Source: Halomonas sp.
GTDB lineage: Bacteria; Pseudomonadota; Gammaproteobacteria; Pseudomonadales; Halomonadaceae
Direction of reading: 5' to 3'
DNA length: 64,000 bases
Assembly (NCBI RefSeq): GCF_011050415.1
Contig: NZ_DRFS01000002.1
Location: 1-64,000 of the forward strand
The notes under the pieces are model-generated. The model made no database searches, was not told the origin of the DNA, and saw only the letters and a list, made by a program, of their open reading frames with translations. This document shows positions 1 through 64,000 of this stretch, piece by piece (the stretch's first letter is position 1; each line of letters begins with the position of its first letter). Position numbers and translations under genes: made by a program.

Positions 1-105
1 GTTCAAGATTACGCCACTCGCTGGCTCTGGCATTACAATAACGAGCGCCCTAATATGGGGCTCGGAGGGATTACCCCTCAACAGAAACTGGCCGCTGTGG
101 TCTGA
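1..105 (+). CDS. IS3-family transposase OrfB, C-terminal 34 residues
   Basis: The first reading frame is open from the window edge to a TGA at 103-105. It encodes the conserved tail of IS3-family OrfB (rve integrase) proteins, with the run WHYNNERPNMGLGGITPQQ, which is diagnostic of the end of the DDE integrase core. The DDE catalytic residues lie upstream, outside the window. It is therefore a partial gene here, and whether the element is complete cannot be told. Confidence 0.8.
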   Translation, partial: VQDYATRWLWHYNNERPNMGLGGITPQQKLAAVV

Positions 106-145
106 AGTCTACTTTTGAAACCCTCTAAAAATGGGGGGATTACCA
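1..145 (+). mobile_element. Right end of an IS3-family insertion sequence (partial)
   Basis: The window opens inside the second ORF of an IS3-type element. About 40 bases follow its stop codon and end in a C-rich/G-rich terminal sequence; read from the outside inward this gives TGGTAATCCCCCC, which fits the TG...CA termini of IS3 elements and places the end at about 145. The left part is outside the window, so family subgroup and target duplication cannot be checked. The end lies inside the operon of the lasso locus, directly beyond the ABC exporter gene. Confidence 0.6.
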
Positions 146-387
146 CGGCAACTACCTAACGGATTCCGCACCCTTATCTTTTCGCCCTTAGTTTCGACAT
201 ACGGGACGCGAGCATTACGCCTTATCGCCATGCCGCTGGTCGGGCTTTGCACTTGCGCTGGTGTAACTGAGCTGTCATCGAGACTTATCAGCAACGGAAC
301 ACGACCATTGAGCTGGTGCACAACGCTTTTAGTGCGAGTTTTATTGACGCCATCTTGTCGCGCATCCTTTAAGTTCCCCAACGTCAT
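109..387 (-). CDS. Unrecognised ORF after the lasso exporter, apparently truncated by the IS
   Basis: This 92-codon frame starts 4 bases after the stop of the ABC exporter, as expected for the next gene of the operon. Its last codons and stop lie inside the IS end (below about 146), so only about 80 residues are native. I do not recognise it: it is polar, has no membrane segment, and shows none of the motifs of the Asn-synthetase-like lasso cyclase (no SGGLDS ATP-pyrophosphatase loop in this short stretch). It could be a truncated gene or a chance frame in degraded DNA. Confidence 0.3.
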   Translation of the reverse strand: MTLGNLKDARQDGVNKTRTKSVVHQLNGRVPLLISLDDSSVTPAQVQSPTSGMAIRRNARVPYVETKGEKIRVRNPLGSCRGNPPIFRGFQK

Positions 388-391
388 AAGT

Positions 392-2107
392 TTAATTCCC
401 CTGCTCCGCTAAAATCGGTGCTTTGTACGATTCGACATCAATGAACTCATCAGCAAGCACAAGTACCTGCTCACGGTGGCTTACTACCACCAGGGTCCCA
501 ACGCGTGACCTTAGCGCCTGCATGAGCTTTATCTCGCGCGCACTATCCAGCGCTGCCGTGGGTTCATCGAGGATCATGGTGCGTGTGCCGCGCAGCAGTG
601 CTCTGCCAATAGCGATGCGCTGTTGCTCCCCACCGGAAAGATTTCTTCCTTGTACGCCGACATCTCGATCCAGCACACCTTCTCCAGAGGTTTCACCGCC
701 GATCCGTTCTAGATCCAGCAGTTTGATGAGTGCCAGGAGCTCTAGGTCAGGCACAGGCTGAGGATGCGCGTACAGAAGATTTTCGCGAACGCTACCGCTG
801 AAAATCAGCGGTGCTTGGGGAACGACACTTACTTCGCTAAGAATATCCTCCGGTGAAAGGTGGCGAACACTGATACCGTGGAAGAGGATCTCGCCTGCAG
901 CTTGAGGTTCAAGCCCCAAAAGGGTTCTTAACAGCGTGGATTTTCCGCTACCTGATGGGCCGCGCACCCCGTACATTTTACCTGACTGAATTTCCACACT
1001 GAGCGGCATAGCGGAAGTGGCGTCATCGGCGCGTAAGGTTACCTCGCGTAGCGTGAAGACAGGCTGCTGATGATCCAGAGTGATATCGGCCCCGGCCTGG
1101 GGATCGGTCGGCAGGTCAAGGTATCTAAGGCCGTCACCTAGAGCGACGTAGTTCTTCTTAAGGTCGATCAGCGCCGCCGCAATCATGACGAAGGGGGAGG
1201 TGAGTTGAACCACATAGGTCGTGATCATGATGAAATCGCCGACTTGATAGCGCTGGCGTAGTGTTTCGCTGACGGTATAGAGGGTGAACCCACCCAGCAC
1301 GGCGCCCACAGCGAGAACTTGTCCACCCATCAAACCGCTGAGCTTCGCATGGGTCCCGTATACCGTGTGAACATAGGTGCTCAGATACTGGTCGAGTTTG
1401 CGTTCTTCATGTCCAACCGCGAGGTTGATTTTAATGTCGTACAGGGCACGTAGGCGCTCGGCGAGGAATTCACTCAGCTGAGTATGCGTCTGGTAGAAGC
1501 GCTTATGGATGCGGGTCGTCGTATCGGCAATTCGGTAGGTCAACGTGAAGAGCACAACAATGGCCAGAATGAAGGCGGCTGCGAAGGTGAGGTTGATCAC
1601 CTGCCACAGAATACCAAAGACAAAGCAAAGCTGGATCACAACCGGAGTGATGGTCCAGAAGAGGGCGTGGTTGATAAGGCCAAAGCTGCTCATCGCCCGG
1701 TTCACGTCGGCCATGACCACACCTGTATCAAGCTGATGCTGCGCTTGGTAAGGTAACCGTAGCAGACGCCGCACAATACTCGAATACACGGCCGCATCGC
1801 ACCTAGCCATTACATATGCACTGGCTAGATTCTTTCCCCACTCCATCATGTTGCTTAACGTCCAGCCGACTGCATAGGCAGTAGCGAAGACGTAGATCAT
1901 ACCTACTGCCGCCTCACCCGAATCCTCTACTAAGAGGTTGGTTGTTTGCCGCAGTAAATAGGGAACAGATGCGCCCACTGCCGCTATGCTGATCATGAGA
2001 AGCAGTACTAATATAAGGTGGATAAAAAATCTTGGATAGCGAGTTCGGATCAACTCGAGTCCACGCCGATAGGTGGCTAGATATGATGGAGAATACGTAT
2101 CTTTCAT
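392..2107 (-). CDS. ABC transporter (lasso-peptide exporter, D-type), fused membrane and ATPase domains
   Basis: Half-size ABC exporter of about 571 residues. An N-terminal membrane domain with several hydrophobic helices (first at about residues 25-50) precedes an ATPase domain with Walker A GPSGSGKST, signature LSGGEQQR and Walker B MILDEP. It would act as a homodimer in the inner membrane, exporting a peptide and often giving self-immunity, as McjD does for microcin J25. A longer start at 2170 would overlap the B gene; the ATG at 2107, 16 bases after the B stop, is more natural although its ribosome site is weak. The role is inferred from position after precursor and B genes; the fold assignment is firm. 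Confidence 0.85.
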   Translation of the reverse strand: MKDTYSPSYLATYRRGLELIRTRYPRFFIHLILVLLLMISIAAVGASVPYLLRQTTNLLVEDSGEAAVGMIYVFATAYAVGWTLSNMMEWGKNLASAYVMARCDAAVYSSIVRRLLRLPYQAQHQLDTGVVMADVNRAMSSFGLINHALFWTITPVVIQLCFVFGILWQVINLTFAAAFILAIVVLFTLTYRIADTTTRIHKRFYQTHTQLSEFLAERLRALYDIKINLAVGHEERKLDQYLSTYVHTVYGTHAKLSGLMGGQVLAVGAVLGGFTLYTVSETLRQRYQVGDFIMITTYVVQLTSPFVMIAAALIDLKKNYVALGDGLRYLDLPTDPQAGADITLDHQQPVFTLREVTLRADDATSAMPLSVEIQSGKMYGVRGPSGSGKSTLLRTLLGLEPQAAGEILFHGISVRHLSPEDILSEVSVVPQAPLIFSGSVRENLLYAHPQPVPDLELLALIKLLDLERIGGETSGEGVLDRDVGVQGRNLSGGEQQRIAIGRALLRGTRTMILDEPTAALDSAREIKLMQALRSRVGTLVVVSHREQVLVLADEFIDVESYKAPILAEQGN

Positions 2108-2123
2108 AGCAGGGCTCTGTGGT

Positions 2124-2822
2124 CTAGATTTCAACAATCGGACACATTCTCTCAGGCAAGCTCGGGTCATCGCCTAGCACTTTTCCCTCAACCTCAACCC
2201 AAGCGTGTGACAAGAAGTCGTATCGCTGAACTCCTATACGGAACGTGATACAGACACCAAGTGAAAGAAGTAGTCGTGATAGCGACATGGAAAACTCCAG
2301 GCATTCCACACGATAAGGCACCCAGAGTGCTACCTCTGCTATAGCGTTAGCAGCGCACGCGCAAATTCGATTATGCTCACTGGTTTCAGACGGTATGCGT
2401 ATTGAATGCGCCTGTGCAGCTTTTAGCGCACGTAGACTATTCATTGCAGTGTGAAACCCTCGCGTCGATAGCAAAGTCTTGATCCAAAACAAAGTTTGAA
2501 GCGCGCGGAGACTCATCCATTTAACTGAAACTGTTTGGTGAAATTGGCGAGCAAACCGCCACTCGTAGTCGCCAATCCCGTGTTCCTGTACGGTCACTCT
2601 CCGGATCGACTGCCGTTGGCTGGAGAGTTCGAGTAATCCTGAATTGAGCAGTTCTTGAACGAGCGCTGACTGTTTGTTTCCCTCCATTAGCGCCATCTCA
2701 AGTTCTAGGCTGGTCGGTGCTTCTAAGATGACGTAACGGTCTCGTTGCTCATCAAGAATGATGAATTCACCATTAAGAAGGACGTAGTGAACAAATTTGC
2801 TAAACGTGGGATAAACCTCCAT
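2124..2822 (-). CDS. Lasso peptide biosynthesis protein B (RRE plus transglutaminase-like leader peptidase)
   Basis: The 232-residue product has two parts. Residues 1-80 resemble a PqqD-like leader-recognition domain (run VLLNGEFIILDEQRDRYVIL). Residues about 100-225 form a lasso B2 cysteine protease with the triad visible as Cys174 in VECLEFS, His206 in SHAWVEVEG and an Asp in GDD at 218-219. It should bind the precursor leader and cut it off. The longest frame begins at 2915, but that start lies in a perfect hairpin; the ATG at 2822 has GGAG seven bases upstream and is preferred. It follows the precursor gene and precedes the exporter. Confidence 0.88.
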   Translation of the reverse strand: MEVYPTFSKFVHYVLLNGEFIILDEQRDRYVILEAPTSLELEMALMEGNKQSALVQELLNSGLLELSSQRQSIRRVTVQEHGIGDYEWRFARQFHQTVSVKWMSLRALQTLFWIKTLLSTRGFHTAMNSLRALKAAQAHSIRIPSETSEHNRICACAANAIAEVALWVPYRVECLEFSMSLSRLLLSLGVCITFRIGVQRYDFLSHAWVEVEGKVLGDDPSLPERMCPIVEI

Positions 2823-2891
2823 GTCATGGCTCCGGGGTTCGCTGGACAGGGATGGCCGCATGTAAAAGGCGGAACATAGAAGTGACAATGA

Positions 2892-2918
2892 GGCATGTCG
2901 CACTAGGTGCGACATGCC
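2892..2918 (-). promoter_or_regulatory. Perfect 12-bp hairpin between lasso precursor and B gene
   Basis: GGCATGTCGCAC and its exact reverse complement flank a 3-base loop. The hairpin begins 17 bases after the precursor stop and has no T-run, so it is a better candidate for an mRNA 3'-protecting or attenuating element than for a full terminator. Such an element would let the precursor be made in excess over the processing enzymes. Confidence 0.6.
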
Positions 2919-2934
2919 AGTTAGGCACTAGGCC

Positions 2935-3084
2935 TTAGGTCCACGGATCCCGCCAAACAGCATAGGAACCCTCAATAATGGCACCGCCGCCTCCCCCGCG
3001 AGTTGCACTGCTCGCTTTAAAGGTAGATGCCTTTTGACGTAGCACGCTGGGTAGGTGCTTCTTCACGATATTTTTCTTCAACAT
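2935..3084 (-). CDS. Lasso peptide precursor (49 aa; leader 29, predicted core 20)
   Basis: ATG at 3084 is preceded by AAAAGGAG at ideal spacing. The product has a basic leader (MLKKNIVKKHLPSVL...) ending ...SSATR and a core that starts with five glycines. Thr at position -2 before Gly1 is the hallmark of lasso leader cleavage. Glu9 of the core is correctly placed for a 9-residue Gly1-Glu9 macrolactam; an 11-residue loop/tail GSYAVWRDPWT follows, with Trp15, Arg16 and Trp19 as possible steric plugs. The adjacent B protease and exporter support the call. Only 150 bases long, it escapes ordinary ORF length cut-offs. Topology and activity are unknown. Confidence 0.88.
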   Translation of the reverse strand: MLKKNIVKKHLPSVLRQKASTFKASSATRGGGGGAIIEGSYAVWRDPWT

Positions 3085-3388
3085 GTCTTTCTCCTTTTAA
3101 GGCTTTGTTTCAATTCCGACGTCGGCCTAATGAGGTTATCGGGGATGATAAGACTGCGCACCTGTCCATCTGGATAGTCATATGCTGGCTTACCCCGCAT
3201 TCGAGCAACACTTGCCATATTCTTGTGATTACATGACAGCCACTTGCTAGCTCGACAGCTAATAGATAGTTATCAGGTTCAGTCATGGAGAAGAGCACTA
3301 GCCAGAAGAGTAAATTGAGGCCGGTTAATACACTCTTACCCTACGGCGGTGATCGGTAAAATAAGACAGTAAAGAATAGAAATTGGGG
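3085..3388. other. Intergenic region upstream of the lasso precursor
   Basis: This 304-base gap separates the end of the LuxI-type gene from the lasso precursor, both on the minus strand. It holds the lux-box-like palindrome at 3162-3177 and a perfect CCGACGTCGG palindrome at 3116-3125. No convincing extra gene was found: the 58-residue minus frame starting at 3286 has no ribosome-binding site. The precursor promoter should lie here. Confidence 0.6.
3162..3177 (-). promoter_or_regulatory. Candidate LuxR-type operator upstream of the lasso precursor
   Basis: On the minus strand this reads CTATCCAGATGGACAG, a 16-base dyad with 6 of 8 base pairs symmetric, centred about 85 bases before the precursor ATG. 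A related sequence lies upstream of the LuxI-type gene (4192-4207). Position and shared half-site CTATCCA suggest the site bound by the neighbouring LuxR-type protein. The match is to the neighbour and to general lux-box form, not to a characterised box, so confidence is moderate to low. Confidence 0.35.
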
Positions 3389-4126
3389 TTAGAGATGTAC
3401 TTGGCAGTGGCATTGAGATGTTCGTTCCAGCTTTTCTTTATGTGCGAACTTGGCTTGTTTCATCATTACCAAAAAACCAGCGCGTCGTTTAGCAATAAGC
3501 GGATCGCTGCTGGACCGAAACTCATCCCAGTCGAGGGTAGCGAAAATAGGTGCATCACGATCAGACTGATGACGATCCCATGTTCTGGGATGGCAGGGGA
3601 GGCCGTGCAGTCTTAAGGCTCGAAGTAATCGACTAGTACCGATCATGTACACCTTATCGATTTGGTTTAGAGCACAAAAAGTGTAAAGCAGCTTTAAGAT
3701 CAGACTAGTTGCGGTTTGATCATCTGAAAAAGCGAAGCGACGAAACGCTGGGGCTACTGCTAAGCGTGATACCTCACAGGCACCAGGTCGTCTTAGTGAA
3801 CAACCTGTCGGCGCGATGTCAGAAAAAACACTATCGATCATCCAAGGCGCCCAATAAGGGTGGACTCTTAAATAAGCTGCTAGTTTACCCTGAGCGAGGA
3901 CACCTAAATGCCAAACGCTATCATCGAAAGCATCGACTTCTCGCAATAGCCCTGCGTGGCCTACCCACCCAAGCTCACTACAGAAGACCTTGGCTCTGAG
4001 TTCGAATGCTTGAGTTAAATGACAGTCGCACAATGGATATTCAAGATGGTACTCATGGTGATCAAGTGTGAGTGGCTTTACTTCATCAGGACTTGAGAAG
4101 GATGATTTCGCTTTTTTTGCACCCAT
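3389..4126 (-). CDS. LuxI-type acyl-homoserine-lactone synthase
   Basis: The 245-residue protein carries the set of residues conserved in LuxI autoinducer synthases: Arg44 and Phe48 in LRAKVF, Trp54 in ELGW, Glu63, Asp65 and Asp68 in EVDAFDD, Arg87 in YLRV, and Glu118 and Arg121 in CEVSR. The family transfers an acyl chain to S-adenosylmethionine and forms a homoserine lactone in the cytosol. It is slightly longer than typical LuxI (about 200-220), with a polar N-terminal extension. No clear ribosome site precedes the ATG, so the true start may differ. It is divergent from a LuxR-type gene and lies upstream of the lasso operon on the same strand. Confidence 0.82.
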   Translation of the reverse strand: MGAKKAKSSFSSPDEVKPLTLDHHEYHLEYPLCDCHLTQAFELRAKVFCSELGWVGHAGLLREVDAFDDSVWHLGVLAQGKLAAYLRVHPYWAPWMIDSVFSDIAPTGCSLRRPGACEVSRLAVAPAFRRFAFSDDQTATSLILKLLYTFCALNQIDKVYMIGTSRLLRALRLHGLPCHPRTWDRHQSDRDAPIFATLDWDEFRSSSDPLIAKRRAGFLVMMKQAKFAHKEKLERTSQCHCQVHL

Positions 4127-4191
4127 GTATATACCAGTATCGTTATCGTCATTTTCTGCATTAGAATTAACTTTATTGAGAATGATGGCTA

Positions 4192-4207
4192 CTAACCGAA
4201 TGGATAG
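4192..4207 (-). promoter_or_regulatory. Candidate LuxR-type operator upstream of the LuxI-type gene
   Basis: Read on the minus strand this is CTATCCATTCGGTTAG, 11 of 16 identical to the element upstream of the lasso precursor and in the same orientation relative to its downstream gene. Its centre is about 73 bases before the synthase ATG. The dyad is weaker (5 of 8 pairs). Autoinducer synthase genes commonly have such a box, giving positive feedback. Confidence 0.35.
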
Positions 4208-4258
4208 GTAGAAACAGCTGGAGTTAACTATAGGTTCAGTTTATAGGAGGTAAGAGCA

Positions 4259-4351
4259 ATGAGTGAGAAGTACACCACTCGGCTGATCACTGCATGGCAC
4301 TACATGAGAGGGCTTATCCAACTACTACACACAGTTATTTCCCCAAGGTAG
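4259..4351 (+). CDS. Small ORF (30 aa) with strong ribosome site, upstream of luxR-type gene
   Basis: TAGGAGG followed eight bases later by ATG opens a 30-codon frame (MSEKYTTRL...SPR) in the luxI-luxR intergenic region. Its stop codon overlaps a hairpin. The Shine-Dalgarno match is the best in the region, which suggests that the frame is translated. The peptide has no recognised motif, no export signal and no lasso-like core. It may be a leader peptide influencing luxR expression or a chance occurrence. Confidence 0.3.
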   Translation: MSEKYTTRLITAWHYMRGLIQLLHTVISPR

Positions 4352-4374
4352 CGGGTTATACCGCGCCACCTTGG
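4343..4374 (+). terminator. Hairpin after the small ORF, before the luxR-type gene
   Basis: CCAAGGT pairs with ACCTTGG, and GCGG/CCGC extend the stem across a small internal loop. No T-run follows, so a rho-independent terminator is uncertain; it might act as an attenuator together with the 30-codon frame whose stop it overlaps. Confidence 0.3.
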
Positions 4375-4447
4375 ATGTGTAATATTAGTAATATCCGTAG
4401 AGATGCTGTAACGGGCCGAGGTCTTGAATAACATAGGGGGAAACGAT

Positions 4448-5170
4448 ATGTCCGATGACTTGGATCAAGCGACTCTTATCGGCCTTATTGACCATATGAA
4501 AAGCTGCCTTTCACAGCCAGAACGAGGTGTCTCAGACACGCTGGATTGGCTTCGTGACCTCAGCTGTTGCGATGGCATCATTCTGTGCCAAGCAAAACAT
4601 CCATCCGCTTCCTCAGTCAGGCATCTTGTTAGCCATGACTATCCTCCGAAATGGATACAAACTTACTTGGCACAAGATTTTGGTAAGGTCGACCCAGTGA
4701 TACGTTATGCATCTTTAGCCTCAGATATTTACTCTTGGAAAGACGCTTATACACACTTTGGAAGTTACTGCCCGCCTGCGTTTTTTGAAAAAGCCGCTGA
4801 TTATGGGTTGCACACTGGGGTCGCGTGTAGTTTTGCGCAAGAGCACTCCGATATAGTCACAATCTGTTCTATTTGCGTCGATAACAACGCGCTACCCCCA
4901 GCAGCCCAATGGGCACTTAGTAACGTCATGCCAGCGTTGCATGCAGCAACCGGATGTATAAAGCAGCATACGTCTATACAGCCACTGACCGTGCGTGAAT
5001 CGGAAGTGCTAAAGTGGTCAAGTGAAGGTAAAACGGTATGGGAAACAGGAATGATCCTCAGCCTTTCTGAGGGCACTGTGAAGTTTCACCTGAGCAACAT
5101 CTACCGGAAATTAGATGTAACCAATCGAGCGCAGGCTATAGCTGCTGCTGCACACCAGGGGCTGATTTGA
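4448..5170 (+). CDS. LuxR-type quorum-sensing transcription regulator
   Basis: The 240-residue protein has an N-terminal autoinducer-binding domain (about 15-165), with the family pattern WIQTYLAQDFGKVDPVIRYA, a Trp in YSWKDA and AADYGLHTGV, and a C-terminal LuxR/GerE helix-turn-helix (about 178-240): LTVRESEVLKWSSEGKT...GTVKFHLSNIYRKLDVTNRAQA. It should bind an acyl-homoserine lactone and then DNA. The ATG at 4448 follows AGGGGGA; the longer frame would need a TTG start. Divergent to the LuxI-type gene, it forms a cognate pair and probably controls that gene and the lasso operon. Confidence 0.9.
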   Translation: MSDDLDQATLIGLIDHMKSCLSQPERGVSDTLDWLRDLSCCDGIILCQAKHPSASSVRHLVSHDYPPKWIQTYLAQDFGKVDPVIRYASLASDIYSWKDAYTHFGSYCPPAFFEKAADYGLHTGVACSFAQEHSDIVTICSICVDNNALPPAAQWALSNVMPALHAATGCIKQHTSIQPLTVRESEVLKWSSEGKTVWETGMILSLSEGTVKFHLSNIYRKLDVTNRAQAIAAAAHQGLI

Positions 5171-5250
5171 ATTAAGAGGCGGATTCGTAGACCCCATCTC
5201 AAAAATACTCCCTGTCTTTTGGGACTCGGTTGGTCTTGATCCGGGGCTCA

Positions 5251-6483
5251 CTAGCTCTCCAGAGCTTCAACATCGAACGGCTCAATAGATTTGAACACTC
5301 CCGTCTTGGTCATTTTTCTCCGCAGTTCGAAACGCTCTAGGGTTGCCGGTGGCTCAATGTTGGCCAAGGCCTTGAAATTGATTTCTCGCCACTGAGGCTT
5401 GGTAACCAGGACACTGTACAGATAGCTTTCAGTGGGCTGCCCAGTCCCGGTGTCGAGTGCCGGTACGTAGGCCGATACAAGCGCTAGCTGAACGGTTGGA
5501 AGACGGTGATATATTTCACCGAGTACGCGCATCGCCACGCCATGAGCGTAGTCGCGATACAGAATGCGCCGACGAGTGGCGGCAATTTTTTTGACAGAAA
5601 CTTTCGGTTGTTTAGCGGCTAGGGTGTATTCCACGTCTGGGAAATCATTCTCTTCGGGTAGCTCAATGTCGATAGCGATGGTGCTAGCATCATCTCCGAG
5701 ATCAAAGCTCACGCTCGTCTCCCTGGGCCACGGAATTTCCCCCAGGTGTTCCTCAAGAACATTGGCCATGGCATCAAGATTCGTCAGCACTAACTCGGTT
5801 TCCTGCTCACGCCGTTGCCGCTCCTGCTCGTTAAAGGCCCGCGCTGCCTCCTCCCATTCGCTAAAGGCGCGTACGTATTGTTCCGTCCACCGCTCGTTTT
5901 GTTCTGCTAGCCGACGTTTAGCCGGGGGCCAGATACGGCTCCAGAGTGTTGGCTGAAGAAGGGGCTTGCGTTGGGGTTCGGGTTCGGGAAATGCTCGGCT
6001 CTGAAATACAGGCTTGTCTTGTGGGGATAGCGTATCGCAATGCACTGTCGCCAGCGCCGAGAGGTCGGCGTTCAGCCGATCACATGCTTGTTGGAGCATA
6101 TCGCGCATGCCTTCTCCAGCGTACTTACGAAGTACACGGAGCTCTGTCTCGTCATATGGCTGGCCACCATCGTCAGTGATCACGAGCTCGCCGTCATCTT
6201 GTACACGGACACGCACCACTGCAGAGCTCCCTGCCTTGAGCTGCTGCTCAAGTGCTTTGCCGGGAGAGAGCGCTACCGCCTGGGTGCTCCGTCCTCCGCG
6301 CTTGTTGAGCTTTTCACGGTAGGCTAGGCCGGTACCCGGCAGGCCCACGTTGCCATATACACCGCGACTACTCACGTTTATTTTGGCGCCACTAGGGCCT
6401 ATTGAGGCCCCGATTCCGCTTTTGCTGAGGTTCAGGCTAATGCCTGGGGCAATACGGATACGCCGATTAAATCGAAGTGCCAT
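5251..6483 (-). CDS. DUF4236 domain protein
   Basis: The first 60 residues (MALRFNRRIRIAPGISLNLSKSGIGASIGPSGAKINVSSRGVY in two parts, ending GNVGLPGTGLAYR) are the DUF4236 signature, a glycine/serine-rich beta segment of unknown function. The rest of the 410 residues is hydrophilic, with a charged coiled-coil-like stretch at about 185-225 (RWTEQYVRAFSEWEEAAR). No catalytic motif or membrane helix is evident. GGAG lies six bases before the ATG. It is convergent with the luxR-type gene and not obviously linked to it. Confidence 0.75.
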   Translation of the reverse strand: MALRFNRRIRIAPGISLNLSKSGIGASIGPSGAKINVSSRGVYGNVGLPGTGLAYREKLNKRGGRSTQAVALSPGKALEQQLKAGSSAVVRVRVQDDGELVITDDGGQPYDETELRVLRKYAGEGMRDMLQQACDRLNADLSALATVHCDTLSPQDKPVFQSRAFPEPEPQRKPLLQPTLWSRIWPPAKRRLAEQNERWTEQYVRAFSEWEEAARAFNEQERQRREQETELVLTNLDAMANVLEEHLGEIPWPRETSVSFDLGDDASTIAIDIELPEENDFPDVEYTLAAKQPKVSVKKIAATRRRILYRDYAHGVAMRVLGEIYHRLPTVQLALVSAYVPALDTGTGQPTESYLYSVLVTKPQWREINFKALANIEPPATLERFELRRKMTKTGVFKSIEPFDVEALES

Positions 6484-6797
6484 TCTCCGCTCCCTGTCTT
6501 ATTACTCGTTATTATCGTCTTCAGCCTTGTTCCTACGTCTCGGCATGACATCGCTGAAGCTGCCGCCAAGATGCCGGTGTTAAGTCCCCTTGCCGCACGA
6601 TATTGAGTGTGGCCACGTTCCACCGGAGCGATGACCACCATCAAGCTCACTGTGCTTGGAAGCCGAGGCAGTGTCGACGGCCTGTGGCCGTAGTGCGAGG
6701 TAACCGTTGATAGCTAGAGTGGGACAAGTCAGCTTAGGGTGCTAGTCTTAATTTAAGTATAGTATAACGACAATTCTCATACGTAAGGGATGGCTCT
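6484..6797. other. Intergenic stretch between DUF4236 gene and the cassette array
   Basis: About 310 bases with no supportable gene. A short palindrome ACGGCC-tgt-GGCCGT lies at 6677-6691. An AT-rich patch near 6750-6770 (TATAGTATAAC) could serve as a -10 region for the small ORF at 6798. No integron integrase gene or clear attI site was recognised here. Confidence 0.4.
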
Positions 6798-6944
6798 ATG
6801 CCAACGGCTTTCACCTCAATCTTCATCACCACCAGAGATGCACGAGTGATTATTGGTGGCGCCATGCATGGTGACAGCTATCGACCCAAAGCGGCCATTC
6901 CGGGCAAATATTGCTGGCACACGAGTTTTGGATATATAGCCTAA
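6798..6944 (+). CDS. Small hypothetical ORF (48 aa) at the left edge of the cassette array
   Basis: ATG preceded by AAGGGA at seven bases opens a 48-codon frame (MPTAFTSIFITTRD...). There is no recognised domain. It lies just left of a degenerate attC-like site, so it may be the remains of a leftmost cassette. It could equally be a chance frame. Confidence 0.25.
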   Translation: MPTAFTSIFITTRDARVIIGGAMHGDSYRPKAAIPGKYCWHTSFGYIA

Positions 6945-7013
6945 TGGAAATTAATATATCAAAGAGTCATAGGTTTGGGAGAATCTGGCAGGCTGCATTT
7001 GCCGGGAAAAAGT

Positions 7014-7064
7014 GCCAGCACGTTCATTCAATCATAGAACGCGCCGTCTAATACGCTGTTAGGT
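7014..7064 (+). repeat. Degenerate attC-like site (left boundary of array)
   Basis: The right core GTTAGGT at 7058-7064 fits GTTRRRY, and the preceding GCGCCGTCTAATACGCT resembles the right arms of the other sites. The left core is decayed (GCCAGCAC in place of a YYYAAC form). Its right core is the exact reverse complement of the left core ACCTAAC of the next site, which defines cassette 1. Confidence 0.5.
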
Positions 7065-7096
7065 TTCGAATCTCGAATTCAGCAATAGGTAGAATA

Positions 7097-7387
7097 ATGG
7101 AAGAAGCACAGGTCTGGATGAAGATAGTAATTCAAGCCGTTGCTTGCCTGATAATGGTTGGCGGTATCATCGGCATTTTTATAGAGCGCGCTCGAACTAA
7201 ACGAGGTGTCGGAGTCCGTGTAATACAGCTGGCGACAGTATTGCTAGTTCTGCCAGTAATCTTAATTCTGGCACTTGAAGGCGTATTAGAAAACCAGACC
7301 ACAGCGGCTCTGTTAGGTACAGTGGTTGGGTATGTTCTATCTGGAATCGGTAAAGATGAAAAAACCAAGCCCAGCAGCTCGAACTAA
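7097..7387 (+). CDS. Integron cassette 1: small two-TM hypothetical protein (96 aa)
   Basis: The 96-residue product has two hydrophobic helices (about residues 8-28 and 42-62), a basic loop between them (ERARTKRGVGVR), a glycine-rich third hydrophobic stretch near 70-83 and a polar lysine/serine-rich tail. It should be an inner-membrane protein. The stop codon directly abuts the attC left core, a compact arrangement typical of gene cassettes. AGGT lies upstream of the ATG. No family recognised and no function claimed. Confidence 0.6.
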   Translation: MEEAQVWMKIVIQAVACLIMVGGIIGIFIERARTKRGVGVRVIQLATVLLVLPVILILALEGVLENQTTAALLGTVVGYVLSGIGKDEKTKPSSSN

Positions 7388-7465
7388 ACCTAACCAGACC
7401 ATTAAGTTCGCGCACTGCGTGCGCCGGACCTCATTTCACTCGGCCGCTTATGGCGGGCGTTAGCT
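7388..7465 (+). repeat. attC recombination site 1 (78 bp)
   Basis: Left core ACCTAAC (7388-7394) and right core GTTAGCT (7459-7465) enclose an imperfect palindrome containing GCGCAC-tgc-GTGCGC and a right arm GGCCGCTTATGGCGGGCGTTAG. The left core is an exact complement of the right core at 7058-7064, as expected if the DNA between them once circularised as a cassette. Confidence 0.8.
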
Positions 7466-7467
7466 AT

Positions 7468-7896
7468 ATGAACGAAGAAGAATGCTGGAATCACATCGTG
7501 TCGCTTGATGAAGAGCTCTTAAAGGGCGGGGTCATCCTGTCAGAGTGGTGCTCTTTTATCATCCGAGAATCGGACTTGGCGTTTGTGCATGGAGCAAACC
7601 TAGCATCAATATTGACGGCAGTTTCTGGGATTGAAACCTATCTGCGCTCCGAGTATTCCGAGAAAGAGCGCAGCAGCCTCTTTGAGCTAATTGACCGTAC
7701 TCCCATAGCAGACGACCTTCGATCTGATTTGCACAAGTTACGGAAGTACCGAAATAAGTGGGTGCATATAAATGACCCATGGGATGATCAGAAGCTGCTT
7801 GATGATCCTGAGGCGTCGGAAAAAGAGCTAGAAAAAATGGCTCTGTTCGCTGCTAGAGCGCTTAGAAGAACGATTTATGAGAGTCATTGGGTCTAA
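7468..7896 (+). CDS. Integron cassette 2: HEPN-like protein (Rx4H motif)
   Basis: The 142-residue all-alpha-looking protein contains RKYRNKWVH, in which Arg95 and His100 form the Rx4H motif of HEPN ribonuclease-type domains, after a helix with GIETYLR. HEPN proteins often act as toxins or in phage defence, but DUF-type relatives without demonstrated activity exist. I start it at 7468; an upstream in-frame ATG at 7450 would place the first codons in the attC site of the previous cassette. No antitoxin-like partner is present in the same cassette. Confidence 0.6.
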   Translation: MNEEECWNHIVSLDEELLKGGVILSEWCSFIIRESDLAFVHGANLASILTAVSGIETYLRSEYSEKERSSLFELIDRTPIADDLRSDLHKLRKYRNKWVHINDPWDDQKLLDDPEASEKELEKMALFAARALRRTIYESHWV

Positions 7897-7899
7897 AAT

Positions 7900-7977
7900 G
7901 GCTAACCAAGCAATTAAATTCGCTCCCTATGGTCGCCGGACGCTCGTTCCTCGCGCCGTTTATTGCGGGCGTTAGCA
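7900..7977 (+). repeat. attC recombination site 2 (78 bp)
   Basis: Left core GGCTAAC (7900-7906) and right core GTTAGCA (7971-7977) flank a palindromic region; the right arm CGCGCCGTTTATTGCGGGCGTTAG is close to that of site 1. The left core complements the right core of site 1 at 6 of 7 positions, bounding cassette 2. Confidence 0.8.
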
Positions 7978-8011
7978 GTTCAGGTAGTTTCGGAGTTATT
8001 TGTGAGGGAAT

Positions 8012-9397
8012 ATGGCAAAAGATGAAGGATTGATTATTCACTTTGATGAAGAACAAAGAAAAGATCTAATCAAAGGTGATAACGAGGGAGCTAATTTTTC
8101 TGATGCTCTTAGCGTTCCTGATTGGGAGATGAAACAGTTACAAGTTGTATTGTTATCGTTCTCGGGTACAACTATTGATTATATTTGTCTTGCAAAAAAA
8201 GGAAGCAGAGTAGCTACAGCAAAATCACGTGTAGAATTTTATGATCTAGTTGAACTTGATAATGTAAAACTATCAGAAATAGAAGAAAAGCTTGGGGTTC
8301 AGAAAAAGTTAGTATTTGTTAAAAGTTCAAGTGGTCAAGGTGGTCGAATTCCTACTAAGACTTGGGTTGCTACATTGGAAATACTTAAGGAGTTGCGGAC
8401 ATACAAAAAGAGTGAAATTGAACGCCTAATTTCTCTCAAATCGGTCTCAAAATATACCTTTGGAGGGGGTTACGCGGATCAACTAAGCCAGGAGCGAGAA
8501 GCATTGGGTGCTGCACTTGATATATTCAGTGGGTCAAATATTTTGAGAAAAGAAGTCCTTAGTTCTTGGGCTCCTAACATTGAAGATGTTAAAGACTTGG
8601 ATGATGGTGATTTAACTGCGACGTTATCGATTAATGATATGCAGAAATCTAGTTTTATATCAGGCATAGCTTCGCGTCACATACAAGAAGAATCTGCTCT
8701 TCAGCATGATCTCGTCAACTGGGAGGGAGAGTCTGCACAATTTCATGAAATGGGGGTGTCTTCATTTCAACAAGGTAGCAGAATCCTAGATATTGTTTAT
8801 GCAAATAAGAACTCTTTAGAACATACACTTGGTGTCGATCTTATTTATTATAACCAAGAATTTCATTCTTTTGTTCTAGTTCAATATAAGTTAATGAAAG
8901 ATAAGAGTGATGCAGAGGGGTACTACTATAGGCCTGACGGACAACTAGAAAAAGAACTAGCACGAATGGATGAGTTTTCAAAACAATATCCTGCTGATAG
9001 TGAAATAAATAGCCATGAACAGTACAGGTTAAACCCTGATGGTTTTTTATTTAAAATGGTTCCATGCAGGGGAGTTCAAGCAGCCTCATCGCAGCTTATT
9101 TCCGGAATGTACATTACTCGTGAGTATATGCAGTTTCTTCTTGGGAATGGAGGCCCTAAAGGAAAAAATGGAGGGCGAATTATTAGCTTTAAAAATTCCC
9201 CACGATACCTTACTAATACAGAATTTTCTTCCTCAGTGAATCGCGGCTGGATAGGCAGTAAGATGAATCAAAGTGATATTTTAGAAAAAATCGTCAAAGT
9301 ATTTTTAGAAACAGGCAGGGCCATTATTGTCGCTGTCGAGAGAGAAACTGCTAACAAATCAAATCACTCGGACAGCACAAGCGCTCCCGGTGTTTGA
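8012..9397 (+). CDS. Integron cassette 3, gene 1: putative PD-(D/E)xK-type nuclease, defence candidate
   Basis: The 461-residue protein is notably AT-rich for this window. I do not recognise a named family over its length. Residues 272-295 read TLGVDLIYYNQEFHSFVLVQYK, giving Asp276 followed by Gln291-x-Lys293, the D...QxK arrangement seen in Mrr-like members of the PD-(D/E)xK nuclease superfamily. The N-terminal half is mixed alpha/beta without other motifs. GAGGGA lies just before the ATG. It is followed 26 bases later by a SIR2-like gene without an attC between them, so both travel as one cassette. Confidence 0.5.
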   Translation: MAKDEGLIIHFDEEQRKDLIKGDNEGANFSDALSVPDWEMKQLQVVLLSFSGTTIDYICLAKKGSRVATAKSRVEFYDLVELDNVKLSEIEEKLGVQKKLVFVKSSSGQGGRIPTKTWVATLEILKELRTYKKSEIERLISLKSVSKYTFGGGYADQLSQEREALGAALDIFSGSNILRKEVLSSWAPNIEDVKDLDDGDLTATLSINDMQKSSFISGIASRHIQEESALQHDLVNWEGESAQFHEMGVSSFQQGSRILDIVYANKNSLEHTLGVDLIYYNQEFHSFVLVQYKLMKDKSDAEGYYYRPDGQLEKELARMDEFSKQYPADSEINSHEQYRLNPDGFLFKMVPCRGVQAASSQLISGMYITREYMQFLLGNGGPKGKNGGRIISFKNSPRYLTNTEFSSSVNRGWIGSKMNQSDILEKIVKVFLETGRAIIVAVERETANKSNHSDSTSAPGV

Positions 9398-9423
9398 GGC
9401 TTTAGCACTATCGAGAGGTAAGG

Positions 9424-10440
9424 ATGCTCACTTTTCAGCAAGCTATAGATGAATCTCAACAATATAATATAAGACATGCCTTACTTGGGAACGGTTTCAG
9501 TATTTCTTGCAGGCCTGACATTTTCGTATATGGAAGGCTGTTTGAAAGAGCTAATTTCAGAGGTTTATCACCATCAGCAAAATTAGCTTTTGAAGCTCTA
9601 GCTACACAGGATTTTGAAAAAGTAATCAGCGTCTTGCGAGATACTAGTATTGTGCTCTCGGCCTATAAAGGAGTCAAATGCGATTTATTAAAACAGTTGC
9701 AAGAAGACGCCGATGGACTTCGAGAAGTTCTTGTCCAGGCTATAGCATCTAGTCACCCTGATTGGCCGGGTGATATATCGGATTCGGAATATGCAAATTG
9801 TAGAGTGTTTCTGTCTAACTTCAATAATGTTTACACATTGAACTATGATCTTCTGCTGTATTGGTCAGTAATGCACGACGCAGACGGGAAGAAGATAAAA
9901 TCAGATGATGGATTTAGAACCCCTGAAGATGATTTTGATTCTGAATATGTCGTCTGGGAGCCCGGCACAAGCAGGAACCAGAATATCTGGTATCTTCATG
10001 GTGCGCTGCACGTATTTGATGCAGGCATAGAAATACAGAAATATACATGGGTAAATACAGGTAAAAGGTTAATAGAGCAAGTTCGGAATGCCCTCGAAAT
10101 GAACCTATTTCCTTAGTTTGTTGCTGAAGGAACAAGTAGGGAGAAACTTGACCGGATCATGCACAGCGAGTATTTGGCCAAGGGGAAGCGGAGTTTTTCG
10201 AATATACAGGGTGCACTGTTTATACATGGTCATTCTTTGGCACAAAATGACGAGCACTTTCTAAAAGTCATCGAAAAAGGAAAGATAAAGCATATTTATG
10301 TTGGCCTCTTTGGTGATGAGCATAGTGATGGTAATAAAGCGATCAAGAGTAGAGCGTTAAGAATGACGCATAACCGTGCACAATCAAAACCTCTCAGGGT
10401 CACTTTTTATGACTCGGATTCAGCACGTGTTTGGAACTAA
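9424..10440 (+). pseudogene. Integron cassette 3, gene 2: SIR2-like DUF4917 protein with in-frame TAG
   Basis: The frame is continuous over 338 codons except for TAG at 10114-10116. Before it come SIR2-type motifs: GNGFS (22-26), TLNYD (138-142) and WYLHGALH (189-196). After it the same frame gives FVAEGTSREKLDRIMHSEYL and FIHGHSLAQNDEHFL, the C-terminal half of DUF4917 proteins. Family members have a hydrophobic residue (FPLFV-like) where the TAG stands, so one base change from TTG explains it. SIR2-like domains in defence systems bind or consume NAD+. It is either a genuine nonsense mutation or a sequencing error; the downstream half lacks a strong restart site. Confidence 0.7.
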
Positions 10441-10442
10441 AG

Positions 10443-10503
10443 TGTTAACAAAAGCGTCAACCAGGACTCTCGCAAGCTCGCACTTATTAAGCGGGCGTTA
10501 AAT
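10443..10503 (+). repeat. attC recombination site 3 (61 bp), right end of array
   Basis: Left core TGTTAAC (10443-10449), which complements the right core of site 2 (GTTAGCA) at 6 of 7 positions, and right core GTTAAAT (10497-10503) after TTATTAAGCGGGC. It closes cassette 3; recD ends 75 bases further on. Confidence 0.75.
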
Positions 10504-10578
10504 CGCTATATCAGTGGCTCCTAAAAGGCCGCTCCTGGCCGAGAACTGCCGCACCAGTACCGGTATTGTCAGTTTTGA

Positions 10579-12876
10579 TTACAACCTTCCCATCCCACTA
10601 ACCCTCATAACCTCCCTAGTCACCGCATCATTCAATATCCCCCGTTTGGCTTCGATCAGCGTGAGCCAATCGCGGGCGCGGGTGATGCCGGTGTAGACCA
10701 GTTCGCGGGTGAGGATGGGGTTGGGCGTTTGCGGTAGCAGTAGGGCGGTGTGCTGAAACTCGGAGCCTTGGGATTTGTGTACCGTCATCGCGAACACGGT
10801 TTCTACCGCGTGCAGGCGGGAAGGCAGCACCCAGTGAATTGGGTTTTCTGCGTCACTGGTCGGAAAGGCGACTCTTAAGAGCGATCTTCCTGGCGCTCCT
10901 GATGAAGAGCGGGGATCAGGTACTGCCATTGTGATGCCGATATCGCCGTTCATTAGTTTTAGGCCGTAGTCGTTTTGGGTGACCAGCACCGGGCGGCCTT
11001 CAAACCAGCCTTTCTCTAATGTGTGGTCGTTGCCGAACAGCAGCTTTTCGCGGCGCAAGGTTTTAGCGATGCGCAGGTTTAAACCTTCTACCCCCCACGG
11101 TCCTTTGCGTAGCGCGCACAGCAGCTGAAAGCGGCTGTAAGCCTTAAGTACTTGCTTCGCCCAGGCATCGTAAATCTCACCGTTCTCTTCAAATGCCAAG
11201 GTGGTATCAGGCCTTTCACTCGCTAGGGTATTCAGGTAGTGCTGGTAGCCGGTGGGCGGTGCCATTGGCTCGCCCTTGAAATTGGTGCGGCCTTCGCCTG
11301 CGTTGGGAAAACGTTGCGGGCTGCCGGTGATCACCAGGCGCTCTAGGGCGCTGTCTTCGTTTTGTGCGTCTGGCTTCAACACTAAATGGTGCAGGTCGGC
11401 GTAGCCGTTATTCAGTACGCCATGCACGGCTTTGTGTTTATCCCGTTCCCGCAATGCCTCACTTAGCGGTTGGTTAATCGCCAGGGCGAGCTGGCCGATG
11501 CCGCTTGTTTCAGTAAAGCGGTGGCTTACCCGTAGCATGGTAATGGCTTGGTCCAGCGGCTGGCCGTCCGGGTCGATTAATGCTTCTGGCAGCGGGTGGT
11601 CGGTGAGTTCGGCTAGCCACTGCGCCGTGGCGGGTGTGTAGTGGGCAGCGTCGGCGCGGCGGCAAAGGTCACCTAGTACGGCGCCTGCTTCTACCGATGC
11701 CAACTGGTCTTTATCCCCCAGCAGCACCAGCTTGGTGCTGGCGGGCAGGGCGCTGAGTAGCGCCGTCATCATTTCGATATCCACCATCGAGGCTTCATCC
11801 ACCACCAGCACATCCAGCGCCAGCGGGTTGGCGGCGTTGTTGCGGAAGTGGCGGGTGTCGGCGCGGGCGCCAAGTAGTCTGTGGATCGTAGTGACTTCTG
11901 TCGGAATTTCTATTGCGTTCGATGAAGAAGCGGCAGTGTGCTCACCTAATAGCGATTCCAACCTGCTAAGGGGGAGGTCTTTCACCTGCCCGGCGATGGA
12001 TTCATTCAGCCGTGCGGCGGCTTTGCCGGTGGGGGCGGCTAGGCGAATGCGCAGCGGGTGGGCGTTGGGCTGGGCCAGTTGCAGGGTTTGCAGCAGGGCC
12101 AGCAGGCGTACCACGGTAGTGGTTTTGCCGGTGCCGGGGCCGCCGGTGATGATCGCGAAGGGGCTGCGGGCAGCAAGGGCGCAGGCGGTTTTTTGCCAAT
12201 CCAGGGTGGTGGTGGCCGGAAATAGCGTATTTAGTGCGCTTTTGAGTAGTGGGCTATCCGCTTCATTACCGGCGCCAAGCCGGTTGGCAATTTCCTGGTG
12301 TAGGGTTTGTTCGAACTGCCAGTAGCGGCGTAGGTAGAGTTTGCTGGTGTTATCGCTGTGGCTTACCACCAGCGGCGTATTGCCGGGGCCGTCGCTGATC
12401 AGCGTGGGGTGGTTGAGCGCGGCCTGCCACTCAATTAGCGTTAGCGTGGCTAGCACATGGCTGGGCAGCGGCGGCGGGTCGTTCAGGTCGTCGCCTTCCG
12501 GCGGTAGCGAAAGCGCAAAATCCGGCGCTTCCAGCGTCGCGGCTATGTCCAGGCACACATGACCACGGCCAAGCTGGTGGCTGGCCAGCGCCGCGCCCAG
12601 CAACAGCAGCGGCGGGGCGTTCTGGGTTTCACGGTCCAGAAAGCGCACCAGGGCCAAATCCAGATCCCGCAGCCAGCCACGGGAAACCCAGCGCTCACAC
12701 AGTAGGAATAGAGCCGCGGTGTCGCTTAGCGCAGGGTGCGGTTGGGTAGCACTGGCGGCTGATTCTGTCGGTGGTGTTACCGATGCGGTTGAATCAGGTG
12801 CAGCGGGCGGCGCGTCATCGGCGAACAGGTCAAGGTTCATGGAGTCGTTCTTGGAAGCCGTGTCTCGCTTACTCAT
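10579..12876 (-). CDS. recD: Exodeoxyribonuclease V alpha subunit RecD
   Basis: The 765-residue SF1 helicase is the fast 5'-3' motor of RecBCD, which resects double-strand breaks and degrades foreign linear DNA. Walker A is ITGGPGTGKTTT, Walker B VLVVDEASMVD, with a further motif LLGDKDQLASVEAGAVLGD and the C-terminal TVHKSQGSEF and YTGITRAR motifs. The ATG overlaps the recB stop by four bases, so the two are translationally coupled. It is longer than the E. coli protein (608), mostly through a longer N-terminus and an insert around 480-560. Its 3' end faces the integron cassette array. Confidence 0.95.
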   Translation of the reverse strand: MSKRDTASKNDSMNLDLFADDAPPAAPDSTASVTPPTESAASATQPHPALSDTAALFLLCERWVSRGWLRDLDLALVRFLDRETQNAPPLLLLGAALASHQLGRGHVCLDIAATLEAPDFALSLPPEGDDLNDPPPLPSHVLATLTLIEWQAALNHPTLISDGPGNTPLVVSHSDNTSKLYLRRYWQFEQTLHQEIANRLGAGNEADSPLLKSALNTLFPATTTLDWQKTACALAARSPFAIITGGPGTGKTTTVVRLLALLQTLQLAQPNAHPLRIRLAAPTGKAAARLNESIAGQVKDLPLSRLESLLGEHTAASSSNAIEIPTEVTTIHRLLGARADTRHFRNNAANPLALDVLVVDEASMVDIEMMTALLSALPASTKLVLLGDKDQLASVEAGAVLGDLCRRADAAHYTPATAQWLAELTDHPLPEALIDPDGQPLDQAITMLRVSHRFTETSGIGQLALAINQPLSEALRERDKHKAVHGVLNNGYADLHHLVLKPDAQNEDSALERLVITGSPQRFPNAGEGRTNFKGEPMAPPTGYQHYLNTLASERPDTTLAFEENGEIYDAWAKQVLKAYSRFQLLCALRKGPWGVEGLNLRIAKTLRREKLLFGNDHTLEKGWFEGRPVLVTQNDYGLKLMNGDIGITMAVPDPRSSSGAPGRSLLRVAFPTSDAENPIHWVLPSRLHAVETVFAMTVHKSQGSEFQHTALLLPQTPNPILTRELVYTGITRARDWLTLIEAKRGILNDAVTREVMRVSGMGRL

Positions 12877-15800
12877 GCCAGTGCCTCCTGGTGGCTTGCT
12901 GCTGACGCTGTTGCTGTGCCTGTAAACAGTGCATCCAGCGCTTCGATCAGCGCGACCGGCGCGGGCACGGCGTGTACGCCGCGGGCGGTGGTGCGGCTGC
13001 CGCGTAGAAATACCGTCATCGAGCCGCCCAGGTGTTGGTGCGGGTCGTAGTCGGGCAGGCGCGCTTTTAGCAGCCGGTGGAGGGCGAGCATATACAGCGC
13101 CGCTTGCAGGTCGTAGCGTTTTTCGAGCATGGCATCGCGCAGGGCGTCAGCGGTGTAGGCGCTGTCGTCGCTGCCCAGGTAGTTAGATTTCCAGTCGAGT
13201 ACATAGAAGCGGCCTTCATGCTCAAAGGCGAGGTCGATAAAGCCCTTGAGCATGCCGTTGAGGGTGTCGGCATCCAGTACGGGGCGTGATACCCCTGGCA
13301 GTAAGTGGTCACTGACCAGCTCATCCAGCTTGCGCGTTTGTACCTGGTGCGCGGCAAACCAGAACTCCAGTTCTACCTGATAGCTTTCTAGTTCGCATAG
13401 CGCCACCTGGCTGCCTTCGCTGGGCTCTGTCAGGGACGGGGCCAGTGACAGAGAGTGAGGCAGGGGAAGCGGCGTGGCGAGCAGTTCTTCCAGCCAGCCC
13501 GCCAGGGTGTCGTGCCATGCTTGCCAGCCGCGCAGCTGCACGCGCCGCCGCAGCATGTCTTCCCGGGCGGCGGGGTCTTTCAGCGCACTGTTAAAGCCTA
13601 GCTGGCCCGCCCACTCCAGCAATCCATGCAGGAAGGTGCCGGGGCCAGGGCCACGCGGAAAACGGTGCAGGTGAAACGCTTCGGTGTTGATGGCGTTGTC
13701 GTGGGGTTCATCCAGCACTTCCAGGGTGGTGGCTTCCTGGGGGGTGGTGGGTTCCGGCGTGGGCGTTGGCTGCGCCGCCCCTGGCATCGTTTCAGAGACG
13801 GCCCCAGAGGTGCGCAGCGCCGAGTAGCTGGCGATCCACCACTGTTCACGGGCGGGGCGCAGCGGGGTGCGGGCGTGGCCCAGTGCCTGCTGTTCCGGTG
13901 CGGGGGTGAAGCGCAGCGCGGTGGGTTCCGGGGCGTCACTTAACGCGATATCGCTGCCTTTCACCAGTTTGCCTAGCGCGTGGGTGAACGCGCTGGGGGC
14001 AATGGCCTTGCCGCCGTTGATCAGGTGGCCGATGGCGCTGTTCTCGCTGCCTTTCAGCGGCGCCAGCCCCAGCCAGGTGGCGTGGCGGGCGCGGGTGAGT
14101 GCCACGTAGAGCTTGCGCAGGTCTTCGCCCAGGCGTTCGCGGTCGGCGGTGGTAAGCGTGGCTTCATCGGCGCTCAGGCTGAGTTGCAGCGTGCCTTCGC
14201 TATCGTGCCAGCGCAGCGGCAGGTCGGTGTCGCTGACCGAGCGGTGGTTGGCGATAAACGGCAGGAACACCAGCGGGTACTCCAGCCCCTTGGATTTGTG
14301 AATGGTCACGACCTTGACCAAGTCGGCATCGCTCTCCAGGCGCAGCTTGTGGCTGTCGCCGTGGCTATCCGGGTCGGCAATGGCTTCGGCTAGAAAGCGA
14401 ATCAGCGCGTGTTCGCCATCCAGCTCTTGGCTGGCGTGCTGCAGCATTTCGCCCAGGTGGAGCAGGTCGGTTAGCAAACGCTCACCCTCGGCGAACTCCC
14501 CCAGCAGCCGTGCGGCGATATCAAAATCGACCATCAATCGGCGTACCAGCGGCAGCACGCCCTGGCGCTGCCACAGGCGGTGGTAGTCGCTGAACTGCTC
14601 GACCCGCGCTTCCCAGGCCAGCTCGCTCTGGTTGAGGTAATCGAGTGCTTCAAGGCTTAGCCCAAGGACCGGCGTTGCCAGGGCGGCGCGCAGCTTGGCT
14701 TCCGCTTGGCGCGAGTTGGCCTGGGGCTCGGCGCAGGCGCGCAGCCAAATGGCCAGCTGCGGGGCGATGGGGGAACTGAACACCTTGTCGTGATCGGAAA
14801 GGTAGACGCTCTTGATGCCCCGGCTGGCCAGTGCCAGCCGAATCGCCCGCGCTTCCTGCAGGCCGTTGACCAGCACGGCCATGTCCGAGGGGGCCAGCGG
14901 AGTGAGTGATTGCTCTCCACTTCTCACACTGCTATCGCCCGTCGCACTGTTATCGACCGCCTTAGCAAAGCCTGCTTGCTGTTGGCGGCCAGCTTCCAGA
15001 AGCGCTGCCATGTGCGAGGCGCAGCGCTCGGCCATCTCCGTTTGGTAGGTGGTTTTGGAGAGCGGCTCGGCGCTTTCCAGTGGCCACAGGGTCATCGCGG
15101 GTACCGGCTTTCCTTTGAGCACCAGCGTGTCGCTGGTGCCTTTGGCGTTGACGGGGTTAAACGGCAGCGGGTTGTCGCCACCTTCTGCGCGGAACAGAAA
15201 GGCCCCGGCGCTATGCTGGTCGGCGTAGTGAAAGCAGTGATTGACCGCCGCTACCATGGCGCGGCTGGAGCGAAAGTTGGTGCCCAGCGTGACGTGGCGG
15301 CCATCGGCGTCTTGGCGGGCCTGCAGGTAGGTAAAGATATCCGCACCGCGGAATGCGTAGATCGCCTGCTTGGGGTCGCCAATCAGCAGGATGGCGCTGT
15401 CGCGGCGGGGCGTTGCGACGTCATACACGGCGTTGAAGATGCGGTACTGAATCGGGTCGGTGTCTTGGAACTCGTCGATCAGTGCCACGGGGAACTGGCG
15501 CTGGATCTGCGCGGCCAGGGCCTCTTTGTTGGGGCCTTGCAGGGCGCGATCCAGATGGGTGAGCAGGTCGTTGGGGCCCATTTCGGCGCGGCGTTCCTGT
15601 TCGCGCTCTAACCGGGCGCGGCACCACTGCACGGCGTGAATCAGCAGGTCGTTGCGTGGCTCGGGGAGGGCATCCAGTGCTTGCGGTAGCTGAGCCAGCG
15701 CTTCCCAGGCTTGCGGGCAGGGCGGTGCGCCTTCTTTCCAGATATCGGCCATGCCGTCGGGCGTCATGCGTTTCCAGGCGGCGTCGGTGAGCGCGGGGCG

Positions 15801-16817
15801 GTCGGCCTCCGTTTCGCACCATTCGCGTAGTGCGCCTAGCCAGTTGGCGCGGCTTTTGGCGTTGAAGCTCTGGCCCTTGAAGGCTTTGCGTGTGGCAGCG
15901 TCTTCCAGGGCGGGCACCAGCTCGTCCAGCCAGGCGGCCCAGGGGGCTTTGAGTTCGCTGAGTTGGGCGGTGCGTTCGGCCTGGGTAGCGGCCAGGGTCT
16001 CGCTGGGTTGGGGTTTTTCGTCGCCCAGCGCGTCGCTTTCTGGCAGTAACCGTTGCAGCGGAACGTGCAGGTCGTCCGGTGATTTCCAGTAGCGGGTGAC
16101 AATGCCGAGGGCGTCGCTGTCCAGCGGGTAGTAGAAGCTGCGCCAGTAGTCGCGCACCACTTCTTGTTCCAGTTCGCGCTGGTCGTTCTCCAGGTTGAGA
16201 GAGAACAGGCTGCCGCTGTCGAAGGCGTGTTCGCGCAGCATTCGGTAGCACCAGCTGTGGATGGTGGAAACCGCGGCTTCGTCCATCCATTCAGCGGCCA
16301 GCGCCAGGCGCCGGGAGCAGGCGGGCCAGGTGGCTGGGTCGTATTGGTCGCGGAGCTGGAGCAGCAGTGGATCATGAGCAAGTGGCACGGAAGCAGGCCA
16401 CTGCGAGGGCGCTGTGAACCCGTCCTTGGGCGCTATTTTTTCCATCTGACCGCCATGGATGGCGGGAATGCCGGAATCGTCTGGAACATTTTCCGGCCCT
16501 GGAAAAAGACCCTCTTCGTGACCTGCTTCCTTAGCATCTGGAGTCTCACGAAATACGTCTGCTGCTTCTACCAGCCGATTGCGTATCCGTTCGCGTAGCT
16601 CTTGGGTGGCGGCGTTGGTGAAAGTAACGACCAGGATTTCCGGTGGTGTGAGCGGGCGCAAAAACGCCGTGTCGTCGTCAACGCTGTGGCCGCCGAGCAC
16701 CAACCGCACGTAGAGCAGCGCGATGGTAAAGGTTTTGCCGGTGCCTGCGCTTGCCTCTATCAGTCGGCTGCCGTGGAGCGGAAGGCTCAGGGGGTCAAGA
16801 GATGAGATAGAAGGCAT
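12873..16817 (-). CDS. recB: Exodeoxyribonuclease V beta subunit RecB
   Basis: A protein of about 1314 residues with an N-terminal UvrD-type helicase (Walker A IEASAGTGKTFTI; VALIDEFQDTDPIQYRIF; GDPKQAIYAFRGADIFTY) and a C-terminal nuclease with GFIDLAFEHEGRFYVLDWKSN, the Asp and DxK metal site. It drives 3'-5' unwinding and does the cutting in RecBCD. The frame can extend to a GTG at 16841, but the ATG at 16817, with GGGA seven bases upstream, gives the usual start MPSISSLDPLSLPLHG. It is longer than the E. coli protein (1180), with an insert near residue 100-140. It heads recB-recD. Confidence 0.95.
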   Translation of the reverse strand: MPSISSLDPLSLPLHGSRLIEASAGTGKTFTIALLYVRLVLGGHSVDDDTAFLRPLTPPEILVVTFTNAATQELRERIRNRLVEAADVFRETPDAKEAGHEEGLFPGPENVPDDSGIPAIHGGQMEKIAPKDGFTAPSQWPASVPLAHDPLLLQLRDQYDPATWPACSRRLALAAEWMDEAAVSTIHSWCYRMLREHAFDSGSLFSLNLENDQRELEQEVVRDYWRSFYYPLDSDALGIVTRYWKSPDDLHVPLQRLLPESDALGDEKPQPSETLAATQAERTAQLSELKAPWAAWLDELVPALEDAATRKAFKGQSFNAKSRANWLGALREWCETEADRPALTDAAWKRMTPDGMADIWKEGAPPCPQAWEALAQLPQALDALPEPRNDLLIHAVQWCRARLEREQERRAEMGPNDLLTHLDRALQGPNKEALAAQIQRQFPVALIDEFQDTDPIQYRIFNAVYDVATPRRDSAILLIGDPKQAIYAFRGADIFTYLQARQDADGRHVTLGTNFRSSRAMVAAVNHCFHYADQHSAGAFLFRAEGGDNPLPFNPVNAKGTSDTLVLKGKPVPAMTLWPLESAEPLSKTTYQTEMAERCASHMAALLEAGRQQQAGFAKAVDNSATGDSSVRSGEQSLTPLAPSDMAVLVNGLQEARAIRLALASRGIKSVYLSDHDKVFSSPIAPQLAIWLRACAEPQANSRQAEAKLRAALATPVLGLSLEALDYLNQSELAWEARVEQFSDYHRLWQRQGVLPLVRRLMVDFDIAARLLGEFAEGERLLTDLLHLGEMLQHASQELDGEHALIRFLAEAIADPDSHGDSHKLRLESDADLVKVVTIHKSKGLEYPLVFLPFIANHRSVSDTDLPLRWHDSEGTLQLSLSADEATLTTADRERLGEDLRKLYVALTRARHATWLGLAPLKGSENSAIGHLINGGKAIAPSAFTHALGKLVKGSDIALSDAPEPTALRFTPAPEQQALGHARTPLRPAREQWWIASYSALRTSGAVSETMPGAAQPTPTPEPTTPQEATTLEVLDEPHDNAINTEAFHLHRFPRGPGPGTFLHGLLEWAGQLGFNSALKDPAAREDMLRRRVQLRGWQAWHDTLAGWLEELLATPLPLPHSLSLAPSLTEPSEGSQVALCELESYQVELEFWFAAHQVQTRKLDELVSDHLLPGVSRPVLDADTLNGMLKGFIDLAFEHEGRFYVLDWKSNYLGSDDSAYTADALRDAMLEKRYDLQAALYMLALHRLLKARLPDYDPHQHLGGSMTVFLRGSRTTARGVHAVPAPVALIEALDALFTGTATASAASHQEALA

Positions 16818-17158
16818 GACGGTATCCCGAGCTAAATTCACTGGTCAGCACTGCATTGCGCTGGTGGGCAAGGCTTGTCTAGGGCTTATTTGAACACGAT
16901 TAGGCAGGTGGGTAGAAGCCAGGTAATTCATGAAGGGAGTGGTTGGCCGAGTAAGGACACCTATATTTAATATCCTAGCAGTCTTAAAATTTTAAGTCTT
17001 AGTAAAAAAGCTTTGGTTGAAGTGCCTTGGGAGTGCTGAAAAATAGGTTTTATATTTTGAATATAATTTCAAATAAAATAGTGTTTAGAAGTACGGCTTG
17101 ATAAGAGTGGTTTGATAAGGGTAGCTGGCATGCGTTTAGGCGGTTTATGTTTTTTATT
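16818..17158. other. AT-rich intergenic region between recB and a LysR gene
   Basis: About 340 bases, clearly more AT-rich than the flanking recB, with a 14-base palindrome CTTAAAATTTTAAG at 16983-16996. The recB promoter should lie at its left side. No gene or RNA was recognised. The sharp composition change suggests that this is the boundary of an acquired segment. Confidence 0.4.
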
Positions 17159-18058
17159 TTATAAAGGTAGCGTAATAGGTCGCAGCCTTAAAATGTTTAT
17201 AATTTCTTGAGCGGCTTTAGTTAATATACGCCCTCGGCGAACACAGAGAATAGTCGTGGCAAAAGGGATTTCTTTTTCGGCTATATCGACGATTGCCATT
17301 TTATTATGCTGTTTTTCGTGGCTAACCGCATAATCTGGCAAGATGGTGATATTGCCTGTCTGTAAAACGTGCACCTTGATCAGTTCGATATGATTTAGCT
17401 CGAAACCAATCCTGACATTTAAGCCCTTCTGAGATAAAGACAAGTCCAATGCACGACGGGTATGAAAGGTGGAGTCGAGCATGGTTAGCTCATAGGGCAC
17501 GAGATCTTCAAGGTGGAGTGTTTTACGTTGAGCCAGGGGGTGTTCATGAGACATGGCCGCCTTGAACGGGGTGGTGAATTTTTCAACAATGCCAATATCC
17601 GGGTAAAAGTCATCATACATGGTGATCCCGAAATCGACCTGATCATTTTCAAGTGCTTGGTAAACCGCTTCAGCGCCTGAAATAAACCCCTTAAACTTGA
17701 CGAGTGGGTAGGTGCTTTGAAAGTCGGCGATGGCGGGAAATAACCAAGCTCTGACGACTCCTTCTATGGTGGCATATCTCACTGTTCCCGCTGTTAAGCC
17801 ATGAATATCGGCAATTTTAGCTCTGGCCAACTCCATTTCACGCATGGTGCGCTGCATGTGTAGCGCTAGAATCCGGCCTTCTTCTGTCAGTAACATTCCA
17901 TCCGCGCAGCGATCAAACAGCGTTGTCTGAAAGCTGTGCTCCAGGTTTTGAATTTGGCGACTAATGGCCGAAGCGCTCACGTGGAGAGTGAGGGAAGCTT
18001 GGCGTATCGACCCTGTTTCCGCGACGGCCAGGAAGTACTTAAACATCGAAATCTGCAT
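17159..18058 (-). CDS. LysR-family transcription regulator (of the aldoxime/nitrile cluster)
   Basis: The 299-residue LysR protein has an N-terminal winged HTH (about 5-62: FLAVAETGSIRQASLTLHVSASAISRQIQNLE) and a periplasmic-binding-fold effector domain from about 90. ATG at 18058 has AGGGA six bases upstream; the longer frame to 18118 lacks support. It is transcribed divergently from the DUF3311/symporter/nitrilase/aldoxime-dehydratase genes, the classic position for their regulator. The effector is unknown but is plausibly an aldoxime, nitrile or product acid. Confidence 0.85.
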   Translation of the reverse strand: MQISMFKYFLAVAETGSIRQASLTLHVSASAISRQIQNLEHSFQTTLFDRCADGMLLTEEGRILALHMQRTMREMELARAKIADIHGLTAGTVRYATIEGVVRAWLFPAIADFQSTYPLVKFKGFISGAEAVYQALENDQVDFGITMYDDFYPDIGIVEKFTTPFKAAMSHEHPLAQRKTLHLEDLVPYELTMLDSTFHTRRALDLSLSQKGLNVRIGFELNHIELIKVHVLQTGNITILPDYAVSHEKQHNKMAIVDIAEKEIPFATTILCVRRGRILTKAAQEIINILRLRPITLPL

Positions 18059-18375
18059 AGCTTTTCCCTGTTTTATTAGTAAAATCATGTGCTTATTTTG
18101 GTGTTTACATTTCGGCAACGCCTCGTGCTAACAATAGCGTTTTTCGCACACCCCAGCGCTTCCTATTCTCTACCTTACTGCAATGCAGTACTTAGGTATC
18201 TCTTGATAGCGGCAGCTGTGAGCTCAGTAAGCTATGTGCAAGCGTATGTGAAGACATAGGTGAAAACATAGCTTAAGGATAGTCGAGACGCTTGCTCAAC
18301 ACGGCTTGCTATAAAACTAATAAATAAAGCTAAAAAGAGATGTTGGCTTTGGCTCTACGCTTAAAGGTGACTTCA
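18059..18375. promoter_or_regulatory. Divergent promoter region between LysR gene and aldoxime/nitrile operon
   Basis: About 317 bases separate the two start codons. It should hold both promoters and the LysR operator. I could not single out a convincing T-N11-A site or -35/-10 pair by eye, so no exact site is claimed. Confidence 0.4.
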
Positions 18376-18624
18376 ATGTTGACTGGAAAGAAACGCAAGT
18401 TGTTTTGGATAGTGCTTATATTGGCACTTATTGGAAGCTGGCTTCCCTATTTTAATATTCTTAATGAACTGGTTTGGATCGGTCCACTCTCTCTTCCGCT
18501 AGCCTGGGTTTTAACCTGTAACGTGGTGTTGACTCTCTGTGCAATTGCACTTTATCCGCTTTACTTCAAACCGCTTTCTGAACGTATCGACGAGTTTGAA
18601 CGTCAGGAGGGCGGGCATGAATAG
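18376..18624 (+). CDS. DUF3311 small membrane protein, symporter accessory
   Basis: The 82-residue protein has two transmembrane helices (about 8-28 and 40-62) and a charged C-terminus (SERIDEFERQEGGHE). DUF3311 proteins occur directly upstream of SSS-family symporters and are thought to be small partner subunits. The ATG at 18376 follows AAAGGTGA; the upstream in-frame ATG at 18340 has no ribosome site. Its end overlaps the symporter start by eight bases, indicating translational coupling. Confidence 0.75.
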   Translation: MLTGKKRKLFWIVLILALIGSWLPYFNILNELVWIGPLSLPLAWVLTCNVVLTLCAIALYPLYFKPLSERIDEFERQEGGHE

Positions 18625-20122
18625 TACAGCCGTCACTATCATTATACTGATCGCGTTTATCGCTATTTTTGTCGCGATATCTCTGCGTGCTCGGCAGCAT
18701 AATGCGTCTACGATTGACGACTATGTGGTTGGTGGCCGCTCCATGAATACCGCGTTGCTGCTGATGTCCATGGGGGCGACGTATTTCTCCACGTGGACGC
18801 TGTTGGGCTCCTTCGGTGTCTATTATCGGGAGGGAATCTGGTTTGCGGGGTTTACCACTTGGGCGATTATCCAAGGCAGTGTGTTTATTTGGCTGTTTGG
18901 TACGCGCATTTGGTATATCGGGAAACGCTTTAACTTCATTACCCCTGGGCAAATGGTAGAGCACTATTATTCAAGCCCTGCGCTTCGTTTGCTGTTTTCT
19001 ATTGTCGGTATTATCGCGTTAGTGCCGGTAATGCTGATTCAAGTAACCGGCAGTGCCAGGGCGCTGGAAAGCCTCACCGATGGGGCTATCCCGTATGTGG
19101 TAGGGGTTATTATCACAGCGGCAGTGGTTGGTTTCATTGTGCTTTGGGCTGGCTTTAGGGGCACGGCATGGGCGGATGCCTTTATGGGCACATTCTTCGC
19201 GACAGTGCTGGTGTTTACGGCGGTATTTATTGTTGGCAAAGCGGGTGGTTGGTCGTTTTTGCAGAACGTGGCCGAAGTAGAGCCACAGCTGTTGACCAAC
19301 AAAGGTAACCCGGTGGCGATGCTGGAGTTATGGGTTGGTCTAAGTTTCGGGGCATGGGCTTTGCCGCATATGTGGCAAAAATTCTACTCGGCTCACTCCG
19401 CCAAAGTACTGGGCAAAGTGGCTATGTTTACCCCTTTCTGGAACTCCTGGATGATGGCGTGCATTCCCCTGGTGATCGGGATTTCGGCCAATATTCCTGG
19501 GCTGGTACCTGGAGCAGCAGAAAACAGCGATGCCATTCTTCCCCTTATCTTTGCGGAATATGCACCCATCCTCGGCTCATTTGTGGTCGCAGGTATCCTC
19601 GCAGCTGCTATCTCAACTATCAACAGTCAGCTTCTCTCCTCCGCTAGCCTGGTAGCTGAAGACATATGGCGGCGGTTCTTTGACAAAGATATGAGCGAAA
19701 AACGCTTACGCCTCGTCAATAAAACGGTGGTCGGCTTGATCACCAGCATTGTGCTTGTACTTGCCCTTAGCCCCACCGGGGCCGGTTATCTAGTGCCGGT
19801 CGCTTCACTGGGCTTCAGCCTTGGCTTGCAGCTGGTACCCACCGCTTTGGGCATGCTCTATTTCCGCTGGATTACGCCTGCGGGTGCTTTAACCGGGCTG
19901 GTGCTGGGTGTCATCACGCTGTTCTTAAGTGCTGCCACCGATTTCACACTGTTCTTCGGCCCTGGCATTAGCGCCATCATTGTGAATTTCCTGTTGGTCA
20001 TCCTTGTTAGTCGTTTTACCCAGCCCGCGCTATTGAGCGGCGATAATGACTACCATGCTCTGTTTGCTCAGCTTTATGGCAAACAACCTACAAAAAAGGT
20101 AACTGCAAATGCAATCAGCTAA
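18617..20122 (+). CDS. Sodium:solute symporter (SSS family)
   Basis: The 501-residue inner-membrane protein has about 13 hydrophobic helices. Typical SSS features are the early DDYVVGGRSMNTALLLMSMGATYFSTWTLLG region and the ILAAAISTINSQLLSSASLVAEDIWRRF motif around 335-365, which contributes to the Na+ site. The ATG at 18617 has a perfect AGGAGG six bases upstream. Substrate is unknown; by position in an operon with nitrilase and aldoxime dehydratase it probably imports an aldoxime, a nitrile or the resulting carboxylate. Confidence 0.88.
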   Translation: MNSTAVTIIILIAFIAIFVAISLRARQHNASTIDDYVVGGRSMNTALLLMSMGATYFSTWTLLGSFGVYYREGIWFAGFTTWAIIQGSVFIWLFGTRIWYIGKRFNFITPGQMVEHYYSSPALRLLFSIVGIIALVPVMLIQVTGSARALESLTDGAIPYVVGVIITAAVVGFIVLWAGFRGTAWADAFMGTFFATVLVFTAVFIVGKAGGWSFLQNVAEVEPQLLTNKGNPVAMLELWVGLSFGAWALPHMWQKFYSAHSAKVLGKVAMFTPFWNSWMMACIPLVIGISANIPGLVPGAAENSDAILPLIFAEYAPILGSFVVAGILAAAISTINSQLLSSASLVAEDIWRRFFDKDMSEKRLRLVNKTVVGLITSIVLVLALSPTGAGYLVPVASLGFSLGLQLVPTALGMLYFRWITPAGALTGLVLGVITLFLSAATDFTLFFGPGISAIIVNFLLVILVSRFTQPALLSGDNDYHALFAQLYGKQPTKKVTANAIS

Positions 20123-21044
20123 AAAAGTAGCCGTCGTACAGGCGGGGTCTATTCCGTTCGAGCCGCTTCAGACTGCCGAAAAAGGTGCCGGCTTGATCAG
20201 CGAAGCCGCCGCTGAAGGCGCGACCGTAATCGTGTTCCCTGAAGCTTTTTTAGGTGGCTACCCCAAAGGTGCCAGTTTCGGAAGTCCTGTAGGCAAAAGG
20301 ACGGAAGAGGGACGTGATGAGTTTCTTCGCTATTATCGAAGCGCTATTGACCTTGATGGACCTGAGCTAACCCTGATTATCGATGCTGCTCAAGCGCATA
20401 ATATTTTTGTGGTATTAGGAGTGATTGAACGCACGGCCTATACCCTCTACTGCTCGGTGCTTTATATAGACCCTGAGCATGGTTTAGTGGGTAAACATCG
20501 CAAACTTATGCCTACCGGCGGTGAGCGTGTTATCTGGGGGTTCGGCGATGGTTCAACGTTGCCGGTTTTCAAGACCGGCGTAGGCACGGTAGGCGCGGTC
20601 ATTTGTTGGGAGAACTATATGCCCATGATGCGCTCGGCCATGTACAGCAAAGGGGTTGATGTTTACTGCGCCCCGACCGCCGATGACCGCGATACCTGGA
20701 TAGCCAGCATGCAACATATTGCTCTTGAAGGGCGCTGCTATGTTCTTAGTGCTTGCCAGTACTTGACCCGCGGCGATTTTCCGGATGACTACGACTGCCT
20801 GCTTGCACCTGCAAACGAGCCTGAAACGGTGCTCATGCGCGGCGCCAGTATGATCGTGAGCCCGATGGGTGAAGTCCTTGCTGGTCCCTTATTGAATGAA
20901 GAAGGGATTCTATATGCGGATGTTTCCAACGACCTTATCGTGCGTAGCAAGCTCGATTTTGATCCCGTCGGTCACTACGCACGCCCCGATGTATTCAGCC
21001 TGCATGTGGACACGGAAGCGAAATCGCCCGTTAGAAGTGACTGA
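20109..21044 (+). CDS. Nitrilase (nitrile aminohydrolase, branch-1 carbon-nitrogen hydrolase)
   Basis: The 311-residue protein has the Glu-Lys-Cys triad in canonical context: Glu45 in VFPEAFLGGYPKG, Lys132 in GKHRKLMPTGGERVIWG and Cys166 in GAVICWENYMP. GKHRKL.PT..ER..W and CWEN are typical of true nitrilases, which hydrolyse R-CN to the acid and ammonia, rather than amidases. It overlaps the symporter end by 14 bases and is followed by an aldoxime dehydratase, the enzyme that produces nitriles; together they form the aldoxime-nitrile pathway. Aliphatic or aromatic preference cannot be read from the sequence. Confidence 0.9.
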   Translation: MQSAKKVAVVQAGSIPFEPLQTAEKGAGLISEAAAEGATVIVFPEAFLGGYPKGASFGSPVGKRTEEGRDEFLRYYRSAIDLDGPELTLIIDAAQAHNIFVVLGVIERTAYTLYCSVLYIDPEHGLVGKHRKLMPTGGERVIWGFGDGSTLPVFKTGVGTVGAVICWENYMPMMRSAMYSKGVDVYCAPTADDRDTWIASMQHIALEGRCYVLSACQYLTRGDFPDDYDCLLAPANEPETVLMRGASMIVSPMGEVLAGPLLNEEGILYADVSNDLIVRSKLDFDPVGHYARPDVFSLHVDTEAKSPVRSD

Positions 21045-21146
21045 GCATATTTAAGCTTGCTATGAAATTAACTCATTAGATGGCTGTTTCATGTACGACT
21101 GGTTAATACACTACTGAAACAGTCATCTTTGAGATGGAGTATTGCT

Positions 21147-22205
21147 ATGACGTTTCATATTGACTATCCCAGAGTAGTGCCGGAGCGGCGGCCTGCTGGT
21201 CATGAGCCTGCGGCCCCTCGCCACACTTTGCGTTGGACAAGACCGGTAAACCAACTTTGCTGTGTTTATTACGCCATTCAGGGGCGTGAGCTTGGTTGGC
21301 ATGATCAGGCGGCATTTTTCAGTCGTATCAAAGACTCCTTTAGCATTGACTGTGCGCCTGAAGCCCACGAAACGCTTCGTTTTATCGATGAGGCAGGTTA
21401 TACCAATGCCGTACTGGTCGCATACTGGACTGACCCCTCGGCCTATATGGCGTGGCAACGCGATGCTGAGTTTATTCAGTGGCTCGAGGAGCCTCAGCGC
21501 ACTAACGATGAGTTCGGTTATTGGCGGGAAACCATTCATGTGCATTATGACCGCCATGAAACCATCTACTCAGAAGGTAACTATCGGATAGGCCTGGGGC
21601 GCTGTCCTGACACTCAGGTGGTTCCCATGACCACCAACGGCTACTTTGGCGCAGCTCGCGACCGCTTTCCGGTTTCGGCGGTGGATCCATTGGTGAGCAC
21701 CTTTAACGTTAAGATGCCTACACCAGGAAGCAAAAAGACACTCGGACGACGTCTGTTTGCCCAGGTGCCTCATAACCTGACCTCAATCCGTTCCGGTCAG
21801 TACTGGGGAGAGGCGAAGCAGGAGCAGTTTGAGGACTACGAGGAGTCGTTGCGCCCCAAGTTGATGGAGGGCATGAACTACCTGCTCGACAATAAGGAGC
21901 AGACAGGTACGCTCTGCTTAAGGGTAATGTCAAACCTCGACGATAACGGGGACGAGCGCTACGAAACCTCGGTACACGCTTACTTTGCCTCGTTGGAGGA
22001 GATGGAAAGCTGGGCCAGCTCTCACCCTACTCATAAGACCATCTATGACCATGCCATTGCTAAAAACAGGCAATACGGAAAAAAACGCGAAGTGGTGACC
22101 TGGCACGAAGTCTTTCTGCTAAACGAAGGCGTGCCATTTGAATATATTAATTGCCACCCTGGAACCGGCGTATTGCCATTCTGCACGCTTTACGAGCGTT
22201 TTTGA
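21147..22205 (+). CDS. oxd: Heme-dependent aldoxime dehydratase (phenylacetaldoxime dehydratase family)
   Basis: The 352-residue protein matches the Oxd family, b-type heme enzymes that dehydrate R-CH=NOH to R-CN in the cytosol. Residues corresponding to the known active site can be placed: Arg171 in GAARDRF, Ser216 in SIRSGQYW, the proposed proximal heme His293 in SSHPTHKTIYDH and distal His320 in VTWHEVFLL. Length fits the family (about 350). The ATG at 21147 has GGAG seven bases upstream. It follows the nitrilase by about 100 bases. A heme enzyme making nitriles beside a nitrilase is a well-known functional pairing. Confidence 0.9.
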   Translation: MTFHIDYPRVVPERRPAGHEPAAPRHTLRWTRPVNQLCCVYYAIQGRELGWHDQAAFFSRIKDSFSIDCAPEAHETLRFIDEAGYTNAVLVAYWTDPSAYMAWQRDAEFIQWLEEPQRTNDEFGYWRETIHVHYDRHETIYSEGNYRIGLGRCPDTQVVPMTTNGYFGAARDRFPVSAVDPLVSTFNVKMPTPGSKKTLGRRLFAQVPHNLTSIRSGQYWGEAKQEQFEDYEESLRPKLMEGMNYLLDNKEQTGTLCLRVMSNLDDNGDERYETSVHAYFASLEEMESWASSHPTHKTIYDHAIAKNRQYGKKREVVTWHEVFLLNEGVPFEYINCHPGTGVLPFCTLYERF

Positions 22206-22416
22206 TCATTGAGTCTTGGATAATTGAAGGTTGATCGTTGAGTTGTTACTCCTTGCAAAGCAATGCAGCGCGTTGCTGATCACTTATGTTTTTACGCATA
22301 AGTATATGGGGTTAGCTCAAGCACATTGATGTGGGCGCTGTATGGCGGCCGCATCACCTGCTAATCTTACCGGCTAGCCACTTTTGGCGATCTGTTTACG
22401 CTGACGATGAGATTCC

Positions 22417-23595
22417 ATGCTGACCTCGCTGCTGGATAATGACTTCTATAAAATCACGATGCAGAACGCCGTGATTAAACGCTTTCCCTATGCCCAGGCG
22501 CGTTACGCCTTTATCAATCGTGGCGAGCACGAGTTTCCTGAAGGATTCGGCGCTGAGCTTCGCCATGAAGTCGATAAGATGGCGAGGCTTCGTCTGAGTG
22601 ATGAAGAAAAACGCTATCTCGAAATCACGTGTCCTTATCTTGACCCTACCTATCTCGACTTCCTGGCTGGGTTTCATTACGACCCCGCTGAGGTCATCGT
22701 TGAGCAGCAGGGTAGCGATCTTTCAGTGATTATCGAAGGGCCTTGGTACCGCACTATTCTTTGGGAAGTGCCGCTGATGGCGTTGATCAGCGAGCTTTGG
22801 TATCGATTGCGCGGTGTATCGATTACTCACGAGGCCGATGCGATGATTGAGCAGCGTGCCCAGGAGAAGATCGAACTCTACCGCCGTTTAGGCCTTAAAA
22901 TTGCTGAGTTTGGCACTCGGCGGCGCTTCTCTTCTGACGTTCACGACCGCGTAGTAGGCGCGCTTAGTCACCATGGCGGCGAGGCATTCAGTGGCACCAG
23001 CAATGTGCTGATGGCCATGCGGCACGGCGTTAAGCCGATCGGTACCCATGCCCATGAGTGGTTTATGTTTCATGGTGCCCGCTTCGGTTTCAAAATGGCC
23101 AACAGCCTTGCACTCGAGCATTGGGTGGATGTATACCGCGGTGATCTGGGTATCGCCTTGACCGATACGTTTACCTCGCGAGCCTTTTTTGACAGCTTCG
23201 ATAAGAAGTTCGCCAAGCTATTCGATGGCGTGCGCCACGATAGCGGTGACCCTATCGATTTTGCTTCCCAAACCATTGCGCACTATGAGCGCTTGGGTAT
23301 CAATCCGCTGAGCAAGACGATTATCTTTTCTGATGCGCTTACGCCTGAGAAGGTCGAGCGCATTCACGCTTTTTGTGAGGATCGCATTGGAATGGCATTT
23401 GGCATCGGCACCAACTTTACCAACGATGTGGGGGCCGAGCCGATGAACATGGTGATCAAAATGGTCGAGGCGCGCCCAGAAGGGCAGCAGTGGCTGCCGG
23501 TGATCAAGCTTTCTGATGTGCCGGACAAGCACACCGGCGACCCTGAGATGATCTCGTTGGCGAAGCGGGTGCTCGCGGTTGGTCGGAAGGTCTAA
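22417..23595 (+). CDS. pncB: Nicotinate phosphoribosyltransferase PncB
   Basis: The 392-residue protein makes nicotinate mononucleotide from nicotinate and PRPP in the Preiss-Handler NAD salvage pathway. Family signatures include the start LLDNDFYKITMQNAV, GTRRRFSSDVHDRVV, GTSNVLMAMRHGVKPIGTHAHEW (with the regulatory/catalytic His), GVRHDSGDP and GIGTNFTNDVG. Length matches bacterial PncB (about 400). It is convergent with recC, overlapping its stop region by four bases, and separated by about 210 bases from the aldoxime dehydratase, so it is probably not part of that operon. Confidence 0.95.
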   Translation: MLTSLLDNDFYKITMQNAVIKRFPYAQARYAFINRGEHEFPEGFGAELRHEVDKMARLRLSDEEKRYLEITCPYLDPTYLDFLAGFHYDPAEVIVEQQGSDLSVIIEGPWYRTILWEVPLMALISELWYRLRGVSITHEADAMIEQRAQEKIELYRRLGLKIAEFGTRRRFSSDVHDRVVGALSHHGGEAFSGTSNVLMAMRHGVKPIGTHAHEWFMFHGARFGFKMANSLALEHWVDVYRGDLGIALTDTFTSRAFFDSFDKKFAKLFDGVRHDSGDPIDFASQTIAHYERLGINPLSKTIIFSDALTPEKVERIHAFCEDRIGMAFGIGTNFTNDVGAEPMNMVIKMVEARPEGQQWLPVIKLSDVPDKHTGDPEMISLAKRVLAVGRKV

Positions 23596-26500
23596 TCCTT
23601 TACCGCACGGTGCAGCGGCGCATAAAGGGCTTCAGTCAGCGTGGCAAAACTGTGCCCCAGGGTTTGCTCATTAAATAGCCGCTCAAAGCTTGGCCATTGA
23701 TGGGAGAGGTAGGCACTTTGGGCGACTTCGCCGGTTTGAAAGCGGCCCCCTTCGTAGGCGGTTTCGGCGGCGGCGTAGGCGTCGCTGTCGGGTTCTGATT
23801 CTGTCGTGCCTAGCTTGGCCAGCCAAGCGAAAGCCGCCTGGGGGGCCAGAGGAAGCGGGGTTTGCATGCCATCACACCATGCGCTGAGCAGGGCTTCTAG
23901 CTGGTAGCGGGCATTCTCGGCGTCTAAAGGCTCAAGCCTAACATGGCCCGCTTTCGAAAGTAGCTGGGTGGTCATTGGGCGTTCTACATTGCCCGCTAGA
24001 TGCGCTACCCAGGGGCGCAGTAGATGCGTCCAGCGGTATTGACCACGGCCGCGCCCTTGGCTGATTAGGCTGCTGCTGAGTAGCAGCAGGCGGCAGCGGT
24101 TGCCCGCATCATCCTGGCGTAATTCTCCCAGCCAATCTTCCAGTGTTACTCGCCCTTCAGCTGTTTCAACAACATGCACCGCCTGTGGCGCTGCTACCAC
24201 GTGTGGCCACTCTTGCAGCGCCTCTTCGTAGGCGCCAAACAGTGCTTCCATTGGCTCGGCTAGTGCTTCGCGCATCCGCTCGCCAAAGGCGCCCACCGCC
24301 AGCACACCCTGGCCTTTGAAGCGCTCCAGTTCTGCATGCAGCGCTTCCATTCTTGGCTGGCCATTATCCACGGCGTGGCGCTGGGCGGCGATTAACTGAT
24401 CCTGCAACTGCCAGTTCTGTAGTCCGTCTAACGTGAAGGGTTCAACATCCAGCTGGGTGAGTTCTTCCTGCTCGAAGTAAACGCCCAGGCGGGTATTGAA
24501 AAATGCCTTGGCCGGTTCGCGTAAAAAGCTGCCCAGTTGGGCCAGGGTAAGCGTGCCTTGCTGCTCACTGTCTGGCCCGAGTTTTGATGTTTGTGCCCTT
24601 TGGGAGCTTTCGCCGCTTGGGGCATGCAGTGCGTGCCACTCGTGGGCGTATGTAAATAACCGTGCTTGGGCGGGGGAGTCGCTGGCTTGTTCGGTAAAGT
24701 AGCGGCGGCTAAAGGGCTGTAACGGGTGCTGGGTGGTTAACGCTTCCAGCACTGGCTCGCCATTTTGCGTATGCCAGCCCGCTTCAAGATGATCGCGCAA
24801 CTGGCCGACCAGCACCGAGGGCGGCATGGGGTTGTTGTCAATCTGGCTGCGGCCAACCCAACTGATATAGAGCTGCTGTCGGGCGGAGAGTAGCGCTTCC
24901 AGAAACAGGTAACGGTCATCTTCCCGCCGGGAGCGGTCGCCGGGGCGGTAGTCGCTGCCCATCAAATCGAAATCCAGCGGTGGCTGGGAACGCGGGTACT
25001 CGCCGTCGTTCATGCCCAACAGGCAAACACGTTTGAAGGGGATCGCTCGCATGGGCATTAGGGTGGCGAAGTTGACCGCACCGGCCAGAAAACGCTGAGA
25101 AAGACTGTGCTCATCGATCTGCCCCAGCCAGTGTTCACGCACCATGGAGAGCGGCAGAGGATCATAAAGCTCCGCTTCTTCTGTGCTGTCCAATAACTGC
25201 TGCAGCGCGGTTTCAAGCTTGGTGAGCATGACGCTCTCTTGGGCGTCATCGGTCAGAAAATAGGTCTCTAATAGCTCGCGCAGCCTAGCCACCCAAGTGG
25301 CGGTATCGGTGGGCTGGCAGAAGGTTTCCCAACTGTTTTCCAGTTTCTGTAACAGATTTGCCAAGGGGCCCGCCAGTGATGCCTCCAGCCCGCCAATATC
25401 ATCAAAGGGCTCGATGCCTTGCCAGGCGTCGGCACTGCCGACGGTGTAGCCCAACAGCAGGCGACGCAGGCCAAACGCCCAGGTGTTTTGGGTTAGTCCT
25501 TCGGGTAGGTCCAGCCGGGTACGCTGCTGTTCGTTCAGCCCCCAACGAATGCCCGCGCCTTCAATCCAGCGGCTCAGGGTGGGCAGGTTGTGCTCTTCAA
25601 TGCCAAAACGCGCCCGCAGTGCCGGGACTTCCAGGAGGTCTAACAGGTCGCTCACCGAGAGGCGCAGCTCCGGCAGACGTAGCAGCTTTTCCAGCGCAAT
25701 CATCAATGGCAGTCGGTGGCGGCTGGCTTGATCGGAAAGCGTGTAGGGAATATAGCGCGGGTCGTCGGGTTTCGAGTGATAGCTACCGAAAGCGGAACGG
25801 TACTGACCGAACACGGCTTCGATGTGCGGCGCGTAGCGGTCAACATCCGGCACCATGACAATGATATCCCGTGGGCGCAAATCCGGGTCGGCGCTGAACG
25901 CGGCCAGTAACTGGTCGTGAAGAATCTCCACTTCGCGCTGGGGGCCATGGGCGATATGAAACACGATGGAGTCATCGCTGGCCGGGTCTAATGCGGGCCA
26001 GTGGGTTTGCGTTTCAGCTACCGGACGCAGCTCGCGGATATCGTCCTGCAATTGGCTAAGCAAACAGTTGTGCTCGTCGCTGCTAAACGGCTCGAACATA
26101 TCGATACGCAGCGCCTGTTGTTCAAACAGGGTTTGGTAGTTGCCCGAATTGTCGTGCTCGTCTAACAAGCGTAGGTAGTCGCGCCCTTGCTTACCCCAGG
26201 CGGCTAGCAGTGGCTGGGCGTGCAGGTGTAGGGCATCGCTGGCGTCACCGGTGCCGAGCACGTCCAGAGCATCGGGCATGCCTGCTTTTCGCTTCTGACG
26301 GTAACGGCTGGCGCGGAGCAGGTCTTTATGCTCGATAATATCCGCCCAGTAGAACTGGCAGGGGTTGTGCACGCACAGCACGATCTGGCAGCAGCGTGAC
26401 AGCGCCGCCAAGGCTTCCAAAGTCTGTTGTGGCAGTGATGAAATACCGAAAATAATCAGTCGTCGCGGCAGGCCGTTCGGGCAGGCTTGGCCTTCTAGTT

Positions 26501-27203
26501 GCTTGGCAGCGTCTAGAAAACGACTATGTACCTGGGCGCGGCTGCTGTTAAGGCCCGCGTTGCCTTGGGTGTTGGCCACATCGTCGCGTAGGGCACGCCA
26601 TAAAGCGGGCTGCCATAGCTGATGCGCCTCCAGCGGGCGAAATTCGCCGCGGGCGGTGATCAGCACATCGTTGCCTTTTGCCCAGGCGTCCAGCCAGTCG
26701 GCGCGATAAACTTGATACTGGTCAAACAGATCCGCCAGTCGTTCGGCAAGCTGATAGTGCTTGCGCTGGTCGCGATCGACTTCTAAAAAGCGCGCCAGCG
26801 GTGCGAAAGCCTCTTGCTCGGCAAGGCTGGGCAGCAGACGCAGCAAGCGCCAGATTAAGCGAGATTTATCAAACGGCGAGGTTTCGGGAACTGCTTCTTT
26901 GTCTGCCGTCGTGTGGGTCAATACAGTGCGGTAGGCCTGCCACAAAAAGCGCGCAGGCAGCGTAACGTTCAGCGCCGCTGCTATGCCCGCACCGCCTTGG
27001 GCGGGGTCTTCCGCCAGCGCCAGCTTTAGCCACTGCCCAATGCCGTTGCTCTGCACCAGAATGGTTTCATTTTCCAGCGGTGCCAGCGGGTGCTGTCGCA
27101 TCCACGCCACCGCCAAGCCGCGCAAATCTTCCAGGCGATTGGCGTGCACCACCATAAAGCCCGGCGTTAACGGCGTTTGTGAGAGCAGCGAGTTTGCAGA
27201 CAT
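23592..27203 (-). CDS. recC: Exodeoxyribonuclease V gamma subunit RecC
   Basis: The 1203-residue subunit recognises Chi and splits the DNA strands in RecBCD. It begins with MVVHANRLEDLRGLAVAWM after a short N-terminal tail, has the inactive helicase-like domain (LIIFGISSLPQQTLEALAAL; VPDVDRYAPHIEAVFG) and a typical GMNDGEYPRSQPPLDFDLM block in the middle. Length is near E. coli RecC (1122). AAGGA lies nine bases before the ATG. It is on the same strand as recB and recD but separated from them by about 6.7 kb of other genes. Confidence 0.95.
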   Translation of the reverse strand: MSANSLLSQTPLTPGFMVVHANRLEDLRGLAVAWMRQHPLAPLENETILVQSNGIGQWLKLALAEDPAQGGAGIAAALNVTLPARFLWQAYRTVLTHTTADKEAVPETSPFDKSRLIWRLLRLLPSLAEQEAFAPLARFLEVDRDQRKHYQLAERLADLFDQYQVYRADWLDAWAKGNDVLITARGEFRPLEAHQLWQPALWRALRDDVANTQGNAGLNSSRAQVHSRFLDAAKQLEGQACPNGLPRRLIIFGISSLPQQTLEALAALSRCCQIVLCVHNPCQFYWADIIEHKDLLRASRYRQKRKAGMPDALDVLGTGDASDALHLHAQPLLAAWGKQGRDYLRLLDEHDNSGNYQTLFEQQALRIDMFEPFSSDEHNCLLSQLQDDIRELRPVAETQTHWPALDPASDDSIVFHIAHGPQREVEILHDQLLAAFSADPDLRPRDIIVMVPDVDRYAPHIEAVFGQYRSAFGSYHSKPDDPRYIPYTLSDQASRHRLPLMIALEKLLRLPELRLSVSDLLDLLEVPALRARFGIEEHNLPTLSRWIEGAGIRWGLNEQQRTRLDLPEGLTQNTWAFGLRRLLLGYTVGSADAWQGIEPFDDIGGLEASLAGPLANLLQKLENSWETFCQPTDTATWVARLRELLETYFLTDDAQESVMLTKLETALQQLLDSTEEAELYDPLPLSMVREHWLGQIDEHSLSQRFLAGAVNFATLMPMRAIPFKRVCLLGMNDGEYPRSQPPLDFDLMGSDYRPGDRSRREDDRYLFLEALLSARQQLYISWVGRSQIDNNPMPPSVLVGQLRDHLEAGWHTQNGEPVLEALTTQHPLQPFSRRYFTEQASDSPAQARLFTYAHEWHALHAPSGESSQRAQTSKLGPDSEQQGTLTLAQLGSFLREPAKAFFNTRLGVYFEQEELTQLDVEPFTLDGLQNWQLQDQLIAAQRHAVDNGQPRMEALHAELERFKGQGVLAVGAFGERMREALAEPMEALFGAYEEALQEWPHVVAAPQAVHVVETAEGRVTLEDWLGELRQDDAGNRCRLLLLSSSLISQGRGRGQYRWTHLLRPWVAHLAGNVERPMTTQLLSKAGHVRLEPLDAENARYQLEALLSAWCDGMQTPLPLAPQAAFAWLAKLGTTESEPDSDAYAAAETAYEGGRFQTGEVAQSAYLSHQWPSFERLFNEQTLGHSFATLTEALYAPLHRAVKD

Positions 27204-27346
27204 GTACAGTGTTCCTTAATGTAGGGTTCCTTCACGGCAGGGTCGAGGCGGCTAAGTGTATGGTGCCATAAGTTAATCATCTTGCGGGATGCGATATATA
27301 TCGCCAAGCTATGCGGATACCGTGAACAACGCTAAGAGAGAACCCT

Positions 27347-29032
27347 ATGACCGAGTCATCACAAAACGCCCGCCGTCACTCCTCCAAAGTGGTGGATGGC
27401 CCTGGCAAAGCCGCCAGCCGCGCCATGCTGCGCGCAGTGGGCTTTAACGATGCCGATTTTAAAAAGCCCCAAGTAGGCATTGCCTCTACCTGGAGCATGG
27501 TGACGCCGTGCAATAGTCATATTAATGAGCTGGCTGAGTTTGCCCGGGATGGCGCTGATGCTGGCGGTGGTAAAGGTGTAATTTTCAATACCATCACCAT
27601 TTCCGATGGTATTGCCAACGGCACCGAGGGCATGAAGTATTCGTTGGTGTCACGAGAGGTAATCGCCGATTCCATTGAAACGGTGGCAGGCTGTGAAGGC
27701 TTTGACGGCCTGGTGGCCATTGGTGGCTGCGATAAGAATATGCCGGGTTGCCTGATGGGATTGGCGCGATTGAACCGACCCAGCGTGTTTGTTTACGGCG
27801 GCACTATTATGCCCGGAAAAGGGCACACCGATATTGTCTCGGTCTTTGAAGCCATGGGTGCCCACTCCCGCGGTGATATCGATTTGATCGAGCTTAAAAA
27901 CATCGAAGAAACCGCCATTCCCGGGCCCGGCTCCTGTGGGGGTATGTACACCGCCAACACCATGGCGTCTGCCATTGAGGCGCTGGGCATGAGCCTGCCG
28001 GGTAGTTCGGCGCAGAACGCTATCTCTCAAGAGAAGCGCGACGACTGCAAAGCAGCTGGTGAGGCGGTGCTGGCGCTGCTGGCTGACGATATCAAACCCT
28101 CCGATATCATGACCCGGGAAGCGTTTGAGAATGCGATTACCGTGGTAATTGCTTTGGGCGGCTCCACCAACGCGGTGCTTCACTTAATCGCCATGGCGCG
28201 CACCATTGACGTTGAGTTAACCCTTAACGACTTTACCGAGATCGGCAAACGTGTGCCGGTACTTGCCGATCTGCGCCCCAGCGGCCACTACATGATGAGC
28301 GAGCTGGTGGCGATTGGCGGTATTCAGCCAATGATGAAAATATTGCTGGATGCGGGCCTACTGCACGGCGACTGCCTGACGGTGACTGGCAAAACATTGG
28401 CAGAAAATTTGGCGGATGTGGCGCCTTACCCTGCAGAGCCGCCAATCATCGCTTCATTGGGTAACCCGATTAAATCAGAGAGCCATCTGCGCATGCTTTA
28501 TGGCAACCTGGCACCGGAAGGCGCGGTGGCCAAAATTACCGGCAAAGAGGGTACGCGCTTTACTGGTTCTGCGCGGGTGTTTGGTTCTGAAGAAGAGGCT
28601 CAGGCGCGGATCAATGATGGAACCGTGGTGGCTGGTGATGTCGTGGTTATTCGCTATGAAGGCCCGAAAGGTGGTCCCGGTATGCGCGAAATGCTCACAC
28701 CAACATCTGCCATTATGGGCCGTGGCCTAGGTAACGACGTGGCGTTGATTACCGATGGGCGTTTCTCTGGCGGCAGCCACGGTTTTGTGGTCGGCCATGT
28801 GTCGCCTGAAGCGTTCGACGGTGGTCCGCTGGCGCTGGTGGAAGATGGCGACACTATTACCATTGACGCCGAAGCGGACACAATCGATGTGGATGTGTCT
28901 GACGACGAGCTAATTCGTCGTCGCGCTGCCTGGCAGCAGCCTGCACCTCGCTATACGCGAGGCGTGCTCGCCAAGTATGCCCGTCAGGTTAGCTCCGCTA
29001 GCACCGGCGCAGTCACTGATGGGGATGCTTAA
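27347..29032 (+). CDS. ilvD: Dihydroxy-acid dehydratase IlvD
   Basis: The 561-residue iron-sulfur enzyme converts 2,3-dihydroxy-isovalerate and -methylvalerate to the keto acids of valine and isoleucine synthesis. It shows the IlvD/Edd signatures with cluster cysteines: [32 protein letters not shown] and the C-terminal [22 protein letters not shown]. The short form (about 560 residues) fits the IlvD subgroup with [10 protein letters not shown] near the start. It is a monocistronic-looking gene divergent from recC. A second IlvD/Edd paralogue lies at 45.8-47.5 kb with a different role. Confidence 0.95.
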
Positions 29033-29059
29033 TCCTGTTTTAGGCTAATTGCTGGCGGC

Positions 29060-29416
29060 TTATTGTGGCTCTTCATCTTTAAACGCTTTTAAGCCGCCTT
29101 CAATATTGACGACCTGGGTGTAACCGAGCTGCTGCAGTGTGTCGGCGGCTAATGCGCCACGGTTACCTCCAGCGCAGTGGCACACAATCGGCGTATCTTT
29201 ATCAGGCACTGCCTCCAGGATACGCATTTCTAAAGTGCCACGGCTGATATTCACAGCATTATCGATATGCCCCTGCTCAAACTCCTCTTTATCGCGTACA
29301 TCCAACACTAAATGTCCTTCAGCGATGCGTGCTTTGGCTTCGTTGGGGGAGATTTGCGTTGTACGTTGTTTTGCCGCCTCGGCAAGGCGTAAGAACTCGT
29401 CAGAATGGGTAGCCAT
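29060..29416 (-). CDS. Rhodanese-like domain protein (sulfurtransferase)
   Basis: The 118-residue single-domain rhodanese has an active-site loop VCHCAGGNRGALAADTLQQLGY, with the catalytic Cys being the one before AGGNR, and an upstream LVLDVRDKEEFEQGHIDNAVNISRG block. Such proteins carry sulfane sulfur as a persulfide; the physiological partner is unknown. The ATG at 29416 follows AAGGTG by six bases; the GTG three codons upstream is less likely. Convergent with ilvD, 27 bases apart. There is no signal peptide, so it is cytosolic. Confidence 0.9.
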   Translation of the reverse strand: MATHSDEFLRLAEAAKQRTTQISPNEAKARIAEGHLVLDVRDKEEFEQGHIDNAVNISRGTLEMRILEAVPDKDTPIVCHCAGGNRGALAADTLQQLGYTQVVNIEGGLKAFKDEEPQ

Positions 29417-29557
29417 TAAGAGCACCTTAAGTCGTTGAATATGTCACCACTGATCTTGGTAAGCTGTCATCCTAATGTCAATCGACTCATCTAAACTGTT
29501 GATTTTGGCTAACACCCTTTTTCTTACATGATGATTCAAAAATAAGGAGCCGGCGCT

Positions 29558-30751
29558 ATGTCGGAAATATCGCACCCTCGCGCTCGGGTAAAAGAAGTCT
29601 TCCTCGCTTTTCTACTGCTGGGGCTGACTTCGTTCGGTGGCCCGATAGCGCATTTAGGCTATTTTCGCACTGAGTTTGTAGCACGGCGTAAGTGGCTTAC
29701 CGAGCAGGCCTATGCCGATCTAGTGGCGCTTTGCCAGTTTTTGCCGGGGCCCGCGAGCAGCCAAGTGGGGTTTGCCCTGGGATTAATGCGCGCAGGCCCA
29801 TGGGGGGCTGCGATGGCGTGGCTGGCGTTTACGCTGCCTTCCGCCATTGTGCTGGTGCTGTTTGCCTTCGGCGCGGCGGTGCTGGATGGCCCGATTGCCA
29901 GCGGTATTATTCATGGCCTAAAAGTGGTGGCGGTGGCCATTGTGGCCCATGCGGTGTGGGGCATGGCGCGCAATCTTTGTCCGGATAAAACCCGTGCGGG
30001 CATTGCCTTGGCGGCGGTGTTTACAGTGGTAGTAGTGAGTGGCCCCTTGGGCCAAGTGGCAGCCATTGTGTTGGGGGGGCTGGTTGGATTGGCGTTATGT
30101 CGCGATAGCGCTGCGGCCACGAACAGCGAGCCGCTGCATTTTCCAGTCTCTCGCCGCGTAGGAAGCATCGCGCTGGGGCTATTCGCCGCGCTGCTGGTGC
30201 TACTGCCGCTACTGGCAGGCAGTGCTATATGGTTAGCGATTGCCGATGCGTTCTACCGTTCCGGCGCACTGGTGTTTGGTGGTGGTCATGTTGTGCTGCC
30301 GCTACTTGAAGCCGAAGTGGTGCAGTCGGGCTGGATAACGCCGGATCAGTTTTTAGCGGGCTATGGCGCGGCGCAAGCGGTGCCGGGGCCACTGTTTACC
30401 TTTGCAGCTTACTTGGGTGCGCTGCTACCCGGCATCAACGGGATATTGGGTGCGTTGTTAGCGTTGGTGGCAATCTTTATTCCGGGTTTTTTGCTGTTAG
30501 TCGGTGTGCTGCCATTTTGGAATCAGTTTCGTCAGTGGGGCAGCGCCCAGGCGCTAATGCGCGGTGCTAACGCGGCGGTCGTGGGTATTCTAGGTGCGGC
30601 GCTTTATCAGCCTGTCTGGACCAGTGCGATTATTGGGCCTTACGAGTTTGTGCTGGCGCTCACTGGCTTTTTGCTATTAACCATCTGGAAGCTGCCCGCT
30701 TGGGCGGTGGTCGCCATCGTGTCCTTCGGGGGAATTGTGATTGCGCCGTAG
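29558..30751 (+). CDS. chrA: Chromate transporter ChrA
   Basis: The 397-residue membrane protein is built of two homologous chromate-transporter halves. The N-terminal half has LLLGLTSFGGPIAHLGYFR and LCQFLPGPASSQVGFALGL; the C-terminal half has FYRSGALVFGGGHVVLPLLE and GYGAAQAVPGPLFTFAAYLG. Long-chain ChrA proteins expel chromate. AAGGAG stands eight bases before the ATG. No chrB regulator is adjacent, so it appears as a stand-alone gene. A short hairpin follows it. Confidence 0.92.
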   Translation: MSEISHPRARVKEVFLAFLLLGLTSFGGPIAHLGYFRTEFVARRKWLTEQAYADLVALCQFLPGPASSQVGFALGLMRAGPWGAAMAWLAFTLPSAIVLVLFAFGAAVLDGPIASGIIHGLKVVAVAIVAHAVWGMARNLCPDKTRAGIALAAVFTVVVVSGPLGQVAAIVLGGLVGLALCRDSAAATNSEPLHFPVSRRVGSIALGLFAALLVLLPLLAGSAIWLAIADAFYRSGALVFGGGHVVLPLLEAEVVQSGWITPDQFLAGYGAAQAVPGPLFTFAAYLGALLPGINGILGALLALVAIFIPGFLLLVGVLPFWNQFRQWGSAQALMRGANAAVVGILGAALYQPVWTSAIIGPYEFVLALTGFLLLTIWKLPAWAVVAIVSFGGIVIAP

Positions 30752-30828
30752 GTGGTTATCCATACGAAGTAGGAGGTAGCTTTAGCTCGCGACGATATTG
30801 GTATAAGAAATAATATAAAAACTATTAT

Positions 30829-30850
30829 CAGACCGCCGAGTGGCGGTCTG
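30829..30850 (+). terminator. Hairpin downstream of chrA
   Basis: CAGACCGCC and GGCGGTCTG form a perfect 9-bp stem with a GAGT loop. Only TTG follows instead of a long T-run, so it may be a weak terminator shared by chrA and the convergent HTH gene. Confidence 0.5.
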
Positions 30851-30887
30851 TTGCTAAATGGGCGCTAAGAAAGCAGGTGAGTAGCTG

Positions 30888-31160
30888 CTATGGCGCCTCC
30901 AGCTCTAAGGTGCGACGTAAGACATTGAGTTCGTCAACGCCTAGATGCTCAAGCCTACCGGCGAGCAAATCGCTAATTTTCTGAACGGGAAGCCCAGCCC
31001 GGCGGGCTATTTCTCGGCTTCCAAGGTCTGATACTGCGATCAGACGCGTGATAATACGCATTAAGCGCGTACGTTTTTCTAGTTCCCTGACATCGAGGTC
31101 AGGGCTGCATCGCGGAGGATCTAGCTGTTCCGCATTCGCAATTGCGCGTGCCGTACTCAT
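30888..31160 (-). CDS. Small helix-turn-helix protein (XRE-like)
   Basis: The 90-residue protein has a C-terminal HTH, LIAVSDLGSREIARRAGLPVQKISDLLAGRLEHLGVDELNVLRRTL, which resembles XRE-type antitoxin or regulator folds (HTH_37-like). No toxin gene adjoins it. The ATG at 31160 has GGAG four bases upstream; the longer frame to 31214 adds an unlikely Cys/Trp-rich segment. Its target is unknown. It lies between chrA and purE, divergent from purE. Confidence 0.65.
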   Translation of the reverse strand: MSTARAIANAEQLDPPRCSPDLDVRELEKRTRLMRIITRLIAVSDLGSREIARRAGLPVQKISDLLAGRLEHLGVDELNVLRRTLELEAP

Positions 31161-31381
31161 GTGGCTCCAACAGTCTGAAATGACAAACACACAATGCAGC
31201 CAACTGATGCGCATTTCAATGCCTAATTTGATGAAAATTTCACTACGTCGGGAAAGCCCGCAAACGGCCTAGCTCTGGTAAACTATGCGACTTCCTATTT
31301 TTCTGTGTATCGGTGTCGATGCACGCTGCCTTTTCGCATTTTTGTCTCGCTTTTATAGGCCGTTGGGCCGAGGAGTTTTGC

Positions 31382-31897
31382 ATGTCGTCGAACAGCGCAC
31401 CCAAGGTGGGCGTGATCATGGGGTCTAAGTCTGACTGGCCGGTCATGGAGCACGCAGTGGCGATGCTGGAGCGCTTGGGCGTGGCATATGAAACCCGCGT
31501 GGTGTCCGCGCACCGTACGCCTGATTTGCTGTTCGATTACGCTAAGAGTGCCTCTGAGCGAGGGCTGCAGGTGATTGTGGCGGGCGCTGGCGGCGCTGCC
31601 CATTTGCCGGGCATGGTGGCTTCTCAAACACCGCTGCCGGTACTGGGGGTGCCGGTAGAGTCGAAAGCATTGAAAGGCTTGGATTCGTTGCTCTCCATTG
31701 CGCAGATGCCTGGCGGCATCGCCGTAGGTACGCTGGCGATTGGTAAGGCGGGCGCCACGAATGCAGGCTTGCTGGCGGCGCAGATTGTTGGTTTGCAAGA
31801 CGCAGCAGTGCGTAGTGCGGTAGAGGCATTCCGTACTGAACAAACCCAGAAAGTACTCGATAACCCTGATCCGCGCCCTGAGCCGGAAGCAGAATAA
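31382..31897 (+). CDS. purE: N5-carboxyaminoimidazole ribonucleotide mutase PurE
   Basis: The 171-residue class I PurE converts N5-CAIR to CAIR in purine synthesis. Active-site motifs are visible: [13 protein letters not shown] at the N-terminus, VSAHRTPD, and [15 protein letters not shown] followed by [29 protein letters not shown]-like sequence (here GGIAV). ATG at 31382 follows GAGGAG by six bases, correcting a longer frame. purK follows 11 bases later, giving the usual purEK operon. Confidence 0.95.
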
Positions 31898-31908
31898 GGA
31901 AGCTTTCG

Positions 31909-33066
31909 ATGAGCGGTAGCATTTCAAAAGGTACGGGCATGGCAACGCGTATTGGCGTATTGGGTGCAGGCCAGCTAGGCCGTATGTTGGCCCTGGCGGG
32001 CTACCCGCTGGGCAACCGTTTTACCTTCCTGGATACCACGGGTAACCCCAGTGCGGGGATCGGTGATGTGATCGTCGATCCCGATAACCACCACTTGGCG
32101 GAGTTTTTGGCTAAGGTCGATGTGGTGACCTACGAGTTTGAGCATCTACCCGTTGAGCTTGTGCGTGAAATTGAACAGCACAAGCCGGTCTATCCTAGTA
32201 GCCGTGCGATAGAGGTGTGTCAGAACCGGGTTGAAGAGAAGACACTGTTTGACCGCTTAGGCATTCCCACGCCTGCTTACCGTGTGGTTGAGAGCGCCGA
32301 ACAGCTTGAAGCTGCCGCCCGTGAATTGGGTTGCCCGGTCGTGGCTAAGTCGGTCACTGAAGGCTACGACGGCAAGGGTCAGGCGGTATTGAAACAGCCC
32401 GAGCAAGCAGCCGCAGCGTGGAGAGATATCGGTCACTCGCAGTTGGTCGTTGAGGCATTTGTCGACTTCGTGCGCGAAGTTTCGATGATTGCGGTGCGCG
32501 GTCGCGATGGCCAAGTGGTGTTCTACCCCATGGCGGAAAACCAGCACGTTGATGGTATTCTGCGTTACTCCGTGGCACCGCTGCCAGATTTGGATGCCAG
32601 CGTTCAACAAACTGCCGATAGCTATATTCGCTCGCTGCTGGATGAACTGGATTACGTTGGCGTGCTGGCGCTTGAGCTGTTTCAAACCCGCGATGGCAGT
32701 CTGCTGGCTAACGAAATGGCGCCCCGTGTACATAACTCTGGTCACTGGACGATGGATGGCGCGGTGACCAGCCAGTTTGAAAATCATCTGCGTGCGATAC
32801 AGGGATTGCCATTAGGCGATACCCAAGCGATTGCCCCCACTTGCATGATCAACGTGATTGGCCGTGAAGGCGATAATGCGGCGATCCTGGCGCTTGCTAA
32901 TACCCACCTTCACCGCTATGACAAAGCTGAGCGTGCAGGCCGTAAGCTTGCCCACGTCAATATCCTCGCGGCTAACCACGCCGAACTGCTTGAAAAGGTG
33001 CGCGCTTGTAGCGTGCTACTGCCGGGGGCACCGGCCCCTGAGTTAAGTTTTGCTATCAAGCAGTAA
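31909..33066 (+). CDS. purK: N5-carboxyaminoimidazole ribonucleotide synthase PurK
   Basis: The 385-residue ATP-grasp enzyme joins bicarbonate to AIR, supplying PurE. Seen are IGVLGAGQLGRMLALAGYPLG, YEFEHLPVELV, the ATP-grasp stretch CPVVAKSVTEGYDGKGQAVL, VEAFVDFVREVSMIAVRGRDG and LANEMAPRVHNSGHWTMDGAVTSQFENHLRA. The chosen ATG has AAGGAAG six bases upstream; an internal ATG at 31939 is also possible. A terminator follows. Confidence 0.95.
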   Translation: MSGSISKGTGMATRIGVLGAGQLGRMLALAGYPLGNRFTFLDTTGNPSAGIGDVIVDPDNHHLAEFLAKVDVVTYEFEHLPVELVREIEQHKPVYPSSRAIEVCQNRVEEKTLFDRLGIPTPAYRVVESAEQLEAAARELGCPVVAKSVTEGYDGKGQAVLKQPEQAAAAWRDIGHSQLVVEAFVDFVREVSMIAVRGRDGQVVFYPMAENQHVDGILRYSVAPLPDLDASVQQTADSYIRSLLDELDYVGVLALELFQTRDGSLLANEMAPRVHNSGHWTMDGAVTSQFENHLRAIQGLPLGDTQAIAPTCMINVIGREGDNAAILALANTHLHRYDKAERAGRKLAHVNILAANHAELLEKVRACSVLLPGAPAPELSFAIKQ

Positions 33067-33091
33067 GTTTGTATATCTGCCCGCTTTATAT

Positions 33092-33135
33092 GCACCTCCG
33101 CCTTTGGATTAGTCACAAGGGCTGAGGTGCTTTTT
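33092..33135 (+). terminator. Rho-independent terminator after purEK
   Basis: GCACCTC (33092-33098) pairs with GAGGTGC (33124-33130), with extra pairs inside the loop, followed directly by TTTTT. Confidence 0.75.
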
Positions 33136-33312
33136 CATTTTTGAGCTAAGTGGCTAAAACAGCGTTCATAAATTTTAACAATTGATGAAGTGCTAATGAG
33201 CAGCCTTTTACTTACCCTTGCCTTATCGCTTATTCGAAGGTTTTTCAGCGGATAGCTTTTAAATCATAGTTTTTTAAAATTTTCTTGGCATTGCAAAAAT
33301 ATATGGAAGTTT

Positions 33313-34851
33313 ATGTATAACTCATCCGATGAGCAAACACACTCCCAGCGTCTGCGTAACGAAAAAATACGGTTGTTATATGGCAATATTTGGCAACCCG
33401 TTTGTGCAGGTATTTTAGGCGCTGCTTTATTAGTTTTTCTCATGTGGGAAATGGCTGATACGACTGTATTAGTTAGCTGGCTTATCGCAATACTGTTGGT
33501 TTATGGGCTACGTATAATAATAGCTGTCTACTTTTTACGCTCTTCTTCAGCAGAGCAACGACATCCACGTTGGCTGCGTATGTTTGTCCTTGCGGTCTTA
33601 CTGACGGGATGTATTTGGGGCGCTGGCGGCGTACTGATGTTTGACGGCAACCAGCCTGAGCAGACGGCAGCCTTAGCTATCGTGCTAGCTGGTGTGGCGG
33701 CCGGTTGCGTGACGATGTTATCTGCTATTTGGTGGTTAGTTCTTTTCTTTATTTTACCTATTGCGATTCCACTTCAGCTATTGTTTATCTTCTCTAATGC
33801 TCCCACGCATACCATTATCGGCATTTTGCTAGGTCTTTTTGTATTGTTATTAATCGCAACTAGCCATCGTTTAGGTCGCCTGATCCATAACAATATTGAA
33901 TTAAATCTTACTATGGCAGCCCGTGAAGCACAGTTACTTGAAAGTGAAAATCGCTACCTTTCAATTTTTAAACATTCCCCATTAGGTGTGCTGCATTTCA
34001 ATCAACAAGGCTGTGTGACTGATTGCAATGAAAAATTGTTGGAAATGCTAGCGCTTGATCGTTCTAAATTATTAGGGTTATGCATTCTGAATTGTGAACA
34101 TGCAGGGATTAAAACAGCGACGCAAAATGCGTTGAATAGAGGTGCTGGTTACTACGAAGGGACTTTTTCTGTGCTTTATGTTCCCAATAGCTCAGAAGGT
34201 ACACCGGTACGAGCCTTCTTCAACGGTGTACACAGTGTGGACGATGAGATCGTAGGTGGTGTGGTCATTATTGAGGACTTCACCGAGCGCAAGCGCAACG
34301 AAGAGGTAATCTACCGTCAGGCATACTACGACGCGCTAACGGATTTGCCCAATCGACGCCTATTGATCGAGCGATTAGCAACGCTTTGCGATGATTCTCA
34401 AATAGAAAAGCAGGGCGGTCTGCTGATGTTTTTAGATATGGACCGTTTCAAATTGATTAACGATACCTGGGGGCACGCCACGGGGGATGATTTGTTGGTA
34501 CAAGTGGCTCGCCGTTTGGAAGGCTGCCTATGCGAGGGCGATATAGTCGCACGGCTTAGCGGTGACGAGTTTGTGCTCTTAGGACTGTTTGAGGAGTGCT
34601 CCGAGCAAGTACTAGAGGCCCATGCAGAAGCCTATATGCGTGCGGTGCAACAGGCACTCTCACCACCCTACCGGCTGGCCAATCGCGAGGTAGAGGTAAC
34701 GCCCAGCATTGGGTACACCTGTTTTACAGTTGCCGCCTGTGACCACGAAGAAGTGCTCAAACAGGCGGATCTGGCCATGTATCGTGCTAAAACAGAAGGA
34801 CGCGCACGGCTATGTCGCTTTCAGCCCTGGATGCGTGAAGCAATGCATTAA
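33313..34851 (+). CDS. Membrane-anchored PAS-GGDEF diguanylate cyclase
   Basis: The 512-residue protein has an N-terminal membrane domain of about five or six helices (residues 27-185), a PAS domain (about 212-325, starting ENRYLSIFKHSPLGVLHFN) and a GGDEF domain (about 335-505). The active-site motif is SGDEF (416-420) rather than GGDEF; variants with Ser or Ala at the first position can be active. The inhibitory RxxD site is absent (Cys407-Glu-Gly-Asp410). LDMDRFKLINDTWGHATGDDLL is intact. It would make cyclic di-GMP in response to an unknown signal. Its end overlaps the convergent traX-like gene by four bases. Confidence 0.9.
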   Translation: MYNSSDEQTHSQRLRNEKIRLLYGNIWQPVCAGILGAALLVFLMWEMADTTVLVSWLIAILLVYGLRIIIAVYFLRSSSAEQRHPRWLRMFVLAVLLTGCIWGAGGVLMFDGNQPEQTAALAIVLAGVAAGCVTMLSAIWWLVLFFILPIAIPLQLLFIFSNAPTHTIIGILLGLFVLLLIATSHRLGRLIHNNIELNLTMAAREAQLLESENRYLSIFKHSPLGVLHFNQQGCVTDCNEKLLEMLALDRSKLLGLCILNCEHAGIKTATQNALNRGAGYYEGTFSVLYVPNSSEGTPVRAFFNGVHSVDDEIVGGVVIIEDFTERKRNEEVIYRQAYYDALTDLPNRRLLIERLATLCDDSQIEKQGGLLMFLDMDRFKLINDTWGHATGDDLLVQVARRLEGCLCEGDIVARLSGDEFVLLGLFEECSEQVLEAHAEAYMRAVQQALSPPYRLANREVEVTPSIGYTCFTVAACDHEEVLKQADLAMYRAKTEGRARLCRFQPWMREAMH

Positions 34852-35666
34852 GTCAATTGACCGCTAAGTAGCAGCCATAACGCGATTAACGCAAAGTGAC
34901 CGGGGTACCACGCCAACCATAAGCGGCGGGGCATCACGACATTGACGGTAGGTATACGTTGGGCTGCACCCGCCGCTAGAATAAGCACTACCACACAAGT
35001 ACCCACGGTAAACGATTTAGCCATATCGGATGCGTTCATCTGCCCGGCGATCCAGAGTACTGGAAAGGCCGCTAGCCCTGCCCATAGGCGTGCTTGGAAG
35101 TGATTTTCTGCCTGACTTAATGCGTGCATCGCAAACATCAGTAGCGGTATCAACAATAATCCGTTGTGGCCATACTCAACCCAGAATCCGAGCAAGTACC
35201 AAACCGTCACGCCGACAGCCGCGCCTGCCAATAACCAGGGTAAGCCTATTGTTTGCCGTTGATAGTGCTGCCAGCCCAGGCGTACCAGTGTGCCTAACGC
35301 AAGGCCACTGGCCAGGGTGAAGCAGACATTTAAGATAAACGCATCAGAGGCGCGAGGCATCATCATATAAGGTAGCTGGGCGACGAGGCCGATGACTAAA
35401 ATGCGGCGTGAATAGCGTAGTGGGTTACGGGTATTGAACAGCCCGTGCCACGCTACCATGGCGGCAAACAGCGGAAAGGCGATGCGGCCAATCGAAGCAC
35501 CCGCCCAGCCTAAATCCCAATCACCGGGCAGTACGTAACGAGTGAGGTGGTCAATGGTCATGGTAATCAGCGCCAGCCATTGCCCCCAGCCTGTCCAGTG
35601 GGAAGAGGGGCGCAAAGGCGCATCAGTCTCTGTTGCTACCGAGAGGGCCGCTGATTTTTCAACCAT
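34848..35666 (-). CDS. TraX-family membrane protein (acyltransferase-like)
   Basis: The 272-residue protein has about eight hydrophobic helices. The N-terminal signature TMTIDHLTRYVLPGDW...SIGRIAFPLFAAMVAWHGLFNT...YSRRILVIGLVAQLPYMM is typical of TraX, the family of the F-plasmid pilin N-acetylase. Chromosomal relatives have no known substrate, and no conjugation genes are nearby, so a pilin-related role should not be assumed. AAGGAGG lies five bases before the ATG. Confidence 0.8.
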   Translation of the reverse strand: MVEKSAALSVATETDAPLRPSSHWTGWGQWLALITMTIDHLTRYVLPGDWDLGWAGASIGRIAFPLFAAMVAWHGLFNTRNPLRYSRRILVIGLVAQLPYMMMPRASDAFILNVCFTLASGLALGTLVRLGWQHYQRQTIGLPWLLAGAAVGVTVWYLLGFWVEYGHNGLLLIPLLMFAMHALSQAENHFQARLWAGLAAFPVLWIAGQMNASDMAKSFTVGTCVVVLILAAGAAQRIPTVNVVMPRRLWLAWYPGHFALIALWLLLSGQLT

Positions 35667-35744
35667 GGTACCTCCTTGTAGATTTCTATTATGGGGTAAA
35701 GACCCGAAATGCTCCCGCTAGTTCGCAGTCATTACTTCTTCAAT

Positions 35745-36887
35745 TTAGTTGGTATAGACCGGCTTACCTAACGCCCATACTTGGTCAATCGCCCAGCGGC
35801 CATCTGCAAGTACAATAAAATCTGCATCGCTACCGGCCATCAGGCGACCTTTATGGGGCAGCTTTAATATGTCGGCAGCGGATGTGGCTGCACAGCGCAG
35901 TGCATGCTCGAAGGTGATTTTGTGCTCATTGATACACTCCCCCAACACTTCAAATAGGCTGCTTAGTTTACCCGGTTTTAAGCCGATAAAACGGCGCTGG
36001 TCATCAAATTGCGGTAATGATGCGTTGGCATCAGATGAAAGGCTGATGCGTGCTGGCTCAATGAGGGCGTGCAGCGCGCGGGCTACCGCTTCTGCTGCTG
36101 GTACTTCACCACTCGCCAGTAGTTCAGGCGTGGTGCTCGTGGTGAAATCAATGCGGCCACCTTCGCGGGCAAAGCGCAAACCATCTTCAAATAGCGCTGG
36201 GGTGCGGTTGATATGGGTAGGGTAGAACTGCGCAAGAGGAATGGCGCTATGCTTGGCGACGCTGCGCAGCGGCTCTAGATGGGAGTCAGCATCGCCGGTA
36301 TGAATAAACACGATGCCTGATTTTCCTGCTAGCAACCCGGCGGTGCGTGCATCAGACGCTAGCCGGGTAAGTTCGTGAGTGCTTGGCTGGGAACCGCGGT
36401 GGTCGCTAATCGCCACCTCGCCAACACCAATAAACTCAGGAATATAAAGAATGTCGCTGGCCACCGACCCGGTCAGGGTGACGGGAGGCAGCTGGTAAGA
36501 GCCGGTATAGGCGTAAGTGGTTAAGCCACCTGCAGCAAGCTCCCGAGCTTTGCCGATTAGATTAGCCGGGGTGCGCGTTAGCGCATCGGTGCCCAGAGCG
36601 CCCACTAGGGTAGTGACTCCCGAGGCGCAGGCGTCTTCAAGGCTGAGTTCCGCTGTACGATTGCCAAAACCACCTTCACCGCCGCCGCCGATATAGTGAA
36701 CCAGTGGATCTACCAAGCCTGGAATAACGCGACGGCCTTCTAGATCCGCTGTGGTAATCAATGAACCTAGGTTAAACGTTTCTGCGGCATCGATGACCGC
36801 TGCGATACGCTGGTCGGCGATTAATAAATGGCACAAGCCGCGGGACTCTGGCGCGTAAAGGTGAGCGTTTTTAACTAGCGTAAGCAT
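35745..36887 (-). CDS. iadA: Isoaspartyl-dipeptidase-like amidohydrolase (IadA family)
   Basis: The 380-residue amidohydrolase closely follows IadA, which cleaves beta-aspartyl dipeptides: PGLVDPLVHYIGGGGEGGF, GVTTLVGALGTDALTR, YTGSYQLPPVTLTGSV, ISDHRGSQPS, FIHTGDADSHLEPL, FYPTHINRTPALFEDGL and SSDANAS. Oddly, the first metal-binding HxH pair reads Leu62-Val-His64, and the bridging lysine position appears as Glu157 (GVGEVAISDHR), as in some relatives. It might be a variant subfamily or reduced in activity. AAGGAA lies upstream. It is the last gene of the amino-acid uptake locus. Confidence 0.8.
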   Translation of the reverse strand: MLTLVKNAHLYAPESRGLCHLLIADQRIAAVIDAAETFNLGSLITTADLEGRRVIPGLVDPLVHYIGGGGEGGFGNRTAELSLEDACASGVTTLVGALGTDALTRTPANLIGKARELAAGGLTTYAYTGSYQLPPVTLTGSVASDILYIPEFIGVGEVAISDHRGSQPSTHELTRLASDARTAGLLAGKSGIVFIHTGDADSHLEPLRSVAKHSAIPLAQFYPTHINRTPALFEDGLRFAREGGRIDFTTSTTPELLASGEVPAAEAVARALHALIEPARISLSSDANASLPQFDDQRRFIGLKPGKLSSLFEVLGECINEHKITFEHALRCAATSAADILKLPHKGRLMAGSDADFIVLADGRWAIDQVWALGKPVYTN

Positions 36888-36919
36888 CGCATTCCTTAGT
36901 TTTTGATTTTAGACGACAA

Positions 36920-36945
36920 GAACGCCGACCCTTGGGTCGGCGTTC
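36920..36945 (-). terminator. Strong hairpin between binding protein 3 and iadA
   Basis: GAACGCCGACC and GGTCGGCGTTC form an 11-bp perfect stem with a four-base loop, 16 bases after the binding-protein stop. Only a few T residues follow on the minus strand, so it may be a partial terminator or an mRNA stabiliser. Confidence 0.55.
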
Positions 36946-36961
36946 TCACACCTTTGCGTGC

Positions 36962-37759
36962 TTAGAGGCGCACATCATAGTTGAAGTAACGGTTCATTAT
37001 TTCATCATAAGTGCCATCGTCTTTTATGGCACGTAAGGCTTCATTGAAGCGTTCAGCCAGCGCTTCATCGCGAGGCCGAAAAGCCACGCCTACCCCTTGG
37101 CCGAAAATATGCTCCGGCTGCTTGATGAAATCACTAATGCGCTGGAAATCACTGCCCTCACTATCGATGTCAATAGCGGCTTCGGCGATGGGGTAGTCCA
37201 TGAAGGTGAGATCCAGGCGCCCGGCTAGAAGGTCAGTCACTACATCATCTACCCCTGTATAGCGGCGGATCTCAAGGATGTCTCCATATAGCTCAGTGAC
37301 GTAGTTATCTTGTAGGGTGGCCCGCTGCACTCCCACGGTTAACCCTTCCAAACTGTCGCGATCTTCAATATTGATATTGTGCTCATTGGTGGTGATCCAA
37401 GCACTGGGGGTGGTGTAGTAGGCTTCTGAGAAAAGCACACGCTGGGCGCGCTCCTCGGTAATCGCCATAGAGGACATAATGGCATCGTAGTTACGCGCCA
37501 GTAGGCCGGGAATAATGCCATCCCAGTCCTGCTCAACCCAGGTGCAGCTTACTTCCAGGTATTCGCAGACGGCGTTACCCAGTTCGATCTCAAAACCGGT
37601 AAGGGTGCCGTCGGCTTCACGGTACATAAAGGGTTCGTAGGGCACATCGACGCCGAGGCGAATCTCGTCGTAGTCGCGTGCAGTGGCGGGAGTCGAAACA
37701 AACGACGTCGAAAAACCGACCGCCAAGGCAGCGGCCAGAGTCAGCGTTGCAGAACGCAT
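36962..37759 (-). CDS. Amino-acid ABC transporter periplasmic binding protein (paralogue 3)
   Basis: The 265-residue family-3 binding protein has a Sec signal peptide (LTLAAALAVGFSTSFVSTPATA) and the mature core IRLGVDVPYEPFMYREADGTLTGFEIELGNAVCEYLEVSCTWVEQDWDGIIPGLLARNYDAIMSSMAIT. That core is shared with the two upstream paralogues but is the most diverged of the three; it resembles arginine/ornithine/lysine binding proteins. AGGAG stands seven bases before the ATG. It would deliver a basic amino acid to the permease encoded upstream. Why three copies are kept is unknown. Confidence 0.88.
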   Translation of the reverse strand: MRSATLTLAAALAVGFSTSFVSTPATARDYDEIRLGVDVPYEPFMYREADGTLTGFEIELGNAVCEYLEVSCTWVEQDWDGIIPGLLARNYDAIMSSMAITEERAQRVLFSEAYYTTPSAWITTNEHNINIEDRDSLEGLTVGVQRATLQDNYVTELYGDILEIRRYTGVDDVVTDLLAGRLDLTFMDYPIAEAAIDIDSEGSDFQRISDFIKQPEHIFGQGVGVAFRPRDEALAERFNEALRAIKDDGTYDEIMNRYFNYDVRL

Positions 37760-38074
37760 AGTCAGTCTCCTGAAAACGATTTTTTTAGGTAGTGAGTGTT
37801 ACAAGTGCGCAGGCGGTGAAATACGCTAAGCACAAGGATTGCTGTGCGTTATAAACACACGGCAATAGTCACGCGCAGGGGCGTGGAATGGCACGGGCGT
37901 GCCAAAGGGGGAAGACTATTCGTCGAACCACTCGCTCAGGTAAAAGCTGTCAAAGTAGCAGCTTGTACCTGGGCGTTGTGCGCTTGTAAGAAGCGCTTGA
38001 AAGGCAGGGCTATTGATCATGATTGCTTCCGCTTAGACTCCTCCCCAGCGGGGGCGCTGAGGAGGAGAGAGCGA
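37760..38074. other. Intergenic region between binding proteins 2 and 3
   Basis: About 315 bases, holding the hairpin at 38038-38067 and a short inverted repeat GCACA...TGTGC near 37830-37847. It is long enough for a separate promoter for binding protein 3. The plus-strand open frame across it has no ribosome site and continues over the binding-protein gene, so it is not called. Confidence 0.5.
38038..38067 (-). terminator. Hairpin after binding protein 2
   Basis: CTCCTCC...CAGC pairs with GCTG...GGAGGAG, with one mismatch, about 8 bases downstream of the paralogue 2 stop codon. There is no T-run; it is probably a 3' stabiliser or partial terminator. Confidence 0.5.
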
Positions 38075-38851
38075 TTACTCTTGGTCGTCTTCAAAGTAAC
38101 GGGCATGAATACTATCGTAGGTGCCATCTTCTTTAACTGCAACGATTGCCTCGTTAAAGCGTTCAGCTAACGCTTCGTCGCGGGGGCGCAGGGCAATGGC
38201 AAGTCCGTCACCGAAATACTCATAGGGCTCATTGATCATTTCGCCAATGACACGGTAGTCACTTCGTTCACTATCAAGCAGCGTGGTTTTACCCACTGGG
38301 TAATTTACAAACACAATATCGACACGCTCTGCTTCCATATCCAGCAGCATGTCATCCACGCTGGCGTAACGACGAACAGTTGCGATATCACCATAGAAGT
38401 CGGTGGCATAATTATCTTGCAGGGTACCGCGCTGAACACCCAGCGTTAGCCCCTCTAGGTTAGCTTCATTAATTTCTTCAAACTCAACCTTCTCAGGCCC
38501 AAACCAGGCAGAGGGGACGGTTAGATAGGAGTCGGTGAATAAGACCTGAGCGCGACGCTCATCGTTAATGGTCATAGAGGACATGATAGCGTCGTAATTG
38601 CGGGCTAATAGTCCAGGGATTATCCCATCCCACTGCTGTTCAACCCATTCGCAGGTAACTTCCATTTGCTCGCAGAGAGCGTTACCAAGATCAATATCAA
38701 AACCTGTCAGCTCCCCGTCAGGCGTTCGGTACTCCATTGGCTCGTAAGGGACATCAACACCAAAACGTATATGGTCGTAACTGTCGCGAGCTTGAGCGTA
38801 ACCCGCACTGAGCGCGAGGGCGGTTATCGATGTTAGAATAATCGTTTTCAT
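38075..38851 (-). CDS. Amino-acid ABC transporter periplasmic binding protein (paralogue 2)
   Basis: The 258-residue protein starts MKTIILTSITALALSAGYAQA, a signal peptide, followed by IRFGVDVPYEPMEYRTPDGELTGFDIDLGNALCEQMEVTCEWVEQQWDGIIPGL. It is very similar to paralogue 1 throughout, including the internal LGVQRGTLQDNYATDFYGD and GDGLAIALRPRDEALAERFNEA. ATG at 38851 follows AGGGAA; an upstream open extension to 39004 has no support. It probably arose by tandem duplication and binds a basic amino acid. Confidence 0.9.
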   Translation of the reverse strand: MKTIILTSITALALSAGYAQARDSYDHIRFGVDVPYEPMEYRTPDGELTGFDIDLGNALCEQMEVTCEWVEQQWDGIIPGLLARNYDAIMSSMTINDERRAQVLFTDSYLTVPSAWFGPEKVEFEEINEANLEGLTLGVQRGTLQDNYATDFYGDIATVRRYASVDDMLLDMEAERVDIVFVNYPVGKTTLLDSERSDYRVIGEMINEPYEYFGDGLAIALRPRDEALAERFNEAIVAVKEDGTYDSIHARYFEDDQE

Positions 38852-39012
38852 AATGTTCCCTGTCAGAATATATGAATCAAATAGCATTGCCTTGCACCGT
38901 AAAATATATTGGTAAGGCAAAAAGATGGCGCTAATGAACTTAGCTGTAAGCGGTGCATTCGCACTCTTTATGGTATTGATTGAACTGGCGATTTTAATCG
39001 GCATTAACGAAA

Positions 39013-39034
39013 CGCCCCCGGCTAGGCGGGGGCG
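39013..39034 (-). terminator. Hairpin after binding protein 1
   Basis: CGCCCCCG and CGGGGGCG form a perfect 8-bp GC stem with a six-base loop, 11 bases after the paralogue 1 stop on the minus strand. No T-run on that side; it is likely to protect or partly end the upstream transcript. Confidence 0.55.
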
Positions 39035-39045
39035 AAGTGCATCTT

Positions 39046-39822
39046 TTACTCTTGGTCTTCACCAAAATAACGGGTGTAGATTTCGTCGTAAGTACCGTCT
39101 TCTTGCAGCTCGGCTAAGGCCTCATTGAAGCGCTCGGCCAGGGCCTCATCACGTTGACGGAAGGCGATACCAAAGCCGTCACCAAAATACTCTTTAGGCT
39201 CGGTGATGGTTTCGCCAATCAGTACGTACTCACCATGCTCGCTGTCTAACAGGGTGGTTTGCCCGATAGGGTAATCTAGAAAGACGATATCCAGGCGCTC
39301 GGCTTGCATGTCCAGCACCATATCGTCGGCGGTGGAATAGCGGCTAACGCTGGCAACACTACTGTAATTGTCAGTGACATAGTTATCCTGCAGGGTGCCG
39401 CGCTGTACACCGATAGTCATGCCGTCCAGTGTTTCTTCATTGGCTTCGCTGATATCCAGGCTGCTGGGTGCGAACCAGGCAGAAGGCATAGTGATGTAGG
39501 GGTCAGAGAACAGCACTTGCTCACGACGCTCGTCATTAATGGTCATCGAGGACATGATGGCATCGTAGTTGCGCGACATCAGGCCTGGAATGATGCCATC
39601 CCACTCTTGCTCGATCCATTCACAGGTAACGCCGATGCGTTCGCACAGTGCATTGCCCAGATCAATGTCAAAGCCGGTCAGCTCGCCATCTGCTGTGCGG
39701 TACTCCATTGGCTCGTATGGCACATCAACACCGATACGAACGTTGTCATAGTCGCGTGCTTGGGCCGAAGATGCGGCAGCGACAGCTAAGCCAAGTAGTG
39801 AAACAGACAGCAGCTTTTTCAT
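39046..39822 (-). CDS. Amino-acid ABC transporter periplasmic binding protein (paralogue 1)
   Basis: The 258-residue family-3 binding protein has the signal peptide MKKLLSVSLLGLAVAAASSAQA and mature motif VRIGVDVPYEPMEYRTADGELTGFDIDLGNALCERIGVTCEWIEQEWDGIIPGL. ATG at 39822 has GGAG nine bases upstream. It is the nearest of three paralogues to the permease genes and so the most likely cognate partner. The neighbourhood (ATPase, two permeases, AstE-like protein) resembles the aot arginine/ornithine uptake operon of Pseudomonas, suggesting arginine or ornithine as ligand. Confidence 0.9.
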   Translation of the reverse strand: MKKLLSVSLLGLAVAAASSAQARDYDNVRIGVDVPYEPMEYRTADGELTGFDIDLGNALCERIGVTCEWIEQEWDGIIPGLMSRNYDAIMSSMTINDERREQVLFSDPYITMPSAWFAPSSLDISEANEETLDGMTIGVQRGTLQDNYVTDNYSSVASVSRYSTADDMVLDMQAERLDIVFLDYPIGQTTLLDSEHGEYVLIGETITEPKEYFGDGFGIAFRQRDEALAERFNEALAELQEDGTYDEIYTRYFGEDQE

Positions 39823-39951
39823 TCTTTTTAACTCCGTGAGTATCAATTTCACCTTATGGTGATCCCCTTTAAGCTAACCCAGGTTGGCGCTAACGAAAAG
39901 AGGGGACCCGTATAGTGAACCAACGTTTGTTTTACGTTCATTTAAAAAGTG

Positions 39952-40683
39952 CTATGACGTTTGTGGCCTCAGGTGGGCCAGTAGCTTCTTCTCCAAATAG
40001 CGGAAGAAATACAAAATGGCGAAGGTCAGGCACAAATAAATCGCGGCGACAAACAGAAACGCTTCAAACGGTGCATAAAAACGCGCGTAGACAAAGCGTG
40101 CGGCGCCGGTTAAATCCATCAGTGTCACTACGCTTGCAATGGCACTCGCATGCAGCATAAAGATCACTTCATTGCCGTAGGCGGGCAGGGCGCGACGAAA
40201 GGCACTGGGCAGAATAATTCGCCGCATCATTAGCCGTGGCGACATGCCGTAGGCGCGGGCAGCTTCAATTTCACCTTGTGCAGTGGCCTTAATGGCGCCA
40301 CGAAATATCTCAGTGGTGTAGGCGGCAGTATTCAGCGTGAAGGCAATCAGCGCGGGGTAGAAGGCCTCACGCAGGATTGGCCACAGAAAGGTCTGCTGTA
40401 TGCCGTCAATAAACACCACCCCGTAATAGATGATATAGAGCTGAATCAGCAGTGGGGTGCCGCGAAATACGTAGGTGTAAAAGTAAACCGGGAGGCTAAT
40501 CCACTTATGCTTGGAGCTGCGCATAATTGCCAGTGGTACGGCTAGAATCAGTCCAGCAACAAGCGAAAGGAATACTAACTGGGAGGTCGTAACTAAGCCT
40601 TCCCAGTAGTAGCCAAGCGTCGTAGGCGTGAAAATAAGATTTCCAGCCAGAAGGTCGTTAAACCATGCAGAAATATCGAGCAT
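39952..40683 (-). CDS. Basic amino-acid ABC transporter permease (HisM/AotM type)
   Basis: The 243-residue inner-membrane protein has about five helices and the ABC permease EAA loop EIEAARAYGMSPRLMMRRIILPSAFRRALPAYGNE. The region YVFRGTPLLIQLYIIYYGV is typical of HisM/ArtM-type permeases. ATG at 40683 has GGGGAG seven bases upstream and begins one base after the stop of the preceding permease gene, so the two are translated together. Confidence 0.92.
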   Translation of the reverse strand: MLDISAWFNDLLAGNLIFTPTTLGYYWEGLVTTSQLVFLSLVAGLILAVPLAIMRSSKHKWISLPVYFYTYVFRGTPLLIQLYIIYYGVVFIDGIQQTFLWPILREAFYPALIAFTLNTAAYTTEIFRGAIKATAQGEIEAARAYGMSPRLMMRRIILPSAFRRALPAYGNEVIFMLHASAIASVVTLMDLTGAARFVYARFYAPFEAFLFVAAIYLCLTFAILYFFRYLEKKLLAHLRPQTS

Positions 40684-40684
40684 G

Positions 40685-41386
40685 CTATTGCTCCCCAAAG
40701 CCGATGTCGTAGCGTTTTTGCAGCCGCGAGAAGATCCATTCGGATACGCTTGCGATCAATAGATAGACCGCCGCAACAGGTAGCAAAAATGTAAAGGGTT
40801 CATGGGTCGCACGTGAGGCTTCTGCCGCGACTCGAACCATATCGGTCAGGCCGATTACCGAGACGAGCGCGGTGGTTTTAAGCAGTACCATCCAATTGTT
40901 TGAGAGGCCAGGGAGTGCATGGCGCATCATCTGTGGAAAACGGATGCGAAGAAACACGAGACTATCGCTCATTCCGTAAGCTTTACCGGCTTCTATTTGA
41001 CCGTTTTCTACCGCCATAAAAGCGCCACGAAAGGTTTCACCCATATAAGCCCCAAAGATGAAGCCAATGGTGAGTACGCCTGCGGCGAAGGCGTTGAAGT
41101 TAATGTAGATATCAATATCGTAGTTGTCATAAAGCATATCGCTAACGGCATTAACCCCAATTTGACCGCCAAAAAACAGCAGCATCATCAAAACGAGATC
41201 CGGTACACCGCGAATCAGTGTGGTGTAAACCGTTGCCGTGCGGCGCAATAGCCAGTTGCGTGACATCTTTGCACTAGCGGTCAGTAGTCCAAGCACAATC
41301 GCTAGAATTAACGACAGCACTGCCAGTTGAATGGTCACGCCAGCCCCTTCGATCAGCCGGGGGCCATAACCTTGCAAATCAAGCAT
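40685..41386 (-). CDS. Basic amino-acid ABC transporter permease (HisQ/AotQ type)
   Basis: The 233-residue inner-membrane protein has about five helices, TTLIRGVPDLVLMMLLFFGGQ near residue 60 and an EAA loop QIEAGKAYGMSDSLVFLRIRFPQMMRHALPGLSNN. It would heterodimerise with the following permease and the ATPase encoded just upstream. GAGG stands six bases before the ATG. The operon order ATPase, HisQ-type, HisM-type, binding protein is consistent with a polar amino-acid uptake system. Confidence 0.92.
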   Translation of the reverse strand: MLDLQGYGPRLIEGAGVTIQLAVLSLILAIVLGLLTASAKMSRNWLLRRTATVYTTLIRGVPDLVLMMLLFFGGQIGVNAVSDMLYDNYDIDIYINFNAFAAGVLTIGFIFGAYMGETFRGAFMAVENGQIEAGKAYGMSDSLVFLRIRFPQMMRHALPGLSNNWMVLLKTTALVSVIGLTDMVRVAAEASRATHEPFTFLLPVAAVYLLIASVSEWIFSRLQKRYDIGFGEQ

Positions 41387-41401
41387 GGTGAGCCTCGCGG
41401 A

Positions 41402-42172
41402 TCAGTATTTAGGGGCCAAGAACTGTTTCAGGCGTGGTGACTGAGGATTACCCAATACATCAGCAGGCGCTCCCGCTTCTTCCACTAAGCCTTGATGAAG
41501 ATAAATCACTTGGCTGGAAACATCGCGAGCGAAGCTCATTTCGTGGGTCACCACCACCATGGTGCGGCCTTCCTCGGCCAAGCCGTGCATTACCTTAAGC
41601 ACGTCGCCGACAAGTTCTGGGTCAAGCGCAGAGGTAGGTTCGTCAAATAGCATGACTTCAGGGTCCATCGCCAGTGCGCGTGCTATCGCGCCACGCTGCT
41701 GCTGACCACCGGACATCTGGGCGGGGTAGGCATTTGCCCGGGCGCTTAAACCCACCTTTTCCAATAATGCGTGGGCATGTTCCAGCGCTTCTTTTTTGGG
41801 TTTTTTCAGTACATGAATAGGCGCTTCAATGATGTTTTCCAGCAGCGTCATGTGGGCCCATAGATTGAAACTTTGGAACACCATGGAAAGCTTGGCCCGC
41901 ATGCGGACTACCTGCTTCCAGTCTTCCGGTTCGCGGCCATGCTTCGTGGTTTTAAAGCGGATGGGTTCGCCGTGAACAATAAGGTCGCCATCGTCTGGCT
42001 GTTCTAGCAGATTCATGCAGCGTAAAAAGGTGCTTTTACCCGACCCAGAGGCACCAATAAGGGTGATCACATCTCCCTTTTGGGCTTGTAGCGAGAGACC
42101 TTTTAGCACTTCCGTATCGCCGAAGCGCTTCTTAATATTACGCACTTCAAGGGGAGTAGGCGTAGCGGCCAT
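41402..42172 (-). CDS. Basic amino-acid ABC transporter ATP-binding protein (HisP/AotP type)
   Basis: The 256-residue ATPase has Walker [19 protein letters not shown], signature [40 protein letters not shown] with Walker B, and [23 protein letters not shown]. The insertion [21 protein letters not shown] is typical of histidine/arginine-type ATPases. ATG at 42172 has GGAG eight bases upstream; the frame extends 11 codons further without support. It is the first gene of the transporter block, after the AstE-like gene. Confidence 0.93.
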
Positions 42173-42376
42173 AACATTGGCTCCAGTACAGAGTTGCCGC
42201 AGCAACAGGTTAACAAAAAGCTGTGATGCGGCTGGCGCGAAAAAAGGGGCGATTCTATCAGGCTGAGCGCATTATGCGCGCTTTCCTTATAACTTTAAGC
42301 ACTCGACGTTGGTCGTAACAACATCCAGTGCTCTGTTTTCGCCTCATCGTTATTATTGTCAAATTCGTGGTGACAC

Positions 42377-43354
42377 TTAGCTAATGGGCGCTACCAATAG
42401 CGCTGCGCGGGCCCCCACTTCAACATTGGCATTGGGGAATACCACATAGAGTGGCGTATCTCTTACCCAGAAATCACCGGCTTCACCATCTTGTGCGAGC
42501 AAGGTGCCTGGTTCAAAGCGGCTAAAATTGGCGGTGTCTTCCGCAAAGCAAAGCTGAAAGGCATCTGTCTGGCGTATTAACTCGTGATGTACCTGAAAAA
42601 ACAGCATGGGGCTGGTTGATGTGCTCGGTGGAGGTTGGCCTTCGCTTAATGCGCTAAGCAGCTTCCCCATCGGTTTCAGAGACGCCATATCGTTTTGCCC
42701 AAAGGGGGCTACGCGGCCTAACTCAAAGGTAAACGCTTGAGCTGCATGGTAATGCTTACTGTAGTGGGAGAATGTCCAGCTGTGCTGATGTTGGTGCAGC
42801 ACCGCTTGCATATCTGCCGCCGCTAGCCAGCGCCAGTGTTCAACATCGGTAGTGGACTCAGCAAATGGTTCGACGACGAAACGTGGGTAATGGCTACCCC
42901 GAATCGCGGTATGCAGGTCGTAGTGCAATTTGGGTAGCGCTGAATGGCGCGAATAAAACCCATCCACCGCGGCCATTAATTCTCGGGCGCGGTCTGGCTC
43001 ATCACCTTCTGCCGTTAAGTCACGGTTGAACAGGCGATTTAAATTGGTGGTAATAAAACGTTGTTGAGCTTTAAGGGCTGGCAGATTGCCAAGAATCACC
43101 AGCACGGGGGCACCTAGCGTCACAGCACCTGCTTCTAGGGCGCTTAACCACTCCCCCACTAATTCAACCGGTGCGGTTTCGTTGCCGTGGATCGCCGCTG
43201 AAAAAATGCACGCGCGGGCGTCTTGGCGCTGTGCAGTGGGAGTGAGCTCCAAAATGCCGGGCGCATGCAACTGGTAAGTGCCGCTTGCGAAAATACCGTT
43301 GGTGGCATCGGGGAGCAGCCCGTCAAGCGACCAATCGAGCCATTGCCCTAACAT
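42377..43354 (-). CDS. astE: Succinylglutamate desuccinylase (AstE/AotO family)
   Basis: The 325-residue zinc carboxypeptidase-like protein shows metal-ligand motifs SAAIHGNETAP (His and Glu) and LHYDLHTAIRGSHYPRF (His). AstE removes succinate from succinylglutamate in the last step of the arginine succinyltransferase pathway. The ATG at 43354 follows AAGGAG by six bases, correcting a longer frame. The other ast genes are not in the window. In Pseudomonas the aot arginine-uptake operon likewise contains an AstE-like gene (aotO), so a transport-linked paralogue is equally possible. Confidence 0.85.
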   Translation of the reverse strand: MLGQWLDWSLDGLLPDATNGIFASGTYQLHAPGILELTPTAQRQDARACIFSAAIHGNETAPVELVGEWLSALEAGAVTLGAPVLVILGNLPALKAQQRFITTNLNRLFNRDLTAEGDEPDRARELMAAVDGFYSRHSALPKLHYDLHTAIRGSHYPRFVVEPFAESTTDVEHWRWLAAADMQAVLHQHQHSWTFSHYSKHYHAAQAFTFELGRVAPFGQNDMASLKPMGKLLSALSEGQPPPSTSTSPMLFFQVHHELIRQTDAFQLCFAEDTANFSRFEPGTLLAQDGEAGDFWVRDTPLYVVFPNANVEVGARAALLVAPIS

Positions 43355-43489
43355 TGTCAGCTCCTTAGCAGGTTGTTGTGCGCATAAACATGCGTTTAGG
43401 TTTACCACGCTGAGTGCGCGCGGCAAGCCTAAAGGTCGTTCAGGTGAAAAAGCTCAGTTTTTTTGTGCAACCATTCGTTCCAATCATAG

Positions 43490-43522
43490 AAAAAGCGCCC
43501 ATGCATGAAACATGAGCGCTTT
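43490..43522 (-). terminator. Rho-independent terminator after the hemerythrin gene
   Basis: On the minus strand AAAGCGC...GCGCTTTTT forms a stem extended by CATG/CATG pairs inside and ends in five T residues, about 40 bases after the hemerythrin stop. Confidence 0.65.
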
Positions 43523-43563
43523 ATTGTTAACCCGTGAATTCAGGCCTTAAGATAATCAGCTGT

Positions 43564-44004
43564 TTACAAGGAGCGCTGTCGCTTCATCTCTTCTTGATAC
43601 TCGCCGGCAAGCGATGTTTTTTGCTTCTCTTGTAACCCGCGCCCAGCCAGTTGGAAGACCTCTTGCTCTTCTTCGTCAAGATGATGAGTTACTAACTCTT
43701 GCAGCTGTTTAGCGTGGGTTAGCCAATGGGTAGCGCTATACTCGGTCTCATCCAGTAATTCTATTAGCTCATCAATTTCATGATGTTCTGCGACGCTATG
43801 GCGCGCTTTTTCTTGCGTTAAATCAATCGACATCATTGGAATATATAAAGCCCGCTCTTCCGCTGCCGCGTGGTATTGCAGCTCAGCACGCACCTGCTGA
43901 TAAAGGCTATCGCGCTCTTCACTGTCGCCGTGTGTTTCAACTAGCTGGGCGAGCAGGTCACGCTGAATATCATGATCCTTGCGCAGGGCTTCAAAAATCG
44001 TCAT
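43564..44004 (-). CDS. Hemerythrin HHE cation-binding domain protein
   Basis: The 146-residue four-helix protein has diiron ligand motifs: HDIQRDLL in helix 1, YHAAAEERALY in helix 2, RHSVAEHHEIDELI in helix 3 and HHLDEEEQEVF in helix 4. Such proteins bind O2 or NO, or sense iron and oxygen. ATG at 44004 has AAGGAG six bases upstream; the longer frame is not credible. It is divergent from wrbA, and both could belong to a redox stress response, though that is inference. Confidence 0.9.
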   Translation of the reverse strand: MTIFEALRKDHDIQRDLLAQLVETHGDSEERDSLYQQVRAELQYHAAAEERALYIPMMSIDLTQEKARHSVAEHHEIDELIELLDETEYSATHWLTHAKQLQELVTHHLDEEEQEVFQLAGRGLQEKQKTSLAGEYQEEMKRQRSL

Positions 44005-44210
44005 TCCAGGCTCCTTGGAAACGTTTGGGGGATAGGCAAGACAAAATCTAGTGGTGGATGGCGCAAAGTGCAAGGTGAAGTCCGTTGATGAAATCGATGC
44101 TCCCAGTCGAAAACATTCGCTTTTATCTACTATTAGGTGAGCTATCTTGTGTTTACAGGCTTATTGGGCATAAGCCCATCGCACCGCTAAACAAGGCAAA
44201 GGAGTTAGTA

Positions 44211-44810
44211 ATGACAAAGGTACTGGTACTTTATTATTCCATGTATGGACATATTGATAAGATGGCTCAGGCTGTCGCTGAGGGTGCTAAAGGCGTAAGC
44301 GGCGTTGAAGTGACCGTTAAGCGCGTACCTGAAACCATGCCTGAAGATGCCTATAAAAATGCAGGGGGTAAGCAGGATTTCGATACACCTGAAGCTACTC
44401 CCCAAGAGCTTGCTGATTACGACGCGATTATTTTTGGTACGCCAACTCGCTTCGGTAATATGGCGGGTCAGATGCGCACGTTCTTGGATCAAACCGGCGG
44501 CCTGTGGGCGAAAGGTGCACTACGTGGCAAGGTAGCTAGTGTATTTACCTCTACCGGTACTGGCGGTGGTGATGAAATGACCATTACCTCTACCTGGACC
44601 ACGCTGGCTCACCACGGCATGATCATTGTGCCGATTGGCTATGGCCTTGAAGAGCAGTTCGATATTTCCAAAGTTAGCGGCGGCACGCCTTACGGCGCAG
44701 CGACGTTAGCCGGTGGTGATGGCTCACGTATGCCTGATGATCGCGAATTGAAAATCGCCCGCTTCCAGGGTGAGTTAGTCGCTAAAACAGCGGCGAAACT
44801 GGCAAGTTAA
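44211..44810 (+). CDS. wrbA: NAD(P)H:quinone oxidoreductase WrbA
   Basis: The 199-residue flavodoxin-like FMN protein reduces quinones by two electrons. It shows [21 protein letters not shown] (phosphate loop), [48 protein letters not shown] and [12 protein letters not shown], all typical of WrbA. ATG at 44211 has AAAGGAG seven bases upstream. Length equals E. coli WrbA (198). A strong terminator follows. Confidence 0.95.
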
Positions 44811-44866
44811 TGACCTGATTTCATAGCGACTAATGTCGTTATTTGAAACGCAGTAGTGCGTGATTC

Positions 44867-44902
44867 AAAAGCCTCGTCAGATGTGTCTGGCGAGGCTTTT
44901 TT
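44867..44902 (+). terminator. Rho-independent terminator after wrbA
   Basis: GCCTCGTCAGA and TCTGGCGAGGC form a stem (one G-T pair) with a TGTG loop, preceded by AAAA and followed by six T residues. Confidence 0.85.
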
Positions 44903-44970
44903 GAGGTTGAGCTGTAAGAGATATTAAACCGAGCGATAACTAGCTTTAACTAATTAATATTTTTGAAGTT

Positions 44971-45654
44971 TTATCTGGAAGGGGCTCTCAATCGAGCCAA
45001 GCTAAGATAGCGCTCTTTTGAAGGGGACAAATGATCCTTGCATAGTTGGCAAAGCCTTTCTCGGTCCTGTTTTTGTATGGCATCAATCATGGCAAAGTGC
45101 TCGTCGCAGGCTCTCTGCAGGCTAGCAGCATCTGAGATAGCCATAAATCTGATGGCGTGTGCTTTCTGGGCAAACTCGTTTATGCAGTCTGAAAGATAAC
45201 TGTTTCCAGTAGCTGAAAAGAGCGTTCGGTGAAATGCAATATTTAAACGAAATACGCGGTGTAAATCCTGCTGGTTGACCGCGTCACTGTGCTGCTCCTG
45301 AACAGCAATCAATGCATTGAGCATGTCATTTGGAGCTGGCAATGGAATTGATCTAGCGCCTGCTATTTCTAAAAGCTCACGCATGGCATATAGCTGCTCT
45401 ACTTCGTCAGGCGTGTAAGCTTTTACAAAAGCTCCCCGGTTTTTAATGCGCTCAACCAAGCCAATGGTTTCAAGATGAAACAGTGCCTGACGGACCGCAT
45501 GTCGTTTGCAGTTGAAACGCTCAATAAGATCTTCTTCGACAAGTCTTTCCTTAGGATTGAGCCGTCCTAGTACAATATCCTCTTCAACTGCTTCGACTAT
45601 TTGATCAATACCAAACGTTTCAGAGGGAGAGGAGGCGTAATTGAACTGTGTCAT
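44971..45654 (-). CDS. GntR-family (FCD) transcription regulator of the sugar-acid locus
   Basis: The 227-residue regulator has an N-terminal winged HTH (about 15-75: GRLNPKERLVEEDLIERFNCKRHAVRQALFHLETIGLVERIKNRGAFVK) and a helical FCD effector domain (about 85-215). It lies downstream of the dehydratase gene on the same strand, about 100 bases away. FCD regulators of this type usually repress sugar-acid genes until the substrate or a keto-deoxy intermediate binds. A candidate operator lies in the divergent promoter at 47566-47584. No clear ribosome site before the ATG. Confidence 0.87.
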   Translation of the reverse strand: MTQFNYASSPSETFGIDQIVEAVEEDIVLGRLNPKERLVEEDLIERFNCKRHAVRQALFHLETIGLVERIKNRGAFVKAYTPDEVEQLYAMRELLEIAGARSIPLPAPNDMLNALIAVQEQHSDAVNQQDLHRVFRLNIAFHRTLFSATGNSYLSDCINEFAQKAHAIRFMAISDAASLQRACDEHFAMIDAIQKQDRERLCQLCKDHLSPSKERYLSLARLRAPSR

Positions 45655-45695
45655 AAGTAATGGCTGTCATCCTTGCCAAAGCATTAGAGAGTAAA

Positions 45696-45728
45696 TAATC
45701 GGTATCCATTCAACCAGGATACCGATTA
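45696..45728 (-). terminator. Hairpin between the dehydratase and gntR genes
   Basis: TAATCGGTATCC and GGATACCGATTA form a perfect 12-bp stem with a nine-base loop. Located 34 bases after the dehydratase stop, it could reduce read-through into gntR; the T content after it is low. A regulator-binding dyad cannot be excluded. Confidence 0.5.
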
Positions 45729-45761
45729 TGGTAACAAGAACAGTTTGTTTATCAGACGGAA

Positions 45762-47501
45762 TTAATGGCCTCTTGGGATTTGCGAGGTGGTGGCCGGGCG
45801 ACAGAAGTCAAAATCACAGCCTTGTTCAGCCTGCAGGATGTGTTCGAGAAATAAACGGCGATATCCACGCTCTTTTTCAGGTTCAATAGTGGGTTTTAAT
45901 GCCGCTCTGCGTATATCCAGTTCAGCCTCATCCACCATTAAGTTCAAATGACGCTCGGCAACATCTAACTGAATTAGATCGCCATCTTGTACCAGCGCAA
46001 GAGGCCCCATTTCAGCTGCTTCAGGAGAAATATGTAGCACTATGGTGCCTGATGCCGTGCCACTCATTCGCCCATCCGAAATTCTTACCATGTCTTTAAC
46101 ACCTTGTGCGGCCAGCTTTTTAGGTATCGGTATATAGCCTGCCTCAGGCATTCCAGGGGCTCCCTTTGGACCTATGTTTTGTAAAACCAACACATCATCT
46201 GCATTTACATCAAGCTCGGGGTCATCAATACGCTTGGCAAGGTCTTCTAAGCCGGTAAAAACGACCGCACGACCGGTATGACGCATGAGTGTTTCTGAAG
46301 CTGCAGACTGCTTAATGATTGCTCCACGAGGTGCCAGATTACCCTTTACAACTGCCATGCCCCCTTGCGCATAAATAGGATTCTCTTTATTACGCACAAC
46401 CTGCTGGTTAAGAATATGTGGACTTGCATCCAGATTTTCTCCCAGCGTGCGCCCATTGATGGTGACGGCATCTAGGTGTAGCAACGGGCGAATTTCTCGC
46501 AGTAGTGCAGCCAATCCACCGGCCTGATGTAAATGCTCCATGTAATGTTCGCCTGATGGCTTCAGGTTAACCAATACTGGGGTTTCACGGCTCATCCGGT
46601 CAAATTGCTCGAGATCAATATCTATGCCCAATCGGCCCGCGATAGCGGCCATATGAATAAGACCATTTGTAGAGCCTCCCAAAGCAAGAAGTACACGCAA
46701 TGCGTTTTCAAACGCCTCCTCGGTCATGATGCTTTGTGGCGTAATTTGCTCTACAGCGAGACGCACAGCTTCGGTGCCTGTTTGCTCGGCAATGCGTAAA
46801 CGGTCAGCAAATACGGCTGGTGCCGTAGCGCTGCCGGGTAACATCATACCCATTGCTTCAGCTAGGCAAGCCATGGTGCTAGCGGTTCCCATCACCGAGC
46901 AGGTTCCCACAGTTGGGACCAGCTTATCGTTTACCTCTGTGATTTCTTGCTCATCAATCTCTTGTCCACGGTAGGCCGCCCAATAACGTCGGCAATCCGT
47001 ACAGGCTCCTACACGTGTACCTCTGTGTGATCCACTTAGCATGGGGCCAGTGACCAATTGGATGGCAGGAACATTAGCGCTGGCTGCCGCCATTAATTGT
47101 GCAGGAACGGTTTTATCGCAACCGCCGATCAGTACAACGGCATCCATTGGCTGAGCGCGAATCATCTCCTCGGTATCTAGCGCCATCAGGTTGCGCAGAT
47201 ACATGCTAGTGGGGTGAGAGAAAGATTCATGTAATGAAATAGTTGGGAAATCGACAGGTAGTCCTCCCGCGAGCATGACACCCCGTTTTACGCTTTCAAC
47301 CAATCCTGCAACATTGCCATGGCAGGCGTTGTAACCGCTGTAGGTATTGGCAATGCCGATTACAGGGCGTGAAAGAGCATCATCAGTGTATCCCATACCC
47401 TTAATAAAGGCTTTGCGTAGAAATAGCGAAAAGCCTTCATCGCCGTAATTTGTCAGCCCTTTACGCATCCCTTGGGAGCGGTTGTGATTATTAGTTTTCA
47501 T
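45762..47501 (-). CDS. IlvD/Edd-family sugar-acid dehydratase
   Basis: The 579-residue iron-sulfur dehydratase is of the aldonate type (arabinonate/xylonate/gluconate class): ANTYSGYNACHGNVAGLVESVKRGV, VLIGGCDKTVPAQLMAA, RVGACTDCRRYW, VGTCSVMGTASTMACLAEAMG and RISDGRMSGTASGTIVLHISPEA. The GACTDCRRYW and ACHGN forms separate it from true IlvD (27.3 kb). It should yield a 2-keto-3-deoxy sugar acid. ATG at 47501 has AAGGGG six bases upstream. Divergent from the tctCBA operon and probably co-regulated with it. Confidence 0.88.
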   Translation of the reverse strand: MKTNNHNRSQGMRKGLTNYGDEGFSLFLRKAFIKGMGYTDDALSRPVIGIANTYSGYNACHGNVAGLVESVKRGVMLAGGLPVDFPTISLHESFSHPTSMYLRNLMALDTEEMIRAQPMDAVVLIGGCDKTVPAQLMAAASANVPAIQLVTGPMLSGSHRGTRVGACTDCRRYWAAYRGQEIDEQEITEVNDKLVPTVGTCSVMGTASTMACLAEAMGMMLPGSATAPAVFADRLRIAEQTGTEAVRLAVEQITPQSIMTEEAFENALRVLLALGGSTNGLIHMAAIAGRLGIDIDLEQFDRMSRETPVLVNLKPSGEHYMEHLHQAGGLAALLREIRPLLHLDAVTINGRTLGENLDASPHILNQQVVRNKENPIYAQGGMAVVKGNLAPRGAIIKQSAASETLMRHTGRAVVFTGLEDLAKRIDDPELDVNADDVLVLQNIGPKGAPGMPEAGYIPIPKKLAAQGVKDMVRISDGRMSGTASGTIVLHISPEAAEMGPLALVQDGDLIQLDVAERHLNLMVDEAELDIRRAALKPTIEPEKERGYRRLFLEHILQAEQGCDFDFCRPATTSQIPRGH

Positions 47502-47565
47502 GGCAAACCCCTTCTTGTTGTTCACATGGTTCAGCTGGTCTTCGGTTTTATTGTTAATAAGATTA

Positions 47566-47584
47566 TTGACAATCTTATTGTCAA
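47566..47584. promoter_or_regulatory. Candidate GntR operator in divergent promoter
   Basis: TTGACAAT-CTT-ATTGTCAA is a perfect 8-bp inverted repeat, embedded in a further partial repeat (TTATTGTTAATAAGATTATTG just to the left, in parts). It lies between the dehydratase start (47501, minus) and the tctC start (47675, plus), the right place for the FCD regulator to control both directions. Confidence 0.55.
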
Positions 47585-47674
47585 TGTACTAGTTTTTTCT
47601 AGGCATGCCAAATAAAAGTCCACATGCATCACAACCTAGACACCAATACAAATACGATAAATAAGGTGGCAATA

Positions 47675-48640
47675 ATGAAGACCAAACTACTCTCGATTTC
47701 CGTGCTCATGGCAGTAACCGCTGTTCCTCTTGCAGTACATGCCGAGTACTCAGTAACTGATGAAATTCGTGTTTTGCAGGGGTTTCAGGCAGGGGGCGGA
47801 AGTGATGCGCTTGCTCAGCTGGCTCATCCGTATCTACGGGAAATTCTCGGGGTCAATTTCATCAACGAATATATTCCAGGTGCAACGGGTGCTATTGCTT
47901 GGACACGACTTTCTCATCAGTCGCCTAAAGACGGTACGGTTATCAGTATCACCAACACACCAATGTTGATGACCAACTACATCATTAATGACTCTATCTC
48001 CTACAACATCGATCAGTTAACGCCGATCGCCAATGTGGTGACTGACCCTGGGGTAGTCGTGGTGCATCCCGATAGCCCTTATCAAACAATTGAAGACCTG
48101 CTCGCAGCTGCTGAGGAAACACCTGGGCGCATCACTATCGGTAACTCGGGTATTGGCGGCGATGATTATTTCTCCACGATCATGGTGGAAAACGCTTCAG
48201 GGCTAAGCTTTGAGAAAGTCCCCTTTGCTGGCGATGGCCCTTCTGCAACAGCAGCCATGGGTGGCCAAATTGATGCGTCGTTCAACAACGTAGGTATCGT
48301 CTACGGTCATCTACAAGCCGATAGTTTGCGTGCTCTGGCTGTGCTATCTGCAGAGCGTCTGCCCATGCTTCCCGATGTGCCTACGCTCAGAGAGATTGGC
48401 TACGACGTAGTAAATGGTTCTTCACGGGGTTATAGCGCTCCTGCGGGTATTCCGGATCAAGCGCGCGATGAGCTAATTGCTGCTTTTGAAGAACTCGCGA
48501 CGAACGAAGAGTTTCTGCAACGCGCCGAAGAGCGTGCTTTTTATATCGATATTGTGACCGGCGATGATTACATGGAAATGATGAAAAACATGGAAGAGAC
48601 CTTCTCCAATATTTGGGATGAGTTGGATGAAGATGCCTAA
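47675..48640 (+). CDS. Tripartite tricarboxylate transporter binding protein TctC
   Basis: The 321-residue periplasmic protein has the signal peptide MKTKLLSISVLMAVTAVPLAVHA. The mature part shows the Bug/TctC features GFQAGGGSDALAQLAHPYL, EYIPGATGAIAWTRLSHQSPKDGTVI in two parts, and NSGIGGDDYFSTIMVE. It captures a carboxylate and hands it to TctAB. ATG at 47675 follows AAGGTGG by six bases; a longer upstream frame is ignored. First gene of the transport/catabolic operon. Confidence 0.9.
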   Translation: MKTKLLSISVLMAVTAVPLAVHAEYSVTDEIRVLQGFQAGGGSDALAQLAHPYLREILGVNFINEYIPGATGAIAWTRLSHQSPKDGTVISITNTPMLMTNYIINDSISYNIDQLTPIANVVTDPGVVVVHPDSPYQTIEDLLAAAEETPGRITIGNSGIGGDDYFSTIMVENASGLSFEKVPFAGDGPSATAAMGGQIDASFNNVGIVYGHLQADSLRALAVLSAERLPMLPDVPTLREIGYDVVNGSSRGYSAPAGIPDQARDELIAAFEELATNEEFLQRAEERAFYIDIVTGDDYMEMMKNMEETFSNIWDELDEDA

Positions 48641-48667
48641 TCATTAAAGCGCCAGGAGCATGTTGAT

Positions 48668-49144
48668 ATGAATATGAGTCGCTTGTCGCTAGGCGTGTTT
48701 GGAGTGGGCCTAGCGGTATTCTTTTTTGTCCAGAACATGGGTTATCCGGCGCGAGCGGCTCAAATTCCGCTAATGTTTGCCACGGCTGTTGGCCTTTTGT
48801 CTTTGGCATGGATCGTTCAGGAAGTTTGGTCGACCAGCAAACTACTGCGAACAAGGGCGTGTCCTTCCTCATCTGATAGCGATTCCATAAGTTCTGCACC
48901 AAGAACCTATAACCAATATATAAAAGCATTCAGCATTTATGCCCTTGCTTTGATGTATGCATATTCCATTGGTTTGGTTGGTTATTTCCTTGCGTCAGCG
49001 CTGTTTATGGGATTTGCATTACTCATTGTCCGTGAAGTGGGATTTCGATACGCGCTTATAGGCTCTATTGCGCTTTTGGGTACGATTGGCCTGGTGTTTT
49101 TCTACTTCCTGGGTCTGAACATGCCCATGCTTCCCACCTTTTAA
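48668..49144 (+). CDS. Tripartite tricarboxylate transporter small membrane subunit TctB
   Basis: The 158-residue protein has four predicted helices in the TctB arrangement: two at the N-terminus (about 5-25 and 35-55), a polar serine-rich linker (60-85) and two or three at the C-terminus, ending FYFLGLNMPMLPTF. Sequence conservation in TctB is low, so the call leans on its place between tctC and tctA. AGGAG stands nine bases before the ATG. Confidence 0.85.
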   Translation: MNMSRLSLGVFGVGLAVFFFVQNMGYPARAAQIPLMFATAVGLLSLAWIVQEVWSTSKLLRTRACPSSSDSDSISSAPRTYNQYIKAFSIYALALMYAYSIGLVGYFLASALFMGFALLIVREVGFRYALIGSIALLGTIGLVFFYFLGLNMPMLPTF

Positions 49145-49170
49145 TAATTATCCTGCATATGGAGTGAGTC

Positions 49171-50685
49171 ATGGACTCGAGTATGTTGATGGCAGGTATC
49201 GCCAATGTTCTATCGTGGTCGAATCTACTATTGATCATTGGCGGCACGTTGCTGGGAATGTTTGTAGGTGCCATGCCTGGTCTATCAGCCACCATGGCAC
49301 TGGCTTTATTACTGCCTGTAACGTTTAGTATGGAACCGGGTGCCGGACTAAGCATGTTGGCATCCCTCTACTTGGGCGCCTCTTATGGTGGTTCCATCTC
49401 CGCTATTTTGCTCAATACACCCGGTACTCCCTCTGCAGCAGCCACTGTTTTGGATGGTTATCCTCTCTCTCAGCAGGGCAAAGCTGGCAAAGCGTTGGGT
49501 GTTTCACTTTTTGCATCGTTTTGCGGTGGCTTAATGAGTGGCATTGCACTATTGGTGGCCGCTCCATTACTTGGGATTGTTGTTCTTAAGTTTGGTCCAA
49601 TTGAGCTGTTTGCAGTTGCTGTATTGGGCATCACGATTATTGGTTCTTTATCCCAGGGCTCGGTGGTATCGGGGTTGTTGTCAGGGGGGATCGGCCTACT
49701 GGTAAGTACAGTAGGAATGGATCTAATTACTGGTACTCCCAGGATGACCTTTGGGCATATGAATCTGTTTTCTGGCATCAGTTTTACGGTGGCACTAATT
49801 GGGCTTTTTTCGATTCCACAGGCACTACTGCTAATTGAAAAAAGTGGTCAGGGGAAAAAGAAAGTTGCCAACAAAATTACTGATAGGTTAATGCCTCTTT
49901 GGGCTGATATTAAAACATTGATGCCCAATATTGGTCGGTCCGGATTGATCGGGATTATTACGGGCCTAATACCCGGCACCGGTGGTGATACCGCCAGTTG
50001 GTTTGCCTACAACGAAGCCAAGCGCTTTGCCAAGGACAAAAGCCGTTTTGGAAAGGGAGATTTGGCAGGTCTTTCAGCGCCGGAATCAGCCAATAACGCC
50101 GTGGTGGGGGGCGCTTTAATCCCAACTATAGCACTGGGAATACCCGGTAGCTCTTCTACAGCCATTCTGTTAGGAGCTCTTATGGTTCATGGGATTCTCC
50201 CAGGACCCAATCTGCTAACGGAGCATGGAGAAGTCACCTACACACTAATTTGGGCTGTCATCATTGCTAACTTTGCATTGCTTGGTGTGGGGTTAATGTT
50301 CACTCGCATGTGCGTCGCTGTGACCAAAGTGCCAGATGGATTTGTCGCCTGCGCCATTATTGTGCTTTGTATTGTGGGATCGTTTGCTATCAACAATAGC
50401 TTTTTTGATGTCGGCTTAATGTTTGCCTTTGGGCTATTTGGCTATTGGATGCTGAAAGCCGGTATGGCACCTGCCCCAATGGTAGTCGGGCTAATTCTTG
50501 GGCCGGTAATGGAAACTAGCTATCAGCAGTCAATGTTGATTGGAGGTGGAAGTTTTATGGTTTTCGCTAAAAGCCCGATTGCTTTGTGCTTGTTGATTCT
50601 TGCTCTGTTTTCAGTACTCCAAGCGACACCATTGCTGGGCATTATGCGTCAACGTTTTGGTAAGCGGTCAACCCATAGTGGATGA
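49171..50685 (+). CDS. Tripartite tricarboxylate transporter large membrane subunit TctA
   Basis: The 504-residue membrane protein has about 11-12 helices and the two conserved TctA motifs: GMFVGAMPGLSATMALALLLPVTFSM near the start, with a similar GIITGLIPGTGGDTASWFAYNEAKR near 270, and ALGIPGSSSTAILLGALMVHGI near 325. It is the translocating subunit, probably Na+- or H+-coupled. GGAG stands six bases before the ATG. Substrate is presumably the sugar acid degraded by the downstream enzymes. Confidence 0.93.
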   Translation: MDSSMLMAGIANVLSWSNLLLIIGGTLLGMFVGAMPGLSATMALALLLPVTFSMEPGAGLSMLASLYLGASYGGSISAILLNTPGTPSAAATVLDGYPLSQQGKAGKALGVSLFASFCGGLMSGIALLVAAPLLGIVVLKFGPIELFAVAVLGITIIGSLSQGSVVSGLLSGGIGLLVSTVGMDLITGTPRMTFGHMNLFSGISFTVALIGLFSIPQALLLIEKSGQGKKKVANKITDRLMPLWADIKTLMPNIGRSGLIGIITGLIPGTGGDTASWFAYNEAKRFAKDKSRFGKGDLAGLSAPESANNAVVGGALIPTIALGIPGSSSTAILLGALMVHGILPGPNLLTEHGEVTYTLIWAVIIANFALLGVGLMFTRMCVAVTKVPDGFVACAIIVLCIVGSFAINNSFFDVGLMFAFGLFGYWMLKAGMAPAPMVVGLILGPVMETSYQQSMLIGGGSFMVFAKSPIALCLLILALFSVLQATPLLGIMRQRFGKRSTHSG

Positions 50686-50749
50686 CCCGATGGTTGGTAA
50701 AGTCGCTTAATAATTAACAACAAATAAATGGATAACAAGAGATAACATT

Positions 50750-51871
50750 ATGGGCATCATTAAAGACGTTAAAGCTATTACCGTTAGTATTCCACTCGAT
50801 CACCCAACTAGCTTTTCTAGTCGGCAAGTATTAAAGCGTGATTATGCGCTGGTGGAGATCACCTCCGATAGCGGCCATGTAGGCATAGGATTCTGTTATG
50901 GAGGAAGCAATGCTGGCAGCTTAGTTACGCAGGCGGTGCGCGAATTGTTGCGTCCCTTGCTGCTGGGTCAAGAGACCTATCAGGTGGAAGGGCTATGGCA
51001 GAAAATGTATCAGGAAGCATTACTACATGGACGTACAGGATCTGTGATGCGTGCGATAAGTATTGTCGATACAGCGCTTTGGGACCATAACGCACGGGAG
51101 GTTGGACTGCCACTTTACAAGCTGCTTGGCGCTCATGCTTCGGATAGCGTACCGGCATACGCGAGTGGCGGCTATTACCTAGATGGAAAGAGCCCTGAGG
51201 ATCTGGCTGACGAGATGAAAGGCTATGTAGCTCAAGGCTTCAGGGCTGTGAAACTCAAGGTAGGGCGTGAAAGTCTTGCAAAGGAAGAGGCCCGCCTTGC
51301 TGCAGTGCGCGAAGCCGTTGGACCCGACATATTAGTGATGATGGATGCCAATAATGCATGGCGGGATTTGCCTTCAGCGCTGGCATTTATGCGTATGGCA
51401 GAACCCTATGACCCCTACTGGATTGAGGAGCCTTTTAGCCCTGATGACATCGATAACCATCGACGCCTGGCCCAGCGCACTTCGGTGCCAGTGGCGACAG
51501 GGGAAATAGAAGCAGGGCGCTGGCGCTTCAAAGACATATTGGATCAGGAAGCCGCCATGATTCTCCAAACGGACGCAGCGGTATGCGGTGGAATTACCGA
51601 GTTCCGGCGTATCACAGCCACTGCGTCAAGCTTTGGGGTCGATGTTTGCCCTCACTGGTTCCACGATCTTCATGTGCATTTAGTTGCATCATCACCCAAT
51701 ACTCCTTTTGTTGAGTATTTCGCAGACGATCAGGTGCTTAATTTTCGACGTTTGATTGATACCCAGCTGGTAGCAAAAGAAGGACGACTTTTATTGCCAA
51801 CCGCGCCGGGACTTGGATTCGGTTTCGATGCGAAAAGCGTTGCCCGTTATGCTGTCGATGAGTGGCAATAG
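50750..51871 (+). CDS. Enolase-superfamily sugar-acid dehydratase (mandelate racemase subgroup)
   Basis: The 373-residue protein has an N-terminal capping domain and a barrel with Lys168-x-Lys170 (VKLKVG), metal ligands Asp199 (MMDANNAW), Glu226 (WIEEPF) and Glu252 (TGEIEAG), Asp275 and His302 (VCPHWFHD). The KxK plus His-Asp dyad places it in the mandelate racemase subgroup, most of whose members dehydrate aldonic or aldaric acids. The exact substrate cannot be read from the motifs. It follows tctA by 64 bases, and a DHDPS-family gene follows 19 bases later. Confidence 0.88.
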   Translation: MGIIKDVKAITVSIPLDHPTSFSSRQVLKRDYALVEITSDSGHVGIGFCYGGSNAGSLVTQAVRELLRPLLLGQETYQVEGLWQKMYQEALLHGRTGSVMRAISIVDTALWDHNAREVGLPLYKLLGAHASDSVPAYASGGYYLDGKSPEDLADEMKGYVAQGFRAVKLKVGRESLAKEEARLAAVREAVGPDILVMMDANNAWRDLPSALAFMRMAEPYDPYWIEEPFSPDDIDNHRRLAQRTSVPVATGEIEAGRWRFKDILDQEAAMILQTDAAVCGGITEFRRITATASSFGVDVCPHWFHDLHVHLVASSPNTPFVEYFADDQVLNFRRLIDTQLVAKEGRLLLPTAPGLGFGFDAKSVARYAVDEWQ

Positions 51872-51890
51872 CCAAGAGGAGAAGATCACC

Positions 51891-52811
51891 ATGAGCCAGA
51901 ATTCCCGGCAAGGGCAGGTATGGTCGCCCGTTATTACTCCCTTCAGTGCCGATTTATCCCCAGATGCCAAGCGTCTTTTCAACCACTGCCGTTGGCTGCT
52001 GGATCATGACGTAGGCTTGGCAATTTTTGGCACCAATTCCGAAGCTAGTTCGCTTACCGTGGCAGAAAAACGCCAGTTGATAGATCACCTCGCTGGTAAT
52101 GGCATTCCCACTGACCGACTGATGCCCGGCGTGGGGAGCTGTAGCATCGGTGATACGGTCGAGTTAACCCAACATGCTGTAGAGGCGGGCAGTCCAGGTG
52201 TACTAATGTTACCGCCCTTTTATTATAAGGGCGTCTCTGAGGAGGGACTGTTTCGCTACTTTTCTGAAGTGATTGAACGAGTTGCGTCCACCCGCTTAAA
52301 GGTTTACCTCTACCATATTCCACCGATTTCGCAGGTTCCCATTACTCTGGCTCTGGTTGAGCGATTGATATCACGTTATCCCAACACTATTGCAGGCCTC
52401 AAGGACAGCTCCGGGGAATGGGCCAATACTGCAGCTCTGATTAACGCTTTTGGTAAAGACCTAGATATTTACGCTGGCAGCGAGCATTTCCTTTTGGAAA
52501 CGTTGCGTACTGGGGGCGCGGGTTGTATCAGTGCAACAGCCAATGTGAACCCCGGCCCCATCGCGGCACTGGCACGGCATTGGCAAGATGACAGCGCAGC
52601 TCAACAACAAGCAGCACTCTCGACAATAAGAAAAGCGTTTGAAAGATTCCCGGTGATACCGGCACTTAAAGCGGCCACGGCCCATTACAGTGGTGACGAT
52701 GAGTGGTGTCGGCTACGACCGCCATTGGTGGAACTGACCGCCGGGCAACGCAGCGAACTGGAGAGTTCACTAAAGTCGCTAGGTTTCACTATGCCGGACT
52801 ACCCAGGTTAG
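51891..52811 (+). CDS. DHDPS/NAL-family keto-deoxy sugar-acid aldolase or dehydratase
   Basis: The 306-residue class I (Schiff base) enzyme has Lys171 in GLKDSSGEW, Tyr141 in VYLYHIPPIS and the substrate loop GTNSEASSLT (48-57) in place of the GTTGE of lysine synthesis. Such members cleave or dehydrate 2-keto-3-deoxy sugar acids, for example to pyruvate plus an aldehyde or to a ketoglutarate semialdehyde. ATG at 51891 has GAGGAG nine bases upstream. It would process the product of the neighbouring dehydratases. Confidence 0.88.
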   Translation: MSQNSRQGQVWSPVITPFSADLSPDAKRLFNHCRWLLDHDVGLAIFGTNSEASSLTVAEKRQLIDHLAGNGIPTDRLMPGVGSCSIGDTVELTQHAVEAGSPGVLMLPPFYYKGVSEEGLFRYFSEVIERVASTRLKVYLYHIPPISQVPITLALVERLISRYPNTIAGLKDSSGEWANTAALINAFGKDLDIYAGSEHFLLETLRTGGAGCISATANVNPGPIAALARHWQDDSAAQQQAALSTIRKAFERFPVIPALKAATAHYSGDDEWCRLRPPLVELTAGQRSELESSLKSLGFTMPDYPG

Positions 52812-52884
52812 CCCTAGCCTGATACCCCATGATGTAACGGCTATTAGGCTGTTAAAGCGGCTACACCCGACCGAGAGTGCAATC

Positions 52885-54438
52885 ATGAACACTTTTTTTA
52901 AACAAGGCGGCAATCCCCCGGCGGCGACTATTCGTTTGCATCCACACGATAACGTCGTTGTGGCTAGACGTGATATTCCAGAAGATACCTGGGTGGAAAC
53001 GGAAGACATCACCAGCCGCACCAATGTGCCCGCTGGCTATAAGCTGGCGACGCGCCGGATTCATCAAGGGGAGCCCGTCCTCAAGTACAGCGTAACGATT
53101 GGTTTTGCCGCCAGTGATATAGAAGCTGGAGACCTGGTGCATAGCCATAATGTTGCCTTCGAGGAGTTTGATAGAGACTACCGCCACGCCGAAGATTTTG
53201 TCCCGGTAACGCCTCTCCCCGCAGATCAGGTGGCTACTTTCGAAGGGTTTGTGCGTGACAATGGTCAGGTTGGCACACGTAATTACATCGCCATCCTGTC
53301 GACGGTCAACTGTTCTGCAACGGTGGTTCGTAAGGTGGCTGACTGGTTTACCGAAGAGCGTATGGTTGACTATCCCAATGTCGATGGGGTGGTGGCCTTT
53401 CCCCACTCACTGGGGTGTGGAATGGAGATGTCCGGCGAGCCGATGGCGTTACTGCAACGTACTATGGCGGGATATGCACGGCACGCAAACTTTGCCGCCG
53501 TGTTGGTCGTGGGCTTAGGTTGTGAGCGCAATCAGCTTGATGGGCTAATGGAAGAGCAAGGGTTGAATGCTGGCAGACGGCTTAAAACTTTTACTATGCA
53601 AGCCATGGGCGGAACCGCTAAAACCATCGCGGCATGCATTGATGCAGTTAGAGAACTATTGCCTGAAGCTAATGATGTGCGTCGGCAGCCTGTTTCCGCC
53701 GCGCATCTTACTGTTGGCCTACAGTGTGGGGGTTCCGATGGTTTTTCATCAATCACTGCTAATCCGGCATTGGGGCGGGCCGTCGATTTGCTGGCGCGTC
53801 ATGGAGGAACCGCCATTTTATCAGAAACTCCTGAAATCTATGGTGTAGAGCATACTTTGACCCGCCGTGCTGCCAGCCGGGAGGTGGGCGAGAAGCTGAT
53901 AGAGCGGGTGCTGTGGTGGAAGAACGACTATTCAGTTGGTAGGGATGTGCAAATTAATGGCAAGGTCAGTCCAGGCAATCAGGTGGGGGGCTTGGCCAAT
54001 ATTTTCGAGAAGTCATTAGGTTCATCCATGAAGGGGGGGACAGGGCCCTTAATGGATGTATATCGTTACGCAGAACCAGTGACTGCCAAGGGCCTAGTGT
54101 TTATGGATACACCTGGCTATGACCCGGTTTCCATTACCGGGCAAATTGCGGGCGGAGCCAATCTGATTGCTTTTACGACAGGGAGGGGTTCCATGTTTGG
54201 TGCCAAACCAGCCCCTAGCATTAAATTGGCAACCAACACACCTATGTATGAGCGACTAAGCGATGACATGGATTTTAATTGCGGAGCCTTGCTGGACGGG
54301 GACTGCGATATGGAAGAGATGGCACAGCGTATCTTCGAGCTAATGCTGGCTACGGCCTCGGGCCAGCGTTCCAGAAGTGAAGCACTGGGACTGGGGGATA
54401 ATGAATTTGTGCCCTGGCATATTGGCATAATGAGCTAG
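52885..54438 (+). CDS. UxaA/GarD-family altronate or galactarate dehydratase
   Basis: The 517-residue protein has an N-terminal SAF-like domain (about 15-90: IRLHPHDNVVVARRDIPEDTW) and the large UxaA/GarD domain: GFVRDNGQVGTRNYIAILSTVNCS, FPHSLGCGM, LVVGLGCERNQ, LQCGGSDGFSSITANPALG, SETPEIYGVE and a C-terminal FTTGRGSMFGAKPAPSIKLATN. The conserved Cys/His residues bind iron. It is a third, unrelated dehydratase in the same locus. The ribosome site is weak. The 2-hydroxyacid dehydrogenase gene begins ten bases after its stop. Confidence 0.9.
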   Translation: MNTFFKQGGNPPAATIRLHPHDNVVVARRDIPEDTWVETEDITSRTNVPAGYKLATRRIHQGEPVLKYSVTIGFAASDIEAGDLVHSHNVAFEEFDRDYRHAEDFVPVTPLPADQVATFEGFVRDNGQVGTRNYIAILSTVNCSATVVRKVADWFTEERMVDYPNVDGVVAFPHSLGCGMEMSGEPMALLQRTMAGYARHANFAAVLVVGLGCERNQLDGLMEEQGLNAGRRLKTFTMQAMGGTAKTIAACIDAVRELLPEANDVRRQPVSAAHLTVGLQCGGSDGFSSITANPALGRAVDLLARHGGTAILSETPEIYGVEHTLTRRAASREVGEKLIERVLWWKNDYSVGRDVQINGKVSPGNQVGGLANIFEKSLGSSMKGGTGPLMDVYRYAEPVTAKGLVFMDTPGYDPVSITGQIAGGANLIAFTTGRGSMFGAKPAPSIKLATNTPMYERLSDDMDFNCGALLDGDCDMEEMAQRIFELMLATASGQRSRSEALGLGDNEFVPWHIGIMS

Positions 54439-54448
54439 GAGGTCAGTG

Positions 54449-55423
54449 ATGAAAAAGCGAGTAGTAGCCGTACGTCGACTGCATGCTGAACATCTCGACC
54501 AGCTTAAGCAGGAGTGTCAAGTCGATTATTTTCCCGAGCTTAATCATAGCAACATGGATGATTTTCTCTCGTCAATGGCGCAGGCTCACGGCCTGATTGG
54601 TGGCAAATTGGCTATTGATGAAGGGCTTTTGGAGCGATCGCCTCACCTGGAAGTAGTGGCTACTATTTCGGTGGGCTATGACAACTTTCCGGTTGAAGTC
54701 ATGACGCAAAAAGGCATTGCGCTGTGCAATACCCCAGATGTACTTACCGAAACCACGGCGGATACCGGCTTTGCATTGATCATGGCAGCATCACGGCGTG
54801 TGGCGGAGCTGGATCGCTGGGTACGGGAGGGGCAGTGGCGTGCTCATATCGGTGAGCCACAATTCGGTTGCGATGTGCATGGTAAAACGCTGGGGATTAT
54901 CGGCTTGGGACGTATCGGGGCTGCAGTCGCGCGACGTGGGGCATTGGGGTTTGGTATGCCTGTTCTCTACAGTCATTCATCCCCGAAGCCGCATCTTGAA
55001 ACGACGCTGGGGGCAAAGCGGTGTTCGATGGATAGCCTGCTTGAGCAGTCTGATGTCGTGTGCGTCACGGTTCCCCTCACCCGCGATACCTACCATTTGA
55101 TTGGTCTCGATGCCTTTAAGGCCATGAAACCTTCAGGCATTTTCGTTAATATCTCGCGCGGGGCCGTGGTGGATGAAAAGGCATTGATCACAGCGCTACA
55201 GGCTAATGAGATCGCTGGAGCCGGGTTGGATGTTTTCGAGCTGGAACCGCTACCGAGTGATTCGCCCCTTATGACCATGCCCCAGGTGGTAATACTGCCA
55301 CATATTGGTTCTGCAACGCATGAAACTCGTGCGGCTATGGCCCAGTTGGCCGTGGATAATTTGTTGACTGCACTACGTGGTGAGCGCCCCGCTAATCTGG
55401 CTAACTCCCAGGTATGGGTGTAG
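54449..55423 (+). CDS. D-isomer-specific 2-hydroxyacid dehydrogenase (GhrB-like)
   Basis: The 324-residue NAD(P)-dependent reductase has a Rossmann fold GIIGLGRIGAAVARRGALGFGM and catalytic Arg in VNISRGAVVDE, Glu in DVFELEPLPSDS and His in LPHIGSATHETR. It resembles glyoxylate/hydroxypyruvate/2-ketogluconate reductases. ATG at 54449 has AGGAGG six bases upstream, better than the GTG one codon earlier. Last gene of the operon; it could reduce a keto product such as tartronate semialdehyde-type or glyoxylate-type intermediates. Confidence 0.92.
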   Translation: MKKRVVAVRRLHAEHLDQLKQECQVDYFPELNHSNMDDFLSSMAQAHGLIGGKLAIDEGLLERSPHLEVVATISVGYDNFPVEVMTQKGIALCNTPDVLTETTADTGFALIMAASRRVAELDRWVREGQWRAHIGEPQFGCDVHGKTLGIIGLGRIGAAVARRGALGFGMPVLYSHSSPKPHLETTLGAKRCSMDSLLEQSDVVCVTVPLTRDTYHLIGLDAFKAMKPSGIFVNISRGAVVDEKALITALQANEIAGAGLDVFELEPLPSDSPLMTMPQVVILPHIGSATHETRAAMAQLAVDNLLTALRGERPANLANSQVWV

Positions 55424-55477
55424 CAGTTCTGGATAGCATTGCTTAGCTATCCAGCTAAGGGGTGTCTAGATTAAGAG

Positions 55478-55514
55478 TGGCACACCCCTTGTGCTTCAGG
55501 GTGTGCCATTTTTT
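55478..55514 (+). terminator. Rho-independent terminator of the sugar-acid operon
   Basis: TGGCACACCC and GGGTGTGCCA form a perfect 10-bp stem with an 11-base loop, followed by six T residues. It reaches into the stop codon of the convergent dehydrogenase gene. Confidence 0.85.
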
Positions 55515-56586
55515 ACTTCGCCAACCTAGCCGCAATCGCCTTGCCCAAACTTTCCGTCGTACCTTGTCCGCCTACATCGCGGGTAAGTACTTGGCTGTCG
55601 CCTTCGCTCAGCACTTCCTCAATAGCGGTTACGATCGCATCACCTGCTTCTTTGTAGCCAAGATGCTCCAGCATCATCGCGCCCGACCAGATCTGGCCGA
55701 TGGGGTTGGCGATGCCTTTACCGGCGATATCCGGTGCGCTGCCGTGAACCGGCTCGAATAGGCTAGGGAAGTTGCCTTCTGGGTTGATGTTGGCGGAAGG
55801 CGCAATACCGATAGTGCCGGTGCAGGCGGGGCCTAAGTCGGAAAGGATGTCGCCGAACAAGTTGCTGCCCACGACTACATCGAACCAATCTGGGTGAAGT
55901 ACGAAATTGGCAGTGAGGATATCGATATGGAATTTATCTACTGCGATCTCAGGGTAGCCTTTAGCCATTTCGACCACGCGCTCATCCCAATACGGCATGG
56001 TGATGGAAATGCCGTTTGATTTAGTCGCAGACGTCAGCTTTTTGCGCGGGCGGGTTTGGGCTAGCTCAAAGGCGTACTTCAGCACCCGGTCAACGCCGGT
56101 GCGGGTCATAACCGTGTCTTGAATCACCACTTCACGGTCGGTGCCTTCAAACATTTTGCCGCCAACGCTTGAGTACTCACCTTCGGTGTTTTCACGCACC
56201 ACGTAAAAATCGATATCGCCGGGTTCGCGGCCTGCTAGGGGGCTTTTGATGCCTGGCATTAGTTTGCAGGGGCGCAGGTTAATATACTGATCAAAGCGGC
56301 GACGGAACTGAAGCAGTGAGCCCCACAGGGAAATATGGTCGGGCACTTTATCGGGCCAACCCACTGCACCGTAAAACAGTGCATCAAAATCTTTTAACTG
56401 TTCGAACCAGTCATCGGGCAGCATTTTGCCGTGTTCTAGATAGTAGTCGCAGCTACCAAACTCAAAGGTGGTGAACTCAAGGTCAATATTGAAGCGCTTA
56501 GCCGTGGCCTCAAGGGCGCGAACACCTTCGGGCATCACTTCGGTGCCGATGCCGTCGCCGGCGATAATGGCAATACGATGGGTCAT
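55513..56586 (-). CDS. Tartrate dehydrogenase / D-malate decarboxylating dehydrogenase
   Basis: The 357-residue isopropylmalate-dehydrogenase-fold enzyme starts HRIAIIAGDGIGTEVMPEGVRAL and has the substrate loop WGSLLQFRRRFDQYINLRPCKLMPGI, VVRENTEGEYSSVGG, and metal/NAD regions SNLFGDILSDLGPACTG and EPVHGSAPDIAGKGIANP. The loop form DHISLWGSLLQFRR distinguishes TtuC/DmlA-type proteins from LeuB. It oxidises tartrate or D-malate with Mn2+ and NAD+. AAGGAG stands five bases before the ATG. The LysR gene is divergent, as in ttu/dml loci. Confidence 0.92.
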   Translation of the reverse strand: MTHRIAIIAGDGIGTEVMPEGVRALEATAKRFNIDLEFTTFEFGSCDYYLEHGKMLPDDWFEQLKDFDALFYGAVGWPDKVPDHISLWGSLLQFRRRFDQYINLRPCKLMPGIKSPLAGREPGDIDFYVVRENTEGEYSSVGGKMFEGTDREVVIQDTVMTRTGVDRVLKYAFELAQTRPRKKLTSATKSNGISITMPYWDERVVEMAKGYPEIAVDKFHIDILTANFVLHPDWFDVVVGSNLFGDILSDLGPACTGTIGIAPSANINPEGNFPSLFEPVHGSAPDIAGKGIANPIGQIWSGAMMLEHLGYKEAGDAIVTAIEEVLSEGDSQVLTRDVGGQGTTESLGKAIAARLAK

Positions 56587-56748
56587 AGAGACTCCTTATC
56601 TTGTTAGTTATGACAACTGAGTTATTAACCGCTTGATCTGACGTCTACTACCGATACTGAATAGAGTGTAGCGGCTATTTTGCGAAAGATAATCAGGCTA
56701 CTATTCAATCTATTGTTGCTTAAAAGTGAAGAGTGGCTGAGGTATGGC

Positions 56749-57672
56749 ATGGCACACCTGGATGATTTAGCGTTTTTTCAGCACTTAGCCCGGGCGGGCA
56801 GTTTAACGGCGACGGCCCGTGAACTGGGGCTTTCGCTATCGGCAGTGAGTAAGCGACTCAAGCTTTTGGAAGCGCGCTTGGGCGTAGAGCTAGCCGCGCG
56901 TACCACGCGGCGTTTAACGCTTACCGCTGAAGGTGAGCGCTATTTTGCTCGCGGCGCGCTGATTTTGGACGAGCTGGATGAGCTAGAAAATTCATTGGGT
57001 GAAAAAGCCAACCAAGCGCTTAGTGGCCGGTTGCGGGTGAACGCTACGTTTGGATTTGGCCGCCGCCATATTGCGCCGCTGCTGTCGCACTTTTGTGCCG
57101 AACACCCTGAGGTGGAGGGTTGGTTAGAGCTGACTAATTTCCCCCTTAACTTGAGCGATCATGGTTTCGATATCGGTATTCGGGTGGGTGAGCCATCTGA
57201 GTCACGGTTGGTCGCACGGCGTATTTTGGCCAACCGGCGCGTGCTATGTGCATCTCCGGCTTATATTGCTCAAGCGCCAGCTCTCAAAGTGCCGGCTGAT
57301 TTGCTGCAGCACGCCTGCCTGGTCATTCGCGAAAACGACAGTGATTTTCCACTCTGGCGTTTTGAGCAAAGCGACCAGCCAACTAAAATACAGTCTGTAA
57401 AAGTGAGTGGCCGGTTGGCCAGCAACGATGGCGAAGTGATCACCCGCTTGGCGTTAGATGGCCATGGGGTGATGCTGCGTTCCTGGTGGGATGTTAACGA
57501 GCATCTTGCCAGCGGTGCTCTGGTGGCTTTATTACCCGGCTGGCAAGGCGTACGGGCAGATTTTTATGCGGTATATGAGCAGCGCCGCCATGTGCCCGCC
57601 CGGCTGCGCGCTTTTATAGACTATGTACAGCGTGAGATGGCGGGGCGGGTGTCAGTGTTGCCTGAAAGCTGA
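56749..57672 (+). CDS. LysR-family regulator (DmlR/TtuA-like)
   Basis: The 307-residue protein has an N-terminal HTH (about 5-62: FFQHLARAGSLTATARELGLSLSAVSKRLKLLEARLGVELAARTTRRL) and an effector domain (about 90-295). ATG at 56749 has GAGGT upstream; the frame could start at 56680 but without support. It is divergent from the tartrate/D-malate dehydrogenase gene, which it probably activates in the presence of the substrate. Confidence 0.9.
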   Translation: MAHLDDLAFFQHLARAGSLTATARELGLSLSAVSKRLKLLEARLGVELAARTTRRLTLTAEGERYFARGALILDELDELENSLGEKANQALSGRLRVNATFGFGRRHIAPLLSHFCAEHPEVEGWLELTNFPLNLSDHGFDIGIRVGEPSESRLVARRILANRRVLCASPAYIAQAPALKVPADLLQHACLVIRENDSDFPLWRFEQSDQPTKIQSVKVSGRLASNDGEVITRLALDGHGVMLRSWWDVNEHLASGALVALLPGWQGVRADFYAVYEQRRHVPARLRAFIDYVQREMAGRVSVLPES

Positions 57673-57693
57673 TGGGCGACGCATAATCGACTA

Positions 57694-58227
57694 TCAGCTA
57701 GGACACTCATCTCCCTGGGTAACGTCTATGAGTTCATCAATGGGGAAATCTAGTTCAGCGGCCCGCTGACGAAGGCGGCTTTCGGTTGCGCTATCCATCT
57801 CCGGCGTGCGTGAAAGTATCCACAGGTAGTCGCGGTTAGGGCCTGCTACTAATGCCCACTGGTAGTCATCATCTAGTTCAAGCACGTTATAGCCGCCATA
57901 GAAGGGGCCAAAAAAGCTCACTTTCAAACGCCCGACGCTTTCATCGTCAATGAAGTAGGCGCGGCCTTCGGCTTCATCCCACTCTTGCTCCTCCAGGTTA
58001 TAGCCCCGGTTGATAACCCTCACGCCGTCGTCATCACGCAGGCTGTAGTCAGCTGTGACACAATCCAGACCGCGCTCAAAAGAGTGGTCTAAGCGGGCAA
58101 TTTCATACCACTGGCCTAAGTAGCGGTCTAGTTCGAATCCAGTGACGGGCTGAGTGCCTTCTGGAATACCGGTACATCCTGTCAGTAGTGCCACACTAAC
58201 TAAGCTGCTTCCTGTCAGAGTTTTCAA
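57694..58227 (-). CDS. Outer-membrane lipoprotein lipocalin (Blc-like)
   Basis: The 177-residue lipocalin has a lipoprotein signal with lipobox LLTGC (Cys at about 18) and the family signature GFELDRYLGQWYEIARLDHSFERG. YWILS-like C-terminal DYLWILSRTP also fits Blc. It binds lysophospholipids or other lipids at the outer membrane. The start is a TTG (58225-58227) overlapping the TGA of the upstream mtfA gene, with AAGGAG eight bases before, implying translational coupling. Confidence 0.9.
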   Translation of the reverse strand: MKTLTGSSLVSVALLTGCTGIPEGTQPVTGFELDRYLGQWYEIARLDHSFERGLDCVTADYSLRDDDGVRVINRGYNLEEQEWDEAEGRAYFIDDESVGRLKVSFFGPFYGGYNVLELDDDYQWALVAGPNRDYLWILSRTPEMDSATESRLRQRAAELDFPIDELIDVTQGDECPS

Positions 58228-59018
58228 TGGGGGCTCTCCTTGTCGGTGAATCTTTTCAGTGGCTGTTGATTAAAATAGCGGCACAGCAGGTCGTAAAGCT
58301 CTGGATAAGCATCATTTAAAGTAACGGGGTCACTAAAAAATAGCTCACAGCAAACGGCATAGCACTCGCCGGGGTGGCTGGCCGCGTAATCATCAATGGG
58401 CGTTACTTCTCCCCGCCTAAGGCGGTTAGTCAGGTCATTCCAGACACCGCTAAACACGCGGTGCCACTCACTTGGGCTGATTTCCCGTGGCAGTGGCGGG
58501 AAACCATCAGTATCGATGGAATTGCCCATGTCGAGTTTATGGGCAAGTTCGTGAATGAGTACGTTGTAACCGTTAAAACCGCCGCTCTTCATAAGGTCGG
58601 TAAACGAGAGGATGACCGGCCCTTGGTAAGACGTTTCCCCGGCAAGTGTGTTGCTATATAGATGAACCACGCCCGTTTCATCCACTTCTTCCATCTGGCG
58701 ACTGAACCCATCGGGTAGAATGAGTATCTCATGCACGTTGGTGAAGGCTTCTAGATGCTCGGCTTCTGTCCAGCCTAGGGTTAGCAGGCAGGCTTGTCCG
58801 GCCAGTACCATCTGAGCGGCAAGATCAAAGGGGGTATCGCGAAGATCTGCATGCAGGGTAATACGTTTATGGTTTAAAAAGTGCCATGCCCGCTGGCCCA
58901 GACGTTCGGCGTCGGTCTCATTTAAGGTGGCAAGCAAGGCAACGCGTGCTTGGGCTGCCCGCCATTCAGTAGCAGGTAGCGTTTGCGCAGTGAATCGATC
59001 AAACCAGCGGTGAATCAT
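58224..59018 (-). CDS. mtfA: Zinc peptidase MtfA (M90 family)
   Basis: The 264-residue soluble metallopeptidase has its zinc site in NVLIHELAHKLDMGNS and a third ligand region GECYAVCCELFFSDP. It resembles E. coli MtfA, which interacts with the Mlc repressor and affects glucose uptake. Length matches (265). It precedes the lipocalin gene, overlapping by a few bases. The ribosome site of the ATG is weak. Confidence 0.93.
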   Translation of the reverse strand: MIHRWFDRFTAQTLPATEWRAAQARVALLATLNETDAERLGQRAWHFLNHKRITLHADLRDTPFDLAAQMVLAGQACLLTLGWTEAEHLEAFTNVHEILILPDGFSRQMEEVDETGVVHLYSNTLAGETSYQGPVILSFTDLMKSGGFNGYNVLIHELAHKLDMGNSIDTDGFPPLPREISPSEWHRVFSGVWNDLTNRLRRGEVTPIDDYAASHPGECYAVCCELFFSDPVTLNDAYPELYDLLCRYFNQQPLKRFTDKESPH

Positions 59019-59137
59019 TGGCTATCGGCTACTTTTAATGGTGTTGAATTGCGAACAGTTGAATGTCGTTATTTTGCCACACAACAAGAGCACGCTGGTG
59101 ATGACGTGCCTCATACAGTGAAAACAACGGAGTGTTT

Positions 59138-59566
59138 ATGTGGTATCAACAGGAAATCCATTTACCGGAATTATCTCGCGGCTTTCACCTGATTACCGAT
59201 GATATAGCACGAGCGCTGCCATGCTTAAGCGATTGTCACATTGGTATGCTGCATTTACAGCTGATGCATACTTCCGCCTCGTTAACGTTGAACGAAAACA
59301 CCGACCCGGACGTGCGTCATGACTTAGACGCATTTGTGCGTCGGCTAGTGCCTGAAGAGTTACCTTATTTTCGCCATACGTTAGAAGGGCCTGACGATAT
59401 GCCCGCCCACGTGGCTGCCAGCCTGATGGGAACGCAACTGACATTGGCAGTGCGGGATGGCCGTTTAGCATTGGGTACTTGGCAGGGGATATGGCTGGGA
59501 GAGCACCGCGACCAAGGAGGGCCGCGGCGGATATTGGCCACATTAAATGGCTGTGAAGCAACCTGA
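59138..59566 (+). CDS. UPF0047 (YjbQ) family protein
   Basis: The 142-residue protein has the UPF0047 pattern GMLHLQLMHTSASLTLNENTDPDVRHDLDAF, PDDMPAHVAASLMG and LGTWQGIWLGEHRDQGGPRRILATLNG. Members have a conserved His/Asp site and weak thiamin-phosphate-synthase-like activity has been reported for relatives; the physiological role is unclear. ATG at 59138 has GGAG five bases upstream, chosen over a GTG two codons earlier. Confidence 0.92.
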   Translation: MWYQQEIHLPELSRGFHLITDDIARALPCLSDCHIGMLHLQLMHTSASLTLNENTDPDVRHDLDAFVRRLVPEELPYFRHTLEGPDDMPAHVAASLMGTQLTLAVRDGRLALGTWQGIWLGEHRDQGGPRRILATLNGCEAT

Positions 59567-59578
59567 TGTCGGTGAAGC

Positions 59579-60517
59579 TTACAGATTAAAGCGCTCTTCA
59601 ATCACTGGCCATGCGGGGTCGCCGTCTGTGGTAGTGACGTCGGCTAGCATTGCTTCGATACGCTCAGAATGGTCGTTGATCCACTGTTCGGCGACCTCGC
59701 TAAGGTCACGCTCTTCCTGGCCAAACGCCTGAATCATCCAGCTCTGCTCTTCTGCGGTGAAAGTGAACTGTTCAAAGAGCGTCACCACATTGGGGTTGGC
59801 GTCCGCATAGTCGCTGCGTAATAGCGTTAGCACGTCGCTTTCGCCGTTATTTTCACCGAATAAATTCTCAGGATCATCCAGATAGCGCATCGGTAATTCA
59901 AGGTTCATCCAATGGGGCGTCCAGCCGACCCAAACGATGGCCTCTTCACGGGAAATTGCATCACGTGCAGCCGACAACATACCGACTTCACTGGTATCGA
60001 CCAGCCGCCAGTCACCTAGCCCCCAGGTGTCGTTATCAATCGCATCATGCAGAATCTCACTGGCGGCAGAGCCTGCACCAAAGCCATGAATTTGGCCATT
60101 GAACTGGTCACGATGTTCATCCAGGTCGGCAAAACTCTGAATGCCGTTCTCATACAGATATTCCGGCACCGCCAGAGTCATTTGCGCCCCATCGACGTTA
60201 TTGGCGACATCAATCAACACACCCGACTCCTTACGCGGATTAAACATCTCGCGTTGCGCAGGTAGCCAAGCGCCTAGGAAGGCGTCGATATCGCCACTTT
60301 CGATCCCTTGATAAATGACTTGTAGGCCAATTTCGTGAGTGCTGGTTTCGTAACCCAGTGGGTTCAATAGCTTTTCAGCAATGGCGGTTTTTACCGTAAT
60401 GCCGGGCCAGGCGGGCACTCCGAAGTCGAGGGTTTGGTCGTCAGCGTGCGCCGCCGAGACGAATAACGCGGCGGTGGCGAAGGCAATGCCTGAGGCGAGA
60501 GGTTTAAGGTGTGTCAT
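59579..60517 (-). CDS. Glycine betaine/choline/carnitine-type ABC binding protein (OpuAC family)
   Basis: The 312-residue periplasmic protein has the signal peptide ending SAAHADDQ and the OpuAC fold: LDFGVPAWPGITVKTAIAEKLL, QVIYQGIESGDIDAFLGAWLPAQREMF and IVWVGWTPHWMNLELPMRYLDDP; the Trp residues would form the aromatic cage for a quaternary amine. No permease or ATPase gene is adjacent. It lies immediately downstream of the gamma-butyrobetaine-hydroxylase-like gene, suggesting a carnitine or butyrobetaine ligand. AAGGAG stands before the ATG. Confidence 0.9.
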   Translation of the reverse strand: MTHLKPLASGIAFATAALFVSAAHADDQTLDFGVPAWPGITVKTAIAEKLLNPLGYETSTHEIGLQVIYQGIESGDIDAFLGAWLPAQREMFNPRKESGVLIDVANNVDGAQMTLAVPEYLYENGIQSFADLDEHRDQFNGQIHGFGAGSAASEILHDAIDNDTWGLGDWRLVDTSEVGMLSAARDAISREEAIVWVGWTPHWMNLELPMRYLDDPENLFGENNGESDVLTLLRSDYADANPNVVTLFEQFTFTAEEQSWMIQAFGQEERDLSEVAEQWINDHSERIEAMLADVTTTDGDPAWPVIEERFNL

Positions 60518-60581
60518 AGGATCTCCTTGCTAGGTTTTTGTCCGATAGGTGTTGTTGTTAAACAGTTATTATGGAATACCG

Positions 60582-61763
60582 CTAAACGTGGCGGGCTAGC
60601 ACACGGAGCCGTGAAGCCAGCATATCGCGGTCTAAATAGGTTCCCTGCAAATGGCGTGCGCCGCTGTTAGGGTCGAACTCGCGCCGCCCGTGGAGTACCC
60701 GGCGGTTATCAAAAGCGACCATCTGACCTGGGAGAAGCGTGAACTCTAGCTGGTGCGCTTCGCTGTGGAACAGTGTCCACAGTAGTGCGTAGGCGCTGTA
60801 CCAGGCGTCCATCTGCTCTACCGGTAGGTGAAGGGCATCGCGAATCCAGTTGTTTAGCCGCATTTCGACTAGATTACCTTTGGCATCTAGCGTGATAACG
60901 GGTGCGCGGGTGGAAATGTCATGGGTTTCATCCTGAAAGCGAAAATCGATCGGTGTTTCGCTGAGGATGGCTAGCGCTGCAGGGTCTTGCTGGCGTAGTG
61001 CTTCTACCACGCGCGCGCCGTCGGCAAATAGCGATTCGCCGCCACTGGCTTCGTTCTGTAGGCAGTAGAGCAACTGAATATCCGGCGGCTGGCGCCAGTT
61101 GGGTAAGTCAATATGCAGTGGTAATCCCACCGCAGTGTAGGCCGCATTATTGGGATTGGGCTTGGAGCGTACATCAAAGCGGGCGCCAAAGTTGGTGGCG
61201 CGCAGGGGACCAATTCGTTCAGCAAGGCGGCTCACTTCCTCTTCTAACAAAGGGCCATCGGTAATCAGTGCCAGCCCATCCCGCAGCATGGCCGTTAGCC
61301 AAGTTTTTTCGCCTTGGAGTGTTAAAAAATCCGCATGGCGGATGCGCTCAGGAGCAAAGTGATCACCCCACGGCTGGACGTTGGGTACCGCCGAGTGACG
61401 TATAACCTCTGGGCGGCGCTGGTAAAGCCAGCCGCTATGAAAAGCGCTGACATGACCATCCTGCCAATGCAGGTGTAAGTGCCCTTCCAACAGTACAACG
61501 CTTGGTGGCTCAGTGATGGGTTCAAGCGGTAGGTAGAGCCTTTCACGGGTCTGCGGGTGGCGGCAGGCGTGGCAGGCACAGTGGTCGCGCAGCCAGCGTA
61601 ACGGCAGCGTCGTCTGCAGTCCGTCTTGCCACTCAAGGCTAACACCCAGTGGCGTGGTTGCTGCTTGTGTGAGTGAGGGTTCGGTGTCGTAAGAGGTTAG
61701 CTCGCCCATCTCTGGTGCGTGAGTATTGCTCGTCGTGGGTATGGATTGTAATGCGCTATTCAT
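60582..61763 (-). CDS. Gamma-butyrobetaine hydroxylase-like Fe(II)/2-oxoglutarate dioxygenase
   Basis: The 393-residue protein has an N-terminal zinc-binding DUF971-type domain (LEWQDGLQTTLPLRWLRDHCACHACRHPQTRERL in parts) and a TauD-type catalytic domain with the iron ligands His and Asp in LPLHIDLPNW and the distal His in NRRVLHGRREF, plus a 2-oxoglutarate Arg nearby. This pairing defines gamma-butyrobetaine hydroxylases, which make carnitine. ATG at 61763 with GGAG five bases upstream is preferred to a longer frame. It shares a region with a betaine-type binding protein and a divergent LysR gene. Confidence 0.87.
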   Translation of the reverse strand: MNSALQSIPTTSNTHAPEMGELTSYDTEPSLTQAATTPLGVSLEWQDGLQTTLPLRWLRDHCACHACRHPQTRERLYLPLEPITEPPSVVLLEGHLHLHWQDGHVSAFHSGWLYQRRPEVIRHSAVPNVQPWGDHFAPERIRHADFLTLQGEKTWLTAMLRDGLALITDGPLLEEEVSRLAERIGPLRATNFGARFDVRSKPNPNNAAYTAVGLPLHIDLPNWRQPPDIQLLYCLQNEASGGESLFADGARVVEALRQQDPAALAILSETPIDFRFQDETHDISTRAPVITLDAKGNLVEMRLNNWIRDALHLPVEQMDAWYSAYALLWTLFHSEAHQLEFTLLPGQMVAFDNRRVLHGRREFDPNSGARHLQGTYLDRDMLASRLRVLARHV

Positions 61764-61901
61764 TAAAACTCCGAAGGGCTCCCTTTGCTGCAGTGCATGA
61801 GGGTCGTGCATAACTCCTATTAAGGATGATGAGTGGCGGCGGCGCTGACAAACGATTAATCTGGCCCCTGAGGCCATGTTTTACTTATAGGTTGCTTTTT
61901 C

Positions 61902-62768
61902 ATGAGTCAGTTACCGCCCCTTTTATGGTTACAAGCCTTTGAATCTGCGGCACGCACGCTAAGCTTTACCGCCGCAGGTAACGAGCTGGGCGTCACCCAA
62001 GCGGCCATTAGTCAGCGTGTTCGGCTGCTGGAAGACCGGGTCGGTCAGAAATTGTTTGTACGACACGCACGTAGCTTAACGCTCACGCCCGCCGGGCAAG
62101 CGTGGTTGCCGAGTATTCACGATGCCTTTACACGCATCAGCGAAGGCACGTTGGAAGTCTTTGGGAGTACTTCTGAGCAACCTGTCACGCTACGCACGAC
62201 GCCGGTGATTCAGCAGTCATGGTTGGCGCCGCGATTAATCGCATTTCATCGTGCTTATCCCCACGTCGCTTTACGTTTGGTCAGTGCTATCTGGCCGGAT
62301 GACTTTGGCCCTGAAGGAGCGGATATCGAAATTCGTTACGGTAAGGGGGAGTGGTCAGGTGTAGAGATGCAGTCTTTGGGAAAGGAGCGGCTGCTGCCAG
62401 TCTGCTCGCCAGCGTTGGCGAAACAGCTATCAATCCCAACCGATCTGACGGGGCATACCTTGCTTCATGCGGCCGGGTTTGGCATAGGCTGGCCCGGCTG
62501 GCTACAGGAAGCTGGGGTCGCGCACTTGGAAGCGCAGTGCCGGTCGCTCACATGTGATAATCAAGTAATGACATTAGCACTTGCCAGCCAGGACGGCGGC
62601 ATTGCACTTACCCATCTAAGGCTATTGGAGCAGCGCACGGATCTGGTAGCCCCCTTTAAGCTCAGCGTACTCAGCGATGAACAATTTTGGTTAGTTCGCC
62701 CTAGCCGCCGGCAAGTAGGCGAAGATGCCGCGCTTGTCTGGCAATGGTTAAGGAATTCTATGAGATAA
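61902..62768 (+). CDS. LysR-family regulator (GcvA-like), divergent from the butyrobetaine gene
   Basis: The 288-residue protein has an HTH at about 5-62 (LLWLQAFESAARTLSFTAAGNELGVTQAAISQRVRLLEDRVGQKLF) of the GcvA type and an effector domain from about 92. It is divergent from the hydroxylase/binding protein genes and is likely their regulator, possibly sensing a quaternary amine. No strong ribosome site precedes the ATG. Confidence 0.88.
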   Translation: MSQLPPLLWLQAFESAARTLSFTAAGNELGVTQAAISQRVRLLEDRVGQKLFVRHARSLTLTPAGQAWLPSIHDAFTRISEGTLEVFGSTSEQPVTLRTTPVIQQSWLAPRLIAFHRAYPHVALRLVSAIWPDDFGPEGADIEIRYGKGEWSGVEMQSLGKERLLPVCSPALAKQLSIPTDLTGHTLLHAAGFGIGWPGWLQEAGVAHLEAQCRSLTCDNQVMTLALASQDGGIALTHLRLLEQRTDLVAPFKLSVLSDEQFWLVRPSRRQVGEDAALVWQWLRNSMR

Positions 62769-62869
62769 GTGGTTATTGCTGATTTAGTGGGTTTTTACCA
62801 ATTTTCTTGCCATTTTGGTGCAGCCGTGAAGAATGATGCGCTTTCAATGCTAAAAAAGGCGTCTGATAC

Positions 62870-64000
62870 ATGGATTTTTCTCTTACAGCGCTAGTGGATC
62901 GTAGCAACGGCCTGCTGTGGGGCAGCGTACTGATTTATCTATTGATTGGTGCGGGGCTCTATTTCACGGTAATGACCAGGGGGATACAGATACGCTACTT
63001 CGGTCATATGTTTAAGCTGCTGCGCAGCTCCCGCGAGTCCAACGGCGGCATCTCTTCTTTTCAAGCACTTTCCACAAGTTTAGCGGCACGTGTAGGCACC
63101 GGTAATTTGGCGGGTGTGGCGGTGGCGATCTACTTTGGCGGCCCCGGCGCGATTTTCTGGATGTGGATGACGGCCATGGTGGGCATGGCGACCAGCTTTG
63201 TAGAGTCGACCTTGGCTCAAGCGTATAAAACGGATCACGGTGATAACACTTTCCGTGGCGGCCCCGCTCGTTACATTGAGCATGGTCTTGGCTTGCGCTG
63301 GCTGGCCGTACTGTTTTCGATCTGTTTGATTATTGCTTTTGGGTTGGCGTTTAACAGTGTGCAGGCCAACTCTATCGCCCAGGCCATGGAGCAGGCATTC
63401 GCCATTCCCACCTGGGCAATGGGGTTAGTCTTGATGGCGGTGGTCGCGCCGATCATTTTTGGTGGTTTGAAATCGATTGCCAAAGTGGCGGAGCTGGTTG
63501 TACCGCTGATGGCACTGCTTTACTTGGTGCTGGCGCTGATCGTCGTCGGGTTAAATATTAGCGATTTGCCTGCGGCGATCATGACCATAGTGCGCAGTGC
63601 GTTTGGCCTTGAGCAAGCCGCGGGCGGCGCCGTGGGGTACGCGGTGTCTCAAGCGATTATGAACGGTATTCAGCGGGGCTTATTTTCAAACGAGGCGGGC
63701 ATGGGGTCGGCGCCTAATGCGGCAGCAACGGCGTCTACCCGCCCGAATCACCCGGCCGCTCAAGGGTTTATTCAAATGCTTGGGGTGTTCCTGGATACCC
63801 TGGTGATTTGTACCGCCACGGCGGCGATCATCATTATGGCCGGGCCAGAATTAATGGCGGGCGATGAGAACAATGGCATTCAGTTAACGCAAATGGCGCT
63901 GTCTAGTCATGTGGGTGAGTGGGGCGGCATGTTTATCGCTGTTGCGATTCTGCTGTTTGCGTTTACGTCTGTTATCGCTAACTACTCTTACGGCGAATCC
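62870..64000 (+). CDS. Alanine/glycine:cation symporter (AGCS family), partial
   Basis: 377 codons run to the window edge without a stop. The protein has about nine helices so far and AGCS signatures: GAGLYFTVMTRGIQIRYF, SSFQALSTSLAARVGTGNLAGVAVAIYFGGPGAIFWMW, FRGGPARYIEHGLGLRW and RGLFSNEAGMGSAPNAAATA. It takes up alanine or glycine with Na+. AAGGCG stands eight bases before the ATG. The remaining C-terminus (about 80 residues) lies beyond the window. Confidence 0.93.
   Translation, partial: MDFSLTALVDRSNGLLWGSVLIYLLIGAGLYFTVMTRGIQIRYFGHMFKLLRSSRESNGGISSFQALSTSLAARVGTGNLAGVAVAIYFGGPGAIFWMWMTAMVGMATSFVESTLAQAYKTDHGDNTFRGGPARYIEHGLGLRWLAVLFSICLIIAFGLAFNSVQANSIAQAMEQAFAIPTWAMGLVLMAVVAPIIFGGLKSIAKVAELVVPLMALLYLVLALIVVGLNISDLPAAIMTIVRSAFGLEQAAGGAVGYAVSQAIMNGIQRGLFSNEAGMGSAPNAAATASTRPNHPAAQGFIQMLGVFLDTLVICTATAAIIIMAGPELMAGDENNGIQLTQMALSSHVGEWGGMFIAVAILLFAFTSVIANYSYGES

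Follow-up and report, generated by a model that had tools for sequence, protein, structure and literature searches.

A predicted class II lasso peptide operon in Halomonas with an adjoining acyl-homoserine lactone circuit and a split cyclase gene

Does a Halomonas locus in which a short ORF, a leader peptidase gene and an exporter gene lie together encode a lasso peptide, what would switch it on, and does the strain that carries it make the product? The original prediction, made on a small part of the window (the whole 64,000-nt stretch of Halomonas sp. DNA analysed here), left the cyclase unmentioned, and no intact cyclase gene lies beside A, B and D. The reading that we favour, at a probability of roughly 85%, is that the locus specifies a class II lasso peptide, GGGGGAIIEGSYAVWRDPWT, with a predicted 9-residue ring, from an A-B-D-C operon apparently under its own acyl-homoserine lactone (AHL) circuit, and that the cyclase gene C was recently broken in this strain. 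Table 1 lists the features of the locus.

Table 1. Features of the lasso locus (window positions unless another sequence is named).
Feature	Position	Strand	Basis or remark
IS3-like right end	1..144	+	splits C after codon 81; runs off the contig start
C 5′ fragment, first 81 codons of predicted macrolactam synthetase	145..387	-	64% identity to L009 C residues 1-81
D, ABC exporter, up to 592 aa	392..2170	-	PF00664 and PF00005; longest ORF overlaps B, start codon uncertain
B, leader peptidase, 232 aa	2124..2822	-	NF033537, PF13471, conserved triad
Perfect hairpin between A and B, GGCATGTCGCAC CTA GTGCGACATGCC	2892..2918	-	present in all five loci
A, predicted lasso precursor, 49 aa	2935..3084	-	ORF with strong RBS; orthologues at same operon position in L009-L012
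lux box CTATCCAGATGGACAG	3162..3177	-	77 nt upstream of A; putative site
luxI, AHL synthase, 245 aa	3389..4126	-	PF00765, 39.8 bits (cut-off 24)
lux box CTATCCATTCGGTTAG	4192..4207	-	before luxI; putative site
luxR, autoinducer-binding transcription activator, 240 aa	4448..5170	+	PF03472 and PF00196 over cut-off
C remainder	L002:146-1481 (contig C31)		starts near contig end, behind the other end of the IS

Precursor, protease and exporter

Using B as query, one scan of named genomes recovered four related loci. Intact A-B-D-C operons are present in Halomonas sp. RGIG5693 (L009), Aidingimonas halophila (L010) and A. lacisalsi (L011); in Billgrantia kenyensis (L012) the precursor is kept and an IS21-like element occupies the 5′ end of C. 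Counting the Halomonas sp. of the window, the precursor was found in five loci from three genera, with the same length and the same place in all four relatives, each of which also carries a D orthologue.

The A ORF reads MLKKNIVKKHLPSVLRQKASTFKASSATR followed by GGGGGAIIEGSYAVWRDPWT, that is, a leader of residues 1-29 ending in Thr-Arg and a core of residues 30-49. It consists of 49 codons and a stop, preceded by the Shine-Dalgarno sequence AAAAGGAGAAAGACATG, and so bears out the 49-residue precursor with a good ribosome site that had been proposed. Of the 444 short ORFs with an ATG start in the window, 3 fitted the motif T-x-G-x(6,7)-[DE], namely A and a single frame counted from two starts; by itself the motif is weak evidence for a precursor. 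What places A beyond chance is that four other loci of the Halomonadaceae keep it in register and in an equivalent place in the operon.

Comparison of the five cores points to the architecture of the product. The RGIG5693 core is identical to GGGGGAIIEGSYAVWRDPWT, and those of A. halophila, A. lacisalsi and B. kenyensis read GTGGGAIIEGTYAVYRAPWS, GTGGGAIIEGTYAVYRDPWS and GSGGGAIIEGTYAVYRDPWT, respectively. Between the A genes of the window and RGIG5693, the seven nonsynonymous changes are confined to the leader, leaving the core untouched. All five loci share G1, GGG at positions 3-5, AII at 6-8 and E9, with position 2 free to be G, T or S. The invariance of G1 and E9 backs the leader/core boundary and the Glu9-closed ring of the original prediction, and a 9-residue ring is the best reading of the core sequence. 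An 8-residue ring starting at Gly2 was rejected, since position 2 varies, relatives having Thr or Ser there. The Thr at -2 of the leader, which had been named as a hallmark, is indeed present in the window, as well as in RGIG5693 and B. kenyensis, but it is not fixed in the family, both Aidingimonas precursors having Ile. The core had not been recognised as that of any characterised lasso peptide, and a search of subscription-free literature, which gave no match to it, is consistent with this.

All five loci have the hairpin that separates A from B, one of its base pairs having changed on both sides, from T-A to C-G. Its folding gave z = -4.9 to -5.3 against shuffled sequences in the three loci folded across it (the stretch folded for B. 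kenyensis missed the hairpin). We regard it as a probable mRNA processing or attenuation element favouring A over B.

B scored 71.5 bits against NF033537 (lasso_biosyn_B2; cut-off 33) and also matched PF13471. The proposed protease with Cys174, His206 and an Asp was recovered, its numbering being correct for the M32 start, and the triad Cys174/His206/Asp218 is invariant in six B proteins. We preferred the start codon at 2822, since the alternative ATG at 2915 is part of the conserved hairpin and ATG 2822 has a ribosome-binding site, CGGAG, 7 nt ahead of it that is conserved across loci. An alignment of B with annotated plasmid-borne lasso B proteins of E. coli began at residue 7 and covered 97% of B. 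The RRE domain that the original prediction had assigned to B, which would be PqqD-like and lie at the N-terminus, found no independent confirmation. An AlphaFold2 model built on five sequences (mean pLDDT 46) suggested, at low confidence, a strand-strand-strand-helix pattern at the N-terminus; Foldseek with this model gave no matches, nor did hhalign of B against one PqqD protein (RRE), and a search of the PDB by sequence with B and C returned nothing relevant. The ABC exporter expected after B is present in the form of D.

The LuxI/LuxR pair and its putative operators

Upstream of A, outside the part of the window to which the original prediction referred, lies a divergent luxI/luxR pair. 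LuxI aligned with a solved 4-coumaroyl-HSL synthase, and LuxR aligned with the CviR, RhlR and LasR structures across both domains. Putative lux boxes of the form CT-N12-AG, a palindrome, were met before both A and luxI. The pattern gave 3 matches (two sites) in the window against 0 in shuffled sequences, with one other site in the 4.7-Mb genome, although this rarity is partly built in and indicative only, the pattern having been defined after the sites were seen. The palindrome CTRTCCNNNYGGNYAG precedes both A and luxI, both sites being present in each of the five loci; the A box lies 77-78 nt before A throughout and is followed, at the spacing of a -10 element, by GATAAC/T. No consensus sigma-70 promoter or terminator was found near A.

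The pair and the operon also travel together. luxI and luxR adjoin the operon in all five loci; in Aidingimonas they stand on its other side and are still linked. Among 275 Halomonadaceae genomes, this LuxI (E <= 1e-8) occurred in 5, exactly the five with the lasso operon, a coincidence with a probability near 5e-10 under random placement, whose true weight is smaller since the five loci share descent and are not five independent events. AHL production has been reported as widespread in Halomonadaceae, and hanI-type luxI has been amplified from 29 species (PMC4187203). The LuxI found here appears distinct from the hanI type, since none of the remaining 270 family genomes gave a match to it at that threshold.

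We conclude from these sequence comparisons that the LuxI/LuxR pair probably switches the lasso operon on. Its adjoining the operon by chance, with no control over it and with the A box serving another purpose, is an unlikely alternative: it can draw on reviews in which the regulation of lasso operons is described as poorly understood (PMC6963729, PMC7549694), but it is opposed by the confinement of LuxI to the five operon-bearing genomes, by a linkage that survived the altered gene order in Aidingimonas, and by the presence of one palindrome before luxI and A alike in every locus. Apart from this pair, a 242-aa LuxR-like ORF without a LuxI partner was seen, by eye only, on contig C31 (L047:2803-3531), ∼1.3 kb downstream of the C fragment.

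The split cyclase gene

In L009, L010 and L011, C encodes ∼524 aa and starts a few bases from where D ends. In the window only the 5′ fragment follows D, and ACGG at 145-148 is the target duplication of the insertion sequence (IS). Three left and three right ends of this element occur in the genome, and each left end has a single right partner by its 4-bp duplication (ACGG, ATAA or TCTC). Joining the two C flanks over the empty site gave an in-frame 524-aa ORF with 86% identity to RGIG5693 C and no gaps or stops, which indicates that the insertion is probably recent. The C family has an Asn_synthase domain with an invariant SGGCDS loop; its best NCBIfam match was a macrolactam cyclase model, at 85.6 bits (cut-off 300), and C reached the curated cut-off of none of the lasso cyclase models.

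Since C is split after codon 81, the source Halomonas strain is, judging from sequence, probably a non-producer of the finished lasso peptide, and the locus is probably an inactive member, by descent, of the lasso clusters. The mature product that had been predicted from the locus is consequently not backed for this strain. Loss of C activity is likely and not certain, because the 3′ part of C is open and could start from a TTG in the IS end.

Production of the peptide by the strain, either through a sufficiently active 449-aa 3′ part of C, transcribed and translated out of the IS end, or through a cyclase encoded on contig C20 acting in trans, seems improbable to us, though several observations lean towards it. 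The 3′ part is free of stops and carries the entire Asn_synthase domain, so that residual product is possible, if unlikely; the first ∼80 residues of C are little conserved (64% identity to RGIG5693, versus 90% for the rest), and the distant Rhizobium C aligns with C only from residue 70. In B. kenyensis, the IS21-like element (L012:7769-10018), independent of the window's insertion, likewise struck the 5′ end of C, near codon 6, and left the remainder open. Furthermore, the genome does encode a second cyclase-like protein. Against this, the 3′ part lacks VRNPLGSCR, conserved residues immediately ahead of the break, the initial 400 bases of L002 showed no promoter-like site, and the C20 enzyme has its own PqqD and B2 proteins and YxxP-type precursors and matches different cyclase models.

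The relatives also bear on the nature of the substrate. A precursor that is processed by B and exported as a linear peptide of another kind would fit the replacement of Thr at -2 by Ile in two relatives, but the invariant G1 and E9 and the presence of a C gene in the operon of every relative retaining A make this very unlikely. Least credible is that C is intact and its split an artefact of a wrong contig join: the fragments do sit at the ends of two separate contigs in a draft assembly, but the IS ends pair one to one by distinct duplications, this pair restores a full-length C in frame, and the genome was found to hold no second copy of C.

Insertion into C was not the only sign of decay. 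In G078, the genome of a congener of B. kenyensis, the region G078:C3:615000-632000 (L045) holds a truncated B and a long D, a remnant of the operon in which no precursor, cyclase or LuxI was recognised. Together with the separate transposon in B. kenyensis C, this suggests that the lasso module decays repeatedly.

Proposed pathway and known systems

In the intact relatives, LuxI would make an acyl-homoserine lactone, and LuxR with this signal would bind the lux boxes before luxI and A and turn the operon on, with the hairpin after A holding expression of B, D and C below that of A. B would bind the 29-residue leader and cut after Arg29. C would activate Glu9 and link it to Gly1 with the tail enclosed, so that 9 residues form the ring and 11 the tail, and D would export the peptide and protect the producer. 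In the source strain the C step has probably been lost through the IS. The genes, the lux boxes, the hairpin, their conservation and the co-occurrence of LuxI with the operon are read directly from sequence, and we infer these biochemical steps, together with direct LuxR control, a threaded fold and an antibacterial role.

More tentatively, at somewhat under even odds, we propose that the AHL circuit acts directly via the lux boxes, that operon and circuit are inherited as one mobile or often-lost module of Halomonadaceae, that transposons repeatedly strike the 5′ end of C, and that non-producers may keep signal, precursor, protease and exporter. If true, this would allow a signal-on, immune and non-producing 'cheater' state. 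The family offers a compact case for the study of lasso regulation, with AHL synthase, receptor and putative operator all adjoining the operon, and Halomonas sp. RGIG5693 provides an intact source of the identical core. It also holds a caution for genome mining: precursor, B and exporter together can look convincing and yet belong to a dead cluster if the cyclase gene coincides with the end of a contig.

What sets the locus apart from other fused-B proteobacterial lasso clusters is its operon order, its core and its dedicated AHL pair. Like it, microcin J25 and citrocin (mcjABCD) come from fused-B proteobacterial operons with an ABC exporter, but their operon order differs and their ring has 8 residues, versus the 9 predicted here. 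Membership of the precursor in the acinetodin/klebsidin/J25 family (NF033471) was rejected, A scoring 10.4 bits, below the curated cut-off of 23. The core of capistruin is unrelated to GGGGGAIIEGSYAVWRDPWT. The capistruin cluster (capABCD, Burkholderia thailandensis) does resemble the locus in its precursor of 47 aa (49 here), 9-residue ring, class II assignment, B protease and ABC exporter D (PMC6963729), but its order is A-B-C-D rather than A-B-D-C. AHLs act on it indirectly, via the repressor ScmR, and no dedicated luxI/luxR is described (PMC6963729). Searching the subscription-free literature for lasso peptides in Halomonas-related genera, or for lasso systems with LuxR/LuxI, returned no such system.

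In a plasmid collection, the closest B (36.5% identity) and C (29.5% identity) outside Halomonadaceae were those of an unannotated lasso-like locus on the Rhizobium leguminosarum plasmid pRlBT01d (L044). Its order, unlike that of the window, is C-B-D, and no luxI or luxR was recognised, by eye only, among the ORFs within ∼6 kb. Paeninodin-type split-B clusters (PqqD, B2, cyclase and kinase) share the same reaction logic, but have separate B1 and B2 proteins and a YxxP leader motif.

A second lasso-like locus, on contig C20 (L048:8846-17671), resembles these paeninodin-type clusters. It encodes a cyclase-like protein (NF033535, 367 bits, below the cut-off of 525), a PqqD-like B1 (75.7 bits, cut-off 80), a B2 over cut-off (79.4 bits) and an HprK-related kinase. 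Two short ORFs in it carry the YxxP lasso leader motif (NF033521), one of them scoring over cut-off, and have no obvious Asp/Glu at the ring position.

Finally, no integron integrase scored over cut-off in the genome. At 7386-7980 of the window, two similar imperfect palindromes of ∼80 bases with RYYYAAC/GTTRRRY-like ends lie between the small ORFs at 7097-7387, 7450-7896 and 8012-9397, and resemble the attC sites of an integron cassette array.
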